This document shows positions 1 through 64,000 of a stretch of 64,000 bases of DNA, piece by piece. Each line of letters starts with the position of its first letter. The stretch's first letter is position 1. The notes beneath the pieces were generated by a model. That model had not been told where the DNA came from. It saw only the letters and a program-made list of their open reading frames with translations, and ran no database searches. This DNA comes from Phycisphaeraceae bacterium (GTDB lineage Bacteria; Planctomycetota; Phycisphaerae; Phycisphaerales; Phycisphaeraceae). The stretch is from NCBI GenBank assembly GCA_020851465.1, contig JADZCR010000006.1, positions 620,001-684,000 of the forward strand. The letters run 5' to 3'. The position numbers and the translations under genes were made by a program.

Positions 1-1
1 C

Positions 2-1042
2 CTTAAGACCCCACCGCTGGTCGTGTTCATTGCGGGCGCAAGACCGGCTATTGGTCCCAGCGGAGAGTTTGAAAGCGTGGCAGAAAGACTGCGCAAACTC
101 AATATTGAGGTACAGGAATGGAATCCGTTGGGACGTCCGGGACCAATGGGGCAAATGTCTCCACCATCACCGGCCCCCAAACCGCGTAACGGCCAGATAG
201 CCGTTTGGATAGTGCAACCTGTCGAACCTCCAAGCATGATGAATCCCATGGGTGGAGGTGCTGAGCGAATTGCTCCAATGCTCCAGGATCGACTTACCGC
301 GGGCGACTCAATGCTCATCATGTACCGATATTCACAAGGCGCACGGATGGGCGAGTTAAACCCACTCGCTCAACTAGTTGCACCCTGGGGTGTAAAGCCA
401 CAGCAAGATCGACTAATTCTCAAAGAGATTATGTTGCCGGATCGAAGCCGCCGCCCAATGCCGTATCACATGGTCAACCAGTGGCCAGAGGACTTGTCGA
501 TCACCAAGGCACTTACAGGCATGACTGGCTTTTTTGCAAATCCGGTTCCACTGGAACTTGTCCCAGACAAAGATAAGACCAAAGGCTATGAACAATTCCC
601 ACTAGTGGAACTTAAAGGCAACGACCTCTGGGCAGAGACCGCCCCACGGCAAGATGCGACGAAACCCAAAGAGGCAGGAACCCATTTTGTTATCGGGGTT
701 GCGGTGAAATCCAAGGATAACCGATTAGTTGTGATTGGTGACCGCGAATGGGCAACGGATTATGTCACCACCAACGCTGACACACAACTTCGCTTACCAA
801 ACTTGGCGAACCAATTGGGAGCTGCTTTTCCAGCCAATGCGGAATTATTTGTCAACAGCACTCTCTGGCTCGCTGGTTTGGATGACATCATCGCAGCCAG
901 CGCACGGACACAGGATATCCGACGTATCCAGCCAATCAGCGAAGGTGCGGATAAAGCTCTACGGATCGGACTCATCGCAGGTATGCCGCTAGCCTCGCTG
1001 GTCCTCGGTATCAGCGTGTGGATGGTGCGAAGAAAGGGATAG
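2..1042 (+). CDS. GldG-like ABC-type transport auxiliary protein, 5' end cut by window
   Basis: The reading frame is open from base 2, so the gene begins before the window and only its last ~347 codons are present. The GTG at 23 is internal to this frame and need not be a start. The visible part is a mixed alpha/beta region ending in a single hydrophobic segment (about the last 25 residues) followed by Arg-Arg-Lys-Gly, which predicts one C-terminal membrane anchor with a cytoplasmic tail. This layout, and the DUF4340 gene 48 bases downstream, match the GldG-like substrate-binding partners of uncharacterised ABC exporters found with an ATPase and a permease in planctomycetes and Bacteroidetes. 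Those two subunits would lie upstream, outside the window. The exact family is inferred from context and topology. Confidence 0.7.
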   Translation, partial: LKTPPLVVFIAGARPAIGPSGEFESVAERLRKLNIEVQEWNPLGRPGPMGQMSPPSPAPKPRNGQIAVWIVQPVEPPSMMNPMGGGAERIAPMLQDRLTAGDSMLIMYRYSQGARMGELNPLAQLVAPWGVKPQQDRLILKEIMLPDRSRRPMPYHMVNQWPEDLSITKALTGMTGFFANPVPLELVPDKDKTKGYEQFPLVELKGNDLWAETAPRQDATKPKEAGTHFVIGVAVKSKDNRLVVIGDREWATDYVTTNADTQLRLPNLANQLGAAFPANAELFVNSTLWLAGLDDIIAASARTQDIRRIQPISEGADKALRIGLIAGMPLASLVLGISVWMVRRKG

Positions 1043-1090
1043 TTTAATTATTTGCTTATGGCAAGACGCTCTTGGCCAAGGAGCTTAGCT

Positions 1091-3412
1091 ATGAATTACA
1101 AAACTACAATTGCCCTGCTCTTTCTCGTTTTATGTGCGGGAACTTATTTTGCTTTCTTTGGCACCAACGATAGCACAACGACAAGTAATTCGAGTGCTTC
1201 CGGCCTAGCTACAGAAGAAACACCACTTTTTAAGACTTCGGAACTTTCGACAGAATCAGTTACTTCGGTAGCCATCGAACGTCAAGGAATGCGTCTCGTA
1301 CTGTACAAATCGGGAACGGATTGGATACAAATCTCGCCCGTTCGGTTTCCCCTTAACGATTGGTCCGTTCAACGAATAGTGCAAAATTTTGCAGGCCTCC
1401 GCGCTAATCAGACTCTTAAGCCGAATGACAAAACGCGACCTGCTCTCGATACGCTTGGTCTGGCACCACCCGCAGGTAGTGTGACCGTGACGACCAGCGA
1501 AAATAAATCCTTCAGCATCCGCGTCGGACGCACCGCACCGGGTGGCAGAGTATTCGTCATGGTTGGGGAAGATCCCAATGTTTATGTGGTTTCGGATGAT
1601 ATTCAAAAATCCGCGATTTCTGAAGATGTAAATAATTGGCGTCGGACCAGGCTCAACTCCCCTGCTGAAGGTCAGCTTGATCGTGTGGAATTGACGAATC
1701 CCAATGGAAACATCGTGATAGATAAACGCAATGGTCATTGGGTGTTTGGCAGAGAAAACCAAGGTAGAGTCGATCGCACAGCGATACAAGGTTTCGTTAA
1801 TGCCATCAATGATATTCCGATTACTAAGTTCATCGCAGATGCACCTGCAGATTTATCTATTTATGGTCTAGATAAACCCACCACCCTCCTCTCGTTTGAA
1901 GTGTCGTCAACCACTTCTGCAAATACTCAACCCACATCTACTCAACCGGAAATTACGCCCCCTAACCCTCAAGAGTACACCTTGTTAATTGGAGCACCGA
2001 CCGATTTGGCAAAAACTTCTTACTTTGCGACATGGAGTGCGACTAAACCTACAAAAACAAGTGAACCGATTAAGGCCAGTGACGCTGTCGTGTTCACGAT
2101 TACGAAATCGTCGGCCGATCGCTTTGTGAAACCATTGGAGGACTTCCGGGATCCACACATCACTACCGTAGCAGCCACCGACGTAAAAAAGGCAGTGATA
2201 CACCCCAAGATTGGCCCCGCTATTTCACTCACTAGGACCCCCGACGGATGGAACTTCACGCCCGGAAGCGGCATTACATTCGACGCAGATCACGATGCTG
2301 TCTCGAAACTGATCGAAGGAGTCATCGATGCCAAGGCCCATGCGTATCAGCCTACAAACAAACTTGGCTCTCAAATTGGCTCGCTGACTCTCGAAGTTCA
2401 AGGGCACAGCGAACCTGAAGTAATTGTGTTTTACAGTGCACCAGCCGAAAAAACGAAGCCACAAATACTGGCAGTTCGAGGACGTGAAACCATCGGCTAC
2501 CGCTTTGATGCAAGTTCCTTTGCAGTCCTCGAAGCAACTACGCTCGGCCTCCGTAGTAAATCCGTTCTGCATCTGGATCCCAGCTCAATTCAGCGGGTTG
2601 TTCTGCAGCGTTCCGACGAGCCACCTCTATCATTTGAGACCCTCACTCCCGCAAAATCACAGACGACAAAGCCTGCGATAGCTGACATGAAATGGGGGCT
2701 AAAGGGCCACACCGTGTTTGAGCTGGAGTCATTTCATCAACTACTAAATCAACTGACAACATTAGAAGCGTCCCGCTGGCTTGATACCTCACCTGACTTA
2801 GGTAAATCTCCCACCACCGCCTCTTTGGAAACAATGGACGGCCAATCCTTCGTTCTGCACATTAATCCGACCACCGGGGCAGCAAAACTAGATGGCGAGA
2901 CCATTGCATTTGAAATAACCCAACCGCTACGAGATTTACTCCGTGCTGAGTATCTCGACCGCACTGTAATTCCATTCACTGCTGCAAATATCGAGAGGAT
3001 CAAAGTCAGTAACTCTCATGCTCAACTCAAAGAAGTCACTATTGTCCGTAATGTGGCTAATAAATATGAAAGCGAAGAAGGCCTGCCAATAGACCAGTCC
3101 GCTGCAGGAGCTCTTTACGATACGATTGGAAAACTGCGTGTCGAACGCTACTTACCAATGAGTGAACCGACCAAAGATCTATCCACATCCACTCGGCTGA
3201 CTATTGAGCCTAAAAACGGGAATCCGGTTGAGCTAGTGATTACCTCCGACAGCAAGGGAGATAATCGCGTAATGATGTCTGGCGCTTTAGGGAATCGCAT
3301 CTTTCGTATTTCAGCAGATACATTGCAAAAGCTTACTGCTGACTTGAATCCGAAGCCCGCCAATAGCGATACGGAAACAACCGGTCTCAATTATCCACGC
3401 GTAGGCGATTAA
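1091..3412 (+). CDS. DUF4340 domain-containing membrane-anchored protein
   Basis: The ATG at 1091 is chosen because AAGGAG lies at 1078-1083; an in-frame TTG at 1052 would add 13 residues without a ribosome site. The product is 773 residues. Residues ~5-25 form a single hydrophobic anchor, followed by a Ser/Thr-rich linker and a large extracytoplasmic region. Several stretches repeat the DUF4340 pattern: a beta-rich unit with W-x-F or W-x-L cores and comparisons such as 'LDTLGL' and 'SIYGLDKP'. DUF4340 proteins usually sit beside GldG-like ABC components, as here, with a gap of 48 bases and the same strand, so the two are probably one operon. The molecular role of DUF4340 is unknown; a part in an envelope transport or gliding-type complex is an inference. 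Confidence 0.85.
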   Translation: MNYKTTIALLFLVLCAGTYFAFFGTNDSTTTSNSSASGLATEETPLFKTSELSTESVTSVAIERQGMRLVLYKSGTDWIQISPVRFPLNDWSVQRIVQNFAGLRANQTLKPNDKTRPALDTLGLAPPAGSVTVTTSENKSFSIRVGRTAPGGRVFVMVGEDPNVYVVSDDIQKSAISEDVNNWRRTRLNSPAEGQLDRVELTNPNGNIVIDKRNGHWVFGRENQGRVDRTAIQGFVNAINDIPITKFIADAPADLSIYGLDKPTTLLSFEVSSTTSANTQPTSTQPEITPPNPQEYTLLIGAPTDLAKTSYFATWSATKPTKTSEPIKASDAVVFTITKSSADRFVKPLEDFRDPHITTVAATDVKKAVIHPKIGPAISLTRTPDGWNFTPGSGITFDADHDAVSKLIEGVIDAKAHAYQPTNKLGSQIGSLTLEVQGHSEPEVIVFYSAPAEKTKPQILAVRGRETIGYRFDASSFAVLEATTLGLRSKSVLHLDPSSIQRVVLQRSDEPPLSFETLTPAKSQTTKPAIADMKWGLKGHTVFELESFHQLLNQLTTLEASRWLDTSPDLGKSPTTASLETMDGQSFVLHINPTTGAAKLDGETIAFEITQPLRDLLRAEYLDRTVIPFTAANIERIKVSNSHAQLKEVTIVRNVANKYESEEGLPIDQSAAGALYDTIGKLRVERYLPMSEPTKDLSTSTRLTIEPKNGNPVELVITSDSKGDNRVMMSGALGNRIFRISADTLQKLTADLNPKPANSDTETTGLNYPRVGD

Positions 3413-3479
3413 CTTTATACTCAAAATATTTGCGTGATTGAGGTTTACGGAAGTCGTAGGCGAGAAGAGTTGAGGTTCA

Positions 3480-4892
3480 TTACGTAAACATTTTCAACTG
3501 ATGTCTTTCTAGATCGAGCTTATTGACCGGCTTATCCACGTTCAGTCGATAAAGGCCGCTGAAGCATGCAGTGCAATAGTTGTCTGCTGGACGTGAAACA
3601 CATTTAAGCATTCCATCCAGCGAGAGGAAGTGTAGGCTGTCCACGCCTAGAAATTCTGCGATTTGTGGGACGCTTCTACCGGTAGCAATGAGTTTCGATT
3701 TATCGGGGAAATCAACACCGAAATAGCAGGCATTGCGAATCGGCGGACAGGAAATACGAAGATGGATCTCCTTTGCCCCTGCACGACGAAGTTGCGCCAT
3801 TTTTCCGCGAGTAGTAGTACCGCGGACAATGGAATCGTCCACGACGATCAGACGTTTCCCGGCCACTACCTCCGAGACGACGTTAAGCTTCAGTTGGACC
3901 GCTAGATCGCGCTGAGCCTGTGTTGGCTGGATAAATGTTCGACCGACGTAACGGTTGGGCACGATACCTTCACGAAACGGAATACCGCTGCTGCGAGCGT
4001 ATCCCAAAGCAGCCGATCGTCCTGAGTCCGGCATCGGTACGACGTAATCAGCCGCGACCGGGGATTCCTTCGCGAGTGCTTCACCCAGTTTTTCACGGAC
4101 GATCTGCACCGTATCACCAAAAACCTGTGAACTGGGATTGGCAAAATAAACATGCTCAAAAATACAATGAGCTGGCTGCTGTGCATCCGCGAATCGCCTG
4201 CTTGAGATCCCCGTGTCATTGATCGTCACGATTTCGCCCGGTTCAACCTCGCGAACAAACCGAGCTCCGATAGCATCGAGTGCAACCGTCTCACTGGCGA
4301 CACAGTCATAGCCGTCCTCCGTCCGACCCAGAACAAGCGGCCGCCAACCCCAAGGATCACGGACTGCTTCGATTCGATCAGGGAATAGAAATACGAGAGA
4401 GTATGCGCCTTGCAGATGCTGAAGTGCTTCGACGAGTGGGTCTTCTTTAGTTAGGTGATGCGATGCGAGAAGATGAAGAATAATTTCGGTATCGGTAGAG
4501 GTATGAAAGATATGACCTCTCCGTTCGTAATCTTGCCTGAGCAGGTCAGCGTTAATGAGGTTTCCGTTATGTGCCACCGCACACTGCCCGCCAACATGCT
4601 CAGCCATGATGGGCTGAGCATTGCACGCTTTGCTGGAACCAGTAGTCGAATAGCGGTTGTGCCCAATTCCCGCCTTACCTTCCATCTGATTCAGAACATT
4701 CTTACTAAAGACTTCGGACACGAGCCCCATGCCGGTGTGTCCCAGCAGTGTCGATCCATTGGTTACGGCGATACCTGCCGATTCCTGTCCGCGATGCTGC
4801 TGAGCATAAAGTGCGAAATAAATCCGTTGGGCACTATCGGGTGCCCCCCAAATACCAAAAACTCCACATTTATCTTTAGCCTCACCTTTCAT
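3480..4892 (-). CDS. purF: Amidophosphoribosyltransferase PurF, iron-sulfur type
   Basis: PurF makes 5-phosphoribosylamine from PRPP and glutamine, the first step of purine synthesis. The start at 4892 gives MKGEAKDK before the Cys of CGVFGIWG, so a short propeptide would be removed to expose the N-terminal nucleophile. The frame extends upstream to 5030 but that part does not look like PurF. The PRPP loop (VVDDSIVRGTTTR) is near residue 360. Cysteines equivalent to the Bacillus 4Fe-4S ligands are visible in AHCIFEH, NACYFG and YCTACF, so this is the oxygen-sensitive Fe-S form. No clear Shine-Dalgarno is seen at the start. It converges with the DUF4340 gene. Confidence 0.96.
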   Translation of the reverse strand: MKGEAKDKCGVFGIWGAPDSAQRIYFALYAQQHRGQESAGIAVTNGSTLLGHTGMGLVSEVFSKNVLNQMEGKAGIGHNRYSTTGSSKACNAQPIMAEHVGGQCAVAHNGNLINADLLRQDYERRGHIFHTSTDTEIILHLLASHHLTKEDPLVEALQHLQGAYSLVFLFPDRIEAVRDPWGWRPLVLGRTEDGYDCVASETVALDAIGARFVREVEPGEIVTINDTGISSRRFADAQQPAHCIFEHVYFANPSSQVFGDTVQIVREKLGEALAKESPVAADYVVPMPDSGRSAALGYARSSGIPFREGIVPNRYVGRTFIQPTQAQRDLAVQLKLNVVSEVVAGKRLIVVDDSIVRGTTTRGKMAQLRRAGAKEIHLRISCPPIRNACYFGVDFPDKSKLIATGRSVPQIAEFLGVDSLHFLSLDGMLKCVSRPADNYCTACFSGLYRLNVDKPVNKLDLERHQLKMFT

Positions 4893-5090
4893 CGCGAGTC
4901 CGTTCGTCAAGAGTTTGTACTTCTTTGAGGAAAACACTGACCGCGCAGACCCGGAAATGACCCCGGATCGGTGACAGCCTGTTGCGTGAAACTGGCATGC
5001 AGGAATTATAGCGATCCCACAAGCCCGCAAGTCACTCGTCTTCGATATCTCAATGAATGAAGTCGGTCCGATGAGAAGTGTCAGGGCGAA

Positions 5091-5513
5091 TCAGATTCGT
5101 CGTTCACTGTGTTCGCCAAAATGGAGTTCAAGGTATCGGGCAACGTAATCAATAATTGACAAAGCTTCAGGAATATCCGGGTTTGAAGTGTGCCCCATCG
5201 GCTCAAATCGCATTCCCTTGAAACGCATCACTGCCTCATCGAGCGGAAGACCATACTGAAGCGCAATACTGAATGCTCGGCAAAACCCCTGGACAAGCCC
5301 TGACAGCGTCGATCCTTCTTTAGCCATCTTGATGAAGATCTCGCCGGGCTGACCATGTTCGAAAAGTCCTATAGTCAGATAGCCCTCGTGGCCCATGATC
5401 TGAAATTTATGAGTAATGGATTCACGGGTTACAGGCAGTGACTGACGTTTGGCAACCATGCTGGGATCACTCCCCGTTGCGGACGACTTATTCCTCGGTG
5501 GACGACGCGCCAT
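5091..5513 (-). CDS. Stand-alone TSCPD domain protein (NrdJ C-terminal-like)
   Basis: The product is 140 residues from ATG 5513. Longer in-frame starts to 5696 would overlap the divergent mutY and lack similarity. Residues ~30-135 read as a TSCPD domain: thKFQIMGHEGYLTIGL, then GEIFIKMAKEGSTLSGLVQGF and a helical part with LPLDEAVMRFKGMRFEPMG. This is the domain found at the C-terminus of adenosylcobalamin-dependent ribonucleotide reductase (NrdJ), where it ends the chain. Here it has no catalytic reductase domain beside it. The N-terminal 25 residues are basic and low-complexity. The role is unknown; it might partner a reductase encoded elsewhere. It is divergent from mutY, with 154 bases between the starts. 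Confidence 0.8.
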   Translation of the reverse strand: MARRPPRNKSSATGSDPSMVAKRQSLPVTRESITHKFQIMGHEGYLTIGLFEHGQPGEIFIKMAKEGSTLSGLVQGFCRAFSIALQYGLPLDEAVMRFKGMRFEPMGHTSNPDIPEALSIIDYVARYLELHFGEHSERRI

Positions 5514-5667
5514 GGCGTGAGCGTAACGTGAAGTACACTTCTCGGCCACACCTGAAACCGGTCGCAGTGTCCGATCATACGACCAAAAGGTGTATCGGAG
5601 GGTAGTTGCGCTTAACTCCAAAAGTGATAGGCTTTCCTTATCCAGCCAGTCAACTTCTCTCAAACTC

Positions 5668-6771
5668 ATGGCCCGGCAGCACAAATCCAATCCCACTCCG
5701 CAGACGATCAGGAAAATACGTCACAAACTTTTAGCCTGGTACAACATCAATCGCCGCGAACTGCCTTGGCGTACCAAAGGCACACAGACACCAGTCCCTT
5801 ATCAGGTACTGGTAAGCGAGTTTATGCTCCAACAAACGCAGGTTGCTACGGTGATCGATTATTTTGACCGGTTTCTTAAACATTTTCCTACAATCGAAGC
5901 CCTTGCTCTTGCTCCGGTGCAGCAGGTCTTACTCCTCTGGCAGGGATTAGGTTACTACCGGCGGGCCAGAAATCTTCATGCAGCAGCGAAGAAGATCGTT
6001 CAAGAAAATCATGGACAAATCCCTGCAAACCTCGCTGCCATAGCCTCATTACCAGGCGTTGGTCGTTATACAGCTGGCGCAATAGCGTCTATTGCGTTTG
6101 AAATTCGGGCTCCAGTTCTTGACGGCAACGTAGCCCGGGTGCTCTCACGTTGGTTTGCCATTGAAGAACCGATTGATAAATCAACGGTTCGATCTCATAT
6201 GTGGTCACTGGCGGAAATGCTCGTTCCCGAAGTATCTCCAGGAGATTTTAACCAAGCCATGATGGAACTAGGCGCGCTGGTCTGCACTCCGCGAAATCCC
6301 CAATGTTCTACTTGCCCAATTGCAGATCTTTGCAGAGCTCGGTCGCATGGTTTAACCAACGTAATTCCTCGACGATCACTGAAACGAGGACCTCAAGAGG
6401 TGATGCACCATGTTTTGGTGGTAAAAAGAGGTCGTAGATTTATTATCGAACAACGACCTTTGAAAGGCCTATGGGCTGGATTATGGCAAATGCCAACAGC
6501 TGAAATGCTCAATGCCCATGTCACAGCTAAACAAATCCAAAATTGGGCTTTGCAACATTTGGGGGTGATAGTCGATCTTCCTCGTCCGGCGGGAAATCTC
6601 CGACATCAAACCACTCATCGTTCGATTATTGCCAAGGTTTGGATTACTGATGTAGTCGAAGGAAAACTGCACAAATCCCGTGGGCAATGGCGAACACTCG
6701 ACAATCTCCATGATCTCCCGATGTCAATCTTGCAACAAAATGTGGTGGTGTTGATACCCAACTCTATCTGA
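5668..6771 (+). CDS. mutY: A/G-specific adenine DNA glycosylase MutY
   Basis: MutY removes adenine mispaired with 8-oxoguanine in base-excision repair. The start at ATG 5668 fits the family; the frame runs up to 5590 but would enter the divergent gene's promoter. Residues: the catalytic Glu in SEFMLQQTQ is ~51, the helix-hairpin-helix LPGVGRYTAGA is ~128-138, and the catalytic Asp in LDGNVARV is ~152. The 4Fe-4S ligands are C206-x6-C213-x2-C216-x5-C222. The C-terminal ~130 residues form the Nudix-like domain that recognises oxoG, with KGLWAGLWQMP and an H-x4-H-R segment. At 367 residues it is the usual length. No close downstream gene lies on the same strand. Confidence 0.97.
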   Translation: MARQHKSNPTPQTIRKIRHKLLAWYNINRRELPWRTKGTQTPVPYQVLVSEFMLQQTQVATVIDYFDRFLKHFPTIEALALAPVQQVLLLWQGLGYYRRARNLHAAAKKIVQENHGQIPANLAAIASLPGVGRYTAGAIASIAFEIRAPVLDGNVARVLSRWFAIEEPIDKSTVRSHMWSLAEMLVPEVSPGDFNQAMMELGALVCTPRNPQCSTCPIADLCRARSHGLTNVIPRRSLKRGPQEVMHHVLVVKRGRRFIIEQRPLKGLWAGLWQMPTAEMLNAHVTAKQIQNWALQHLGVIVDLPRPAGNLRHQTTHRSIIAKVWITDVVEGKLHKSRGQWRTLDNLHDLPMSILQQNVVVLIPNSI

Positions 6772-6782
6772 TGGTTACTCGT

Positions 6783-6830
6783 AGCTTTCTTCACTTCATC
6801 TCTGAGGACGGGGTGATGAAAAGGAAAGCT
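6783..6830. terminator. Hairpin between convergent genes, possible bidirectional terminator
   Basis: AGCTTTC at 6783-6789 pairs with GAAAGCT at 6824-6830, and TTCATC pairs with GATGAA inside. It lies between the convergent mutY and the SUMF1-fold gene. There is no long T-run, so termination is inferred from position and symmetry. Confidence 0.45.
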
Positions 6831-6839
6831 ATAACCTGA

Positions 6840-7808
6840 TCATTGACCCGTTCTTTTTTTCTCTAACTCCGCTTCCCTCGCTTTTACTTTTTCTTTGGCA
6901 AGCTTGAACTCTTCACTGGAGAAATAGCCCGGTGGAGGAACCCATACTGTTCGAAATCCAACATGAAAATAGGTTTCATCTGGCTTGAAACCGAATCGTT
7001 TGGCACAGACATAGGCATGGTCCGCATGATAGAACGACCCACCACGCAATACGCCATTGACGTGACCTGTATAGCTGAGCATCCGCTCATATTCGGGCGC
7101 GTTCGGGTATGGCTCAAACCATTCACCTGTCCATTCGTACACGTTGCCAGCCATATCCATACAGCCATAGGGTGATGCACCACTGGGATGCAGGCCGACC
7201 ATCTGTGCGGTGGTCGCCCTATTTCTTTTTTCTTTCGAGAGATCCACAAACACACCACGATCAGACGTGGGTAGATCATTTCCCCATGGGAACCACCGCG
7301 CATCCGTACCGCGAGCGGCCTTTTCCCATTGTGTTTCGTATGGCAGTGTACGGCCAACCCAATTCGCGTACTTCTGGGCCTCTGCCCATGTCACGCTGAC
7401 AGCCGGAAATAAATTCTCATCACCCTTAAAACCCGGTTCCGGCGCCTTTGAAAGTTTGCTTTCGTATTTTGTTTCTTTTGTAAACATATTCCACTGCCCA
7501 AAGGTGACCTCATATTTGTCGATAAAAAAGCCTTCTACCCATACCTTGCGCTGTGGGGCCCATTCCTCCGCTGCAATGATGTGGTAATCCTTGTAGCCCA
7601 AGGCTTGAGCGAGTTTCTGCGATTCATCCGTGTTCATTCCCATGGTGAATTCACCCGCAGGCACATAAACCATGACCGATCCGTCACGAGGATGGACAAT
7701 CGCGGTACCTGCCGCAGGTTCACTGATAGCACTTACAGGTTGTGCATGAATACTTGTTGTGTTCAGCCCAATCCCTATACAAACCAAAATCCAAAACATC
7801 ACACGCAT
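6840..7808 (-). CDS. Secreted formylglycine-generating-enzyme-fold (SUMF1/CLec-like) protein
   Basis: The ATG at 7808 follows GAGGAGG; two Met codons six residues upstream are less well placed. Residues 1-~22 are a signal peptide ending near IHAQP. The mature protein is a SUMF1-type domain: YVPAGEFTMG, FFIDKYEVTFGQW, PAVSVTWAEAQKYANW, RTLPYETQWEKAARG, GNVYEWTGEW, LRGGSF and VGFRTVWVP. The catalytic cysteine pair of true formylglycine-generating enzymes is not present where expected after RGGSF; the only Cys there aligns with a non-catalytic position. It is therefore probably a binding or scaffold member of the fold rather than a sulfatase activator. The C-terminal 25 residues are a Lys/Glu-rich helix. 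Confidence 0.85.
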   Translation of the reverse strand: MRVMFWILVCIGIGLNTTSIHAQPVSAISEPAAGTAIVHPRDGSVMVYVPAGEFTMGMNTDESQKLAQALGYKDYHIIAAEEWAPQRKVWVEGFFIDKYEVTFGQWNMFTKETKYESKLSKAPEPGFKGDENLFPAVSVTWAEAQKYANWVGRTLPYETQWEKAARGTDARWFPWGNDLPTSDRGVFVDLSKEKRNRATTAQMVGLHPSGASPYGCMDMAGNVYEWTGEWFEPYPNAPEYERMLSYTGHVNGVLRGGSFYHADHAYVCAKRFGFKPDETYFHVGFRTVWVPPPGYFSSEEFKLAKEKVKAREAELEKKRTGQ

Positions 7809-7917
7809 CGTGCCTCCTCTCATCAAAGGATGGCTTAGGATAACACCTACAACGCAGGGAAACAGTCGTATTGATGGTTCATCCAGCGGAGATGGAATGT
7901 TGTTGTTCGTGACGATA

Positions 7918-7948
7918 GAAAAACCGCTGGCGTTTAGCCAGCGGTTTT
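7918..7948 (-). terminator. Intrinsic terminator of the rpsF-ssb-rplI operon
   Basis: An 11-bp perfect stem (7921-7931 with 7937-7947, GTTTA loop) is followed on the minus strand by five U residues. It lies 29 bases after the rplI stop codon. Confidence 0.9.
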
Positions 7949-7976
7949 ATGAAATCTACTTACGGGCCAATGACTC

Positions 7977-8663
7977 TTACTCGGCGTCGACCTTCTTACC
8001 CTTTTTCCGGGGTTTAGCGTCGGAATCACCAGCGTCTTTAGATTCCTCGGCTTTGCTGCCCTTACCCCTAGTCTCTTTCACTTCACCGGCTTCTTCCTCA
8101 CGGTGTTTACGAGACTTTCGTACGGTCTTTTCTGCCGAACTTTCAGCGGTGCCGGCTGATGCACCGGCATCCTCGTCTTTGCGATCTTGATCGCCGAGCT
8201 GGTCACTGGGTTTATCACTGACTACCCAAAGTTTGATCTCACATTTGAGATCGTTGGCCAGGACAATAGGAATGTGATAGCTGTCGAGTCTCTTGATCGT
8301 TTCACCGATCCGTACCATACGATCTTCAATCTGATGCCCTTCACTGCGGAGCGCCTCAGCGATTTCATGCTGACTGACACCGCCGAAAAGAACCCCCTGC
8401 TCGTTGGCGGATCGTTGAATGGTAATTTCGTGCCCCTTGAGTTTTTCAAGAGTGGCTTCGAGAGCCGCACGGCGGGCTTTCATTTCTTTTTCGACCTCCG
8501 CCCGACGCGCAGCCAGTCGCTTCACATTGCCGGGAGTCGGGGTGGTCGCCATCCCTCGCGGAAGAAGAAAATTGCGGGCATAACCCGGACGAACTTTTAC
8601 GACGTCACCAACGATACCCAAGTTGTCCACGTTTTCGGTCAGAAGCAATTCGATCTGTTTCAT
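7977..8663 (-). CDS. rplI: Large-subunit ribosomal protein bL9 with a long charged tail
   Basis: The start at ATG 8663 has AAAGGA just upstream. The first ~150 residues are a complete bL9: N-terminal rRNA-binding part with ENVDNLGIVGDVVKVRPGYARNFLLP, the long connecting helix (AARRAEVEKEMKARR) and the C-terminal domain (EITIQRSANEQGVLFG). The remaining ~78 residues are an added tail rich in Lys, Glu, Asp, Ser and Ala that looks disordered; bL9 normally ends near 150. It is the last gene of the rpsF-ssb-rplI operon. The usual rpsR between ssb and rplI is missing; the 129-base gap holds no ORF of that kind. Confidence 0.96.
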   Translation of the reverse strand: MKQIELLLTENVDNLGIVGDVVKVRPGYARNFLLPRGMATTPTPGNVKRLAARRAEVEKEMKARRAALEATLEKLKGHEITIQRSANEQGVLFGGVSQHEIAEALRSEGHQIEDRMVRIGETIKRLDSYHIPIVLANDLKCEIKLWVVSDKPSDQLGDQDRKDEDAGASAGTAESSAEKTVRKSRKHREEEAGEVKETRGKGSKAEESKDAGDSDAKPRKKGKKVDAE

Positions 8664-8792
8664 GTTGTCCTTTATTCCGACCCTCTTGTAGTTTAAGGTC
8701 AGAAGCGTTGGAGTTAGACGCCGCGGATCGTCACAACGTGTGACGGGCGACGCCAGCATGTTTGGAAAGCAATGGCGTTTAGTCTCGGTGGG

Positions 8793-9299
8793 TCAAAATG
8801 GGATTTCTTCCTCGTCCACCGCTTGGTGCGGTTCACCTGGGGGTTGTTGGGAAACGGAGCGATTAGCGGAACCACGATTCGGAGTTCCTCGCGAGGGTGG
8901 TCGCTGCTGATAACTGCCTCCCCCTTCAGTTGCAGCATCATGATCGCCGCCCTCACCTGGTCCGCCCTGGCGACCATCCAAAAACTGGAAGTTTTCAATA
9001 ACGACCTTCATCTTGGATCGCTTATTGCCTTCCTTATCGTCCCATTGATCAAGTTTCAGACGCCCCTCAACATAGATCGGGCGCCCTTTTTTCAGGTACT
9101 GGTTGATCACTTCTGCCGTCCGCCCCCAGGCTTCACAGTCAACAAACGTCACTTCTTCCTGTTGTTCCCCCTGCTGATTTTTCCAGCGTCGGTTAATCGC
9201 CAAGCCGATTTGCGTGACCGCCATGTTGCTATTGGTGTATCGCAGCTCGGGATCACGGGTGAGATTACCCATGAGCATGACACGGTTGAGATTCGGCAT
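8793..9299 (-). CDS. ssb: Single-stranded DNA-binding protein
   Basis: The 168-residue product starts MPNLNRVMLMGNLTRDPELR and carries a full OB fold: TQIGLAINRRW, EEVTFVDCEAWGRTAEV, LKKGRPIYVEGRLK and VVIENFQFL. After residue ~115 comes a Gly/Gln/Arg/Pro-rich linker. The C-terminal acidic tip is EEEIPF, as needed for binding partner proteins. It protects single-stranded DNA in replication and repair. It is the middle gene of the rpsF-ssb-rplI operon, 111 bases after rpsF. Confidence 0.97.
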   Translation of the reverse strand: MPNLNRVMLMGNLTRDPELRYTNSNMAVTQIGLAINRRWKNQQGEQQEEVTFVDCEAWGRTAEVINQYLKKGRPIYVEGRLKLDQWDDKEGNKRSKMKVVIENFQFLDGRQGGPGEGGDHDAATEGGGSYQQRPPSRGTPNRGSANRSVSQQPPGEPHQAVDEEEIPF

Positions 9300-9410
9300 G
9301 GCTGATTCTCCGAGGAAGTAAGTTAGTTGAGGTCAGCACTGGTGAAGAATTTCAACGGTAGCCTGAAGCCAAAATCCTGCTTCCTGTGTGGGCTATTAGC
9401 TGCGATAACG

Positions 9411-9893
9411 CTACTCGTTCGCAGTAGCGGATGCTTCAGAATCATTCGGATCGCTGCTCGACTTACGGAAACTATCTTCATTCTGGTCCCATATCTCCGC
9501 ATCCCGACGCGAGGATGGATCAGGATTGCGCAGCTTGGCTTCAAGGGACAGTTCAGCATCTTTCTTGGCGACCTCAATTTCGGCTTCACCGATATGGTCA
9601 GCTTTGGTAATCAAAGAACGCAGTACCTGATCGGACAGGTTGCAGTCGCGTTCAATGTTGGCGATCTGCGTACCACGTGCCTTGAAATACGCCAATAGGT
9701 AAATGCCTCTCTTCTGCCCTTTGATCTCGTATGCTAGTTTTCTTTCTTCCCATCGGCGAAGAACGATTAACTCAGCCTCTGCCCGTTGAAATACCTGACG
9801 GATAAAGTCAACACAACCGGCAAAGTCAGCAGACGCAGCCTGTTGGTTGAGAAGAAACAGCCCTTCATAAAGATTGATACGGACTTCAGCCAT
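9411..9893 (-). CDS. rpsF: Small-subunit ribosomal protein bS6 with acidic tail
   Basis: The product is 160 residues. Residues ~5-105 are the bS6 fold: NLYEGLFLLN, the helix of the first half, ELIVLRRWEERKLAYEIKGQKRG and IYLLAYF. The last ~50 residues are a hydrophilic extension rich in Asp, Glu and Ser; bS6 tails vary in length. It is the first gene of the operon with ssb and rplI. bS6 works with bS18 on the 30S platform and the pair often controls this operon through its leader. rpsR is not in this operon, so any such control would rely on bS18 made elsewhere. Confidence 0.95.
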   Translation of the reverse strand: MAEVRINLYEGLFLLNQQAASADFAGCVDFIRQVFQRAEAELIVLRRWEERKLAYEIKGQKRGIYLLAYFKARGTQIANIERDCNLSDQVLRSLITKADHIGEAEIEVAKKDAELSLEAKLRNPDPSSRRDAEIWDQNEDSFRKSSSDPNDSEASATANE

Positions 9894-10165
9894 GACTAGA
9901 CACTCCTTCGTCGTACTCGGTGGCTCCGGCCCAGGTCAACCCAGGCAAAAAGGCGGAGCACTGGAGTCCCATCAACTGGAATTTGAAGGAACCCGAGACG
10001 ACGGTTTCGGACGGATAAGTGTAACAGATTTTTGTCTAAAGGAAAAATAACGGGACGATGCCTCAATAACCATCGACGGTTAATTCCACATGGAACTCTC
10101 GGCATTATTCTAGAAGACTTCCTATAACCGCTACCTTAGAAAACAATTGACGTTTCCTTAAAATC
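9894..10165. other. Leader and promoter region of rpsF
   Basis: This gap between the peroxiredoxin terminator and rpsF must hold the promoter and a fairly long 5' leader of the minus-strand operon. I see no convincing -35/-10 pair and no coding region. A leader this long would allow an RNA structure for bS6:bS18 autoregulation, but I could not verify such a fold by eye. Confidence 0.35.
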
Positions 10166-10200
10166 AGAACCCCCGCGAGTATGCACCCCGCGGGGGTTCT
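10166..10200 (-). terminator. Intrinsic terminator of the peroxiredoxin gene
   Basis: A 12-bp stem, AGAACCCCCGCG with CGCGGGGGTTCT, encloses an 11-base loop, 30 bases after the peroxiredoxin stop. The minus-strand U-run after the stem is short and mixed. Confidence 0.85.
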
Positions 10201-10229
10201 TTATCACTTAATTCAATCTACAAATCAGG

Positions 10230-10760
10230 TTAGTTCAACGTCTTCTCGCCCTTTTCCCAGTTGCAAGGGCAGAGTTTGTCCGTCTGAAGCGCATCGATCA
10301 CACGGAGCACTTCTTCAACACTCCGTCCAACCGGCAGATCGTTGACACTGGCCCAACGAACGATGCCTTTCGGATCGATCACAAATGTTCCGCGTAGTGC
10401 AACACCCTTCTCAGGCAGTAGAACGCCGTAGTCCATGCTGATCCGCTTGGTGATATCAGCCAGCATGGGGTGGCGGAGTTTCTTGAGGTCGTTATGGCTG
10501 GCACACCATCCCTTGTGCACATAGTGGCTATCCGTCGAGCAGGTCAGAAGTTCGCAATTGCGATCCTTGAATTCACCGAGGGCTTTGTCGAAACCGACAA
10601 TCTCCGTCGGACAGACGAAGGTGAAATCCATCGGGTAGAAATAAAGGCAAAGCCACTTGTCCTTGTAGTCGTCAAGGGAAATCTCCTTGAACGCGTCCTT
10701 ATCCGCAAGATAGGCTTGGGCTTTGAATTTCGGTGCGGGGGAACCAACTTGCACGGCCAT
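10230..10760 (-). CDS. Typical 2-Cys peroxiredoxin (AhpC/TSA family)
   Basis: The 176-residue product reduces hydrogen peroxide and organic peroxides. The peroxidatic Cys is in FTFVCPTEI (~residue 50) and the resolving Cys is in DKLCPCNW near the C-terminus, so it is the typical two-Cys homodimer type. There is also the conserved RGTFVIDPKG strand. The N-terminal sequence MAVQVGSPAPKF matches the family start. It is monocistronic, with a strong terminator downstream. The reductant is not encoded nearby; thioredoxin or an AhpF-like partner is possible. Confidence 0.95.
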   Translation of the reverse strand: MAVQVGSPAPKFKAQAYLADKDAFKEISLDDYKDKWLCLYFYPMDFTFVCPTEIVGFDKALGEFKDRNCELLTCSTDSHYVHKGWCASHNDLKKLRHPMLADITKRISMDYGVLLPEKGVALRGTFVIDPKGIVRWASVNDLPVGRSVEEVLRVIDALQTDKLCPCNWEKGEKTLN

Positions 10761-11070
10761 GAAAAAACTCCTTGCTTGATCTATGAATCAGTCTGATCAA
10801 AAACTCGCCCGGCACCGTGCCGAGCCGCATGAATCCTGTCGGGTAAGAATCCTATGTTAGAAGATTTCTAGTGTCCAGTTATGTCTTAAAAGTTGTGGTG
10901 ATTCGGAGTGATATACGTTGATTGGCTACAACATCCGGCGTGTCACCATCTGAAAGTTATGGTAACCACTCAGCCAGTGCTTACGACACAACTATCGCTA
11001 TATTCGTCTCTTAGAGCATTGACATCGATCACCATTACGGAACGGCATCGTCTTCGCATAATGAACTGGT
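10761..11070. other. Intergenic region between divergent genes
   Basis: This 310-base gap separates the divergent peroxiredoxin and lipoprotein genes and must hold both promoters. An open frame at 10908-11183 overlaps the lipoprotein in another frame and shows no protein-like pattern. I see no RNA gene or repeat. Confidence 0.4.
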
Positions 11071-11463
11071 ATGGGGAATACGGAAAAACCATCCTCCGTT
11101 TCAGTAAACACAGCAATTATTGCCATTGCTCTAGGATGTTCTCTGATTGGTTGCCAAAGCGCTTCCCGTCATTGGAGTGCTGATGAGGGGCGGGCATATA
11201 CAACGCCTAAAAAAACCAGCCTTACCTTTGATTCTCCGCGACTTCAAAGACTCGAAGCTTCACGAGATAGAAGTTCAGATACCTTGTCCTGGTATGCGGC
11301 ACGAAATGACGCTCTGCTCACGGTTGAAGGCGGATATCAGGGTATGACCTTGGACAATTCCTACAGCTACACCTATGACCGGCAGTACCACAACGGCAGC
11401 TATGTGCGAGATTATTACAGCAGTACAACCCATCGCAGGTCCTACTCCACTGGTTCTCGATAA
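11071..11463 (+). CDS. Small predicted lipoprotein, Tyr/Ser-rich C-terminus
   Basis: The product is 130 residues from ATG 11071. Residues ~13-27 are hydrophobic and end in a lipobox-like SLIGC, so Cys ~28 would be lipidated and the protein anchored in the envelope. The mature part is hydrophilic. Its last ~35 residues are rich in Tyr, Ser, Asp and Arg (for example YSYTYDRQYHNGSY), suggesting a disordered or surface-adhesive tail. I do not recognise a family. It lies 50 bases before glcD on the same strand but is probably unrelated in function. Confidence 0.6.
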   Translation: MGNTEKPSSVSVNTAIIAIALGCSLIGCQSASRHWSADEGRAYTTPKKTSLTFDSPRLQRLEASRDRSSDTLSWYAARNDALLTVEGGYQGMTLDNSYSYTYDRQYHNGSYVRDYYSSTTHRRSYSTGSR

Positions 11464-11513
11464 ACATTTTTTGCCTGGGTTATGTTGAACCTGTAACACG
11501 CTAAGATTCTTTT

Positions 11514-13055
11514 ATGCTTGGCGTTCATCCGGTCGTAGCTGATCTTCGTGCGATTGTCGGCGCTGACGGCATCCTCAGCGACCCCAATGAGCTTCGCGTT
11601 TATGAATGTGATGGTTTCCCGGTTGCAAAGGGACTTCCCACAGCCGTTATTTTTCCGCTCGACACGGATCAAGTGTCCGCAGCGATTCGGGTCATCAATC
11701 GTCACAACCTCCCGATTGTGCCTCGTGGAAGTGGGACAGGCCTTGCAGGCGGATGCGTCGTGTTTGGGGAAGGTGTCATCATCTCTACAAGTCGAATGAC
11801 GAAAATAGAGTCGATCGACTTGCATAATCGCGTAGCAGTCATCCAGGCTGGGGTACGCAATGTAGCACTTTCTGAAGCAATCACCCGTGCAGAAGCCGCA
11901 GCTGAACGGACTGGACATGCGCAGGATGCTACGTATTCCGCGTCATCTACCACCGCTGCAAAGAAGCGGAGGATTTCCGCTGTCACCGGGCTTCATTTTT
12001 CTCCTGATCCATCAAGCCAGCGAGCCTCCACGATTGCCGGCAATGCTGCAACCAACGCTGGAGGTATTAACACACTAAAACACGGGGTTACCACGAATCA
12101 CGTGCTTGGTATCGAGATGGTTCTGCCCAATGGCGATATCGTACAGAGTCGAACGCAGGGTTTATATGACGGCATCGGGCCCGATCTACCAGGCTTGATC
12201 TGCGGCAGCGAAGGCACCCTGGGTATCATCACTCGTGTTTGGTGCCGACTCGTACCCAAGCCCAGACACTTCCGCACGATTTATGCAGTATTTGACTCGA
12301 CGTATCACTGTTGCAAAACCGTGGCTGACGTCGTAGCGTCAGGAATCGTACCGACCTCGATGGAAGTGATGGACGGGGCCATGATTCGTGTCGTTGAAGA
12401 TGCATTTCACTACGGCTTTCCCACTACCGCACAAGCCCTCCTCCTGCTCGAAGTCGATGGCATCGACCAGATTCTCGACGAGCAACTCAATCTCATCATT
12501 GATATTTGCAAGCAAAATAAAGGGCAGGATGTCAAGCAGTGCAGCGATCCCAAACGTCGTGCGGAGCTTTGGTCCGCACGTAAACGAGCGTTTGGTGCCA
12601 TCGGGAGGATTAGCCATAGTTACTGCACACAGGATGCCTGTGTACCGCGATCAAAGTTGCCTGAAGCCCAGGAGAATATCAACAAAATAGGGGCAAAATA
12701 CGGGCTGACGATTACCAACGTTTTTCACGCAGGTGATGGCAATGTCCACCCGATCCTTCTCTTCGACGAAGACAAACCCGATGAGGTACAGCGTGTACTC
12801 CAGGCGAGTCAGGAACTTCTGGAGTATTGCATCAGCCTTGGAGGGGCACTTACAGGAGAGCATGGAGTAGGTGTCGAAAAGCTGCATTTGATGCCAAAAA
12901 TGTTCAATGCTGCCACGATCGAGACTTTTCTCAAAATCAAAAAAGCGTTTGATCCCGAACAGAGATCCAATGATGGAAAACTAATTCCCAGCGACAAACT
13001 AATCATCGAGTTATTACGCCCTATTTCACTGAATGTAGCTGGCGGTGCCGCTTAA
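11514..13055 (+). CDS. glcD: Glycolate oxidase FAD subunit GlcD, with an internal insertion
   Basis: GlcD is the flavin subunit that oxidises glycolate to glyoxylate. The PCMH-type FAD-binding domain is at residues ~35-240: IVPRGSGTGLAGGC, SPDPSSQRASTIAGNAATNAGG and GLICGSEGTLGIIT. The FAD-oxidase C-domain follows, with HAGDGNVHP and GGALTGEHGVGVEK. Between VALSEAI and the SPDPSSQ motif there is an extra stretch of about 35 residues (RAEAAAERTGHAQD to ISAVTG) that I do not expect in GlcD. The reading frame is intact through it. It is the first gene of the glcDEF operon; glcE starts 46 bases on. Confidence 0.93.
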   Translation: MLGVHPVVADLRAIVGADGILSDPNELRVYECDGFPVAKGLPTAVIFPLDTDQVSAAIRVINRHNLPIVPRGSGTGLAGGCVVFGEGVIISTSRMTKIESIDLHNRVAVIQAGVRNVALSEAITRAEAAAERTGHAQDATYSASSTTAAKKRRISAVTGLHFSPDPSSQRASTIAGNAATNAGGINTLKHGVTTNHVLGIEMVLPNGDIVQSRTQGLYDGIGPDLPGLICGSEGTLGIITRVWCRLVPKPRHFRTIYAVFDSTYHCCKTVADVVASGIVPTSMEVMDGAMIRVVEDAFHYGFPTTAQALLLLEVDGIDQILDEQLNLIIDICKQNKGQDVKQCSDPKRRAELWSARKRAFGAIGRISHSYCTQDACVPRSKLPEAQENINKIGAKYGLTITNVFHAGDGNVHPILLFDEDKPDEVQRVLQASQELLEYCISLGGALTGEHGVGVEKLHLMPKMFNAATIETFLKIKKAFDPEQRSNDGKLIPSDKLIIELLRPISLNVAGGAA

Positions 13056-13101
13056 TCATAGGCATTGCCAGACAAAGTACTGCTTCTGATTTAGCAACGA
13101 G

Positions 13102-14322
13102 ATGACTACCCGTATTTCGAAGCAAAATGTTGTCAGCCTTCACGATCCTGCTGCGATCGCCAACTTGGTGTGCGAATGCGGCGAGCAAAATCTCCCAATC
13201 ATCGACTATGGCTTAGCACATCAGGGAGTCGGTCATCCACCTCCTGCGGACCATATTCGGCTTTCACAGGCGACGCCACAAGCCGGCATCATCGAACACT
13301 ATGAACGCGACCTTACTGTTCGGGCCAATGCCGGCGCAACGCTGGGATCGCTCCGTGATGCGCTGAAATCCTCAAAACAGTTCCTTCCGATTGATGCTGA
13401 TGACGACCTCACACTTGGTGAAGTCATTAATCACAACGTGTATGGCGGCCTGCGTGTCGGCTATCCAGGTGTTCGTGACTTGCTCCTCGGGCTGCGATAT
13501 ATCGACAGTTATGGGCAGCAGATTCACGTCGGTGGACGCACCGTCAAGAATGTCGCAGGCTACGACCTCACAAGATTGATGGTCGGCAGCCTCGGAGAAT
13601 TGGGTCTTATTTATGAAGCGACGCTACGAACATATGCTATCCCTGATTCAGCCATGGCGGTAGATATTCGTTTCGATGACCTGAGAACGTTTGATCAGGT
13701 TCTGCCCGACTGGATGGTCTCAGATGCGTCACCCGCAAGTCTGATCGTCGGCAATCACACAGGTGTATGGACAGCACGGGTTGAATATTTCGGCGGGTCA
13801 ACGGGGCTTGCAGTCCAGCTCCGATCGCTTGAGACACTGATTGATCACGCATCCGGAGCCCACATCCTCGGTTCGTGGACACGTACTGTAGATCAAGCCA
13901 TACAGGAATGCAGCAGTCACGGAGCCTGGAGACGAACTGCAAACACACTGGTAAAAGTCGTAACCTCTCCGTCAATAACCGGGACGATCTGTTCTGCACT
14001 TGCTGAAACCTCGATCGATCATCCCGCGCTAACAGTATGGGCGTATCCCGTGCATGGCTGCGCATTTTTCGGCGGAGACATCGGCCTGGAGCGAACAATC
14101 GCCCTATCCCAATCAATCGATAAGCTACTTTCACAGTATGGCGGGTTCAGAGTCTGGTATGCCAGACCACAAGGCTGCGAGCATTTGCCTCCATTTGGCC
14201 CAATACAGACAGATTGGCCAATGATGCTTCGCATCAAGCAAGCAATGGATCCACGAAACCTCTTTAATCCCGGCAGGTTAATTTCAGAAATACCAGCCGC
14301 GACATTGGTGCCTTCTCGGTGA
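13102..14322 (+). CDS. glcE: Glycolate oxidase FAD-binding subunit GlcE
   Basis: GlcE is the second, catalytically accessory flavin-binding subunit of glycolate oxidase. The product is 406 residues. The PCMH half (residues ~35-180) shows RANAGATLGSLRDAL, LPIDADDDLTLGEVI, GYPGVRDLLLGLRYI and VKNVAGYDLTRLMVGSLGELGLI. The C-terminal half is a reduced oxidase domain ending with RIKQAMDPRNLFNPGRL. It begins 46 bases after glcD and its TGA overlaps the GTG start of glcF by four bases, so the two are translationally coupled. Confidence 0.92.
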   Translation: MTTRISKQNVVSLHDPAAIANLVCECGEQNLPIIDYGLAHQGVGHPPPADHIRLSQATPQAGIIEHYERDLTVRANAGATLGSLRDALKSSKQFLPIDADDDLTLGEVINHNVYGGLRVGYPGVRDLLLGLRYIDSYGQQIHVGGRTVKNVAGYDLTRLMVGSLGELGLIYEATLRTYAIPDSAMAVDIRFDDLRTFDQVLPDWMVSDASPASLIVGNHTGVWTARVEYFGGSTGLAVQLRSLETLIDHASGAHILGSWTRTVDQAIQECSSHGAWRRTANTLVKVVTSPSITGTICSALAETSIDHPALTVWAYPVHGCAFFGGDIGLERTIALSQSIDKLLSQYGGFRVWYARPQGCEHLPPFGPIQTDWPMMLRIKQAMDPRNLFNPGRLISEIPAATLVPSR

Positions 14323-15722
14323 CTCAAGACGCAACATCCTCTAAACCTGATGAACGTCAAATTATCTCAGGTCTTTCATCCGAAGCCGATTCGACTCCGC
14401 GCGGTATTACGCCAGCTATCAAACTCGACACTCATACGTACTCTCGGGCACTAGACTGTGTACATTGCGGTCTCTGCCTGCCTGCGTGCCCGACCTATAC
14501 GGAAAATGGACTCGAAGGCGATTCTCCTCGTGGTCGAATCTACCTTATGAAGGGCTTGGCTGACGGTAAAGTTGATGCAACATCGTCAGTCATAGCTCAT
14601 CTGGACTTGTGTCTTGATTGTCGTGCATGCGAAACAGCATGCCCTTCCGGGGTTGTCTATCACGAACTCATCGAAGAGACACGTGCGCAACTTTCTGGAA
14701 AAAAACCACGCAGTGGCACCGATCGTTTTGTTGAGTACCTATTCTTAAACATCTTCACACAGCCGACGCGATTGAAGCTCGCTTTGCTCCCAGCTCGATT
14801 GCTGCAAAAGCTTCGACTCTGGCCGCTGGTTAAGCGGCTGAGCGCTAAATATCTGCCAAAACAACTGGATAAAATGCAGCAAATGTTGCCCGCGCGCGGT
14901 CCATGGTGGGAATCAAATCTCCGTACGTTTTATCCTGCCCAGGCACCCGACAACGTAAAACGCGCGACGGTTGGGGTCTTCGCCGGTTGTATCGGCAGCG
15001 TACTTTTCCAGCACGTCAATCGACAGACTATTGCCTTGCTCCAATATGCCGGGTGCGATGTTGTTGTCCCACAGTCACAACTATGCTGTGGGGCAATTCA
15101 CCATCACGCAGGGCGAATACCCGAAGCTCAATCTCTGGCGAAAAAAACAATTGACGCCTTTTTTAAAGATGAAAGCCTCGCAGTCGATTTCATCGTCAAC
15201 AATATTTCCGGCTGCGGCGCGATGCTGAAGGATTATGAGTTTCTATTTCGTAATGAGCCAGAAATTCTGGAGCGAGCTCGAACACTTGCTGCAAAAGTAC
15301 GAGATATCAGTGAGCTGCTTGTCGAACTAAACCCTCCCAGACCTATACGATCTATTGAGCGTACGGTGACGTACCACGACGCCTGCCATCTCGCGCATGG
15401 TCAGAAAGTGACCGGCCCGCCGCGGGAGTTGCTCAGTTGGATCAAGGGCCTGAAAGTAGTGCCGCTTTTCGAGTCGGATATGTGCTGCGGAGCGGCCGGG
15501 ACTTACAACCTGACGCAACCCGACATGGCTCGCAGATTGGCGGAACGAAAAATCAACCACATCAAAAACACCGGTGCTGGTATCTGCGTCACAGCGAACG
15601 TCGGTTGCGCGATGCAAATCCAATCCGAAGCAGAAAGGATCGGCGTGGATATCAGGGTGGTCCACCCCATCACACTGCTTCATGAGGCTTACTTCGGCAA
15701 AGAGTCACATTCGAGAAAGTGA
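14319..15722 (+). CDS. glcF: Glycolate oxidase iron-sulfur subunit GlcF
   Basis: GlcF passes electrons from the flavin subunits to the membrane quinone pool. The GTG start at 14319 overlaps the glcE stop. Two 4Fe-4S motifs are visible: C47-x2-C50-x2-C53-x3-C57 (HCGLCLPACP) and C98-x2-C101-x2-C104-x3-C108. Two CCG-type cysteine domains follow, with QLCCGAIHHH and DMCCGAAGTYN. A ~40-residue hydrophilic N-terminus precedes the first cluster. It ends seven bases before the convergent glycosidase-like gene, with no visible terminator between them. Confidence 0.94.
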   Translation: MTQDATSSKPDERQIISGLSSEADSTPRGITPAIKLDTHTYSRALDCVHCGLCLPACPTYTENGLEGDSPRGRIYLMKGLADGKVDATSSVIAHLDLCLDCRACETACPSGVVYHELIEETRAQLSGKKPRSGTDRFVEYLFLNIFTQPTRLKLALLPARLLQKLRLWPLVKRLSAKYLPKQLDKMQQMLPARGPWWESNLRTFYPAQAPDNVKRATVGVFAGCIGSVLFQHVNRQTIALLQYAGCDVVVPQSQLCCGAIHHHAGRIPEAQSLAKKTIDAFFKDESLAVDFIVNNISGCGAMLKDYEFLFRNEPEILERARTLAAKVRDISELLVELNPPRPIRSIERTVTYHDACHLAHGQKVTGPPRELLSWIKGLKVVPLFESDMCCGAAGTYNLTQPDMARRLAERKINHIKNTGAGICVTANVGCAMQIQSEAERIGVDIRVVHPITLLHEAYFGKESHSRK

Positions 15723-15729
15723 AGAAATC

Positions 15730-17571
15730 TCAGGTATTCCGTACTTCGCTCCATCTGGCGAAGACTTTTTCAACAAGTTGTGCAGTCTTGCACCGTGCTT
15801 TCCAAGTATCATTTCGTTCACAGAGTGACGCATCGCGTTTTGCGTCTGCAATGGTCCATCCCTGTTGATCAATTTTTGTATAGGACCATGTCTCGTAGAA
15901 AACCATACCAGCGAAGCGACCATCTGTTTTTACTTGCTCATATTCCTCACTCAGTCTTTCGTTAACCCAGACATAACGGTTGACTGATACCGGAATACCT
16001 CGGTCGTTGCATTGCTGTACCATCTCAGATGCAGTTGCGTCATCGCCCCATATTCCGTCAAACGGTTTGGCAAAAACACGTAACATCGCCTCATCAAGTA
16101 ACCCATCCTTTATCCATGTTCGCCAGTCAAAATCTATATTGGCGGGGTACGCAAGGCGACGAGAGCCCGGTCGCTCGTGAGCAGGGCGAAACCAATCCAC
16201 ATTCAGATTGACCCGCATTTTTTTACCGCGATGAGCAATCGCTCGTTTCGCCTTCCGAAGAAACTCCGTGTAAGCCACTGTTCGTATTGCGGTAATTTCA
16301 GGAATCGGGTTAGTCAGATCGTAAACGTGCTCCATCACGGCTGGATTAAACCCGTAATCTTCCGGCCAGTCGGTATGGCACGAATGGTTTTCGACGCGAA
16401 ATTCAACACCATCTACACCAGCGTCAAGTATCTCAGCGAGGTTCCTCATCCAGTACGACTGTACTTCCGGCTCTGATTCACAAAGAGCGCCGGAGAGATA
16501 GTGGTTTCGACTGCGAGTAAATCCAATCACTCCGCACACTTTGGATTGGCCGGCAGTACGGTGAATATTGGCTCCTCGCTTCGACCCATTCGCCGCATGC
16601 CGTGGTTCATCGAGAGCGACAACCTCCGGACCACGTCCGGTGTCGTACTGCATTCCACCACGAGGAAAGGTTTCTAGTTCAGGAAACCATATCGCTGTCC
16701 CAGTCGCATAGCTGCCGGGAATCTCTCTGCCTTGAGCGTCATAACACGTCACCAGCTTATCCCACGTATTTTCAAAATCAGGTTTCCCATCCTGAAAGTC
16801 AGTGGAAATCGCAAGGTATTGATCTGTAAGATTGAGGCCGGAGAGTGTGAGCACGCGTATGCGATCGCCCTTCTTAGTGACCATATTTCCGTAAAGATCA
16901 CGCACGTCACGAGGACTGGTTACGACGGTTTCGGTTACAGCAAATTTCTCGTCACGCAAGCTGTAATCACAATTACGATTGCTAGTCCAGATTTGAATAT
17001 TCGTTCGCTTTATTCGTGTAGGAGCATCATCCTTCTTAGTAAGTGTGATGGTGGAAATAGGAGCGGTTTCATGACCAGGCCAGAGATCATCTGTTCGGCG
17101 TTTGATTCTTAGATGAGGATTAGCGGTAACAAAAGGGTCAAGCCACGTGTAATATCCACCAAGGTGAGGAATACGCCCCCACTCAAGACCTTCGGATGAA
17201 CCGTCGGCAAAACTAGCCGCCGGACCGGTTTCGTAGGGCTTGAAGTATGCGTACACTTCAATGCCATGACGGTGAGCTGTCTCAACAGCAACACGCAGCG
17301 GATTTCCCAGTAAACAATAGCTGCGGATCATTGAACTCCAGAAGTTCTGATCCTCAGCGATGACTCCTGTATGTACCAGACGCTCAATACCAGCAGGAGC
17401 AAACCATCCGCCATGACCATCTCCGTAGTAAGCCCAAATCACGCGGCCGATACCACGATCTTTCAATGTGGACATCAGGGATTCAATGTGGTCTGGTGTA
17501 ATGGTCAGCGGTGTAGAAAGGGCGTCGTCAGGAAAGTCCACCAGAGTTTCAAGCATGAAAGGCTGGGTCAT
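15730..17571 (-). CDS. Putative TIM-barrel glycoside hydrolase-like protein, unassigned family
   Basis: The product is 613 residues with no signal peptide, so it is probably cytoplasmic. The start at 17571 has GAGG five bases upstream. The N-terminal ~120 residues and the C-terminal ~250 residues look like halves of a (beta/alpha)8 barrel: RGIGRVIWAYYGDGHGGW, GIEVYAYFKPYE, GVDGVEFRVENH and FDGIWGDDATASEM. A beta-rich section (residues ~170-320) interrupts them. Such folds occur in GHL and GH10-like families of planctomycetes, but I cannot assign one or name the catalytic acids. It lies 26 bases after a PfkB-type kinase gene, so the two probably act in one sugar pathway. Confidence 0.6.
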   Translation of the reverse strand: MTQPFMLETLVDFPDDALSTPLTITPDHIESLMSTLKDRGIGRVIWAYYGDGHGGWFAPAGIERLVHTGVIAEDQNFWSSMIRSYCLLGNPLRVAVETAHRHGIEVYAYFKPYETGPAASFADGSSEGLEWGRIPHLGGYYTWLDPFVTANPHLRIKRRTDDLWPGHETAPISTITLTKKDDAPTRIKRTNIQIWTSNRNCDYSLRDEKFAVTETVVTSPRDVRDLYGNMVTKKGDRIRVLTLSGLNLTDQYLAISTDFQDGKPDFENTWDKLVTCYDAQGREIPGSYATGTAIWFPELETFPRGGMQYDTGRGPEVVALDEPRHAANGSKRGANIHRTAGQSKVCGVIGFTRSRNHYLSGALCESEPEVQSYWMRNLAEILDAGVDGVEFRVENHSCHTDWPEDYGFNPAVMEHVYDLTNPIPEITAIRTVAYTEFLRKAKRAIAHRGKKMRVNLNVDWFRPAHERPGSRRLAYPANIDFDWRTWIKDGLLDEAMLRVFAKPFDGIWGDDATASEMVQQCNDRGIPVSVNRYVWVNERLSEEYEQVKTDGRFAGMVFYETWSYTKIDQQGWTIADAKRDASLCERNDTWKARCKTAQLVEKVFARWSEVRNT

Positions 17572-17597
17572 GACTGCCTCAACGTGCTGATATTGCT

Positions 17598-18548
17598 TTA
17601 GAGGCCGGCTATACGAGAAGTCTCCGCATAGTTACGCCCCCCGCTCGCGCCGCCCATACTGGTCACACAGCATGCTCCAGCCGCACAACCCAATCGACCT
17701 GCCTGTTCAGCGGGCAATCCTTTAAGCAGGCCGGTGAGCAAGCCAGCGTAAAAACTATCGCCAGCACCCGTAGTATCCACCACAGGCGCAGGGGCTGTAC
17801 AGCCGGCTACAGAGATGTATTCCCCTGCACGAGAGCTCAAAAGCACTCCTTGTTTTCCAAGTTTCACTCCGACTATTCCCGGAGCACCACAATTTCGATA
17901 GGTATCAATGATCTTGTTTGGGTCTTCATGTCCTGTCTGATTTTTCGCTTCCGCAAACGAAGGAACCCAGACATCCAGATACGGGAGCATCCGATCCAGA
18001 GGCTTCATCGAGCCACCGGCCCCGGCAGCGTCCATCGCCGTCTGACAGCCTGTCTCTCGAATCCGGCGAAATACCTCGGGCAGGTCATGTTCAAGGTTTG
18101 GAAGCAGACTGTAATAACCCAACAACATCGATCGCGATCTGGCGAATAAATCGAGGCGCTCAAGGAATGCCCGTGCATCGAGAAGTTTGGGAGCACCGAC
18201 ACAGTGGTAAAAGCTTCGTTCGCCGGATTCTTCTATTAAAACAACAGTAGTGCTGGTCGCGTGGGTTGGGTGTTCGAGCAGTGGTGAATCATCGATGCCT
18301 TCCTGACGGTACAGGTTGCGAACCACGGGCGCCCATGCGTCTGCACCGAGATAGCTTAGCGCCGCGACCTTCATACCCAACCGCGCCATAGTCACGCCTG
18401 CATTGGAGACAATGCCTCCCGCCGCAAGGACGATCGGTTCGCACTGGTGGAGTACGCCGCGACCGATAGGCTTGGAAAGGACTACGGGGCGTGTCAGCAG
18501 ATCCACGACACAGGATCCACAAATAATGCAATCGATGTCTCTCGTCAT
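17598..18548 (-). CDS. PfkB-family carbohydrate kinase
   Basis: The product is 316 residues of the ribokinase/PfkB fold. The N-terminal part has the substrate-pocket GG turn (VLAAGGIVSNAGVTMARLG). The C-terminal signature DTTGAGDSFYAGLLTGLL holds the anion hole and the catalytic Asp near residue 265. It phosphorylates a sugar or nucleoside hydroxyl; the substrate cannot be read from sequence. It is upstream of the glycosidase-like gene in the same operon (26-base gap), so it may phosphorylate the sugar released by that enzyme. No good Shine-Dalgarno is seen at ATG 18548. Confidence 0.88.
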   Translation of the reverse strand: MTRDIDCIICGSCVVDLLTRPVVLSKPIGRGVLHQCEPIVLAAGGIVSNAGVTMARLGMKVAALSYLGADAWAPVVRNLYRQEGIDDSPLLEHPTHATSTTVVLIEESGERSFYHCVGAPKLLDARAFLERLDLFARSRSMLLGYYSLLPNLEHDLPEVFRRIRETGCQTAMDAAGAGGSMKPLDRMLPYLDVWVPSFAEAKNQTGHEDPNKIIDTYRNCGAPGIVGVKLGKQGVLLSSRAGEYISVAGCTAPAPVVDTTGAGDSFYAGLLTGLLKGLPAEQAGRLGCAAGACCVTSMGGASGGRNYAETSRIAGL

Positions 18549-18585
18549 GAGAGCAGTTTACTAAACACCTCGCGGTAGCTCTTGC

Positions 18586-20511
18586 TCAGGGATCTTCAAC
18601 CCACGAGGTTGTGACTGCATATGACGTGGCACCGGTGGCTGAGGGAATGCTGACCGTCGTAGCGTCCATGCTGAAAATCGAGTTCTCCAGCATCGTCAGC
18701 GTATAACCCAGAATACTTCCGTTTACGTGTGCATTCCCTGACAACTTCGTATTACGTGAAGGGGCGATTAGCGTCGCATACACCTCTGAGTCGTCCTTGA
18801 ATTCAGTTGGCTGTGATCCAATGGCATAAATAACACATGACGCTGGCTGGGCGGTATTAACATTGATCTCTGCTGCATCTTCAACAGTGAATTTATTCCT
18901 GGCATAGATAACCAGAGATGCGCCGGGAAGTAGTTGGATTTTAGAATTGTTTGACATGGTAAATTCACGATCAACTCGAATCACAACATTCCCGCTGATC
19001 CGAACGACGGCAGAGTTGGACATCGTAAACGTTCGAACCCTTCGGCTTGTGCTGATCGTCGTCGTCCCGCTGGAGTAGGTTTGATTTCCCAAGGAGCTAC
19101 CTAATCCTGAAGGCGTCGTAGCGCGTGGGATCAGCACGGAGGAATCCAGTACGGTCTTGGAACCGGTGATAGTTCCACTCTCAAGAAGTGAGATCACGAC
19201 ACTAACCAATCCTCCTGGGCCGACTTGAGCGTCTCCCTTGATGATGGTGTTGTTGGTTAAAGTTAAGCCCGCTAACAGCGTGGTGTTCGTCGAAACCAGA
19301 GCGTTAGAACCTTGATTAGCTGCACTGTACGCGCCTAAGTCGGAGTCAAAGCTGTCAATTTTTGCGGCACCCTGAAGCAGTATGGACGAGGAAAGACCTA
19401 TTCTTGCGTTGGATACATCACCGGATTGATCGCATCCTGCCGCCCAGTCGAGGGATCGTTGGAGCAATGTTCGTCCATTTGCCGTCAATGAATCGGGATC
19501 GAAACTACTAGTACCCCATGGCATAAAGACGCGGCGACCCTGTGCGGTTCCGCCGTCCTGCAAAATGGCACCAGCTTCGAGGATCGACAGCATGGGCTGC
19601 GAACCTCCAAACACTCGACGCGCCAACTGCGTCAATCCCGCAGCCATTGTCCCCGTCACCATCTGCATCGACTGCGAGCTATTAACAATCGTGAATGTCC
19701 CAGCATTCAATGTCTGAGTGATGTAATGCGAATCATTGGTAATCTTGATCTGCGTAACATTGAGCGCAGAAGCCGACCTGGAAGCGAGACCGAAGTTTTG
19801 CAGGAACGCTCCGGTTTCAATGACCATACCCAAACCGCTTGGCTCGAGTTTGTTGGCCATTGCGTTGGAGTTCATGGTTGAAGACACATAGATGATGTCC
19901 ACGTCGTCCGAGGCGTCATCAAGCTCGCTCTGCGATGCGTTTTGACTTAACAACGTAACCGTCCAACCCCACCCCTCGAGCATGGATTTACGAGTTGTAT
20001 CCGCGGCTGAAAGCGAGCCGGCATTGGGCACGACCATCAGCACGGTTGGTGTATTGGCTGGGGTGGTGGTAATCAGGGCGCGGACTGTGTGTGAGACGCC
20101 GCCATATTTACCCACGCTGGTGATGGTGCAAGAGTCCGTAGGATCGTCGTTGAGATTGCCATCGCCCTCTACCTCATTCGTGGTGTAGTTGTACGCTCCG
20201 TCATCACCTCGCACTGTGAATTGACCACCAGCATATGAGGTGTTCTGCGTCCATATGCCATTGGGTAAGTTGCTGCGCCAGCTTGAATCCGCTTTAACCT
20301 TAGCAATCGCGAGCTGTAATCCGGTTTCCGCAATGTCGCGCGCACGATCCTGATATTCAAGGTTTCTTCCTACCCCCATAGCTGTTGATTGACTGGCTAA
20401 GAAACCCATCGCCAGAATCGTGGCTACACCGACTGCCATCAAAACCATGAGCATGGCAATACCTTTACGGGCTGCCATGCGGGATCGGCGGCTATAACGG
20501 CTTGTGACCAT
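18586..20511 (-). CDS. PilX-like pseudopilin with amidotransferase-like and beta-solenoid domains
   Basis: The start at 20511 has GGGAGA upstream. Residues 1-17 are basic and end in KG, then a hydrophobic helix IAMLMVLMAVGVAT, as in PilX-type minor pilins without the usual Glu5. Residues ~155-360 read as a class-I glutamine-amidotransferase-like fold: VLMVVPNAGSLSAADTTRK, DDVDIIYVSSTM, GMVIETGAFL and, at the end, SLTANGRTLLQRSLDWAAG. This pattern is known from secreted multidomain proteins, not from pilins. Residues ~372-641 are Ser/Thr/Asn-rich short beta repeats with 'TMSNNSKI' and 'LSGNAHVNGSI', a solenoid-like tail similar to DUF7305 regions. It ends the three-gene minus-strand pseudopilin operon. 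Confidence 0.8.
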   Translation of the reverse strand: MVTSRYSRRSRMAARKGIAMLMVLMAVGVATILAMGFLASQSTAMGVGRNLEYQDRARDIAETGLQLAIAKVKADSSWRSNLPNGIWTQNTSYAGGQFTVRGDDGAYNYTTNEVEGDGNLNDDPTDSCTITSVGKYGGVSHTVRALITTTPANTPTVLMVVPNAGSLSAADTTRKSMLEGWGWTVTLLSQNASQSELDDASDDVDIIYVSSTMNSNAMANKLEPSGLGMVIETGAFLQNFGLASRSASALNVTQIKITNDSHYITQTLNAGTFTIVNSSQSMQMVTGTMAAGLTQLARRVFGGSQPMLSILEAGAILQDGGTAQGRRVFMPWGTSSFDPDSLTANGRTLLQRSLDWAAGCDQSGDVSNARIGLSSSILLQGAAKIDSFDSDLGAYSAANQGSNALVSTNTTLLAGLTLTNNTIIKGDAQVGPGGLVSVVISLLESGTITGSKTVLDSSVLIPRATTPSGLGSSLGNQTYSSGTTTISTSRRVRTFTMSNSAVVRISGNVVIRVDREFTMSNNSKIQLLPGASLVIYARNKFTVEDAAEINVNTAQPASCVIYAIGSQPTEFKDDSEVYATLIAPSRNTKLSGNAHVNGSILGYTLTMLENSIFSMDATTVSIPSATGATSYAVTTSWVEDP

Positions 20512-20535
20512 GCTATTTCTCCCGAAACTTCAGCG

Positions 20536-21171
20536 TCACAATGATGAGCGTAGAGCTGCCGCTCCACAGACTGTCGCGGTTTTTGTTCCAGTACCTATTG
20601 TCAAGCGGTAACTAACCAAACGTGCGTTCTGTGTCGCTAGATTGTCAAGCGACATCGTCCAGCCGTACAGTGATTGACACCAGACTTCCGAAGGGAAATT
20701 GGGTGTCCCTTTCAACGCATTCGTCGTTGCAGCAAAGTCCGCGTTGATCGCATAGGCGGTATCCGCAGCATCGATCTGGGCCTGCGTATAGCCAGTAGGA
20801 AATGATGCTTTGTACGACACCAGAGAATGTGTTGCCGAGTCATATTCGATGCGTCTGATTTCGGAAAGATCGGGCGAACCGTTGGCACGACTGTCCCGCA
20901 TCCAGAGCACAATGTAGTTGCTACCGATCGCCAAAATACTCTTTGCGCTGCGAATCGACGCATCAAGACGTCCCGCAACGACTTTATGCTGAATAACTAG
21001 GCTGCGTGAGTCTGCGCCATCATCAGTACCACGTGCGATAGCAAACAACATGGCGGAGATCGCACCGCCTACCATTACGGTGACCATCATCGAAAGCAAT
21101 AGCTCAAGAAAAGTGAAACCGCTATTGGTGCGGTATCGACGTGGCCAATGGTTGCTACGTGCTGCTTTCAT
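20536..21171 (-). CDS. PilW-like prepilin/pseudopilin
   Basis: The product is 211 residues. A basic leader ends in RTNSG, followed by FTFLELLLSMMVTVMVGGAI: a class III prepilin signal with Gly at -1, Phe at +1 and Glu at +5. The rest is a pilin-like globular domain with few cysteines. The start ATG overlaps the stop of the preceding PilV-like gene by four bases and the next gene starts 24 bases on. This places it as the second minor pilin of a type IV pilus or type II secretion pseudopilus. The partners (PilB, PilC, PilQ) are not in the window. Confidence 0.85.
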   Translation of the reverse strand: MKAARSNHWPRRYRTNSGFTFLELLLSMMVTVMVGGAISAMLFAIARGTDDGADSRSLVIQHKVVAGRLDASIRSAKSILAIGSNYIVLWMRDSRANGSPDLSEIRRIEYDSATHSLVSYKASFPTGYTQAQIDAADTAYAINADFAATTNALKGTPNFPSEVWCQSLYGWTMSLDNLATQNARLVSYRLTIGTGTKTATVCGAAALRSSL

Positions 21172-21665
21172 GGAGCGGGTACAAATCTCGTTAATGTCCA
21201 GCTTGACCCACCTGGTGTCAGGGTAACCGTCACAGTTACAGCGATACCGCTGATCGGTGTTTGACTCAGATTTGCTACGGACATCGTGGTGTATGTTGCA
21301 GTTGCAGAACGGGTATAGGATTGCCAGTCGCTGGGATAGCTGACGCCCTGCGCATCAGCAAGTGTGTTTACCGATTCACTGAATCCGTTGTAATCGTCGA
21401 TGTTATCCCGACCGGTACGACCTGATTCTCCAGAGTCCGGCCCCGGCGTTGTCCCGCCCTGCGGATCGGCATAGGGTTTCGACACAATCTCTTCCATCAA
21501 CGCCTCAGCCAATGCAGTCCCTCGGAGCCGTTTGAGGACTACATCCGTTTCCCGATGGCCAACCGAAACAGCCTGAGCAATTGCTGCAACAACGAAGGCC
21601 AGAACAGCCGAGGCCATCAGTGCTTCCAGCAATGTAAACCCGTTGGTTTTTCCAATAGACATCAT
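21168..21665 (-). CDS. PilV/GspI-like prepilin/pseudopilin
   Basis: The product is 165 residues: MMSIGKTNG then FTLLEALMASAVLAFVVAAI, a class III prepilin signal with Gly -1, Phe +1 and Glu +5. The C-terminal part has a beta-rich domain with repeated Thr/Val strands. It is the first gene of the three-gene set with the PilW-like and PilX-like genes. It is divergent from the FimT/GspH-like gene, with ~190 bases between starts that must hold two promoters. Confidence 0.88.
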   Translation of the reverse strand: MMSIGKTNGFTLLEALMASAVLAFVVAAIAQAVSVGHRETDVVLKRLRGTALAEALMEEIVSKPYADPQGGTTPGPDSGESGRTGRDNIDDYNGFSESVNTLADAQGVSYPSDWQSYTRSATATYTTMSVANLSQTPISGIAVTVTVTLTPGGSSWTLTRFVPAP

Positions 21666-21855
21666 GTTTCATCCGGCGGCTACCGCCTGGCGTTCTAAGC
21701 GAGAAGCTCATACAAAATCGGCGACATCTCTGAATCAAATTACTGCTTCAATATGATCGAATGATGCAACCACACTCAATATCTGGTTTGTTATGCCTAT
21801 GCGGGTTGGGTAAGTGCTGGACTGGCCTGAGATCATTAGCAAATGGCGGCCAAAA

Positions 21856-22392
21856 ATGGTCGATACACGAGAAGTGAATGCTTTCTGTCCAATGCGGCGG
21901 TCACGCGATGCGGGCTTTTCTTTTCTAGAAATGCTTGCAGTAATTACGATCCTGGCCACGCTCGGCGTGCTGGTTGTACCGCATCTATCTGACTCGCATA
22001 CGAATAAGCTTCGCGCCGCCGCCGAGCTATTTGTAGCCGACTGCGAATACGCACAGGCGGAATCAATCGCACATGGGGATGACTTGCGCATGGTGACGAT
22101 CGCATCACCAACAAAATATTTTATTAGTGCAACCAGCGCGGCAACCACACCCATCATTGATCCGGTGACCAAAGGGGCCTACTCCGTAACCTATGGATCC
22201 GGCCGCGCCAACATGCTTTCGGATGTCACAATCTCAAGCAATCTGGTCAATACAACACGATTTGGATTCGGAATGTACGGCGAGCTGACTCAACTGACCG
22301 ACGTGATCGTCACTCTCTCGTGCGGCGGATCGACCTGCGTCGTCACCATCAAAGCTCCCTCAGGGCAAGCGATCATTGGCACCATCAATTAA
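21856..22392 (+). CDS. FimT/GspH-like prepilin/pseudopilin
   Basis: The product is 178 residues from ATG 21856; an ATG at 21892 and an upstream GTG at 21814 are also possible. The prepilin leader ends in RDAG, then FSFLEMLAVITILATLGVLVV with Glu at +5. The rest follows the GspH/FimT pattern: a helix with AAELFVADCEYAQAESIAHG, then beta strands. Two Cys in LSCGGSTC near the end may form a disulfide. It completes a four-member minor pilin set with the divergent operon. Confidence 0.87.
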   Translation: MVDTREVNAFCPMRRSRDAGFSFLEMLAVITILATLGVLVVPHLSDSHTNKLRAAAELFVADCEYAQAESIAHGDDLRMVTIASPTKYFISATSAATTPIIDPVTKGAYSVTYGSGRANMLSDVTISSNLVNTTRFGFGMYGELTQLTDVIVTLSCGGSTCVVTIKAPSGQAIIGTIN

Positions 22393-22474
22393 TGACCGAT
22401 TGCGAACCCGCAATGCTTTTTTCGATACGGCCGTAAGATGCTCTCGACATATTTCTGCAGAGAGACTCCGCGGG

Positions 22475-23278
22475 CTAAACAACCGGGTTTACCAGCTTCC
22501 CGATCTTTTCAATCTCAACTACAACTTCGTCACCCGGTTTTAAAAACACAGGTGGCTTTCTCGCTACGCCAACGCCTTGTGGCGTTCCTGTCAAAATTAC
22601 CGTGCCCGGTAGAAGTGTCGTATCCTGACTCAGAAACGAAATAATCTTTGCAACTGAAAATATCATGTCTGCTGTCGTGTGCGACTGCATTACCTGACCA
22701 TTGAGCACTGTTTTGATCGCGAGTGTTTGCGGGTCGGGGATCTCGTCAGCAGTGAGAAGCACCGGACCTAAAGGACAGAACGTGTCAAAACTCTTACCAC
22801 GAATCCATTGCGAGCCATTGTTTCGTTGCCATTTGCGAGCTGAGACATCATTGGCACAGGTGTATCCGTAAATACTTCGCAGTGCGTCTTTTTCAGTAGC
22901 GTTTCGTGTTTCGACGCCAATAACCACCGCAAGCTCACATTCATAATCAACCTCTGGGCCATGCACACAGCATTTGGGAATATGAATAGGTTCTCCGGGG
23001 TGACAAACCGTAGTTGTTGGCTTCATGAACACAACTGGCGCTTCAGGGATGGGTTGCCCGCTTTCTTTTGCGTGTTCGCGATAGTTCAACCCAATGCAGA
23101 AAATATTGCTCGGTTGGAGCGGAGCAAGACGTCGGTGGATATCAACAACCTTGCCGGTTTGTTCTAGTAAATGTTTAGAGTCAAAAAGGGACCTCGCCAA
23201 TATCTCTGCGGTTCCGTCTCCCTGGTCAATGCCAAGACGAACATTACCCTGTGAATCAGCAAAACGTGTAAGACGCAC
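22475..23278 (-). CDS. Fumarylacetoacetate hydrolase family protein
   Basis: The product is 267 residues from a GTG start at 23278 with CGGAGA upstream. It has the FAH fold: IFCIGLNYREHAKESG, then VVFMKPTTT, the metal-binding EVDYECELAVVIG (two Glu and one Asp with ANDVSAR), and VILTGTPQGVG. The family splits carbon-carbon bonds of beta-diketone acids, decarboxylates oxaloacetate or hydrates pyruvate analogues. The substrate here cannot be read from the sequence; 2-keto-3-deoxy sugar acid or homoprotocatechuate pathways are alternatives. It converges with the FimT-like gene. Confidence 0.88.
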   Translation of the reverse strand: MRLTRFADSQGNVRLGIDQGDGTAEILARSLFDSKHLLEQTGKVVDIHRRLAPLQPSNIFCIGLNYREHAKESGQPIPEAPVVFMKPTTTVCHPGEPIHIPKCCVHGPEVDYECELAVVIGVETRNATEKDALRSIYGYTCANDVSARKWQRNNGSQWIRGKSFDTFCPLGPVLLTADEIPDPQTLAIKTVLNGQVMQSHTTADMIFSVAKIISFLSQDTTLLPGTVILTGTPQGVGVARKPPVFLKPGDEVVVEIEKIGKLVNPVV

Positions 23279-23389
23279 TTTGATTCTCCGAAGCGTGATG
23301 GTCCGATATACTTAATGGGATACCGAGGGAGTTTAATGTGTGGGTGATAAGTTGCCCACAACAGTATCCGGAGAAATAGTCATTGATCG

Positions 23390-24379
23390 ATGGATAATGT
23401 CCACTTTTCCGAGGTTAATATCGTGGCCAAAATTCCTGCGGCACTCACCACCTTGCGAGATGTCAATATGACTCAGGCCACAGGCGGTTCGACTCCTTCC
23501 GGTAACTCCCGCTCACAAGGCTCGACACCTAACAGTGCCACGACCTCCTCTCCCGCACGAAGCTGGACCGAAGACGAAGACAAGCGCAGCGATATCCCCA
23601 GCAACCTCTGGCTGCGATGCCCAAGTTGCACAGACATGCACTTTCGCAAGCTCGTGGAACAAAATCTGCACGTCTGTCCCAAGTGCGATTACCACTTTCG
23701 TATCGGAGCGGACGACCGAGCTGAGCAAATTTGCGACCCTGTAAGTTTTGAACCCATGTGGGAGGATATGGCTCCGGTTGATGTACTCGAATTTGTCGAT
23801 CTCAAGCCATATAAGGATCGGCTCGTTGGTGAAAAAAAGAAGGCTGGTCATCGTGATGCGTTGCTGGCAGGCAAAGGGTTCATCAAGGGCCGGCAAGTAG
23901 TGCTCGCCTGTATGGATAGCCGTTTCATGATGGGATCAATGGGTTGCGTTGTTGGTGAAAAGCTGACGCGAGCCATCGAACTAGCTACGGAAACCAATCG
24001 ACCGCTGGTGGTAGTAAGTTGCTCCGGCGGAGCACGTATGCAAGAGAGCACGCTCAGCTTGATGCAGATGTCCAAGACAAGTGCAGCACTCGCCAGGCTC
24101 GATGAAGCTGGCGGTCTCTTTATCAGCGTACTGACTGATCCAACCACCGGTGGTGTCACAGCGAGCTTTGCCATGCTTGGCGATGTGATCCTTGCGGAGC
24201 CAAAGGCTCTTATAGGTTTTGCCGGACCTCGCGTAATCGCCAATACCGTCCGTCAGGAACTACCCGAGGGCTTCCAACGCAGCGAGCACGTACTATCCAA
24301 GGGATTCATTGATCGCGTAGTACATCGCAAAGACCTACGCAGTGAAATCAGCCGCGTGATCGACTATGCAGGCAAGTAA
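23390..24379 (+). CDS. accD: Acetyl-CoA carboxylase carboxyltransferase beta subunit
   Basis: AccD moves the carboxyl group from biotin to acetyl-CoA to make malonyl-CoA. The zinc ribbon RCPSC...CPKC is at residues ~77-99. The carboxyltransferase fold follows: GFIKGRQVVLACMDSRFMMGSMG, VVVSCSGGARMQES and LTDPTTGGVTASFAMLGD. The N-terminus is uncertain: ATG 23390, GTG 23423 (with GAGG upstream) and ATG 23468 are in frame, and the first ~60 residues are Ser/Thr/Pro-rich and not conserved in AccD. The alpha subunit AccA is not in the window. Confidence 0.95.
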   Translation: MDNVHFSEVNIVAKIPAALTTLRDVNMTQATGGSTPSGNSRSQGSTPNSATTSSPARSWTEDEDKRSDIPSNLWLRCPSCTDMHFRKLVEQNLHVCPKCDYHFRIGADDRAEQICDPVSFEPMWEDMAPVDVLEFVDLKPYKDRLVGEKKKAGHRDALLAGKGFIKGRQVVLACMDSRFMMGSMGCVVGEKLTRAIELATETNRPLVVVSCSGGARMQESTLSLMQMSKTSAALARLDEAGGLFISVLTDPTTGGVTASFAMLGDVILAEPKALIGFAGPRVIANTVRQELPEGFQRSEHVLSKGFIDRVVHRKDLRSEISRVIDYAGK

Positions 24380-24450
24380 TATTCATCATTTGTCGATGTT
24401 ATTTGACAAGCTTTGGATTCCACGGGAATGATGCGCAGGAGTGTTTGTTG

Positions 24451-25686
24451 ATGCGAAGCCTTGCGATTGTGCTTGGCCTTGTTTTACTCGTTGCTGCTTC
24501 CGCGTTCGCCGGGCCGGCGCGTCGCGATAAAAATACCGGTAAAAATACATCCATTGAGCTTCAGACATATGCCAGCAAGTGCTACACAATACACACCAAT
24601 CTGACTCGAGCAGAAGCTAGGCCATTTGGCGCCCACATGGATGCTGTGTTCAATGAATACGGCAGACGATTCAGCGGTTTTGGAAGCGACAAACGTGATC
24701 CGATGCCGTTGTATCTCTTTCGGACACAGGATCAATATCTCAAGTTTCTCGCCTCGCACAACATCAATGCTGCCAACACCGAAGGACTATTTTTTGTTCA
24801 ACCTGATATCCAGGGGCTAGCCACCTGGACCCAAGGGAAAAGTGCAGCACACACCTACTCTGTGCTGCAACACGAGGGGTTTCACCAGTTCGCATTCAAT
24901 CGCATAGGCCCCAACCTGCCTGTCTGGATCAACGAGGGAATCGCGCAGTACTTCGAAGACAGTGTGATGGTCGGGAACAGAATGTACGTCGGTTTCGCTA
25001 ACGAACGGCGAATCACTTCAATTAAATCCTCGCTCGCCAGGAAGAAAACGCTGCCTTTCGACACGCTGCTCACCATGACGGATGAGAAATGGCATGACAT
25101 GGTTGTCGCAGGCGGTTGGGATGCGGGACTGCTGTACGATCAATCGTGGTCGATGGTGTTTTTTCTGATAACCGCGGCAGATGGCAAATATCGAGAGGCT
25201 TTCGAAAGGTATCTCGTGCTAGTGAGCAGAGGCGTCGAGAGCGATGCAGCATTTGGGCAGGCGTTTGGCAGCGATGATACGGAAGGATTTCGCCGACGTT
25301 GGGAAGAGTTTGCAATCAAGCTGGAACCCGACTCGATTGCGTTAACCCTTACTCGGATGGAGTTTCTTGGTCAGGGGTTGCGTTACCTCGATGAGAAGAA
25401 GGAGCAGGCGCCAGAGTCAGTCGGGGAGCTCAAACAACGCCTACAGCAGATCAACTTTGAGATGCTCCGCACAATGGTGGGTTCAACGACAAAGTACAGT
25501 TCACGTGAAGATGAACTCTTTACCTATCCTAGGCCCAACGGATCAACAGCCGACTTTCAAATGCTCGCTCCTGAAAAAAACGGCCTGCCGCCTCGTATCA
25601 CAGCTCCAGGGCTCAAACCCGAACCCACTCTGGTATGGAAAAGAGATACACAGGGTGACCTGGTGCAGGAAGTTGTCTTCAGATAG
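24451..25686 (+). CDS. DUF1570 protein, putative secreted gluzincin peptidase
   Basis: The ATG at 24451 has AGGAG upstream and opens a signal peptide (MRSLAIVLGLVLLVAASAFAG), so it is exported. Residue H141-E142-G-F-H145 is an HExxH motif, followed by WINEGIAQYFED with Glu ~162 as the third zinc ligand. This is the gluzincin pattern seen in DUF1570 proteins. The remaining ~230 residues are helical, with a region after 300 that is less conserved. Peptidase activity is inferred from the motif; the substrate is unknown. It lies 71 bases after accD but is not clearly in its operon. Confidence 0.8.
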   Translation: MRSLAIVLGLVLLVAASAFAGPARRDKNTGKNTSIELQTYASKCYTIHTNLTRAEARPFGAHMDAVFNEYGRRFSGFGSDKRDPMPLYLFRTQDQYLKFLASHNINAANTEGLFFVQPDIQGLATWTQGKSAAHTYSVLQHEGFHQFAFNRIGPNLPVWINEGIAQYFEDSVMVGNRMYVGFANERRITSIKSSLARKKTLPFDTLLTMTDEKWHDMVVAGGWDAGLLYDQSWSMVFFLITAADGKYREAFERYLVLVSRGVESDAAFGQAFGSDDTEGFRRRWEEFAIKLEPDSIALTLTRMEFLGQGLRYLDEKKEQAPESVGELKQRLQQINFEMLRTMVGSTTKYSSREDELFTYPRPNGSTADFQMLAPEKNGLPPRITAPGLKPEPTLVWKRDTQGDLVQEVVFR

Positions 25687-25735
25687 CTTGCCGGCGAACA
25701 GGACTTGTATCGCGATATCGAGAGGCAAAAACTAA

Positions 25736-26419
25736 TCACGATACCAGACTATTTAATGAGCTAAGACCTATCGGTTCCCGCGTAAAAAACGGTTCCGCAT
25801 ACTCGACACCAATTCGACTTCCCATGTAACCGTTCATCTGCCGCAACCAGACAAGAACCTTGCGATTTTGTACCGATGCGATGAACTGCGACTCGTAGGC
25901 TTTGATAGCAGCCTCTTTAATCTCCATCTGCTTGGTTATGTCGAAACAGAAAGTCGGATTGGCAACGATACGAAGGTGAGTAGCAAAGTAATAGATCAGC
26001 CACTTCGGATAAATCGGAGTACCTGGAATGTCTGTTTTTGTGAGTTTCGCGTCGAACCGCGCATCCTCGATGATGCGTGTGGTCGCAATATGGTCAGGAT
26101 GCGCATCCTCAAAATAGGGAAGAAAAATAATGGAGGCCTGATGCTCCCGGATAACTCCTGCTGCCGCGTGCCTAGCTTCCAGCGTTTGTAATACTTCACG
26201 ATTCCTCAACCCAAGTAATCGTCGCTTGACGCCCAGAATACGTGCAGCCTCAGTCCATTCTCGCTCGCGAATCTCCGGTGAACCGTGCGGAGTGGGTTCA
26301 CCATTTGTCATATCCAACAGAAGGACGTTATGTCCTTGCTGAGCCAGATGAGCGATCGTACCACCCATCCCCAGTTCCTGATCATCAGGATGCGGCCCTA
26401 CTACAAGGATATTGGCCAT
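25736..26419 (-). CDS. PIG-L family deacetylase, BshB1-like
   Basis: The product is 227 residues. The metal motif GPHPDDQELGMGGT is at residues 8-21 and the second metal-binding HPDH is near 110, as in zinc-dependent N-acetylglucosaminyl deacetylases. The segment DMTNGEPTPHGSPEIRERE and the C-terminal AIKAYESQF follow the bacillithiol-synthesis deacetylase BshB1. Bacillithiol genes bshA and bshC are not seen in the window, although a GT4 glycosyltransferase lies 73 bases upstream in the same direction. It may therefore act on a different GlcNAc conjugate. Confidence 0.85.
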   Translation of the reverse strand: MANILVVGPHPDDQELGMGGTIAHLAQQGHNVLLLDMTNGEPTPHGSPEIREREWTEAARILGVKRRLLGLRNREVLQTLEARHAAAGVIREHQASIIFLPYFEDAHPDHIATTRIIEDARFDAKLTKTDIPGTPIYPKWLIYYFATHLRIVANPTFCFDITKQMEIKEAAIKAYESQFIASVQNRKVLVWLRQMNGYMGSRIGVEYAEPFFTREPIGLSSLNSLVS

Positions 26420-26492
26420 AAATCTCTCGCTACGTCAGCTATATTCACCCAATGAATGCGGGAAAGTTATTCCCAGTCGAGGTAATAAGTTC

Positions 26493-27656
26493 TTACTTCA
26501 GAGCTTCGACATAGACTTCATCAAGCCGTTGAATCATGTAGCGTAAATCGAATCGTTCCTGAGCATACTCTCGACCTTGCTCCGCCAAGACTCGCCCTTG
26601 GTCAGGCTGGTCAAGAATCCACAGAATGGCATTTGCCAGAGCTACACGATCTCCGACTGGAACTAGCCGACCTGTTTTTCGATCAATGCAGACCTCTCCA
26701 ATACCTCCCGCATCGTACCCGATGATAGGCACACCACACAGCAGAGCTTGCACTAGAGTTCTGGGCTGTCCTTCCTGATAAGAAGGCAGAGTGTTTACAT
26801 CCATCACACCTAGCATGGCAGGAACTTTTGCAGGTGGCACAAGGCCGGTAAAGATCACATTATCGCTCAGCCCTTCACGTGTAACACGGGTGCGCAGCGC
26901 GTCCCCGTGCCAGCCGCCTCCGACAAAGAGAATGCGGATATCGGGGTATCGCTCTCGCAGACGCGGCAATATATCGAGCAGATCGTCCTGACCCTTCAGC
27001 GGATCGAGACGGGCAAGTAATCCGACCACGGGAGCATCGGGGGGAATGCACAACTCGCGTCGATTCATTTCACGTTGTTCTAATGAAGATGGCACAAAGG
27101 CGGAGAGGGCAATACCACTGGGGATGACTGAATACTGTTTGTGCTTTCCAATTCGGTTAACGGCAAAGGCATCAATCATTGCCTGAGTCACGCCAATAAC
27201 TCGATCACAGCGTTTTGAAGCCCACCTCTCGATGCAGATATAAAAGCCGCGGACGATGCGATTCTGTCGATCATGAAATGGTAGGCCGTGTACGGTATGT
27301 ATCACCGCAGGCTTCCCACTTCGTTTCTCTTTCCATGCTGCTGCGCGGCCAACAATCCCAGCTTTACTGGAATGAGTATGCACGATGTCAGGCTTTATCT
27401 GACGTATTAGTTTTCGCAGACCTCGGTAGCAAATTAAATCATGTACGGGCAAGATCGCCCGTCGCATGCTTTTGATTTCTATGAGGGTGGCCCCGCTTTT
27501 TCTGGCATCATCAAGTAACGAACCTTCAGGCCCGTAAATCGGTCCGTAAACAAGCCACACCTGATGTCCTGCCGCAACCTGGGCAGCACAGGAGGCAATC
27601 GTGTTCTGTTGCGCTCCGCCGACAATTAGTCGTGTGATGATGTGAATAATTATCAT
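26493..27656 (-). CDS. Glycosyltransferase family 4
   Basis: The product is 387 residues from ATG 27656; ten more residues are open upstream. It is a GT-B enzyme: N-terminal HIITRLIVGGAQQNTI, DIVHTHSSKAGIVGR, then YSVIPSGIAL and the C-terminal donor-binding PSYQEGQPRTLVQALLCGVPIIGYDAGGI with the E-x7-E pattern. GT4 enzymes use nucleotide sugars in exopolysaccharide, lipopolysaccharide or thiol-cofactor synthesis. It shares strand and spacing with the downstream PIG-L deacetylase, which would fit sequential addition and deacetylation of GlcNAc, but this is inferred. Confidence 0.88.
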   Translation of the reverse strand: MIIIHIITRLIVGGAQQNTIASCAAQVAAGHQVWLVYGPIYGPEGSLLDDARKSGATLIEIKSMRRAILPVHDLICYRGLRKLIRQIKPDIVHTHSSKAGIVGRAAAWKEKRSGKPAVIHTVHGLPFHDRQNRIVRGFYICIERWASKRCDRVIGVTQAMIDAFAVNRIGKHKQYSVIPSGIALSAFVPSSLEQREMNRRELCIPPDAPVVGLLARLDPLKGQDDLLDILPRLRERYPDIRILFVGGGWHGDALRTRVTREGLSDNVIFTGLVPPAKVPAMLGVMDVNTLPSYQEGQPRTLVQALLCGVPIIGYDAGGIGEVCIDRKTGRLVPVGDRVALANAILWILDQPDQGRVLAEQGREYAQERFDLRYMIQRLDEVYVEALK

Positions 27657-27729
27657 GTATGTCGCTGAGCAATAACCCCGATACACCTGGACATTATCGA
27701 TTGATGTTTCGCCATGGCTTCCTCAATCT

Positions 27730-28515
27730 TCATTCGTACTTGATCCATTCCAACCATAACCCTGTTGGCGGCAGAGTAGGACCAGCTTGACGTCGATCTT
27801 TCGTATCGAGGATCGTTTCGATCACGTTCGGCTCGAATCTCCCGCGGCCAACCTCCACCAGCGTGCCGGTGAGAATACGAACCATGTTGTATAGAAATCC
27901 ACTTCCACTCACGACAACATGGACTTCCGGCGCGTTGATCGTTTTTTCTACGTAACAACTATGGATTGTTCGAACGGTGGTGAGACGATCGTGGTCTATA
28001 GCTGACAACCCGGCAAAATCGTGTTCCCCGATGAGCCGGCTAGCCGCATCATTCATTCGCTCTACTTCAAGCGGAGTCCAGCAGTGGTAGACATAATTGC
28101 GCAGCTCCAGCGGGCGACGGACCGTATTGAATATCCGGTAACGATACTGCTTCGATGTCGCACCGCTAATGGCATTGAATTGGTTTGTCGTTATTTCTGC
28201 AGTGACAATCTCTACGTCTTCGGGTAGCCGTGAATTTATTGCCTCTGCCATTCGCTCCACAGGCAATCGCGTTGCCGCATCGAATTGTGCAACCTGTCCG
28301 CGTGCGTGAACACCCGAATCTGTTCGGCTAGCACCGACAAGATTGATCCGCTGTTGAAGTGTCCGCGTCAGGACATCCTCAATCGTTCCCTGCACAGTTC
28401 GTAACGCAGCCTGCCCCGGCGGCTCCTGCTTTTGCCAACCATGGAACATGGTCCCGTCATAAGCAATGGTGAGCTTGTAGCGTCTTACCGAGATTGAATC
28501 CGACTGGTCAGTCAC
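27730..28515 (-). CDS. truA: tRNA pseudouridine synthase A
   Basis: TruA makes pseudouridine at positions 38-40 of tRNA anticodon stems. The product is 261 residues from a GTG start at 28515. The catalytic Asp is in VGASRTDSGVHARGQV (residues ~60-76), and the first strand YKLTIAYDGTMFHGWQ and the later GSGFLYNMVRILTGTLV are family motifs. It lies 73 bases upstream of the glycosyltransferase gene. No good ribosome site is seen before the GTG. Confidence 0.95.
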   Translation of the reverse strand: MTDQSDSISVRRYKLTIAYDGTMFHGWQKQEPPGQAALRTVQGTIEDVLTRTLQQRINLVGASRTDSGVHARGQVAQFDAATRLPVERMAEAINSRLPEDVEIVTAEITTNQFNAISGATSKQYRYRIFNTVRRPLELRNYVYHCWTPLEVERMNDAASRLIGEHDFAGLSAIDHDRLTTVRTIHSCYVEKTINAPEVHVVVSGSGFLYNMVRILTGTLVEVGRGRFEPNVIETILDTKDRRQAGPTLPPTGLWLEWIKYE

Positions 28516-28666
28516 GATTGATCATCTGGATCGTCTCGGGGTGATACGTTACAACGGCACAAGGAAGTAATTTTCGGGTGAGGACTTTGATCTCAGGCTG
28601 CCATCATGCATCTGACAAGTGATATTGGTGGTAGCGATAACACCAGTGAGACGATGTTGGCGGCTT

Positions 28667-29155
28667 TCAATACTTAAATCCGTTGTCACGAACGTGAACG
28701 TGCGGATCACCATGAAAGAAGTTGCCGCCTCGGACTGCGCCAACGAAGAGATCATGATCACCTTCAACATCCATATGGCAGGCCAGCTCACATTCGACGT
28801 AACTCATGCAATGGGCAAGGATGGGTACCCCCGTCACCGTATCGGGGACAAGTTCGAAGCCCAGGAATGGATCCTCTTGTATTTCCGTACCACTGGCAAA
28901 CTTTCGCATAATGACTTTTTCACCTTTGGGTAGTTGGCAAAGCCCAAAGCGGTGTGACTCGCTGATCAGAGGCATGATGGGGCGACCCTTGGCGATGGCA
29001 ATTGAGATCATTGGCGGTTGAAAGCAAACCTGCTGGACCCAACTGGCAAGCATTCCCGCGCGGCGGTCTTCATGAGCCGCGGTGAGAATGAACAGGCCGG
29101 ATGGAATGCGCCCGATTGCCGCGCCGATCCCCTGCTTCAACTTCTCGTCGATCAT
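28667..29155 (-). CDS. Flavin reductase-like (FMN-binding split-barrel) protein
   Basis: The product is 162 residues with AGGAG before the ATG. It has the flavin-reductase fold: GRIPSGLFILTA, GMLASWVQQVCFQPPMISIAIAKGRP, and a C-terminal HMDVEGDHDLFVGAV that closes the FMN site. The family binds FMN as a homodimer and may reduce flavin with NAD(P)H or act as a domain of flavodiiron systems. A partner monooxygenase is not seen nearby. There is a 150-base gap downstream before truA. Confidence 0.85.
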   Translation of the reverse strand: MIDEKLKQGIGAAIGRIPSGLFILTAAHEDRRAGMLASWVQQVCFQPPMISIAIAKGRPIMPLISESHRFGLCQLPKGEKVIMRKFASGTEIQEDPFLGFELVPDTVTGVPILAHCMSYVECELACHMDVEGDHDLFVGAVRGGNFFHGDPHVHVRDNGFKY

Positions 29156-29281
29156 CGGCTCCTATCCAATGAGAAAGGGAGTTGCCTCGCATCAATTTAG
29201 CTCAGACAGCATAAGCCCGGATCGGGCGAGCCGCAAAGTCCTCACATCGACAAATGACCAATTCCCATCGACAATCCATCC

Positions 29282-29929
29282 ATGAGCTATAGCGCTGTTC
29301 TCTTTGATCTTGATGGAACACTTGCCGACACGCTTCAAGATATCGCCGATGCAGCCAATTATGCGATCGAACAGTTAGGGCGAGATCGCATTGATGTGGA
29401 ACGGTTCCGTTATCTCGCCGGTCAGGGACTGGAATATCTCATGCGACACGCGTTTTCGAAGGATGACCAGCCGCTTGTACCCCGTGGTATGGAACTGTTC
29501 CGCGAGTACTACTCGGCACACAGTGAGGACCACACTACTCCGTACAACGGTATCCCAGACTTATTGGACAAATTAACCCGTCGTAAAATCACGATAGCCA
29601 TATTGAGTAACAAGCCGCACGAGGCAACACAGGCTGTGGTTTCCCGAATATTTGGCAGATGGAAATTTGCAGCAGTCATCGGGGCAAAGCCGTTTGCACC
29701 TCTCAAGCCCGACCCCACTGCAGCTATCGAAATCACAACTACGCTGGCTATCCCCTCAGGTAACTGGCTCTACGTAGGTGACACAATGGTGGACATGAAA
29801 ACCGCAATCGGAGCTGGGATGTTTCCGGTTGGTGTGCTATGGGGGTTTCGAGAAGAATCGGAACTGCGAGCCAATGGAGCGAGGGCGATCATCTCACAAC
29901 CCGAAGAGTTATTGAAATTGTTGGATTGA
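29282..29929 (+). CDS. gph: HAD-family phosphatase, phosphoglycolate phosphatase-like
   Basis: The product is 215 residues with the four HAD motifs: DLDGTLADT (nucleophile Asp 9 and acid Asp 11), ILSNKP, KPDP and VGDTMVDM. The cap is the C1 helical type of the Gph group. Phosphoglycolate phosphatase makes glycolate from 2-phosphoglycolate, and GlcDEF in this window could oxidise the product. The two loci are 14 kb apart. Substrate is inferred; pyrophosphatase PpaX-like activity is an alternative. Confidence 0.85.
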   Translation: MSYSAVLFDLDGTLADTLQDIADAANYAIEQLGRDRIDVERFRYLAGQGLEYLMRHAFSKDDQPLVPRGMELFREYYSAHSEDHTTPYNGIPDLLDKLTRRKITIAILSNKPHEATQAVVSRIFGRWKFAAVIGAKPFAPLKPDPTAAIEITTTLAIPSGNWLYVGDTMVDMKTAIGAGMFPVGVLWGFREESELRANGARAIISQPEELLKLLD

Positions 29930-29955
29930 ATTAAGATTTAAATCGGATTGTGATC

Positions 29956-30459
29956 CTATTGAGGTTCAGGTCCAGCGATTGATGATTCAAGGTATTCAAT
30001 TGCCTCTCGCAATCCCAATCGCCATTCCATGTATTGATAGGGCAAGGCTAGTCGCTCGTGCAGCACTCGTATTTCACTGAGAAACCTCTCATAAATCTCA
30101 TGCTGCCAGCTCTGAGTCCCTTGCTGACAGAAGAACACCCGACAACCCAGTGGACGTGAAGAATGTATCGAACAGAGTTTCTCGATTTGAAACGGACATC
30201 CTCCTCGTGGAGCTACCACTGATGCCCTTGGCCTGCTGGGGATTTCACCAAGCATCCAAGCGATCTCCAAACCGGTGACATAAAGCCGATGTCCGTACGC
30301 TTCAAAGTTGCAACATTTACCGCTGCTCCAGCAAACTGGTCCTCGAGTACGGATTGCAATGTCGAGTTGATCGTAAACCAGCCGTACTGCTTGATGCACA
30401 GCTGGCAGACGCACGGCAGCAAACCAGCATGACCAGCTACTTGATAGGGTTGCCGTCAC
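29956..30459 (-). CDS. Second YkgJ-like cysteine-cluster protein
   Basis: The likely start is GTG 30459, inside the end of the upstream YkgJ-like gene, giving 167 residues and a ~23-base overlap. The open frame extends to 30633 but that part is antisense-like in composition. The cysteines are in GPVCWSSGKCCNFEAYG, GGCPFQIEKLCSIHSSRPLGCRVFFC: a CxxxxxCC start and a C-x7-C-x8-C pattern, as in YkgJ zinc- or iron-chelating proteins. The end is a helical tail. Overlap and strand indicate translational coupling to the first YkgJ gene. The biochemical role of YkgJ proteins is not settled. Confidence 0.75.
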   Translation of the reverse strand: MTATLSSSWSCWFAAVRLPAVHQAVRLVYDQLDIAIRTRGPVCWSSGKCCNFEAYGHRLYVTGLEIAWMLGEIPSRPRASVVAPRGGCPFQIEKLCSIHSSRPLGCRVFFCQQGTQSWQHEIYERFLSEIRVLHERLALPYQYMEWRLGLREAIEYLESSIAGPEPQ

Positions 30460-30889
30460 GGAGTATCCGTATTTGTTCGATTGGATAAAAATTGCCGTGA
30501 TCCATACCGGGACACTTGTTCTTGGCCCGTTTCCATGCTGCAGGCGAGGAGAGCAGTTCCGGCCAGAACGGCCACGTACGGCACTGTCGCGGTCTGACGC
30601 TGTAAACACCACACAACGCTTTGCCTTTCTCATCCCAACGCAGGAATACGCAATCCTGACCTTTACCTTCGGGGTTGCTGTGCTCGTTGAGGGTCCATCG
30701 GCCGTTCACGGTATGAGCGTGTCGTCGAAGAAAAGTAGGGACATCGATACCGAGAAAGTCCGCCATTGCACGGGCTTCGACGTCATCAAACCACACATAA
30801 CCCGGTGCTCCCGTGCAGCAATTCCCGCACTGGGTACAGGAAAATTTGAGACCCTCGGCATACCACTCGTTGATGGGCATGGGCATCAT
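30437..30889 (-). CDS. YkgJ family cysteine-cluster protein
   Basis: The product is 150 residues. The cluster FSCTQCGNCCTGAPGYVW near residue 16 is a C-x2-C-x2-CC motif; later cysteines are DCVFL, LCGVYSVRPRQCRTWPFWP and NKCPG. This is the YkgJ (UPF0153) pattern, thought to bind zinc or an iron-sulfur centre. It is followed, with an overlap, by a second protein of the same broad type. The HDAC-like gene starts upstream on the same strand, ending 62 bases before this gene's start. Confidence 0.85.
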   Translation of the reverse strand: MMPMPINEWYAEGLKFSCTQCGNCCTGAPGYVWFDDVEARAMADFLGIDVPTFLRRHAHTVNGRWTLNEHSNPEGKGQDCVFLRWDEKGKALCGVYSVRPRQCRTWPFWPELLSSPAAWKRAKNKCPGMDHGNFYPIEQIRILRDGNPIK

Positions 30890-30951
30890 TGTATGCCGAG
30901 AGCAATCGTGAGTGCGAAATACTCAACAGCGTAAATCGACAGATCGCCATT

Positions 30952-31896
30952 TTATTCGAGCAGTGTTTCGATGTGTGCGACGACTCCTGCTGCGAGTGAG
31001 CGCAGGTTGTACCCGCCTTCCAGCGAAGAAACGATTCGTCCTTCCGCATGTCGTATGGCTATTTCCCTGATCTGCCGTGTCATCCATGCAAAGCCCTGCG
31101 GAGTCACATCCATGTGCGCCAGCGGATCGCCACAAGATGCGTCAAAACCCGCACTGATAATGATTACCTGCGGCTTAAACTGATCTAGCCTTGGAATCAC
31201 GCTATCCGTAAAGGCCCGGCGGTATTGATCATCGCCGCATCCCGGAGGCAGAGGCACGTTAAGCGTAAAGCCTTTGCCCTCGCCCAGTCCGCACTCGTAG
31301 CTGTATCCAGTGCCCGGGTAGAGGTACTGCGGAGCTTCGTGAACACTGATGAATAAAACATCCTGACGCTGTTCGAATACATGTTGCGTTCCATTGCCAT
31401 GATGGACATCAAAATCGACAATCGCAACACGAGCCAGATTGTGATGTCGAATGAGATACTCTGCTGCAATGGCAACATTATTGAAAAGACAAAATCCCAT
31501 CGACCTGTCTCGTTCTGCGTGGTGACCTGGTGGTCGAACAGCGCAGAAGGCATTGGTGACACTCCCAGTCATTACAGCATCGCAGGCAGCAAGAACCGCT
31601 CCGGCTGCAAGCTGTGCCACCTTAAAACTCTCCGCACAAATCGCCGAATCCGGCACGTCAATAAACGGCTCGCCGTCAGCGCATGCGGACACAACACGAT
31701 CCATATATGCACGCGAATGGATAGCTTCGATTGCACACAGGGATGCAGCTTTAAAATCCAAGGCTGTTAATCGTTTTGTAAGCCCCGCCTTGTGAAGCGC
31801 ATCGCTTACTGCCAAGAGACGAGCTGACCGTTCAGGATGATTCGGTCCTGTATCGTGACGAAGAAAACATTCGTGTTGGACAATACCTGTTGACAT
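30952..31896 (-). CDS. Histone-deacetylase-family (HDAC-like amidohydrolase) protein
   Basis: The product is 314 residues of the arginase/deacetylase fold. Motifs: DTGPNHPERSARL, RPPGHHAERDRSMGFC with the His-His pair, DFDVHHGNGTQ with zinc ligands, SAGFDAS, and SSLEGGYNL. In bacteria these act on acetylated small molecules (acetoin-utilisation type), polyamines or lysine side chains; the target here is unknown. There is no signal peptide. The two YkgJ-like genes follow on the same strand. Confidence 0.92.
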   Translation of the reverse strand: MSTGIVQHECFLRHDTGPNHPERSARLLAVSDALHKAGLTKRLTALDFKAASLCAIEAIHSRAYMDRVVSACADGEPFIDVPDSAICAESFKVAQLAAGAVLAACDAVMTGSVTNAFCAVRPPGHHAERDRSMGFCLFNNVAIAAEYLIRHHNLARVAIVDFDVHHGNGTQHVFEQRQDVLFISVHEAPQYLYPGTGYSYECGLGEGKGFTLNVPLPPGCGDDQYRRAFTDSVIPRLDQFKPQVIIISAGFDASCGDPLAHMDVTPQGFAWMTRQIREIAIRHAEGRIVSSLEGGYNLRSLAAGVVAHIETLLE

Positions 31897-32186
31897 GATT
31901 AGGCAAATTTGAAGATGACTGCTTCAGTTTATTCCGGTTGAGTCAAACCGTAGATACCATTCATATCTCGTGCTAAATACATGAGTTGCAGGTTAATACC
32001 CAACGAGATATTCCCTCAATATAACGGCGGGTTACTCCAAAAACTGTTTCGACTTCCTGTGCTACTGATGAACGAATATTTCGCTGGCTTCCGTGCATTT
32101 CTGAGTTACACTTGATGCGACAGTATCACGGCAAGCATGGTGTGTATTCCTCGCTTGCCTCTAAAAATGTTGAGGGAGAGAGTTTC

Positions 32187-33182
32187 ATGGTCAAGACGCA
32201 GAGTCGGTTAGTTGCACCGTTGTCTTGTGCAGTAGTGCTATTTTGCTCCATATTTGGCTGGGTGCCCTCTGCTAACGCACTGGTCGTTGAAAGCACCACA
32301 GGAGCAGGCGCACCGCCGAGCGGGTTTACGTTTACAGATAATGTGCCGACACATGGCTCGGCTGGTTCCGTTTATCTAGGAAATGGATACGTACTTGCTG
32401 CACGTCACCCGTCAGGTGGAGCCAAGTTTGCTGTCGAACTCAATAACGTGGTGTACAACCCTACCGCTGACCCGGCCGTATTTCTCAACAACACTCTCGT
32501 AGCCCTTACGTTCGGCGGTACATGGTCAACCTATGCGGATCTCATGGTCTTTCGTCTTGCTGGAGTTCCCTCGTCAATTCCAGGTATCACTTTAGCGACC
32601 GCACCTGTCACCACGGGCGAAACCATCGATATGACTGGACTAGGGCGGACGCGTGTCGCCTCAACCTCCACGTACTTCAATGGAGTGGATTACAACGACT
32701 ACTACGGTGGCGGTTCCGTCAGTGAAACCGGCTACAACTGGAGTGGAAGTAATCAGTTCATCCAATGGGGCCAAAATAAGGTTTCACCATCGCTGTTCAA
32801 AATACCTGACAGTGGCTATGGCGATACCTTGTCTTTCAGTACTCAATTCAACTCTCCGGGTAACGGCGATGCTCTGCCCGATGAAGCAATGGGAGCTGCA
32901 GGTGATTCCGGTGCACCCGCTTTCATCAAGCGTGGTGGACAGTGGGATCTAACCGGTATCAATCTGACAGTGGACCTGCTGCTCAAAGGCTCACCACCTG
33001 CCCCACCGAGTTCAGCACTATTTGCTGCTGTATATTCCTCCGCCAATGCTGACATGCGCACGTATATGGCCAATCTCTATTACTACCAGGATCAATACGC
33101 TATGCTGATTCCTGAGCCGGCTTCATTCGCGTTACTGATGGGCGGTATGGCAGCTGTGCTCAGTCGCCGACGATCACGATAA
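32187..33182 (+). CDS. PEP-CTERM-sorted trypsin-like (S1) serine peptidase
   Basis: The start at 32187 has GAGGGAGAG just upstream; the frame is open from 32112. A signal peptide covers residues 1-~31 (ends ANA). A chymotrypsin-like triad is visible: His 74 in VLAARHPS, Asp 118 in YADLMVFRL and Ser 241 in GAAGDSGAPAF. The His context lacks the usual TAAHC. The C-terminus is PEPASFALLMGGMAAVLSRRRSR: a PEP-CTERM motif, hydrophobic stretch and Arg cluster, the target of exosortase. It is thus a candidate secreted or surface-bound protease. Exosortase genes are not in the window. Confidence 0.85.
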   Translation: MVKTQSRLVAPLSCAVVLFCSIFGWVPSANALVVESTTGAGAPPSGFTFTDNVPTHGSAGSVYLGNGYVLAARHPSGGAKFAVELNNVVYNPTADPAVFLNNTLVALTFGGTWSTYADLMVFRLAGVPSSIPGITLATAPVTTGETIDMTGLGRTRVASTSTYFNGVDYNDYYGGGSVSETGYNWSGSNQFIQWGQNKVSPSLFKIPDSGYGDTLSFSTQFNSPGNGDALPDEAMGAAGDSGAPAFIKRGGQWDLTGINLTVDLLLKGSPPAPPSSALFAAVYSSANADMRTYMANLYYYQDQYAMLIPEPASFALLMGGMAAVLSRRRSR

Positions 33183-33194
33183 GACAATAGCGAT

Positions 33195-33917
33195 TCACAG
33201 CTCCACTACACGGATGGCTTCCTCTGGGGTAAACGCACCCTCATACAGCGCACGTCCAACGATTACTCCTTGAAGCGGTAGGCGGCGTAGCTGTCGCAGG
33301 TGATCCAGAGTTCCTACGCCACCGGACGAAACAATCGGCACCTTGGTAGCTCCAGCAATTTGTGCGGTTGCTTCAAGATTCGGCCCCTTCATTGTTCCAT
33401 CGGTGGCGATATCTGTGTACACAATCGCGGCTAAAGGCCAATCGGTAACACGCTGAGCAATTTCCAAGGCAGTTGTATCCAACTGCTTTTCCCATCCGCT
33501 GACAGTCAACTTCCCCTTATTGGCACCTAAATCCAGCACTATCCTGTTCTGATAGGAAGAGTTAGTTACCAATTTTTCGAACCATTTCCAATTTTGAAGC
33601 GCAGCAGTTCCCAGGCTGACTCGTGTTACACCAACGCTAAGCAAGGCATCAATAGCAGCCTCACTGCGAACTCCTCCGCCGACCTCAATCTTTAACTTGG
33701 TCGCTTGGCAAATGGCAGTAATGACCTCGACATGGGCGACCCGACCAATCCGTGCTCCATCAAGATCCACTACATGCAGCCAACTCGCCCCCGCCCGCTC
33801 AAATAATCTGGCTTGAGCAATGGGGTCGTTGCCATAGGTCGTTTGCTGGTCGTAATTCCCCTGTTGAAGGCGAACGACCTTGCCGTCGCGAAGGTCTATG
33901 GATGGGAAAAGAAACAT
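33195..33917 (-). CDS. hisA: Phosphoribosyl-formimino-AICAR phosphate isomerase HisA
   Basis: HisA performs the Amadori isomerisation of ProFAR in histidine synthesis. The 240-residue TIM barrel begins PSIDLRDGKVVRLQQG with the catalytic Asp 8 and carries the second catalytic Asp in YTDIATDGTMKGPN; phosphate-binding loops are VGGGVRS and SSGGVGTLD. No hisF or other his gene is adjacent. It converges with the PEP-CTERM gene, with only 12 bases between. Confidence 0.96.
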   Translation of the reverse strand: MFLFPSIDLRDGKVVRLQQGNYDQQTTYGNDPIAQARLFERAGASWLHVVDLDGARIGRVAHVEVITAICQATKLKIEVGGGVRSEAAIDALLSVGVTRVSLGTAALQNWKWFEKLVTNSSYQNRIVLDLGANKGKLTVSGWEKQLDTTALEIAQRVTDWPLAAIVYTDIATDGTMKGPNLEATAQIAGATKVPIVSSGGVGTLDHLRQLRRLPLQGVIVGRALYEGAFTPEEAIRVVEL

Positions 33918-34145
33918 AATCTAAGTCCGTGAAGAGTCGGCTATATTCCTTCCCTGTCTGCGGAAGTCAAACTTTGAAATTGAGTCGTTTCCCGTAAGCT
34001 GAAACATCAATGAATGGTTAACGCCTTTCATGGTGAACGATGGCCATGCTTCGCGTACGACACCTATCAGGTAGCGTCGCAAAATCCGGCGCAGCAGCTG
34101 CACGAAGGGAGCCGAAAGGTCTCGCAAGTCGAAAGCCGGAAAACG

Positions 34146-34172
34146 AAAAACCCCGCGATTTGCGGGGCTTTT
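34146..34172 (-). terminator. Intrinsic terminator after tRNA-Val
   Basis: CCCCGC (34151-34156) pairs with GCGGGG (34162-34167) around a GATTT loop. A-runs on the plus strand give a five-U tract on the minus strand, 45 bases after the tRNA 3' end. T residues on the other side would also allow termination of plus-strand reads. Confidence 0.85.
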
Positions 34173-34216
34173 CGAGATACTGCAACAGGGTGCGATGGCA
34201 CCCAAACTAATTACAG

Positions 34217-34290
34217 TGGGCGATGAGGGACTCGAACCCACGACTTCCTCCGTGTAAAGGAGGCGCTCTAGCCAACTGAGCTAATCGCCC
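34217..34290 (-). tRNA. tRNA-Val (anticodon TAC)
   Basis: The minus strand folds as a tRNA: acceptor stem GGGCGAT with ATCGCCC, D-arm with AGCTCAGTTGG, anticodon stem CCTCC with GGAGG around the loop TTTACAC, and a T-arm with GGTTCGAGTCC. The anticodon TAC reads valine codons. The discriminator is A at 34217. The CCA end is not encoded. It appears to be a single-gene transcript. Confidence 0.95.
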
Positions 34291-34392
34291 GAGAACGGCA
34301 TTATACCCGCGTCATCGCTACTGTTCGTCTCGCCTTCAACAACCAGCACCTCTATGGTAGTTGCGCCTTACATCCCGTTAGGTCGGTACCTA

Positions 34393-34430
34393 TAAAAACT
34401 AGCCCTGGAAATAAAGCTTCCAGGGCTAGT
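34393..34430 (-). terminator. Intrinsic terminator of dnaK
   Basis: A 13-bp stem (34398-34410 with 34418-34430) encloses a seven-base loop, followed on the minus strand by a U-run from the A-tract at 34394-34398. It lies 31 bases after the dnaK stop. Confidence 0.92.
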
Positions 34431-34461
34431 AAGTTCTGTTGATGTAAAGTCCGTGGAACCA

Positions 34462-36390
34462 CTATTCCTTGACTTCGAACTCAGCGTCAATCACATCGTC
34501 ACCACCCTTCTTACCTACGCCGCTTCCAGCTGTTTGTCCGCTTCGATCACTGCCTGTGTCGGTTCCGGGGCCGGTTCCCGCTGAGGCCCCGCCGGTCTTG
34601 TCATAGATTTCCTTACCCATTTCCATTCGGGCATTTTCGACCTCAGCAGCACTTCGTTTAATGGCTTCGGCGTCGTCTTCCTTAATCCTCGCTTCAACAT
34701 TCGAGATCGCAGATTCGACCTTTCCACGCACTTCAGGCGAGACCTTGTCGCCGTGTTCCTGTAAATCTTTGCGAGTCTGATAGACGAGATTTTCCGCCTG
34801 ATTACGGGCATCGACCAACTCACGCTTTTTCTTATCGTCGGCGGTGTGAGCCTCGGCATCCCTCTTCATTTTCTCGATCTCTTCCTTCGAGAGACCGCTG
34901 GAACCTTTGATCTCTATCTTCTGAGTCTTGCCCGTGCCTTTGTCGGTTGCAGCGACGTTGAGGATGCCGTTGGCATCGATGTTGAACTCAACCTCGATCT
35001 GAGGCATTCCCCGTGGGGCTGGCGCGATACCTGCAAGGTTGAAGCGACCCAAAGTTCGATTGTCATTGGCAAATTCTCGCTCGCCCTGCAATACGTGAAT
35101 AGTCACTTCACTTTGGTTGTCGCTCGCGGTTGAGAAAGTTTCCTTTTTCGAAGTGGGTATGGTCGTGTTGCGGTCGATGAGCTTGGTCATCACCCCGCCA
35201 AGGGTCTCGATGCCCAAAGACAACGGGGTAACGTCAAGAAGCAACACATCCTTAACTTCACCTTGGAGTACCGCAGCCTGAACCGCAGCGCCGATGGCAA
35301 CGACTTCATCGGGGTTAAGACTCTTGTTGGGGTCTTTCTTGAAAATTTCCTTGGCGATCTGTTGCACGCGAGGCATGCGAGTCGAGCCACCAACGAGTAC
35401 GCACTCGGCAATCTGATCCGCTGACAGCTTGGCGTCTTGGAGAGCCTTGAGCACTGGCCCACGGCAACGCTCAAACAGATCGATACAAAGCTGTTCAAAT
35501 TTTGCTCGTGTAATCGTGATCTGCAGGTGCTTGGGCCCTTCGGCGGTGGCGGTAATGAACGGAAGGTTTACCGTCGTCTCCTGAGTCGTAGAAAGCTCCA
35601 TCTTGGCCTTCTCGGCTGCCTCTTTGAGACGCTGCAGAGCCATCGCATCCTTGCGAAGGTCAATGCTTTCCTGCTTACGAAACTCTTCTGCCAGAAAGTC
35701 GATCAGTTTCTGATCCCAGTCATCGCCGCCCAGGTGCGTGTCGCCATTGGTTGACAGCACTTCAAACACACCATCGCCAATATCGAGGATAGAGATATCG
35801 AAGGTTCCACCGCCTAGATCGAACACTGCAACTTTGCCTGATTTTTTCTTATCCAGACCATACGCCAGAGCTGCTGCGGTTGGTTCGTTGATGATGCGTT
35901 CGACCTTAAGGCCGGCAATCTCGCCAGCCTCCTTGGTCGCCTGACGCTGAGAATCATTGAAGTATGCCGGCACAGTAATCACAGCGCTGGTTACTTTTTC
36001 GCCGAGGTAGTCTTCCGCAGTCTTCTTGAGATCTTGAAGCACCATCGCGGAGATTTCTTGTGGCGTGTATAGCTTTTCACGCACCTTCACCTTGACGAGT
36101 TCGTCTTCGCCTCCGACGACTTCATAGGGAACAATTTTTTCTTCGCTGTGAACCTCGCCGTGCCGCCGACCCATGAATCGCTTGATCGAATAGATAGTGT
36201 TACGGGGATTGGTGATCTGCTGGTGCTTGGCTGTCTGCCCGACGAGGCGTTCGCCTTTGTCGGTAAAGCCGACGATTGATGGAGTGATGCGGCTGCCGCT
36301 GCTATTGATGAGCACTTTGGGCGAACCACCTTCCATAATCGCGACGACAGAGTTTGTGGTCCCCAGGTCAATGCCGATTGTTTTTGCCAT
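34462..36390 (-). CDS. dnaK: Chaperone protein DnaK (Hsp70)
   Basis: DnaK binds and releases unfolded proteins with ATP, assisted by DnaJ and GrpE. The 642-residue product has the ATPase half ([40 protein letters not shown]) and the peptide-binding half ([17 protein letters not shown]), then a helical lid and a Gly/Thr-rich tail ending [12 protein letters not shown]. The upstream sequence has AAGGCAG before the ATG. No CIRCE element (TTAGCACTC inverted repeat) is visible upstream. dnaJ and grpE are not adjacent; the gene is monocistronic. Confidence 0.98.
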
Positions 36391-36741
36391 GGTATTTCTG
36401 CCTTATAAAAGGGTGCCGTGGATTACCCGGCCGACAATAGGACAATCCTCCGACCAAGCTGACACCACGTGATCTTTTGCAAAGGTAGTGCCAACGGAAC
36501 GTGCATAAACTCATCAAAAGGCCATAATTTCACGGCATTTCCATTACATTTCACGACAAGCGACCCATACACGTCCTGCCACCAACGGATCATAGTCCCC
36601 GTAGCCTGCCAAATTGACAACGCAATGAAAAGATATTTCAAGCTGGCACTGTGGCTGACTTGAGCATCCAAGGCCACCGTGATCCAAGGTGAGGTCAATG
36701 TAGAAATTCGCTATTTTTTCCACCTCTTTTTAATTAGCCGC
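36391..36741. other. Intergenic region upstream of dnaK and HU genes
   Basis: This part of the divergent gap must contain the dnaK promoter. A 91-codon minus-strand frame (36423-36698, TTG start) and a 64-codon plus-strand frame overlap each other and look non-coding. I see no heat-shock operator, RNA gene or repeat. Confidence 0.4.
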
Positions 36742-36770
36742 TTGAATTGTGCGGGAAAAACAGACAGAAT
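36742..36770 (+). promoter_or_regulatory. Possible sigma-70-type promoter of the HU gene
   Basis: TTGAAT at 36742 and CAGAAT at 36765 are spaced by 17 bases and each match four of six consensus positions. Transcription would start near 36777, giving an ~87-base leader. Assigned by eye only. Confidence 0.4.
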
Positions 36771-36781
36771 CCCGAAAGGTA

Positions 36782-36819
36782 GGGGCGAATGCCCCATTTT
36801 TCCCGGACTTTGTGCCGGG
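36782..36819 (+). promoter_or_regulatory. Two-hairpin leader of the HU gene, possible attenuator
   Basis: GGGGC-GAAT-GCCCC at 36782-36795 is followed by ATTTTT, as in a short terminator. A second stem, CCCGG with CCGGG, follows at 36802-36819. The ribosome site AAGGAGA is at 36849. Attenuation or RNA protection is inferred. Confidence 0.4.
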
Positions 36820-36863
36820 TGTCACGGACGGTTCCACCCTTTTTCTCTAAGGAGAGATGCAAG

Positions 36864-37184
36864 ATGGCAAAGACTGGTAAAGGCGCCACCAAGAGCGAGA
36901 TTCTGTCAAACATCAGCAACAAGACCGAGCTTTCCCGCAAGCAGGTCGCGTCGGTTTTTGACGCGCTGGCTGGCGAGATTCAGAGCGGACTGAGCAAGAA
37001 AGGTCCGGGCGTGTTCACTGTCCCGGGTCTGATGAAGATCACCTGTATCACCAAACCCGCCACCAAGGCTGGTACTCGCCCGAACCCGTTCAAGCCGGGC
37101 GAGATGATGGAAGTCAAGGCGAAGCCTGCCCGCCGTGTCGTTAAGGTTCGCGCTCTGCGTGGCCTGAAGGACATGGCGAAGTAA
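36864..37184 (+). CDS. HU-family DNA-binding (histone-like) protein
   Basis: The ATG at 36864 follows AAGGAGA; a longer frame from 36789 runs through the leader hairpins and is not used. The product is 106 residues, very basic, with the HU/IHF fold: KSEILSNISNKTELSRKQVASVFDAL, the strand GPGVFTVPGLMKITC, a DNA-binding arm TKAGTRPNPFKPGEMMEVKA and ARRVVKVRALRGLKDM. Codon choice is narrow and GC-rich compared with its neighbours, which fits strong expression. HU proteins bend and pack DNA. A strong terminator follows at 37253. Confidence 0.93.
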   Translation: MAKTGKGATKSEILSNISNKTELSRKQVASVFDALAGEIQSGLSKKGPGVFTVPGLMKITCITKPATKAGTRPNPFKPGEMMEVKAKPARRVVKVRALRGLKDMAK

Positions 37185-37252
37185 ACCCCCCGCGCCGCGA
37201 TGAAATCGCTGCGCCGTTTAGTTCAGACCTGCGTCCCGTGACAAAACCAAAG

Positions 37253-37288
37253 GCCCCTGACATCGCTCCGAAGTCAGGGGCTTTTTTT
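37253..37288 (+). terminator. Intrinsic terminator of the HU gene
   Basis: A nine-bp stem (37253-37261 with 37273-37281) around an 11-base loop is followed by seven T residues at 37282-37288. Confidence 0.95.
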
Positions 37289-37321
37289 ATACCGACTGGA
37301 TTATTGCGCTTCTGAATCAAG

Positions 37322-38353
37322 TTATGTGGAACGCCTCTGACGCCAGGTTCGCCACCCGATTACAAACATCATCGACATCATCAACACAAAACTCGCAGCA
37401 ACCTCGATTGAAATATCGTCGATTCTGATTTGCAGAATTCGCTGGCTAGCCAACATCAACCCTGCAAATGCTATTACAGGCAACACCAACGACCAGCCTG
37501 GACTCCAGCGATTGACTGCGCCGAGTCCAAGCATGGGAGGAAACACGAGTGCCAATGCGATACCCCACCGCCATCCAACCAATACCATGACCGCCACTGC
37601 AACCGCGATCCACAAAGCAACGAGTCGATCCCAACCAATAGGGAGATACGTGACGCGACCAGAAAGATGATCCGTGACGCGATGCACCAGCCAGCGTTGC
37701 AGCGTTGCGAGAATAATGGCAATCACCGCCGCATAAAACAACGGGCCATGTGTAGCTATTAAGACAGGTCGTTCCCGCAAGCCCATCGAAAATAATCCCA
37801 CGGCTGATGGGAAAAAAGATGCGAGCACAATCAGTGTCGTCAACAAATCTGCCGTGGAACGGAGATGGATCGCGGCTAATGCGCCTTGCCAGAGAATAGG
37901 CCATCCTGCAGCAAGACACGCCCAACCAACAAGGATCAACTCAAAAATCCATGGATAGACCATCGATCGGGGATCATCGCCTCCACCAGCCAGAACAGGA
38001 GCTGCGTAGTGAAGTGCCAGTGCAGGCAGGCCAAAGACCAGTGCCGTCGCAAATCGGGATTTGTATTCATAAGCGATCTGCCGTCGCATCGCGGCCAGAT
38101 CGTTATCAGGGCGATAGGTTGAACCGGCGCGATCACGCAGTTCGATACCGAACCCACGCGCGATGGCTGCTGCTCCGTCGATATGCACTTCCTTTAGCTC
38201 GGTAAAACCTGATCTGGCGTCAGGCTCCAGCCAGGCATATTGTCCGGTGACATCTACAGCGTTAACCAATCCTACTTTGAACCAGGCAGCGGATAGTCGT
38301 TTCCCTAAAGCCGCATCCTGCAAGCTATCAAGTATTACATACGTACGCGTCAT
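37322..38353 (-). CDS. P1B-ATPase-like membrane protein lacking catalytic domains
   Basis: The product is 343 residues. Residues ~1-75 resemble a metal-binding (HMA) ferredoxin-like domain without its CxxC. Residues ~100-230 follow the first membrane segments of heavy-metal P-type ATPases: a helix pair, WACLAAGWPILWQGALAAI, LRSTADLLTTLIVLASF, then PLFYAAVIAIILATLQRWL. At that point a normal enzyme has the actuator loop, the CPC helix and the DKTG phosphorylation site; here the chain goes directly to two more helix pairs and stops. No ATP-binding or phosphorylation motif is present. It could be a metal-sensing, scaffold or degenerate protein. It converges with the HU gene. Confidence 0.65.
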   Translation of the reverse strand: MTRTYVILDSLQDAALGKRLSAAWFKVGLVNAVDVTGQYAWLEPDARSGFTELKEVHIDGAAAIARGFGIELRDRAGSTYRPDNDLAAMRRQIAYEYKSRFATALVFGLPALALHYAAPVLAGGGDDPRSMVYPWIFELILVGWACLAAGWPILWQGALAAIHLRSTADLLTTLIVLASFFPSAVGLFSMGLRERPVLIATHGPLFYAAVIAIILATLQRWLVHRVTDHLSGRVTYLPIGWDRLVALWIAVAVAVMVLVGWRWGIALALVFPPMLGLGAVNRWSPGWSLVLPVIAFAGLMLASQRILQIRIDDISIEVAASFVLMMSMMFVIGWRTWRQRRST

Positions 38354-38560
38354 GATGCGATGCTCGTGGATCTTTCGTTATGTGGCAAATGACGAGGCGA
38401 AATAAAAAGCCCACATTACCCTGCAAGCAAGTACAGATTGCTGCTGAGGGGCTTTTGTTCTTCACTCACCTGCACACCTTGTCTCTGATTTTCGTCTTCA
38501 GACTGCAGTGCATCATGGGTACAATGTGTATTCCCGCGCATACTTCAAGGAGAATCCGAG

Positions 38561-39814
38561 TTGGCGACCACCGCAGCGATCACGAAGACACAGGAAATTA
38601 TTGAACGCCACGAGCAATTCATGGAGGTTAATCTCCCCCGATATGCGGTGGCAATGGTGCGCGGCGAAGGATGTCGTTTATGGGATGCGGAGGGAAAGGA
38701 ATACCTTGACCTTTTCGCTGGTTTTGGTGGCAGCGTCCTCGGACACTGCCACCCAGAAATCGTCAAAGCGGTGAATCAACAGGCCCGTACTCTCTGGCAC
38801 GTGGGTAACCTGTTACACACTGAACCGCAAACCCTGCTGGCGGAAACTATTGCCAAACATGGGTTTGGTGGAAAATCCTTTTTCTGCCACAGCGGGGCCG
38901 ACGCCAACGAAGCTGCAATCAAGATTGCTCGTCTTCATGGCCACAAACACCCCGGCAAAAATGGACCTCGCTACAAAATCATCTCCATGCTCAACAGTTT
39001 CCATGGTCGGAGCTTTGCCACCATGATGGCGACCGGCCAGGAAAAAGTTCGCCATGGATTTGAACCGTGGCTTAATGGATTTATCAACGTCCCGTTTAAT
39101 GACCTGGAGGCCATTCGGAATGTCCTCGACAATGAGACCATCGGTATCCTTGTCGAACCAATTCAGGGCGAGGGCGGATGCAACATACCTGATGACAATT
39201 ATTTTGCCGCATTGAGGAAACTCTGTGACGAGCGAAATATGGTGCTGATATTTGATGAGGTATGGACCGGATGTGGTCGTACCGGCAAGTTTTTTGCGCA
39301 TCAGCACTGGGGTGTGATTCCGGACGTCATGACCCTCGCCAAGGGTGTTGGAGGCGGGTTGGCGGTCGGGGTGATGTGCGCAGGACCACGTGTTTGGGAC
39401 CACTTTGATTATCGCAAGCATGGCATGGTCGCGCATGCCACAACACTTGGAGGTAACTGCCTGTCGATGGCTGTCAGTGCACGGATCTTTGAGGTAATCG
39501 AGCGTGACGGCCTGCTCGCCAATGCCACCACACTCGGTGAGCACGTAGTTGACCGACTGACAAAGTTCCGCAAGAAGTGTTCTGCGATAAAGCAAATCCG
39601 CGGCAAAGGTCTCTTTCTTGGTATCGAACTGAATCCTTCTGCCAAAGATGCTTGGTTTAAGAGCGCAGCCGATGTCGTCAACAAATGTATGGAACAAGGG
39701 GTCTTAATCAACGGCACACAGAACACCGTACTCCGGCTCGCTCCACCGATTGTCATCACACGCAAAGAGCTGGATCACGGCCTGGATGTGATCGAAGCCG
39801 TAATAGCGGGATAA
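38561..39814 (+). CDS. Class III aminotransferase, acetylornithine-aminotransferase-like
   Basis: The TTG start at 38561 has AAGGAG just upstream. The 417-residue PLP enzyme shows YLDLFAGFGGSVLGHCHPEIVKA, FFCHSGADANEAAIKIAR, FHGRSFATM, LVEPIQGEGGCN, FDEVWTGCGRTGKFFAHQ (with Trp where ArgD has Gln) and the PLP lysine in TLAKGVGGGL. The family includes ArgD, ornithine aminotransferase and GABA aminotransferase. Arginine-synthesis genes are not adjacent, so ArgD is a likely but not certain name. A 17-base GC hairpin follows the stop. Confidence 0.88.
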   Translation: MATTAAITKTQEIIERHEQFMEVNLPRYAVAMVRGEGCRLWDAEGKEYLDLFAGFGGSVLGHCHPEIVKAVNQQARTLWHVGNLLHTEPQTLLAETIAKHGFGGKSFFCHSGADANEAAIKIARLHGHKHPGKNGPRYKIISMLNSFHGRSFATMMATGQEKVRHGFEPWLNGFINVPFNDLEAIRNVLDNETIGILVEPIQGEGGCNIPDDNYFAALRKLCDERNMVLIFDEVWTGCGRTGKFFAHQHWGVIPDVMTLAKGVGGGLAVGVMCAGPRVWDHFDYRKHGMVAHATTLGGNCLSMAVSARIFEVIERDGLLANATTLGEHVVDRLTKFRKKCSAIKQIRGKGLFLGIELNPSAKDAWFKSAADVVNKCMEQGVLINGTQNTVLRLAPPIVITRKELDHGLDVIEAVIAG

Positions 39815-39827
39815 ACTGCAAGCTTCT

Positions 39828-39844
39828 CGCGGGTTCATCCCGCG
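39828..39844 (+). terminator. GC-rich hairpin after the aminotransferase gene
   Basis: CGCGGG-TTCAT-CCCGCG lies 14 bases after the stop codon. There is no T-run, so it may only slow RNA decay or act as a weak terminator. Confidence 0.35.
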
Positions 39845-39927
39845 GCACACTCAGCGTTGCCTATGCGCAAACACGCATCGACCACCGATGATTTGCACGC
39901 CGTATCCGTATCGAGTTACGTATCGAA

Positions 39928-40830
39928 ATGACAAGCGAGCGAAACCATTCCTGCAGTCATCGAGGAAGTATTTTATTTCTGGTTTTGCTGACACTTGGCG
40001 TATCCATGAGTTGCCAGCCTGACTCTCGTAAGGAGCCTTTACCCACATTCCGCGATCTTGGCTCGACTCGGCAAAGAGAAACAACGCCACATACGCAGCC
40101 TCAAGCCAACCGTATTCGTGTAACGCGCATCCAACTACCTGCCGAGATATCGCTCGACAACGCGTGGGCGTTAACCAAATTGCCGGATATCGATGTGAAG
40201 ACGCTCGAACTCTGGCGGGACAACGGCCTGCGAGTGCGCTTACTCGATACTGCGCAAACGGAGCAATTCTCCAAAGCACTACAGCCGGTCCTAGGTTCGG
40301 AACAGCTACTGGTCATTGCCTCACGTCACGATTTAATGACAATTTCACCCAATCGTTTGCGAGGGGCCATTCATCTGCCGATCAGCGATGGCGACGGCAA
40401 AGTAACTGTAGCCGAATTACCCCCCGGCGTAACGCGATTTCTGCTCCGTATCATTTCAGACGATGACGCATACGTTTCCGTCGAACTGACTCCTCAACAC
40501 TATTGGCCACGAACCACTTTGTTACCTCGCGAACCACAGGAGTCGGAGCTTGATGGATTGGTCTTTGATGCATTACGGATCCGAGTACCTTTGCCTCCAA
40601 ATCAATATCTAATCGTTGGCATAGATCCTCCTGTGCCAACAGAGACTGAAACCAGTTCGAAAACCATGATTGGTGTTCCTACGTCGCAACCGACGAATCA
40701 TCCTGCAACTCAACCAACCGAGCTACAGCGAGCCAGACGGTTACGGCTAGCAGACCTTTTATTAAAACTTGACTCCGGAGGTCGCCGTAAACCCCGACAA
40801 ATACTGCTGGTATTTGCGCTGGCCTCGTAA
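39928..40830 (+). CDS. Predicted lipoprotein of unknown function
   Basis: The product is 300 residues. Residues ~13-28 are hydrophobic and end in VSMSC, a lipobox-like site, so Cys ~29 is likely lipidated. The mature part shows two beta-rich segments (VTRIQLPAEISLDNAWAL and LLVIASRHDLMTI) that could be a small binding domain; the ELDGLVFDALRIRVPL region lies in a later domain. A low-complexity TSQPTNHPATQPTE linker precedes a basic C-terminal helix. I recognise no family. It lies 113 bases after the aminotransferase. Confidence 0.6.
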   Translation: MTSERNHSCSHRGSILFLVLLTLGVSMSCQPDSRKEPLPTFRDLGSTRQRETTPHTQPQANRIRVTRIQLPAEISLDNAWALTKLPDIDVKTLELWRDNGLRVRLLDTAQTEQFSKALQPVLGSEQLLVIASRHDLMTISPNRLRGAIHLPISDGDGKVTVAELPPGVTRFLLRIISDDDAYVSVELTPQHYWPRTTLLPREPQESELDGLVFDALRIRVPLPPNQYLIVGIDPPVPTETETSSKTMIGVPTSQPTNHPATQPTELQRARRLRLADLLLKLDSGGRRKPRQILLVFALAS

Positions 40831-41006
40831 GCGGCAATGCACGGTCACGGAAATACGGTCTGATTTCGCTCTCCCAATTTTCCATAAAATGTCTCCGTCA
40901 AGGAGGGCTAATGTGCTACAATTGCCTCTCCCCCTAAGGTTGCTCGCATATTCCAACGCGCGAGAACTTTTTGGTGCGGAGATTTCACCATGCCTCGGAG
41001 CCTCTT

Positions 41007-41762
41007 ATGAGCCTGCAACAAAAGCTTCGTGATTTGTTCATTCTCGACTCGCAACTCCGCGGAATGCGGACTCGGCTCGATGGATCTACGAAACGATTAG
41101 AGAAACAGAAAACCAAGCTCGATTTGATTGAACGACAACGTGCTGAACTGGCCGATCAGATTAAACAAAACTCCGTGAAAGCTTCCGCTCTCGAAAAACA
41201 AGTCAAAGACGTTGATCTCCGGGTTGAGACGCTGCGAGCACAGATGAACAGCGTCAAAAATAATAAGGAATATTCAGCCCTGCTCATCGAGGTCAACACT
41301 TTGAAACTCGATAAAGGCAAACTCGAAGATCAAGCTCTTGAGCAAATGACTAAGGTTGATCAACTCAAGGGACAGGCCGGTGAACTTGACGGCAAAGCCG
41401 AGGAACAACAAAAACTCGTTGTCATTGCCGAAAGCGAAGTAAATAAGTCTCGCGAGGAACTGGGTACGCAACTCGACGAACTAACCGCTAAACGTGACGC
41501 TGCTGAACAGGAAGTCCCTGTCGAGGTCAGGATTCAGTTCAATAGGCTTTCTGAAATACACGAGGGTGAAGCTCTTGCCCCTGTCACCGAAGAGAGCCGT
41601 CGCAATATGGAATACAACTGCGGAGGCTGCTACATGGGGCTACCTGTAGAGCGAGTCAATGCTCTGATGCGGCGACCAGACGATCTGGTCCTCTGTCCCA
41701 GTTGTGGGCGCATTCTCTACATGGAGGAGGACCTCAAAGCTTCGTTCACCACCTCAAAATAA
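41007..41762 (+). CDS. Coiled-coil protein with C4-type zinc ribbon (zf-RING_7/DUF164 type)
   Basis: The product is 251 residues from ATG 41007; a longer frame from 40971 lacks a site. Residues ~1-185 are a long coiled coil rich in Lys, Glu, Leu and Gln. The C-terminal ~50 residues are a zinc ribbon: NCGGCYMGLP and LCPSCGRILYM, a C4 arrangement. The same coil-plus-ribbon protein is found in many bacteria, including next to an RNase HI gene, as here (148-base gap). Its role is not established; a link to nucleic-acid work is suggested by the neighbour. Confidence 0.85.
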   Translation: MSLQQKLRDLFILDSQLRGMRTRLDGSTKRLEKQKTKLDLIERQRAELADQIKQNSVKASALEKQVKDVDLRVETLRAQMNSVKNNKEYSALLIEVNTLKLDKGKLEDQALEQMTKVDQLKGQAGELDGKAEEQQKLVVIAESEVNKSREELGTQLDELTAKRDAAEQEVPVEVRIQFNRLSEIHEGEALAPVTEESRRNMEYNCGGCYMGLPVERVNALMRRPDDLVLCPSCGRILYMEEDLKASFTTSK

Positions 41763-41910
41763 ATCGTCAGCTCATAACGATCGTTCTCCCCATATTGGTT
41801 GTTGTCATCGGCTGATCTTTACCTCGCACCCATTTTGTCCCTTTTGATATCAGCGGATCGTGGTTGATCATTGACTATCTCACCTGCTGCCACCCACGAC
41901 CCCGTTATTT

Positions 41911-42687
41911 ATGCAAATCACGATTCACATTGATGGCGGTGCTCGCGGAAATCCTGGCCCTGCCGCCACCGGCGTGGTCATTCAGAGCGTAGAACCCGCT
42001 TTTACCCTCCATGAGGGAGGTTACTTTCTCGGTAAAGCTACGAACAATGTTGCGGAATATCAGGGACTTATTCGCGGCCTCGAACTAGCGGTTGATCTTG
42101 GTGCGACTGATGCGCGGATTTTCAGCGATTCCGAACTAATGGTTCGCCAAATCAGGGGTGAATACAAAGTTAAATCACCCGATCTTAAGCCGTTGTACGA
42201 ACACGCACAGCGGCTCCTTCTTCAGATCGACCTTTGGCAGATCCAACACGTTTACCGAACTGAAAACAAGCGAGCGGACGAATTGGTGAATATGGCTATT
42301 GATGCCAAACGCGATGTGGTAGTCGTATCGGCCAGTGACTTTCTCAGTGAAGATCGTAATCCGCATCTGGCTATCCGTCGGCCACTCAGTACCACCTCGC
42401 AACAGGTTGTACCCAAGGCATCGATTACTCGACCTTCGAGCGATGTACCGGGTGTTCTTCGCTGGACAGCTACTCTCGCATCAGATGATCGTGACGGCTG
42501 TCCTGCACCGAATTGTCTTGCGGGCAAACCGTATTCTTTCACTGCAACCACTCCGCAGGGGCTATGTGTCCATGCAGCAAAAGCCGCTCTTGACAACGGC
42601 CCACTCGTGAAGGCAGATGACCATGAGACTACGAGTGAAACTAAATGCAGCCGCTGCGGCGTTATTGTAAAACTCGAAAAGCTCTGA
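41911..42687 (+). CDS. RNase HI-like protein with a Cys/His C-terminal domain
   Basis: The product is 258 residues. Residues 1-~130 form an RNase HI domain with the catalytic set Asp 8 (HIDGGARGNPGPA), Glu 49 (NNVAEY), Asp 73 (FSDSEL) and Asp 123 (RADELVN). It would cut the RNA strand of RNA-DNA hybrids. After a linker, residues ~180-258 form a second domain with DGCPAPNC, GLCVHAAKAAL and KCSRCG; its CP...GLCxHA pattern recalls the TIGR04076 family. I have not seen that pairing described. It follows the zinc-ribbon coiled-coil gene. Confidence 0.88.
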   Translation: MQITIHIDGGARGNPGPAATGVVIQSVEPAFTLHEGGYFLGKATNNVAEYQGLIRGLELAVDLGATDARIFSDSELMVRQIRGEYKVKSPDLKPLYEHAQRLLLQIDLWQIQHVYRTENKRADELVNMAIDAKRDVVVVSASDFLSEDRNPHLAIRRPLSTTSQQVVPKASITRPSSDVPGVLRWTATLASDDRDGCPAPNCLAGKPYSFTATTPQGLCVHAAKAALDNGPLVKADDHETTSETKCSRCGVIVKLEKL

Positions 42688-42862
42688 TGCTCGGCCTTGC
42701 TCGCATGAAAAGCATGACTGTTTCTTTGTTTCTCTAATTAACTTTTTCCCGCTACTTGCGGGATGTAACTGTGGCCCGAACGGCTTCTGTATCGCACATG
42801 TATAGGCGTTCCGTTACACTCGCTGCTTTCCGTTTGTCCACCAGAAAACCTCGGAGTCTCAC

Positions 42863-44080
42863 ATGATCCGTCTAGCAGTCATCGGTATGGGTAGTCGCAT
42901 TACAGGCATGATCCAGCAAATGGTTGCCGTCAGCTCCGATATCGAGTTAGTCGCCATTGTTGATCCTGATGAATCTGCAGTGCGGAACAGGTTGCTTTGG
43001 AAAGGTATGCCCAAATCCGAACATGTAAAGTTTTACCCCACTGTTGACGCCCTGCTTGAACACGCTCATCAATTCGACGCTATGGCTATCGGCACCCGTT
43101 GTCATCTTCATACACCATATGCGGTAAAAGTTGCACCGACTCGATTGCCGCTCTTTCTTGAAAAACCTGTAGCCATCACAAAGGATCAACTCTCGCAACT
43201 GGCGACTGCATATCGTGGACGAGAAGATTCCGTAGTTATTTCGTTCCCCTTGCGCGTCACGCCACTCTTCACTGCATCACTCAACATCATCCGCTCCGGT
43301 CGGCTGGGAACGGTCAATCAGGTTCAGGCATTCAATAACGTTCCCTACGGCGGAGTCTATTACGGCTCGTGGTACCGCAACTATGACGAGGTGGGAGGGT
43401 TATGGCTTCAAAAAGCGACACACGACTTCGACTACATCAATCTCATGCTTGGTAAACAGCCTATCCGCATCGCCGCCACCACTACGCGCAAGATCTATGT
43501 TGGCGATAAACCGCATGATCTGGTCTGTTCCAAATGTGATCAGACTGATACATGCAAGGAAAGTCCAAAACATCTGAAGATGCGTGGTGACCCCGGCGGG
43601 ATGGATGCGAATGATCATCCCTGTGCGTTCAGCCGGGATATCAAAAACGAGGATGCTGGTTCAGCACTGATCCAATATGAGAGCGGTGAGCATGTGAGCT
43701 ACACACAAAACTTCATCTCACGCAAAGCGGCGGGAAGACGAGGCGCGATTATCACCGGTTATGACGCCACGCTGGAATTTGACTGGTACACCGACGAGAT
43801 ACGCGTGGTGGATCACCATGGAGCCAGTCGCGTGGACAAAATCAACGTCCGATCCAGTACCGGCCACATGGGCGGCGATTTTGAATTGGCGCGGATGTTT
43901 ATCGAGATCATCACGAAGCAAACTCCCTCGCGCTCATCGCTGCGCGACGGCCTGCTCAGTGCTGCGATGTGCTTGGCAGCTCGTGAATCGAGTCTAACCA
44001 ACACCTTCCAGCCCATTCCTACGGTGGATGAGTTACCGGGATTAACGCACGCTGCAAGACGAGAAACCGCACTTGTCTGA
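42863..44080 (+). CDS. Gfo/Idh/MocA family oxidoreductase
   Basis: The start has CGGAG upstream. The 405-residue product has an N-terminal Rossmann domain (LAVIGMGSRITGM, DPDESAV) and the family signature LFLEKPVAI. The C-terminal alpha/beta domain includes THDFDYINLMLG and a cysteine-bearing insert with VCSKCDQTDTCKESP and HPCAFS, as seen in related planctomycete enzymes. The family oxidises or reduces sugars and inositols with NAD(P). The substrate is not known. A gene for a sugar-kinase or isomerase partner is not adjacent. Confidence 0.9.
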   Translation: MIRLAVIGMGSRITGMIQQMVAVSSDIELVAIVDPDESAVRNRLLWKGMPKSEHVKFYPTVDALLEHAHQFDAMAIGTRCHLHTPYAVKVAPTRLPLFLEKPVAITKDQLSQLATAYRGREDSVVISFPLRVTPLFTASLNIIRSGRLGTVNQVQAFNNVPYGGVYYGSWYRNYDEVGGLWLQKATHDFDYINLMLGKQPIRIAATTTRKIYVGDKPHDLVCSKCDQTDTCKESPKHLKMRGDPGGMDANDHPCAFSRDIKNEDAGSALIQYESGEHVSYTQNFISRKAAGRRGAIITGYDATLEFDWYTDEIRVVDHHGASRVDKINVRSSTGHMGGDFELARMFIEIITKQTPSRSSLRDGLLSAAMCLAARESSLTNTFQPIPTVDELPGLTHAARRETALV

Positions 44081-44187
44081 CCTTAGCGTACGGCGAATCA
44101 CATGATGTTGATCTGACAACCTCTAGTAAATCAAAGTGCTCGACATCATCGAACGGGATAAGATTAGACGTCCACGCGAGGAGTTTT

Positions 44188-44604
44188 ATGCCATCCGCAC
44201 CGCGAGATGAACTGGAACAGATGGCTGGCCATCTTAATGAGATGATCAGCAAGCTGTGGCAGTGGCATGCAGGTGATTTCTGTCCAGTGGATACGTGGTC
44301 TCCTTCGATTAATTTTTACAGGTTCGATCGACGTATCGAAGTTTGTGTTGATCTTGCGGGAGTCAATCCAAGAGATATTGATGTGCACATCCAGCCTGGT
44401 GCGCTCTCAATCCGAGGATCGAGACCAGCCCCTGAACCTAAACGGGAGGAAGGAGAGCCGATGCGAATTGAAACAATGGAGATCGACCACGGCCGGTTCT
44501 GCCGTGTAATTCAATTACCCGAACATGTGGACCTGTCTAAAGTCGAATCTCTGTATCGAAGCGGCATGCTCTGGATCAGACTTCCGTTTCGTGATCCAGG
44601 ATGA
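44188..44604 (+). CDS. Small heat-shock protein Hsp20/alpha-crystallin family
   Basis: The product is 138 residues with GAGGAG before the ATG. Residues ~40-135 are the alpha-crystallin domain: PSINFYRFDRRIEVCVDLAGV, DIDVHIQPGALSIRG, RFCRVIQLPEHVDLSKVES and GMLWIRLP. The C-terminal I-x-I tail motif is short. It holds unfolding proteins for DnaK or Lon. lon follows after 89 bases on the same strand, so the pair may be one heat-shock operon. Confidence 0.9.
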   Translation: MPSAPRDELEQMAGHLNEMISKLWQWHAGDFCPVDTWSPSINFYRFDRRIEVCVDLAGVNPRDIDVHIQPGALSIRGSRPAPEPKREEGEPMRIETMEIDHGRFCRVIQLPEHVDLSKVESLYRSGMLWIRLPFRDPG

Positions 44605-44693
44605 TCGGAACTAGTAGATAGGACCAGCAGCATTTACTACTCCGCAGTTTTGAAGATAAATCAAGCAACGCCAAAATAAAGAAAAGGATCGCC

Positions 44694-47270
44694 TTGTCGG
44701 AAGAGAAACCGAAACCTGAAGACGAGACATCACCCATCGGCGCACGAGTTACCACCGCCGAAGAGGTATCCACGACACCAAAGCTCGAAGGTTCCGTTAC
44801 GAGTCGAGTGGCAGGTGAATCGTTGTCTCCCGCTCGTGTAGATATTCCGAATGTCATCCCAGTTCTACCAATTCGCGGAACTGTGATGTTCCCGGGAACA
44901 GTCTCCCCATTGGGCGTTGGCCGGCCTGCCAGCCGCAGGCTGCTCGATGAGTGGCTGCCACAGTCAAAAATTATTGCATTGGCAACCCAACGCGATGAAT
45001 CTGAGGAAGAACCTGCTCCTGAAGGACTTTATCAGGTCGGCACCGCTGTAATGGTGCTCAAACTCATTCGTCAACCCGACGAGACGGTTTCAATCATCGT
45101 TCATGGTCTGGGACGTATTGCGTTCAAAAAGTTCATTCAGACCAAACCCTACCTCAAAGCTGAGGTGGAGCGGATCGAAGAAATTTTGCCAACTGAGCGT
45201 AAGACATTCGACGCCGCGGTGGCACAGCTCCGCGAACAGGCTCGCCAGCTCATCGAGCTTACTCCCAACGCTCCTGAACAGGCTGTCACCGTACTGGTAA
45301 ATATCGAAGACCCAAGCAATCTCGCGGATTTCCTGGCGGCAAACCTGAATCTTGGTCTGCAGCAGAAGCAGGATCTGCTCGAAGAACCGGACGTCGCCAA
45401 GCGTGTCCGTGCTGTACATCAACATGTGTCGAATCAGCTTGAAATCGTCAAGCTCCAACAAAAAATTCAACAGGATGTACAGTCATCCATCGGAGAGGGC
45501 CAGCGAAAGTTTTTCCTCCGTGAACAGTTGAAAGCGATTCAGAAGGAACTCGGCGAAGACCAGGATGGCACAGGTCAGGCAGTCGCAGAACTGCGGAAAA
45601 AGCTCGAGGCCGCCAAGCCGCCGGAAAAAGTGATGACGGAGGCGATACGAGATCTCAACCGTCTCGAATCCATTCCGCCAGCCAGTCCTGAGTACTCATT
45701 GATCTTGACCTACCTTGAACTGCTCGCCGACCTTCCCTGGAACAAACGGAGTGAGGACAATCTCGATTTGAGCCGCGCGAGAAAGACGCTTGATCGCGAT
45801 CACTTTGATCTGGACAAAGTTAAACGACGCCTCATTGAGTACCTAGCGGTACGAAAACTCAACCCAACCGGCCGTGGTCCGATCCTATGTCTGGTTGGCC
45901 CGCCCGGAGTAGGTAAGACCAGTCTGGGGCAATCGATCGCTGACGCGCTGGGTAGAAAGTTTGTACGCATGAGCTTTGGTGGTATCCGTGACGAAGCGGA
46001 AATTCGCGGTCACCGTCGAACCTATATCGGAGCTATGCCAGGCCGGATCATTCAGGAGATGCGTCGGGCGGGGACGAACAATCCCATCATGATGCTCGAC
46101 GAGGTGGACAAGCTTGGAGCAGATTTTCGCGGTGATCCAGCCAGCGCATTGCTGGAAGTGTTGGATCCTCGACAAAATAATGCGTTCGTCGATCGCTACC
46201 TTGACGTGCCATTCGATCTTTCGCAGGTAATCTTCATCGCAACGGCCAACTACATTGGGAATGTACCCGCCCCGCTGCGTGATCGAATGGAGATCATCGA
46301 CATCCCCGGCTATACGGACAATGACAAGCTCCAAATCGCGCGGAAATATCTCGTCCCTAGACAACTGATCGAGAATGGCTTGACCCGTGATAACTGCAAA
46401 TGGACCCCTGAAGCCATTCGTAAAGTCATCAATGACTACACTCGCGAGGCTGGCGTACGTGAACTCGAACGCCAGATAGGAGCGGTCTGCCGTGGAGTCG
46501 CTGCGGAAGTGGCTGGGGCAAGCAAGCGAAACGGAAAAGTCTATACCGTCGATTCTGCGCTGGTGAGAAAACTCCTGGGCGCTGAGCGACATCTGCGCGA
46601 AGTAGATGAGAAGTCACGGTTACCCGGCGTGGTGATCGGACTGGCGTACACCCCTGTCGGCGGAGATATCCTGTTCATCGAAGCCACATCATTCCCCGGC
46701 AAGGGTGTCATCACCCTCACCGGACAGATCGGCGATGTGATGAAAGAGTCGGTGACGGCTGCAGTAAGTGTGTTCAAAACTCGTGCGCCTTCCTTCAACT
46801 TCGATCTCAAACGGCTGGCGGAACGGGATATTCACATTCACGTTCCTGCCGGTGCCGTACCCAAGGATGGCCCCAGCGCGGGTATCGCCATGTACACGGC
46901 GGTTGCGTCCCTTCTGCTCGATATTCCCGTGAAACCTGCGCTGGCGATGACTGGTGAAATTACGCTCCGCGGACGAGTACTTCCCATTGGCGGCGTAAAA
47001 GAAAAAAGTCTCGCAGCCATGCGAGCCGGAATTAAAACAATCATTCTGCCCGGACAAAATAAGCGGGACCTTGATGAGGTGGATGCAGAGGTTAAGCGTA
47101 AATGCAAGTTTATTTTTGTTGACATTGTGGACGAGGTACTGGATATCGCATTGGGCAAGGACGCTATCCGCAAGGCCATCCGCAGGTCTGACAAACTACT
47201 GATGAATGATCCGATTCGAACGAGGGGAAACCGCGAGATTGGGCCGGACCAAGCGGTGAGGACGGCCTAG
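44694..47270 (+). CDS. lon: ATP-dependent protease Lon
   Basis: Lon degrades damaged and regulatory proteins. The TTG start at 44694 has AAGGA nine bases upstream. The 858-residue product has an acidic ~50-residue N-terminus, the LON substrate domain (PVLPIRGTVMFPGTV), the AAA+ part with Walker A GPPGVGKTS and Walker B MMLDEVDKL, and the peptidase domain with catalytic Ser in KDGPSAGIAMYTA and Lys in GGVKEKSLAAMRAG. It ends 31 bases before the convergent fucosyltransferase-like gene. Confidence 0.98.
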   Translation: MSEEKPKPEDETSPIGARVTTAEEVSTTPKLEGSVTSRVAGESLSPARVDIPNVIPVLPIRGTVMFPGTVSPLGVGRPASRRLLDEWLPQSKIIALATQRDESEEEPAPEGLYQVGTAVMVLKLIRQPDETVSIIVHGLGRIAFKKFIQTKPYLKAEVERIEEILPTERKTFDAAVAQLREQARQLIELTPNAPEQAVTVLVNIEDPSNLADFLAANLNLGLQQKQDLLEEPDVAKRVRAVHQHVSNQLEIVKLQQKIQQDVQSSIGEGQRKFFLREQLKAIQKELGEDQDGTGQAVAELRKKLEAAKPPEKVMTEAIRDLNRLESIPPASPEYSLILTYLELLADLPWNKRSEDNLDLSRARKTLDRDHFDLDKVKRRLIEYLAVRKLNPTGRGPILCLVGPPGVGKTSLGQSIADALGRKFVRMSFGGIRDEAEIRGHRRTYIGAMPGRIIQEMRRAGTNNPIMMLDEVDKLGADFRGDPASALLEVLDPRQNNAFVDRYLDVPFDLSQVIFIATANYIGNVPAPLRDRMEIIDIPGYTDNDKLQIARKYLVPRQLIENGLTRDNCKWTPEAIRKVINDYTREAGVRELERQIGAVCRGVAAEVAGASKRNGKVYTVDSALVRKLLGAERHLREVDEKSRLPGVVIGLAYTPVGGDILFIEATSFPGKGVITLTGQIGDVMKESVTAAVSVFKTRAPSFNFDLKRLAERDIHIHVPAGAVPKDGPSAGIAMYTAVASLLLDIPVKPALAMTGEITLRGRVLPIGGVKEKSLAAMRAGIKTIILPGQNKRDLDEVDAEVKRKCKFIFVDIVDEVLDIALGKDAIRKAIRRSDKLLMNDPIRTRGNREIGPDQAVRTA

Positions 47271-47301
47271 ATATCAGCAGGTTGGGTGGACACAGCAACG
47301 C

Positions 47302-48168
47302 TCAACCTGGGCGAGTTTGAAAGGTCATTCCCGGCGTCAAAGCAGCATCCACTTTCATCATCCAGTCCGCAGAGGCCCTCAGGATGGGTTTGTTACGCAT
47401 CATTGCCGCGAACCCACTGAATGACGAATAGGGTGTACCGATTACTAGATCCGTGGATGCAAGCATCCAAAGATCCGTCAGTGCGTCTTTGATGCCATCA
47501 ACCGTCGAACGTGTGTTCTTCTTAGGACGCATGTGACAGCGACCGGTCGCCAGCAAGGGCGCCAGGAACTGTTCATCACCATCGCTTACCAGAATGAATA
47601 CAGCCGCTGGTCGCACTGCAGAGATATGCCGTAACATGGCTACATACCGATCCATCGGAGGCAAAGATTCTTGATACTTCTTTACAAAATCCCCTAGACG
47701 AACATGTATGCCGATGAGGGGAGCTTGAAACTTGCCGAGGAAGTCTGCTGCTGCCTCCTTAATTTCAGGAAGCGGTTCAAGGTTGGCTATAACTTGTGAA
47801 TGATAAGACCCAAGCCGTGAGCCTGTGCCCGTATTTGCTTTCACATTGCTTATATCCACCAGAGCTTCCGGCAGATCTGGTAGCCACTCGACGCCTTTCC
47901 CATCCGGAAGGTTACCGTTTTCAAATGTCGATCTGCGAAATCGTCTCACTAGTCGAAAATAAAACTGCTCACACTTTTGCAATTCGCCTAATTCAGATGG
48001 TCCTCCCACAAACAGATCGCGGTAGGTTGCAAAACAATGGCTATTACGCTTCCAGTTCGTCACAAGCTTTCGCCCTGTTTTTAAGGCGTAAGCGTGAGCC
48101 AAACAATGCAACCGAAGACGATTAGCAAGCCCTGATGGCTCGCTGTAGGTCACATAGTGTAAGTTCAT
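47302..48168 (-). CDS. Alpha-1,2-fucosyltransferase-like (GT11/GT23-like) protein
   Basis: The product is 288 residues with no membrane segment. N-terminal SEPSGLANRLRLHCLAHAYAL resembles the GDP-binding start of fucosyltransferases. The motif IGIHVRLGDFVKKY (His 155, Arg 157, Asp 160) is the HxRxGD signature, and DLWMLASTDLVIGTPYSSFSGFAAMM is the usual C-terminal SSFS/AAMM region. It would transfer fucose from GDP-fucose to a surface glycan, but the donor is inferred. It has no neighbouring glycan genes. It is convergent with lon. Confidence 0.7.
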   Translation of the reverse strand: MNLHYVTYSEPSGLANRLRLHCLAHAYALKTGRKLVTNWKRNSHCFATYRDLFVGGPSELGELQKCEQFYFRLVRRFRRSTFENGNLPDGKGVEWLPDLPEALVDISNVKANTGTGSRLGSYHSQVIANLEPLPEIKEAAADFLGKFQAPLIGIHVRLGDFVKKYQESLPPMDRYVAMLRHISAVRPAAVFILVSDGDEQFLAPLLATGRCHMRPKKNTRSTVDGIKDALTDLWMLASTDLVIGTPYSSFSGFAAMMRNKPILRASADWMMKVDAALTPGMTFQTRPG

Positions 48169-48314
48169 AAGAGTGGTAGCCTCAGTGTCTGTAACTAATA
48201 CTCATATGAGTATGCTCAAAACACCAGCGCGATCGTTTAGGGCGACGTGCCCGGATCAATGCGTAAAATACACATCACACCGGTCCTGATAGATGGCCTG
48301 ATTTCTTATCCCTA

Positions 48315-49337
48315 ATGCGGAGCGCGACCGACAATCGCGGCTTAATGATGAAAGTGATCGCTCTACTCTCGCTGACACTCACACTTGCTGCGTGTGGTCC
48401 GCTCACCATGACTATCGGCGCGCCGGGTGACCAACGCCTTCAAACCACAGTAATTGAAAACCATGCTGGCGGAAACCGCGTGGCCATCATCGATCTATCA
48501 GGGTTGATCTATAACGGGAACAAACCCGCGCTGCTGCGACAAGGTGAAAATCCAGTCAATCTTCTCCAAGAAAAACTCGAAAAAGCACGGACTGATGAAA
48601 AGGTCAAGGCGGTCATCCTGCGTCTCAACACGCCTGGCGGCACCGTCACCGCCAGCGACATGATGTATCGCGAAGTCATGCGATTTAAGACACGAACACA
48701 CAAGCCCGTCATCGCGCTCATGATGGATATTACCGCCAGCGGTGGCTACTACCTCGCCTGCGCGAGCGATGAAATGATTGCGTATCCAACCACCGTCGTC
48801 GGCAGTATCGGTGTAATTGTGCAGACGATCAGCTTCAAGGGCGCAATGAACAAGATTGGAATTGATGCGGAAGCAATTACCAGCGGCCCCAATAAGGATG
48901 TAGGCTCACCTCTCGTCAAAATGACGGATGAACACCGTGCAATCCTACGATCACTGGTGGACGATTTTTACAATCGGTTTGTCGATATCGTACGACAAGC
49001 GCGGCCAGAGATTCCCGCCGATCAGTTTGCCAGAATCACTGATGGCCGAGTGTTCAGCGGTGAGGATGCCTTGAAGGTCGGTCTTGTAGATCGTGTGGGT
49101 GATATTCACGATGCTTTCGAGGCAGCAAAAACTCGGGCGGGTATCCGCAATGCTGACCTCGTTATTTATCACCGCCCGCTGGAGTACGTCGGATCAGTCT
49201 ATGCGCAATCTTCCGTTTCTTCCGGCAACGCGGGGACACAGATCAATCTTGCTCAATTTAATTTCGCCGAGTCTTTGAATGATTCCTCGGCTGGGTTTTA
49301 CTATTTGTGGGATCCAACAATCCCATTCACACGATGA
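48315..49337 (+). CDS. sppA: Signal peptide peptidase SppA-like serine protease
   Basis: The product is 340 residues from ATG 48315; ATG 48345 is an alternative. The N-terminus is a signal sequence with lipobox LAACGP, so it may be a lipoprotein. The S49 domain has VKAVILRLNTPGGTVTASD, the catalytic Ser in DITASGGYYLACASDE, and SIGVIVQTISFKGAMNKIGI with the catalytic Lys. It degrades remnant signal peptides in the envelope. The last ~60 residues extend beyond the usual S49 core. Confidence 0.9.
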   Translation: MRSATDNRGLMMKVIALLSLTLTLAACGPLTMTIGAPGDQRLQTTVIENHAGGNRVAIIDLSGLIYNGNKPALLRQGENPVNLLQEKLEKARTDEKVKAVILRLNTPGGTVTASDMMYREVMRFKTRTHKPVIALMMDITASGGYYLACASDEMIAYPTTVVGSIGVIVQTISFKGAMNKIGIDAEAITSGPNKDVGSPLVKMTDEHRAILRSLVDDFYNRFVDIVRQARPEIPADQFARITDGRVFSGEDALKVGLVDRVGDIHDAFEAAKTRAGIRNADLVIYHRPLEYVGSVYAQSSVSSGNAGTQINLAQFNFAESLNDSSAGFYYLWDPTIPFTR

Positions 49338-49565
49338 GCCGCCCTGATAGTTACGACCGACACATCCAATCTCACTACACATAAGCCGGTCGAAGTTGCA
49401 ATGGTATAGGGGAATGACTGCCTACCGTTCGTTAATTACCTCTCACGAGTTCTTGTACTCCATAAGCCAAGCAGTCATTTGGCTGCATCCGAATCTCCGC
49501 ATAATCTTTGCAACCTGACTGTTATTGCTGAGGTAAACTGAGGCAAGAAAACGGAGCCGCAACGC

Positions 49566-50624
49566 ATGTCGAAACTGATAGAACTGGAATGTCCGCAGTG
49601 TAAATCGATGCTTGAGCTTGATGCTGGCTTCGCTGGCGGAGTCTGCCGCTGCTCCAGTTGCGGCACGTTGATGACGGTTCCATCTGATCCGACGCGCGAG
49701 CGGGCTGAAATGCTTACTCGTCCTGACCGTCCTGATAGTCCTGGAGGTACTCGCTCTTCTACGCCGTCATCAAATGCGTCAGCAGAATCAGGGACTACCG
49801 ACCGTCCTGAAACACCGGGAGCGATCGAAACAGAGCCGGCTCCGGCGGCCTCGGCAGACACAGAAGTGTTCACAACCGCCAGCGGCAAAATCGTTCGAGT
49901 ACCCAGACGATTGGTTGTCACGGCAAAAACAAAACGCAAAGTTATTCGAGGCACCATCATCACCGTATTTGTCGGTGTGATGCTGGTCATTGTGGTCGGC
50001 ACCGCACTGGCTGTGTACTTTGCTACAAAGTCCGAAGCACCTGACGAGATAGAGAGCTACGAGGCACACGGCGCGTTTGACGCCAGTATTAATCCATACA
50101 AACTCAACAGCCCGAACTTCCTGACCATCCCACTGCGACGAAAGACAGTAGTTGCGATAGATTCGAGCGAGTCGAGTTCTCGGTGGATCAGTGCTATGCG
50201 GGCTGCGGTAGTGTCAGCTGCGACCAAAATCCCATCCGGTGGATTGTTTCAGGTGATTATCTGGGGTGAACAAGGCTACACCGCATTCCCGTCGGAACCC
50301 AAGCCTATGGATTCCACAGCTATTGCTGAGCTTGAGAAGTTCCTTGACGGTGTCATTGCCCGTGGCGATGCTAGTCCTTTGACAGCGGTCGAAAAAGCCA
50401 TGGAGTCCCAGCCCGAACAGATCATTCTGGTTACGGGAAAAACGCTTAACCGTATTCAGATAGAAAATATCGGTGAACTGCTGGGAGAAGCCAAGCTGAA
50501 GTTCGATGCGGTGACCTTGGACACGGAATTACTCGAACTGGAAACGTTGACCAAGAAAAAGAATGGACGGTATATCAACCTGCCAACTTCACAACTCACC
50601 GAGTGGTACAAAGCTGCTGAGTGA
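49566..50624 (+). CDS. Zinc-ribbon, single-TM protein with vWA-like domain
   Basis: The product is 352 residues; GGAG is just before the ATG. Residues 9-32 are a zinc ribbon (CPQC and CRCSSC). A Ser/Thr/Pro-rich linker (~40-105) leads to a membrane helix at ~128-152. The C-terminal ~155 residues fold like a vWA domain: KTVVAIDSSES with Asp 199-x-Ser-x-Ser 203, the MIDAS metal site, then ASPLTAVEKAM. A helix-and-linker array separates the parts. So a cytoplasmic metal ribbon would be linked to an outside metal-adhesion domain. No family name is known to me. Confidence 0.65.
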   Translation: MSKLIELECPQCKSMLELDAGFAGGVCRCSSCGTLMTVPSDPTRERAEMLTRPDRPDSPGGTRSSTPSSNASAESGTTDRPETPGAIETEPAPAASADTEVFTTASGKIVRVPRRLVVTAKTKRKVIRGTIITVFVGVMLVIVVGTALAVYFATKSEAPDEIESYEAHGAFDASINPYKLNSPNFLTIPLRRKTVVAIDSSESSSRWISAMRAAVVSAATKIPSGGLFQVIIWGEQGYTAFPSEPKPMDSTAIAELEKFLDGVIARGDASPLTAVEKAMESQPEQIILVTGKTLNRIQIENIGELLGEAKLKFDAVTLDTELLELETLTKKKNGRYINLPTSQLTEWYKAAE

Positions 50625-50630
50625 CCATCG

Positions 50631-51512
50631 CTACACACCGTAACCGAGAATCAGCGGGCGCAGATCTTTGAGGAATTTCGCCAGAAAAAAGTTGGCAACA
50701 ATAATCGCAATAAAACTGGTGACGAACGCATCGGTTGCCGCCCGCCCGACGCCGGCTGCCCCGCTGCGGCAGTGAAATCCCTTGTAACAACTGATCAATC
50801 CGATCATCAAACCGAAAACCACCGCTTTGATCAGGCCGATCGAAACGTCGTATCCTGTCACATACTGCGCGGAGTATTGCCAATACTTGTCAGCATTGAC
50901 TCCAAATCCACCAACAGTGATGAAATAACCGCCGTAAATACCCAGGAGATCAGAGAAAATTGTCAAGGCGGGAATCATAAGCAGACAAGCTACTACACGC
51001 GGGACGACAAGATAAGAGACTGGATCAGAACCCATCGCACGCAGCGCATCGAGTTGTTCGGTCACTTTCATCGTGCCTAGCTCAGCGCTAACCGATCCGC
51101 CGATACGCCCCGCCAACATGACGGCCGCGAGTACGGGACCGATCTGCTTAACTACCGAGATGCTGATCATGCCACCGAGCCGCTCAGCCATGCCGAGCTG
51201 CGCAAACTGGTCGTAGGCTTCGACGGCAAGGACCATCCCGACAAACGCACCAACCATCATGACCACAGCCATGCTCTTAGTACCGATGGAGTACAACTGC
51301 GGGAAAAGAAGGCTTGGCCTTGCCCACTGCGCTTTACCGAAAAATACCCAGCGAAATGCGTTCAATGAAAACAGCGTAAATCGACCAAAGCCATCTACAG
51401 CTTCGGAAATCTGCCGGCCCAGCATTTGCGGAAAGGCAAAAATCATGGATGCGAGTCTTGTTAATGCACCATCTGCTGTTGACTGAGTGTATGAAGTGCT
51501 TTTTCTTAACAC
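50631..51512 (-). CDS. mlaE: MlaE-family lipid ABC transporter permease
   Basis: MlaE permeases move phospholipids or related lipids with the MlaF ATPase and MlaD-like MCE proteins. The product is 293 residues from a GTG start directly abutting the stop of the aldo/keto reductase gene. It has five or so hydrophobic helices and the family signature AGRIGGSVSAELGTMKVTEQLDALRAMG. The C-terminal segments are KAVVFGLMIGLISCYKGF. MlaF and MlaD genes are not next to it; a convergent gene follows. Confidence 0.92.
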   Translation of the reverse strand: MLRKSTSYTQSTADGALTRLASMIFAFPQMLGRQISEAVDGFGRFTLFSLNAFRWVFFGKAQWARPSLLFPQLYSIGTKSMAVVMMVGAFVGMVLAVEAYDQFAQLGMAERLGGMISISVVKQIGPVLAAVMLAGRIGGSVSAELGTMKVTEQLDALRAMGSDPVSYLVVPRVVACLLMIPALTIFSDLLGIYGGYFITVGGFGVNADKYWQYSAQYVTGYDVSIGLIKAVVFGLMIGLISCYKGFHCRSGAAGVGRAATDAFVTSFIAIIVANFFLAKFLKDLRPLILGYGV

Positions 51513-52463
51513 TCACACACTCAGGAGGCTCCGAATCTTGAAATAGTCTTCGCGATCGATCGACTTACCCATTGCTCCTGCTGCATCTTCGATCTGGACC
51601 ACAGTTTTGATTCCCGCAATAACACAAGTAATTCCGGGATTCATCAATGTTGCTGCAAATATTGTCTGGGGGATTGTTAACTCATACTTTCTGCCGATCA
51701 TCCCCACTTCCTGCACACGGGCAGCGATCATCTTGAATCGCTCACCCTGATAGTCCGGACTGTTCTTACGAAAATCCGTAAATATCTCTGTGCCTGCGTA
51801 TTTGCCGCTGAGTAATCCCATCTGAAGCGGGCTGTACACAAGCGTACCGGTATCACTCATCAGGCAGTAAGGCAGGATATCGTTTTCAATTCCTCGCTTG
51901 ATCAGGCTGTACGGTGGCTGGCAAGTAGAAAACCGACCTTTGGAGTTTCCCAAGCACATCTGCTCGACAGTCCAGTTACTGGTCCCGTACGCACGAATTT
52001 TTCCCTGTTTTACAAGTAGTTCGAGAGCATCAACGATCTCATCCATCGGCGTCATTGGATCCCATGCATGACACTGATAAAGATCGATGTACTGCATATT
52101 GAGCCGACGCAAACTCGCATCGCAACCTTCGAGTATGTGTTGTCTCGATAAATCACCGATGCGTGGCCGGCCATCATCAAACCATCGCCAATAGACCTTG
52201 GTCGCGACGATAAGCTGGTCGCGTGGGATAGGCTTCAGTGCCTTTCCCATCACCTGCTCGGATAGGCCATTGCCGTAGGCGTCGGCAGTGTCAAAAAAAT
52301 TAATCCCCAGCTCATGCGCACGGCGCATCGCTTTGACAAATTCCTCTTCCGGTCCGTGACCCCAGAAAGAAGTCGACAACTGCCACGAACCATAACAGAT
52401 CGGTGATACCTGAAGCTCAGATCGGCCAAGACGAACGCGGTGATTGCTGAACATAAACCGCAT
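51513..52463 (-). CDS. Aldo/keto reductase
   Basis: The 316-residue TIM-barrel oxidoreductase uses NADPH to reduce carbonyls. Motifs: CYGSWQLS, FFDTADAYGNGLSEQVMGKAL with catalytic Asp and Tyr, VATKVYWRW with catalytic Lys, IDLYQCHAWDP and YGTSNWTVEQM. The AKR family cannot be narrowed by eye. Its TGA is next to the GTG of mlaE, so the genes share an mRNA although their functions look unrelated. Confidence 0.92.
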   Translation of the reverse strand: MRFMFSNHRVRLGRSELQVSPICYGSWQLSTSFWGHGPEEEFVKAMRRAHELGINFFDTADAYGNGLSEQVMGKALKPIPRDQLIVATKVYWRWFDDGRPRIGDLSRQHILEGCDASLRRLNMQYIDLYQCHAWDPMTPMDEIVDALELLVKQGKIRAYGTSNWTVEQMCLGNSKGRFSTCQPPYSLIKRGIENDILPYCLMSDTGTLVYSPLQMGLLSGKYAGTEIFTDFRKNSPDYQGERFKMIAARVQEVGMIGRKYELTIPQTIFAATLMNPGITCVIAGIKTVVQIEDAAGAMGKSIDREDYFKIRSLLSV

Positions 52464-52583
52464 TGTGGCGGGAAAAAACCCAATTGCAACAGAGCACAGA
52501 AAAAACCGTTTGATCTAACGTCTTAAACTTCTCTTGTTGCAACTCGCGGCAGTACCGCTGTTGCCACGTCGATGACTACTCGC

Positions 52584-53459
52584 TTAACCCAGCTCAAAAC
52601 TAGTGGCGGCAAAGACATGCTGTGTGGTCAGCTTTAATGTCGGTTGAGGCTTCATCATTCGTATGAGTCTGCGTTGTATAACAAATCCCATTCGGCCCAG
52701 AATTTTCTCAAACCCCTCTTCTGCTAGTGCGTCGATAAACAGCGGTCGGTCAGTTGACGAGTGACTTTGGATAATCCCCTCAAGGAGATCGCATGCGTCA
52801 GCGGAGGTTTCCGCAACTACGGGGCCAATATGGTCCGCAATACGGCCCGGCTTGATAAACGCCACCCCGACTGGTTCTTGTCTTGGCTCAATCATGACAT
52901 GCGTTGCGACGCCATGCTCAGACTGAATGTGTTCAAGAAGTGAGGTCCGATCAACTTGTGCTTTTTCATTAACCCATTCAATCACAGGCGAAGTCAAATG
53001 TGTAATAACCGATTTCTCCCCTCGCGTGATATGGGAGGAAAAGTCAGAAATTTGTGTCTGATTACTCGGCTGGCGTAACCAGCGATTGATAGCACAGATG
53101 TCTCTAAAGCCACGTTTGAGATAGACCGGCCATCCCAGATCCGTCGCATCCAGGCCAAGACAATTGATACCCAGCTCATCAGCACGAGTCAGCATGGCAT
53201 CAAAAACTGCCCCACCCAAGCCGCGTCCACGGCATGACTCGTCCACCAGAAGCATTCCAAGCCATCCAACTGCTGTGCCATAGGTCGCCAGTGTTCCAGT
53301 CACCACTAACCGATCACCCTCCCAACCCGCGAGGCAAGTTGTGGGATAGAGATCAAGCAGGCGCTTCCAGTCGGCTTCCAGTTGATTCCATCCAGCCTGA
53401 CTGCTTAGACGCATCGCGGCTGGGATCTCAGCAATTGTGAGGGGACGAATTGCAAGCAT
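52584..53459 (-). CDS. GNAT-family N-acetyltransferase with extended C-terminal domain
   Basis: The product is 291 residues. Residues ~1-130 are a GNAT fold with the acetyl-CoA loop SCRGRGLGGAVFDAML and GLDATDLGWPVYLKRGF. The second half (residues ~150-291) resembles a second acetyltransferase-like or sterol-carrier-like fold found in YitI-type proteins. The acceptor is unknown. It is a single gene, 120 bases upstream of the aldo/keto reductase in the same direction. Confidence 0.82.
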   Translation of the reverse strand: MLAIRPLTIAEIPAAMRLSSQAGWNQLEADWKRLLDLYPTTCLAGWEGDRLVVTGTLATYGTAVGWLGMLLVDESCRGRGLGGAVFDAMLTRADELGINCLGLDATDLGWPVYLKRGFRDICAINRWLRQPSNQTQISDFSSHITRGEKSVITHLTSPVIEWVNEKAQVDRTSLLEHIQSEHGVATHVMIEPRQEPVGVAFIKPGRIADHIGPVVAETSADACDLLEGIIQSHSSTDRPLFIDALAEEGFEKILGRMGFVIQRRLIRMMKPQPTLKLTTQHVFAATSFELG

Positions 53460-53523
53460 GAATTAACCGCGGCAATCGCAACTTAGACCCAACTCTCCCG
53501 TTCGTCACGAACGAAAGTAATCC

Positions 53524-54315
53524 TCAACCTTTTTTTCGAACTACGTAAGGGAAGTCGCCGTTTTTTGCAGCAGACAATTCTGTGAGCACGGGTACAAGAC
53601 CATTGACCAACTGCTCGAATACCTTCTTCCCCTTCTCTGCGGTGGACTTCCGCGGATCGCCGGTCCCCGTATCCTTGGTCAGTGCACGCCAATCGCGTGG
53701 TGCCCATACTCCTTGCGTTGTATTGAAGCTCTTAAGTTTGAATGGGGTAGCGGAACCGTCACCCGCGGTCTCAATGGAGACCCACTCAGGTTTCAGATGC
53801 AGCATGATCGAGGTTTCAAACTCGTTAGCATGATCTCCGCCGGTATCATCAAGGAGATGTTCGTAAGGTGCTGTCTGATAGCCATTCACCTGCACAATAA
53901 AAATCGGCAGATCAAGAACCACATCACGGATCATCTGTTTGAAATCATTTCCGCCATGAAAGTTCATGACTACAAGTCGATCAATACCCTGCTTTACGAG
54001 ACTGTCTGCAACGTCGAAGAGTACCGCGTACTGCGTCCGACTTCGCATGGTGATGGTTGAAACCTGATCGAGTTGAAGGTTGTCATTACCAAATGGAATC
54101 GTTGGCAAAAGGATGCACTTTGCACCCAGCGCATTCGCTTTTGCGACGCCAGCCTCGCTGATCGCCGTAGCCTCGATCACATCAGTGCCGTATGGCAGGT
54201 GATAGTTGTGCGCTTCGGTTGCACCCCAAGGTAAAACCGCCACGTTTGGCTTGAAATCAAGAAGCTGGCGATAAGACGCCTCGTGAAGTACGTACGGTCG
54301 AGCGCGGTATGTCAT
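53524..54315 (-). CDS. Creatininase-family amidohydrolase
   Basis: The start at ATG 54315 begins MTYRARPYVLHE; the frame is open to 54447 but that part runs through the tRNA-His gene. The 263-residue product has VLPWGATEAHNYHLPYGTDVIEA with metal-binding Glu and His, FHGGNDF and GGDHANEFETSIML. The family includes creatininase and the FAPy deformylase of riboflavin/F420 synthesis. The substrate is unknown. It lies next to the tRNA-His gene on the same strand. Confidence 0.88.
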   Translation of the reverse strand: MTYRARPYVLHEASYRQLLDFKPNVAVLPWGATEAHNYHLPYGTDVIEATAISEAGVAKANALGAKCILLPTIPFGNDNLQLDQVSTITMRSRTQYAVLFDVADSLVKQGIDRLVVMNFHGGNDFKQMIRDVVLDLPIFIVQVNGYQTAPYEHLLDDTGGDHANEFETSIMLHLKPEWVSIETAGDGSATPFKLKSFNTTQGVWAPRDWRALTKDTGTGDPRKSTAEKGKKVFEQLVNGLVPVLTELSAAKNGDFPYVVRKKG

Positions 54316-54405
54316 GAGGAAAGAATTGGTTGTTGGGGGTTCATGGCTGACGCCTGTCAGGGGTGGCGCCAACGGTCCCCGCCTGAAGTTCTGAACCCTG
54401 TTAAG

Positions 54406-54479
54406 GGTGAGCGACGGGATTCGAACCCGCGACTCCCGGGACCACAACCCGGTGCTCTACCAACTGAGCTACGCCCACC
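54406..54479 (-). tRNA. tRNA-His (anticodon GTG)
   Basis: The minus strand folds with an eight-bp acceptor stem GGTGGGCG with CGCTCACC, so an extra G at -1 pairs with C73, the mark of tRNA-His. The anticodon loop TTGTGGT holds GTG, and the T-arm has GGTTCGAATCC. The CCA is not encoded. The creatininase gene starts 90 bases downstream. Confidence 0.95.
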
Positions 54480-54635
54480 ATGTGCAGGCAAAGTCTAGAT
54501 TTTATGGAGACTTATTTCAAGCCGTAGTCACCGGACCTTCCATGATTTAATGATGTTCCTTCGTTGCTTTGCCGGGAATGGTTTCCTAAGATCGATTTCT
54601 TGCCCTCCGGAGGTCCAACTCAGGATTCCATCACA

Positions 54636-55469
54636 ATGGCCCAATCCCCCCCTACTCGGACTGCTGAAGTAACTGACAAGATGCCTGACGTTCAGGCTGC
54701 TCGCGATGCCCGTAACCTTGCCATCGACAAGGTAGGCGTCAAAAACATCACCTACCCCATCACGCTTCACAGCCCCGCCACCGGCGGCTTGGTTCACACC
54801 GTCGCCAGCGTCAACATGTATGTCGGCCTTCCTCATTACCAGAAAGGCACTCACATGTCGCGGTTTCTTGAGGTACTCAATCGGCATCATGAGTCCATCC
54901 GCTCTGACCAGATCATGAAAGTTTGTCGCGACATGAAGGAACGCCTCGAAGCTGAAGAGGCACACCTCGAACTGCGCTTCCCTTATTTCATCGATAAGAA
55001 AGCTCCCGTTACGGGTGCGCCGGGCAAACTTGATATACAAGTCACTTTCGAGGTCACCAGTGCTGCTACGGATGACTTCATCATGGCTGTCAAGGCACCC
55101 GCAAAGAGTCTGTGTCCCTGCTCAAAGGAAATCAGCGATTACGGCGCGCACAATCAACGATGTCTGATTGAAGCCCGCGTACGTTTCGCCGAAGGAAAGA
55201 AGATGTGGATCGAGGAGCTTTTCGATGTCGTTGAGCATGCCGCCAGCACACAGGTATTTGCGGTACTCAAGAGGCCGGACGAAAAATGGGTAACCGAAGC
55301 CGCATACGACAACCCGAAGTTTGTCGAAGACATCGTTCGTGATCTGGCCCTTGCGATGGATGCGGAAGATCGAATCGCTTGGTATCAGGCTAACAGTGAA
55401 AACTTCGAGTCAATCCACAATCACAATGCCTACGCGCTCATTGAGAAGGACAAACGCAAAAGTCGATGA
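54636..55469 (+). CDS. folE2: GTP cyclohydrolase FolE2 (type IB)
   Basis: FolE2 makes dihydroneopterin triphosphate from GTP, the first step of folate and queuosine synthesis, with a metal other than only zinc. The product is 277 residues. Motifs: a duplicated T-fold, LPHYQKGTHMSRFLEVLN and the catalytic cysteine in KSLCPCSKEISDYGAHNQRC. The ~30-residue N-terminus is variable. Type IB enzymes are often used when zinc is low. It is followed 40 bases on by a glutaredoxin-like gene. Confidence 0.95.
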   Translation: MAQSPPTRTAEVTDKMPDVQAARDARNLAIDKVGVKNITYPITLHSPATGGLVHTVASVNMYVGLPHYQKGTHMSRFLEVLNRHHESIRSDQIMKVCRDMKERLEAEEAHLELRFPYFIDKKAPVTGAPGKLDIQVTFEVTSAATDDFIMAVKAPAKSLCPCSKEISDYGAHNQRCLIEARVRFAEGKKMWIEELFDVVEHAASTQVFAVLKRPDEKWVTEAAYDNPKFVEDIVRDLALAMDAEDRIAWYQANSENFESIHNHNAYALIEKDKRKSR

Positions 55470-55509
55470 GCCTGAGCTCTCCTTCAATGGGTGACTGCCG
55501 TCCAGAAAT

Positions 55510-55770
55510 ATGAAGTACTCCTTTATTCTCTACTCTCACGCTGGATGCTGTCTGTGTGATCGTCTGGAAGAGATGATTACTCCGTACCTCGCAAAGCAGC
55601 GAAAGACGGGCGAGGTGGAGCTACTTAAACGGGATATTGCTGACGATATCGCATGGTTTGAGGCATACCGCGATCGAATCCCCGTTCTGACATTGGGTAA
55701 TCATGTCGTACTTGAAGGCAGACCCAGTGAAGATGATGTACGGCAGGCATTCGCTGAACTCTGGCATTAA
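55510..55770 (+). CDS. Glutaredoxin-like (DUF836) thiol-redox protein
   Basis: The product is 86 residues with a thioredoxin fold: YSFILYSHAGCCLCDRLEEM with the redox pair C13-x2-C16, then RIPVLTLGNHVVLEG with the cis-Pro. It is a small cytoplasmic thiol-disulfide protein. It follows folE2 by 40 bases on the same strand and precedes the formate dehydrogenase genes. Confidence 0.87.
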   Translation: MKYSFILYSHAGCCLCDRLEEMITPYLAKQRKTGEVELLKRDIADDIAWFEAYRDRIPVLTLGNHVVLEGRPSEDDVRQAFAELWH

Positions 55771-55885
55771 AAGCAACCCACTTTTATTCACCGGCGGCAA
55801 ATTGCATATTTTTGGGAATCACCCAGGATAACGGTTATACTTTTGTTGACCTTATCGACATCGATATTGCAATCTTTACGACCTT

Positions 55886-57697
55886 GTGACGCTCGGGGAG
55901 CGCGCAGCCATTCAACGCCATAAAATTGAACGTATGTCTAAGAACCTTATCGCTTTACAAAATAAATTTCTTGGTCATGGGCAAACGGTCTATGACCGGC
56001 TGTCCACCCTGTTCGATACCCAAGGCTTTATCAGTGACGACGATATTCTGAATCTCGCCAGGGAGCACAACCTCCCACCACAGCTCGTTCGCACGACCGC
56101 CAAGTTTTATGAGGAACTCTCACACGATAAGCCTGCGACTAACGTCATCAAAATATGTAACGGTGAAGCCTGTCATGCAGCCGGATGCAAATCGCTCGAA
56201 TCTGACCTCTGTGCCGATCTAGGGGTCGAAATAGGTAAGACCTCCGCTGATGGTTTACGAATCGAACACGTCACTTGCCTGGGATATTGTGGGTTGGGCC
56301 CCAACGCGATGATCAATGGCCAGCCGGTTTCACTTGCCAACCAAGCCGACCGCAAAAAGATCACTAACTACATTCGCACTGGTAAATCACACGGCATCGC
56401 CGAACCTACAAACGACATCTATCTTCCACTCAATGGCAAGCCTCGCATTCTGATGCGACATCTGGACCATGATGTAGTGCCACTGGAAAAAGCGCGGGCA
56501 GCCGGTATTTACAAGTCGATTGAAAAAGCAGTATCGACCATGACACCGTCACAAGTACTCGAGCAGATCGAGCTATCGCATCTGCGAGGGCGTGGCGGCG
56601 CAGGATTTCCTACCGCAACCAAGTTACAGACTGTCGCGGCAAGTCCTGTGGATAAGACCTGCAGAAGATTTGTCGTAGTCAACTTCGACGAAGGTGACGC
56701 GGGAGCGTATATCGACAAAGAGCTCATCGAGCGCGACCCACACACGCAACTGGAAGGAATCCTGCTGGCAGCATTCGCTTGCGGCGCGCAAGAGGCCATC
56801 ATTTACGCTCGATACGAATACCCGCGTGCTCGCGCAATTCTCGCCAATGCAATTGATGAAGCCAAAACGGCTGGGCTTGTCGGGTGTCCACTCTTTGGAT
56901 CAAAGTTTGCGTGTGATATCCGCATCGTAAGAGGACAGGGAGCGTATATTTGCGGAGAGGAAACGAGTCTGTTGCGATCAATTGAGGGGTTGCCTGCTCT
57001 CGTTAGTACGAGGCCGCCTTTCCCGGCAGTAAAAGGGCTGTGGGGTTGCCCGACAGCAGTCAACAATGTCGAGACTATTCAGAATCTTCCTTGGATTATT
57101 GAACACGGCGGCGATGCATACGCGAAGTACGGGAGCGGTCGGTCACGCGGGACCAAAGCTGTAAGCCTAAACAGCCGCGTGAAGCGACCAGGACTGTACG
57201 AGGTTGAACTTGGCATTACTATCCGGGAATTGATTTTCGATCTAGCGGGCGGAATGGCGGAAGGACAGCGATTTAAGGCTTTTCAAGTCGGCGGGCCGTT
57301 GGGAGGCATCCTTCCCGAAAGTAAACTCGACACAAAACTGGACTTTGAAGAACTCGCCAAGGCTGGTGGAATCCTGGGACACGCCGGTATCGTCGTCTAT
57401 TCGCAGGAGGATGACCTCTTTGAAATCTGCCGCGGACTGATGGCATTTTGTGCAGTGGAAAGTTGCGGTAAATGTTTTCCCTGCCGTATCGGCTCCGTCC
57501 GAGGAACGGAATTGTTTGACCAAATGAAGGCAACCGGCGTTACCGATGCCCGTTTGAATTTACTATCCGAACTTTGCGAGACGATGAAATACGGATCGCT
57601 TTGCGCTTTAGGAGGGATGATCCCCGCGCCGATCGAGTCGTTGCTGGAACATTTCCCCCAGGAAATCAACCAATATCGACAGATGGAAAAAGTCTGA
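55886..57697 (+). CDS. fdhB: NAD-linked formate dehydrogenase diaphorase subunit, NuoE-NuoF fusion
   Basis: The product joins both NADH-oxidising subunits in one chain. Residues ~20-170 are NuoE-like: a helical part (QGFISDDDILNLAREHN) and a thioredoxin fold with C-x4-C (CNGEAC) and C-x3-C (CLGYC) for a 2Fe-2S cluster. Residues ~190-603 are NuoF-like: GRGGAGFPTATK for NADH, the FMN site, and ESCGKCFPCRIGS plus a fourth Cys in GSLCALGG for a 4Fe-4S cluster. The start is GTG 55886; ATG 55934 is also possible. fdhA follows after 131 bases, making a soluble NAD-reducing complex. Confidence 0.88.
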   Translation: MTLGERAAIQRHKIERMSKNLIALQNKFLGHGQTVYDRLSTLFDTQGFISDDDILNLAREHNLPPQLVRTTAKFYEELSHDKPATNVIKICNGEACHAAGCKSLESDLCADLGVEIGKTSADGLRIEHVTCLGYCGLGPNAMINGQPVSLANQADRKKITNYIRTGKSHGIAEPTNDIYLPLNGKPRILMRHLDHDVVPLEKARAAGIYKSIEKAVSTMTPSQVLEQIELSHLRGRGGAGFPTATKLQTVAASPVDKTCRRFVVVNFDEGDAGAYIDKELIERDPHTQLEGILLAAFACGAQEAIIYARYEYPRARAILANAIDEAKTAGLVGCPLFGSKFACDIRIVRGQGAYICGEETSLLRSIEGLPALVSTRPPFPAVKGLWGCPTAVNNVETIQNLPWIIEHGGDAYAKYGSGRSRGTKAVSLNSRVKRPGLYEVELGITIRELIFDLAGGMAEGQRFKAFQVGGPLGGILPESKLDTKLDFEELAKAGGILGHAGIVVYSQEDDLFEICRGLMAFCAVESCGKCFPCRIGSVRGTELFDQMKATGVTDARLNLLSELCETMKYGSLCALGGMIPAPIESLLEHFPQEINQYRQMEKV

Positions 57698-57828
57698 ATC
57701 AACACTTGATCCCGCACATGTTAAGTCTAAGCCTGAATAATCACATGAAACTCGCAGGAGAGGTGGTACTGGCTAGATAACGATTGCGATCGACGCGAGG
57801 AATATGCGTCACCCTGAGGAATGTGGAC

Positions 57829-60669
57829 ATGATTAAAGCTAATCCTGACGTCACGCCAAAGATCAAAGCGTTGATTGACGGTGTTGAGGTGAATGTTTCA
57901 GCGGGGACCACCATCCTCACCGCATTACGGTCTTTAGGTAAGGAAGTGCCGACGCTTTGCTATTCCGACCGCCTTGCTCCATACGGGGCGTGTCGCACTT
58001 GTCTAGTCGAGGTTGAAGGTCGCAAGCCAGTCGCATCATGCCATACACCTGTTGCAGCTGGTGCGCATTACAAAACCCATACGCCGCTACTCACGCGCCT
58101 TCGCAGAAATATCACCGAGCTGATTGTCAGCGACCACCCTCTTGAATGTCTGGATTGCACCGCCAACGGTCGATGTGACCTCCAGAAGTTAGCGCAGCAG
58201 GTTGGACTGCGCACGCCGCGTTATGAAAACCCGCGTGTACACACGCCTCCCAACGATGATTCGCATCCCTTCATCAAGCTGGAGATGAGCAAGTGTATCG
58301 GTTGCGGCAAATGCGCACGAGCGTGCGATGAAATTCAAGGATCATTTATTCTCGGAATGTCCGGCCGTGGGTATGACGTAAAAGTCATCGCAGGCAACGA
58401 TACCAGTTTTGAAAAAGCTGATTGCGTCAGTTGCGGGCAATGTGTCTATGAGTGCCCGGTTGCTGCACTCGAAGAACCGGGAACGCGTCTCTTTGGCTTG
58501 CCGGATAAACAGGTGGCAACGACCTGCTCGTACTGCGGCGTAGGTTGCTCGTTGATCGTCAATGTGAAAGATGGCAGCGTCGTCAATATCGAACCCAACC
58601 CCAAAGGCTCCGCCAACAAAGGCCACACTTGTGTAAAAGGCCGATTCGCTCATCAATTTGCCCATTCAAAGGACCGCCTTCACACACCGTTGATCAAGGT
58701 GCGTAACGCGGATGGCTCCTCCGGCGGTTTTCGTGAGGCGTCCTGGGACGAAGCTCTGGATTTGATTGCCCGAGAATTTACGAAGACAAAACAAAAGTAC
58801 GGCCCGGATAGCTTTGCGGCTATCAGTTCATCTCGCTGCACCAATGAAGAAAACTACCTGATGCAGAAGTTCGCACGGGTAGTCATGGGCACCAACTCGA
58901 TCGACAACTGCTCACGTGTCTGTCACTCCCCTTCCGCCCATGCGCTGGGACAAGCCTTGGGAACAGGTGCGGGGACCAATAGTTTTCAGGATGTTCATGA
59001 GTCGGATGTCATCATGATCGTCGGGGCGAACCCGACCGAAGCCCACCCGGTGTTTGGTGCTCGCATCAAACAGGCGGTACTCAAGGGTTGCAAGCTCATC
59101 ATTCTCGACCCTCGAAACACTGAGTTAGCCAGACTCAGCGACGTACATATTCCGCTCCGTCCCGGATCAAACGTGGCCGTCATCAATGCGATGCAGCATG
59201 TATTGATTACCGAAAATCTGATCGATCCCGACTTCATCGCACAGCATACGGAGGGCTACGAACAACTCCGAAAGGAAATCGCGGACAGCACCCCGGAATG
59301 GGCAGCCGAGATTGCTGCAGTTGAGCCGGAATTAATTCGTCAGGCTGCCCGTCTTTATGCCAGCGGTGCGGCGGCCCAGATTCTCTGGGGCCTAGGGGTC
59401 ACTGAGGCCGGACATGGATCGAACGCGGTTTTCGGGTTGATCAACATGGCGGCCATGACTGGAAATATCGGTCGGCCGGGGACAGGAACCAATCCGATCC
59501 GCGGCCAGAACAACGTCCAGGGGGCCAGTGATGTCGGTGCCCTGCCAAATGTCTTCAGCGACTACCGTGCAGTTACAGACCCACAGGCGCGTGCGGATCA
59601 CCGTGCAATCTGGGGTATCGAGCCGCCATCGAATAAAGGATTGCGCATACCCGATATGTTTGACGCAGCCCACCGCGGCAACCTCAAGGTGATGTACATC
59701 CTCGCGGAGGATGTCGCGCAATCAGATCCAAACACCGCGCATGTCCTGAGCGCACTCGAATGCCTTGAGTTTCTTGTCGTTCAAGACATCTTCATGAATG
59801 AAACAGCCAAGTTAGCTGATGTTGTACTACCGGGTACGACGTTTCTGGAGAAAAGCGGAACCTTCGTAAATAGCGACCGCCGCATTCAACGTGTGCGACA
59901 GGCCATCGAACCACGTCCGGGCACGAGAATTGATGCCGATATCACCAATCAAATCGCAAGAAGGATGGGCGTGGACCTTCAGGCGGACAACGGGCCTGGC
60001 ACACCTGTCAATCCTTCGAAAGTCATGGATGAGCTATCACGCCTGACTCCCAACTGGGGCGGAGTCAGCTACGAACGCTTGGAAAAACTCGGATTCCTCC
60101 AATGGCCCTGTTACAACAAGGATCATCCGGGGACAGAAATCGTACATCAGGATGGCAAGACGCTGCGGCCAAACCAAAAGGCCAAACTAACCGTTACCCA
60201 CTGGCAGGAACCAGGCGAACTGCCGGATGCGGAATATCCATTCATGCTCACAACCGGACGCATGCTCTTCCACTACAACGTGGGGACAATGACACGCCGC
60301 ACGGATGTTTCACAACTGCAACGGGCGCGAGAGGAAACACTACGTATCCACCCAAGCGATGCCCGACGGCTCAAAATTACACAAGGAGAAATGGTGCTCG
60401 TGACATCGCGTCGTGGCTCAGTCAAGGTTAAAGCAGAAATTACACGCGCCACAAATCCCGGTACGTTATTCATGACTTTTCACTTTCCTGAATCACGCAC
60501 AAATTTGCTCATCAGCAGCGCGGTGGATGAATTTACGGGTTGCCCGGAGTACAAGGTCAGTGCAGTCAGAGTAGAGAAGATTGAAAAAGCAGACCCATCT
60601 GCGCCTCTTCGATCAATGACGGGAGCCAGCGAGGAATTAGCAGGGACAAGATTGAAACCCAACGGCTGA
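57829..60669 (+). CDS. fdhA: Formate dehydrogenase alpha subunit, Cys-type, NAD-linked
   Basis: The ATG at 57829 has GAGGA eight bases upstream. The 946-residue catalytic subunit has an N-terminal 2Fe-2S ferredoxin domain (CYSDRL, GACRTC), a NuoG-like His-Cys cluster (HPLECLDC, GRCDLQ), two 4Fe-4S motifs (CIGCGKCARAC and CVSCGQCVYEC) and a molybdopterin domain with CSYCGVGC. The active-site residue is cysteine in SRVCHSPSAHAL, where other FDHs have selenocysteine. Thus no SECIS is needed. It oxidises formate to CO2 with a Mo or W bis-MGD cofactor. The diaphorase subunit precedes it and fdhD follows. Confidence 0.95.
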   Translation: MIKANPDVTPKIKALIDGVEVNVSAGTTILTALRSLGKEVPTLCYSDRLAPYGACRTCLVEVEGRKPVASCHTPVAAGAHYKTHTPLLTRLRRNITELIVSDHPLECLDCTANGRCDLQKLAQQVGLRTPRYENPRVHTPPNDDSHPFIKLEMSKCIGCGKCARACDEIQGSFILGMSGRGYDVKVIAGNDTSFEKADCVSCGQCVYECPVAALEEPGTRLFGLPDKQVATTCSYCGVGCSLIVNVKDGSVVNIEPNPKGSANKGHTCVKGRFAHQFAHSKDRLHTPLIKVRNADGSSGGFREASWDEALDLIAREFTKTKQKYGPDSFAAISSSRCTNEENYLMQKFARVVMGTNSIDNCSRVCHSPSAHALGQALGTGAGTNSFQDVHESDVIMIVGANPTEAHPVFGARIKQAVLKGCKLIILDPRNTELARLSDVHIPLRPGSNVAVINAMQHVLITENLIDPDFIAQHTEGYEQLRKEIADSTPEWAAEIAAVEPELIRQAARLYASGAAAQILWGLGVTEAGHGSNAVFGLINMAAMTGNIGRPGTGTNPIRGQNNVQGASDVGALPNVFSDYRAVTDPQARADHRAIWGIEPPSNKGLRIPDMFDAAHRGNLKVMYILAEDVAQSDPNTAHVLSALECLEFLVVQDIFMNETAKLADVVLPGTTFLEKSGTFVNSDRRIQRVRQAIEPRPGTRIDADITNQIARRMGVDLQADNGPGTPVNPSKVMDELSRLTPNWGGVSYERLEKLGFLQWPCYNKDHPGTEIVHQDGKTLRPNQKAKLTVTHWQEPGELPDAEYPFMLTTGRMLFHYNVGTMTRRTDVSQLQRAREETLRIHPSDARRLKITQGEMVLVTSRRGSVKVKAEITRATNPGTLFMTFHFPESRTNLLISSAVDEFTGCPEYKVSAVRVEKIEKADPSAPLRSMTGASEELAGTRLKPNG

Positions 60670-60879
60670 TCGTTGGAAAAATATCGCTTACAAATCTTGT
60701 TACTGAATTGATGATTGTCCGAGTTGAGATATGAAAGTCATGACTCCCACGCTAACAGTCTGATCCTTCACTTAACCCTTTATCTGATTGAGTTGGGCAG
60801 TCAATAACCGTGCAATGGATTCTTTCACGGGTTCAGGTTGTCATCCAGAAGGCATACCAACCATGCGGAGTTCTGATCA

Positions 60880-61710
60880 ATGAGCAGCGGTGGTCCCAAT
60901 CATGCATCCGCAGCTCGTGAGGTACTCCGTATCGACGGCACGCAATCCTCTCGCACCAGCGATAGGCTCGCCATCGAGGAGCCTCTGGAAATTCGCATCG
61001 GTAATGAACCGCTTTCGATCACCATGCGTACACCCGGTCACGATACAGAGCTTGCAGCAGGCTTTTGTTTCACTGAAGGTCTCGTGCGACATGTTGATGA
61101 TCTCGAAAGTGTCGAAATGTGCGGAGAGGCGACATTCGGCAATGTCGTCATCGTCAAGCTCAGCGATGAAGTGTTGAATCAACGGGCGGCCAAGATCCAG
61201 TCCGCGAGACGAGACATCTACATGTCCAGTTCGTGCGGTCTCTGCGGAAAGCAGACTCTCGACCGTATCGAACAGCACATTCCACCTATCCATGGGAAGT
61301 TTTGCGTCTCCAGCAACGTGCTCGACACCCTGCCGGAAATTATGCGCAAGTCCCAGGCGACCTTTGACCAGACCGGCGGCCTTCATGCGGCAGGCCTTTT
61401 TACCCCGACAGGTGAGTTGCGCGTGATACGTGAGGATGTCGGCCGGCATAATGCTGTGGATAAGGTTGCCGGTTGGGCGGTGCTGACGAATCAGATTCCA
61501 CTCGATCCGGCGATTCTGCTTGTGTCCGGTCGGGCAAGCTTTGAAATCATCCAAAAAGCTGCGATGGCAGGCATTGCGATGGTGTGTGCCGTCAGCGCCC
61601 CAAGTGGGCTGGCGGTGGACTTCGCAGCCCGTGTGGGCATGACACTGGTGGGATTCCTGCGTCCCGGTCGAATGAATGTGTATCACGACCGAGGGCGCAT
61701 TACTCAGTAG
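60880..61710 (+). CDS. fdhD: Formate dehydrogenase sulfur-carrier/insertion protein FdhD
   Basis: FdhD passes sulfur from the cysteine desulfurase to the molybdenum cofactor, which FDH needs for activity. The 276-residue product has the conserved SSSCGLCGK with the two working cysteines near residue 118, and REDVGRHNAVDKVAG. The ATG follows CGGAG. It lies 210 bases after fdhA, and its location supports the FDH call. Confidence 0.95.
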   Translation: MSSGGPNHASAAREVLRIDGTQSSRTSDRLAIEEPLEIRIGNEPLSITMRTPGHDTELAAGFCFTEGLVRHVDDLESVEMCGEATFGNVVIVKLSDEVLNQRAAKIQSARRDIYMSSSCGLCGKQTLDRIEQHIPPIHGKFCVSSNVLDTLPEIMRKSQATFDQTGGLHAAGLFTPTGELRVIREDVGRHNAVDKVAGWAVLTNQIPLDPAILLVSGRASFEIIQKAAMAGIAMVCAVSAPSGLAVDFAARVGMTLVGFLRPGRMNVYHDRGRITQ

Positions 61711-61781
61711 ACCTGTGATTTTGTTGCATCGCCTACGACTGAGTTTTACACGCGATTATTCCCGGATAAAGTTTCCTCCGC

Positions 61782-63641
61782 ATGGCCGAACTCCTCCTCC
61801 CCGCAGCCGAGCGAAAACCACTACCGCTCTGGCGTAACTTCAATTTTCAGATTCTCTGGCTCAGCGTGGCTGCGGCTGGTTTCGGCGACCGCTTCATCCA
61901 TATCGCGGCGTGGTCCATGCTCGGGTATTACGTCACGGGTTCGCAGGGGGCGAGTATCACGGCTGGCGTTTCGTTCTTTTTCTTTCTTCCCTATGTGATC
62001 CTCGGAACTCCCGCCGGCTGGCTGGCTGACACGCTACCGAGAAAGTGGATCATGTTCAGTTGCGATCAAGGTCGCGCTATCGTGCTGTTTACCGCGATGG
62101 CTCTGGCCCCAGCAGGCGCACTGGTTGCGCTGCCTGTCGAACACCACTGGAAAATCTATGCGCTCGTCGCAGCCGTCGGAGCGCTCGCCGCAATTTTCAG
62201 CCCCGCCAAAGCCGCGACGGTGCCTCAGGTGGTCCCTGCCAATCAACTTCAGCCGGCCAATGCCATCGTTCTGGGCATTGCCGTCATTGCGTCGCTCATC
62301 GGCTACGTTATCGGTGAACGGATCATCAGGGAATCGTCCGTTAAGGTTGGCCTGAAGTTCGGCGGGGCTGTGTTCGTCGTCAGTGGAATGCTTTTCGCAT
62401 TTCTTCGATTACCCAAACGGGAAACCGCGGATCGCCCTGAGCGTGGCGAATTCCGTCGAATGATTGACGCTGCTACCTACACGATTCAACATAAACCGGT
62501 CTTCGATCTCACACTGCTGACGGTGCTTTTCTGGGCGGCAGCCAATGCATTTCTCGCTGCCATCGCTGCACTATGCAAGTCGCGATACAACTATCCCGAA
62601 GGCACCGCCACCATGATGGCGGTTCTTGGTTCGGGAATGCTCGCCAGCAGCGTTTGGGTCGCGTGGATAAATGCTCGCCGTGAATCAAGCTGGTTTGCGA
62701 TGATCAACATCATCCTCTCGGGTATTGCCATTTTCGCAGTGTCGCTGAGTCGTTCGTATGGACTAGGCCTGGTTCTCGCCTTTGCGGTCGGATTTTTCGG
62801 TAATGCGGCCATGATTATCGTGGCGACACTGACACAATCGATCGCTCCGAACTACATCCGTGGTCGGGTCTTCGGCGTGAGAGACTTTGTTTCCACCGCA
62901 TCGGCGGTCGCCGTTAATCTGGTTATCTGGCTTTTACCTGATGCCGACATCTGGATGGTACCGGCACTTTATGTTCTGGCAGCTCTGTTGATTTTTGTCG
63001 GCGCTCGCGGGTTGTGGTCTCAGATATCACGAGGTCCATTACCAGATCCCTCAACCAATATTTTTGCTCGGATCGATCGCTCTTATGCCTTGGTCTGGCA
63101 TCGCTTGAAATGGATTGGCCGCGAAAATGTACCAACAACAGGCCCTGTTATTCTCGCTGCCAACCATACTGCGGGAGTTGATCCTTTCCTGATGCAGGCT
63201 GCTGTGCCGCGGCTTATTCGATGGGTAATGCTCGACACATATCGCTACCGCTTCGCCAATGTGTTATGGAACGCGATCAATCCCATCGCGATCAATCACA
63301 GCACGGGGGACCTGTCAAAGCTCCGTCGCGTTCTTGAAGCTCTGACCGCGGGTGGAGTTGTCGGTCTCTTTCCTGAAGGCGGGATACAGCCGTCAGACCG
63401 TGAGCTTCAACCCTTTCAACCCGGAATCGCCATGCTCGCCGTGCGTAGCGGAGCGATAATCGTGCCGGTCTGGATCGATGGAACACCTATATCTAGGCGG
63501 ATGCTGTGGCATTTCGTGATGCCAAGTCGATCACGAGTTATTTTCGGCAAGCCTTATAAACCCGATCCCCAACAGGATTATCACGCCATCGTAGATGATT
63601 TAAGACAACGGATGCTGGATCTGGCAAACAGTATGCCTTGA
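61782..63641 (+). CDS. MFS transporter fused to a PlsC-type 1-acyl-glycerol acyltransferase
   Basis: The product is 619 residues. Residues ~20-420 form an MFS permease with ~11-12 membrane helices, similar to lysophospholipid transporter LplT. Residues ~445-619 form a PlsC/LPLAT domain with the NHTAGVDP (HX4D) motif and the FPEGG binding site. LplT-Aas proteins that take up and re-acylate lysophospholipids join the same two activities plus an AMP-ligase; the ligase is missing here. A role in lysophospholipid flipping and re-acylation is inferred. It follows fdhD by 71 bases. Confidence 0.85.
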   Translation: MAELLLPAAERKPLPLWRNFNFQILWLSVAAAGFGDRFIHIAAWSMLGYYVTGSQGASITAGVSFFFFLPYVILGTPAGWLADTLPRKWIMFSCDQGRAIVLFTAMALAPAGALVALPVEHHWKIYALVAAVGALAAIFSPAKAATVPQVVPANQLQPANAIVLGIAVIASLIGYVIGERIIRESSVKVGLKFGGAVFVVSGMLFAFLRLPKRETADRPERGEFRRMIDAATYTIQHKPVFDLTLLTVLFWAAANAFLAAIAALCKSRYNYPEGTATMMAVLGSGMLASSVWVAWINARRESSWFAMINIILSGIAIFAVSLSRSYGLGLVLAFAVGFFGNAAMIIVATLTQSIAPNYIRGRVFGVRDFVSTASAVAVNLVIWLLPDADIWMVPALYVLAALLIFVGARGLWSQISRGPLPDPSTNIFARIDRSYALVWHRLKWIGRENVPTTGPVILAANHTAGVDPFLMQAAVPRLIRWVMLDTYRYRFANVLWNAINPIAINHSTGDLSKLRRVLEALTAGGVVGLFPEGGIQPSDRELQPFQPGIAMLAVRSGAIIVPVWIDGTPISRRMLWHFVMPSRSRVIFGKPYKPDPQQDYHAIVDDLRQRMLDLANSMP

Positions 63642-63740
63642 TAGCGCTGTTCACATACACGGGGGCAACGGCAAAACATGACGCTTGCAACTGTCCGCAT
63701 GTCATCTGTAATCTGTCACTCTTAACTCATGGAGGCTCTT

Positions 63741-64000
63741 ATGGCTCGTCCCGTCACACTCTTTACCGGTCAATGGGCTGATCTTTCGTTTGAAACCATC
63801 TGCCAGAAGGCGAAATCCTTCGGATACGACGGTCTTGAACTCGCCTGCTGGGGCGATCACTTCGAGGTCGATACGGCTCTCAAGGACAAGAACTACTGCA
63901 AGAAGAAATGGGAGATTCTCAGCGACCACGGTCTCACCGCGTATGCCGTGTCATCGCACCTGGTCGGTCAGGCCATCTGCGACAACATCGACGAGCGACA
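63741..64000 (+). CDS. Sugar phosphate isomerase/epimerase, 3' end cut by window
   Basis: Only the first ~86 codons are present. GGAGG precedes the ATG by five bases. The chain begins [18 protein letters not shown], then [21 protein letters not shown] and [22 protein letters not shown]. This is the start of an AP-endonuclease-2-type TIM barrel, the xylose-isomerase-like family that is very common in planctomycetes and acts on sugars or inositol. The rest of the gene is beyond the window. Confidence 0.85.

Follow-up and report, generated by a model that had tools for sequence, protein, structure and literature searches.

A GspK-like pseudopilin of a Phycisphaeraceae bacterium with a predicted GATase1-fold module and a beta-solenoid

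Type 4 filaments are found almost universally, and what their tips bind determines what the cell can stick to, move on or take up. Among the heads known from such tips are vWA modules, lectin modules, PilY1 and the solenoid of ComZ. HIJK complexes sit at the filament tip with the bulky K subunit as a cap, and it is there that modular pilins display their functional heads (PMC9934059, PMC8179133). Two modular pilins of Streptococcus sanguinis, PilB and PilC, carry a vWA and a lectin module, respectively (PMC8179133, PMC9934059); PilC binds glycans through its lectin module at the tip (PMC9934059). In ComZ, the GspK-like competence tip pilin of Thermus thermophilus, the pilin sheet contains a solenoid, the nearest relative of which is 4NU2 (PMC6561018). 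The C-terminal domain of SGBP-lev (Bt1761 of Bacteroides thetaiotaomicron) is levan-binding and similar to the ThuA-like structure 1T0B (PMC7618045). Modular tip pilins, large minor pilins among them (PMC8179133, PMC6561018, PMC9934059), are already known, and so are a solenoid on a pilin and a ThuA/GATase fold on a glycan-binding protein. Their combination, and the module as an uncurated family distributed over three tip subunits and at least two phyla, were found neither in the literature nor in Pfam/NCBIfam searches; the literature searches, which concerned amidotransferase-like pilins and Phycisphaerae LamG pilins and drew mainly on open-access papers, gave nothing relevant. Many modular pilins are predicted to have been missed since their modules have no database signature (PMC8179133). 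The pilin described here is a case of this prediction, and the profile of its module now allows the family to be searched for and tested.

The gene is carried by a 64,000-nucleotide stretch of Phycisphaeraceae DNA (hereafter the window, to which all coordinates without a locus name refer). The reading which we favour, with somewhat better than even confidence, is that the gene encodes a modular tip pilin similar to ComZ, on which the module is a head without catalytic activity that probably binds glycans. The gene and its parts are as follows.

18586..20511, (-) strand: gene of a K-type modular pseudopilin, 641 aa (open reading frame; partial match to the GspK model; relatives of the same architecture)
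20290..20511, (-) strand: prepilin leader and N-terminal helix, residues 1-74 (sequence; helix 9-74 in the model)
20071..20259, (-) strand: four-stranded pilin sheet, residues 85-147 (AlphaFold strands 85-93, 96-104, 128-136 and 139-147)
19432..20049, (-) strand: predicted GATase1-fold module, residues 155-360 (AlphaFold; PDB fold matches; 73 aligned relatives)
18664..19422, (-) strand: beta-solenoid, residues 364-616, with DUF7305 in its C-terminal half (Pfam PF23981; ice-binding-protein fold)
18589..18621, (-) strand: conserved C-terminal tail YAVTTSWVEDP (Trp enrichment in related tails)

The 641-residue frame and the limits of the module (residues 155-360 correspond exactly to 20049-19432) are those given in the first-pass annotation; the PilX-like label which it gave to the pilin part has to be exchanged for GspK/ComZ-type, in an H-I-J-K cassette. 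The GspK-like prepilin stalk occupies residues 1-150 of the 641. Library scans of the whole protein gave two matches only. The GspK equivalog NF037980 of NCBIfam matched the N-terminal part (residues 16-91, E 1.4e-9) with 37.9 bits, which is below its curated cut-off of 130, and Pfam DUF7305 (PF23981) matched residues 506-616 with 38.8 bits, above its gathering cut-off of 27; for residues 155-360 no Pfam or NCBIfam model matched. The prepilin site reads ARKG followed by IAMLMVLMAV. Cleavage is predicted after Gly17, so that the mature protein would start with IAMLM; given this site, mature residue 5 is Met, and Glu is absent from this position as it is in K subunits of HIJK tip complexes (GspK/PilX/ComZ type). 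The prepilin-type leader, the hydrophobic N-terminal helix and the pilin beta-sheet follow one another as in the modular type 4 pilins.

At the other end of the protein, 38 of 48 related tails have a Trp among their final 12 residues, versus 18% expected from composition (the 48 tails are related rows and thus no independent sample for this comparison). K-type proteins end alike, with a motif of the kind FxVRWxExP, whatever modules precede it, and the module-free K-type pilins of L098, L100 and L058 have similar C-terminal ends. The tail YAVTTSWVEDP may form the final strand of the pilin sheet, and the shared ends suggest that all heads are inserted before that strand, in the manner of ComZ, although the tail lies in a low-confidence part of the model. 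Among its kind the window protein belongs to the shorter forms; it is similar to the first ~620 residues of the proteins of L074 and L089, and the contiguous order pilin, module and solenoid is also found in L036/L074, L035/L089 and L037. Since this order recurs in other genomes and invariant residues are shared by 73 modules, we are dealing with a single gene and not with a chance fusion of two unrelated ones. The pilin cassette showed no excess of promoter- or terminator-like sites.

The full-length AlphaFold2 model, made from an alignment of 40 rows, had a mean pLDDT of 88.2 and a pTM of 0.58, so that the relative placing of the domains is not to be read from it; its low-confidence parts were limited to residues 1-9, 362-367 and 620-641, the last being below 50. 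The module was mostly above 90 within that model, and reached a pLDDT of 96.4 and a pTM of 0.92 when modelled alone. Its topology is beta-alpha-beta-alpha-beta-alpha-beta plus a final helix. The best PDB counterpart quoted here was 1i7q_B, the GATase subunit (TrpG) of an anthranilate synthase (Z 16.7, 2.6 A, 176 residues), along with 1i1q_B (Z 15.8), the ThuA-like 1t0b_G (Z 15.6, 3.5 A, 196 residues), the N-terminal domain of IFT52 (Z 14.2) and the acylase 8i5a, a non-amidotransferase enzyme; when the full-length model was compared, the surface protein 8aa2_G, which binds levan, gave Z 15.8 (3.1 A, 192 residues). Residues 155-360 are thus predicted to form a class I glutamine amidotransferase/ThuA-like fold, in agreement with the amidotransferase-like domain of the first-pass annotation as far as the fold is concerned. 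Single-sequence and profile searches of PDB sequences with the module gave chance matches only, the profile matching neither the ThuA-like proteins nor SGBP-lev in spite of their similar folds, and a Pfam scan of 30 homologous modules revealed no family in common; the fold assignment rests therefore on structure prediction.

The solenoid tail, also announced from the sequence, was recovered as residues 364-616. It matches the ice-binding proteins 4nuh and 4nu2 (Z 18.9 for both, 194-196 residues), whereas its profile matched no solved structure by sequence. Ice binding by the solenoid was set aside: the ComZ solenoid has the same resemblance and yet no conserved ice-binding residues (PMC6561018). 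With an ice-binding-protein-fold solenoid on a GspK-like stalk, the protein resembles ComZ in these two parts. The ComZ structure itself, 6qvi, was matched over both domains (Z 14.8, rmsd 14.3 A over 297 residues); the large rmsd is expected if the ComZ domains are placed differently. As the stalk type and the solenoid fold are those of ComZ (PMC6561018), it may be asked whether the protein is, like ComZ, a DNA receptor on a competence-pilus tip. We hold this to be improbable: ComZ has no GATase-fold module, no sequence similarity between ComZ and the window protein was detected, and relatives of the latter add LamG or CBM96 to the module.

In the 73 aligned modules, Arg326, Arg327 and Trp356 are invariant; His262, Pro331 and Gly228 are each present in 71, Glu232 is present in 58, and no conserved Cys exists across the 73 sequences. 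The column of the nucleophile elbow is occupied by N, T, I or S, and by Cys in five modules; the window protein has Ile and Glu there, GVVxE forming the strand and turn where amidotransferases hold their nucleophile Cys. The segment RRVxLPWG sits where the GATase motif FHPE, with its His and Glu, is expected, and shows Leu/Met and Trp instead (this equivalence was assigned by strand order and the conserved Pro, not by a measured superposition). The module appears, from these residues, to be devoid of the Cys-His-Glu triad and its amidotransferase site seems to have been lost. Of the amidotransferase-like domain initially proposed, the fold is thus retained and an active amidotransferase is not: on the strand-order assignment, a module whose common motif has no triad should not hydrolyse glutamine. 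Could the module be another enzyme, acting at the tip on an extracellular substrate through Glu232, His262 and Arg326/Arg327? The conservation of these residues and the position of Glu232 directly after the fourth strand, at the nucleophile-elbow site of the fold, point in that direction, and non-amidotransferase enzymes such as the acylase cited above use the same fold. We nevertheless give this very little credit, Glu232 being replaced in about one fifth of the modules and the tandem copies set next to lectin-like modules resembling binding repeats. A binding head remains our preferred reading of the module.

The relatives tell what company the module keeps. The window protein was matched in 41 of 61 sampled genomes and, from protein matches and open reading frame analysis, the module is present on a K-type pilin in at least 22 of 37 family genomes. 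In the commonest form, of ~1300 residues, pilin, module, LamG, solenoid and further LamG succeed one another; the window protein carries the module and the solenoid only, without LamG or CBM. Module-less forms also occur (L037:1604-2896, L059, L061 and L062), and in L043 a LamG domain lies between pilin and solenoid, at the place of the module. A scan of named genomes, with a profile built from seven closer modules, yielded 31 loci, mostly from Phycisphaerae, other Planctomycetota and Gammaproteobacteria, with a minority from Deltaproteobacteria, Acidimicrobiales and Gemmatimonadota; distant matches were found in L101-L103. In Gammaproteobacteria, K-like pilins bear one to three modules, often in tandem, with CBM96/DNRLRE and LamG. 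A broader extracellular family, of actinobacterial and myxobacterial secreted proteins, has a like motif pattern, which we take as a lead only. A search for PilY1 gave no match in 41 relatives and none in the control genomes either, so that no conclusion is drawn from it. Some cassettes have two K-like genes, both with the module in L041 and L046, one with and one without in L073.

The module is not confined to K subunits. With carrier types assigned from the N-terminal motif and gene order, it was found on I-type pseudopilins in L096, L097 and L100 and on J-type pseudopilins in L064, L088, L126 and L128; a short module-less K-type gene comes next in L097, L100, L126 and L128. A quick tree of 82 modules has many weak forks and serves here only to show how I- and J-borne modules are spread over supported branches. 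At least three changes for the J carriers and at least two for the I carriers are needed to account for its well-supported branches, which fits repeated grafting. Nor is the module specific to pili: as the first-pass annotation had it, secreted multidomain proteins carry it too, L086, L127 and L133 being Sec-type examples. A profile search found it in 18 of 392 genomes of the phylum, on a pseudopilin in 11 and on other, mostly secreted, proteins in seven (N-termini read by eye). Two further carriers may be mentioned. L065:1780-5235, on a contig shared with L087, codes for a Sec-type secreted protein made up of LamG, FG-GAP repeats, the module and another LamG. At L131:3633-7853, residues 950-1156 of a 1406-residue protein match the module, weakly but significantly (E 1.3e-19); the start of this protein resembles a Ser/Thr kinase and not a pilin.

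Given its occurrence on tip pilins of distant bacteria, the GATase-fold head is probably a reusable sticky module. We would go further only tentatively, at slightly less than even confidence: the module may found an uncurated family of dead GATase1-fold binding heads, moved between the I, J and K tip subunits of Planctomycetota and Pseudomonadota and replaceable by LamG at the same site, the tip complex being a standard socket for swappable heads.

Three further pilin genes complete the cassette.

20536..21171, (-) strand: J-type minor pseudopilin (cassette position and prepilin motif; N_methyl E 0.039, under cut-off; order kept in relatives)
21168..21665, (-) strand: I-type minor pseudopilin (N_methyl over cut-off; GspI model E 1.4e-4, under cut-off)
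21814..22392, (+) strand: H-type minor pseudopilin (N_methyl over cut-off; GspH model E 1.9e-6, under cut-off)

The I-type and J-type genes precede the K gene on the same strand; together with the H-type gene they form the company expected for a K subunit. The H-type gene, whose true start may be further downstream, is divergent from I-J-K, a layout repeated in L053, L074, L078 and L084. Beside the cassette, 15730-17571 on the (-) strand codes for a 613-residue protein without Pfam or NCBIfam match, adjoined by a PfkB-type sugar kinase gene (17598-18548). The presence of a PilB/PilC/secretin machinery in this genome, in line with the co-occurrence check proposed at the outset, is supported: the genome contains PilB/GspE-like ATPases, T2SSF genes, prepilin peptidase matches and two secretins. 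Within one 18-kb stretch lie genes for a GspG-like pilin, PilM, PilN, a secretin of the PilQ/GspD type and a PilB-like ATPase that has an MshEN domain. The H / I-J-K cassette does not adjoin the machinery genes. In the gammaproteobacterial locus L077 the order is T2SSF, GspG-like pilin, other pilins, K, GGDEF, PilM, an unnamed frame and PilO, and in L092 a gene with secretin N-terminal domains comes after the module locus. The GGDEF diguanylate cyclase gene (L077:8587-9732, E 5.5e-33), between the module-bearing K gene and PilM, hints at c-di-GMP control; L080:8973-10196 and L083:7950-9104 are its counterparts by position only. The MshEN domain of the window genome's ATPase is of the c-di-GMP-binding type.

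Alternatively, the protein might sit as tip subunit on a pseudopilus for type II-like secretion, in which module and solenoid would bind an exoprotein and push it through the secretin and no adhesin would be involved. The stalk fits GspK best, the major pilin and the H- and I-type genes resemble Gsp pseudopilins, and the secretin and ATPase score about equally with type 4 pilus and type II secretion models. The machinery loci, however, have PilM, PilN or PilO, which are typical of type 4 pili, and tandem lectin-like heads of more than 1000 residues are bulky for a short piston beneath the outer membrane. We consider this secretion function unlikely, while ranking it ahead of the other two alternatives.

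The tip-pilin reading is backed by the type 4 pilus machinery of the genome and by the gammaproteobacterial module gene lying inside a T2SSF-pilin-PilM-PilO locus. Synthesised as a prepilin, the protein would use its K-type stalk to cap the minor-pilin complex of H, I, J and K subunits where a type 4 filament ends, the filament being powered by the PilB/PilC/PilMN/secretin machinery of the genome. Fold, architecture, cassette, conservation, the lack of a conserved triad and the machinery genes were established computationally, whereas processing, K position and tip location are inferred from homology. The stalk would bear two heads, the GATase1-fold module and the ComZ-like beta-solenoid, probably between the pilin sheet and the C-terminal strand. 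The module, its fold kept and its triad seemingly lost, would act as a binding head whose most likely ligand is extracellular polysaccharide; through this head the filament tip may grip glycan surfaces or particles. A glycan as ligand is suggested by the LamG and CBM96 companions, both carbohydrate-binding families, and by the levan-binding structural relative. Against this reading stand the non-pilin carriers in seven of the 18 module-bearing phylum genomes, the distance of the cassette from the machinery genes, the missing LamG or CBM of the window protein and the low confidence of the model at the C-terminal strand; moreover, a common fold shows no function, and enzymes use the GATase fold too.

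Comparison with known systems places the window protein as follows. It shares with ComZ the GspK-like stalk, the large ice-binding-fold solenoid, the proposed tip position and the adjacent pilin genes; ComZ differs in having no GATase-fold module, and DNA binding and insertion before the last strand are known for ComZ, the latter being suggested for the window protein. With GspK, the tip pseudopilin of type II secretion, it has in common a similar N-terminal stalk, the absence of Glu at position 5 and the H-I-J-K order, but GspK has an inserted alpha-helical domain (PMC6561018) where the window protein has a GATase-fold module and a solenoid. PilB and PilC of S. sanguinis likewise join a pilin module to a general-purpose ectodomain presented at the tip; their ectodomains are others, whereas no database model exists for the present module, which recurs on subunits of the I, J and K types. 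SGBP-lev has an extracellular ThuA/GATase-fold domain as well, which in its case binds glycan; it is a lipoprotein of an outer-membrane uptake complex and not a pilin, and the structural alignment shows ~14% identity. TrpG and other class I glutamine amidotransferases share the fold, but the module has no conserved Cys and, on the strand-based assignment, has its His and Glu replaced; unlike TrpG it is borne by a prepilin, is presumably extracytoplasmic and has no synthase partner in sight. To the heads described for these filaments, the window protein would add one of an enzyme fold, present in at least two phyla and on three different tip subunits.
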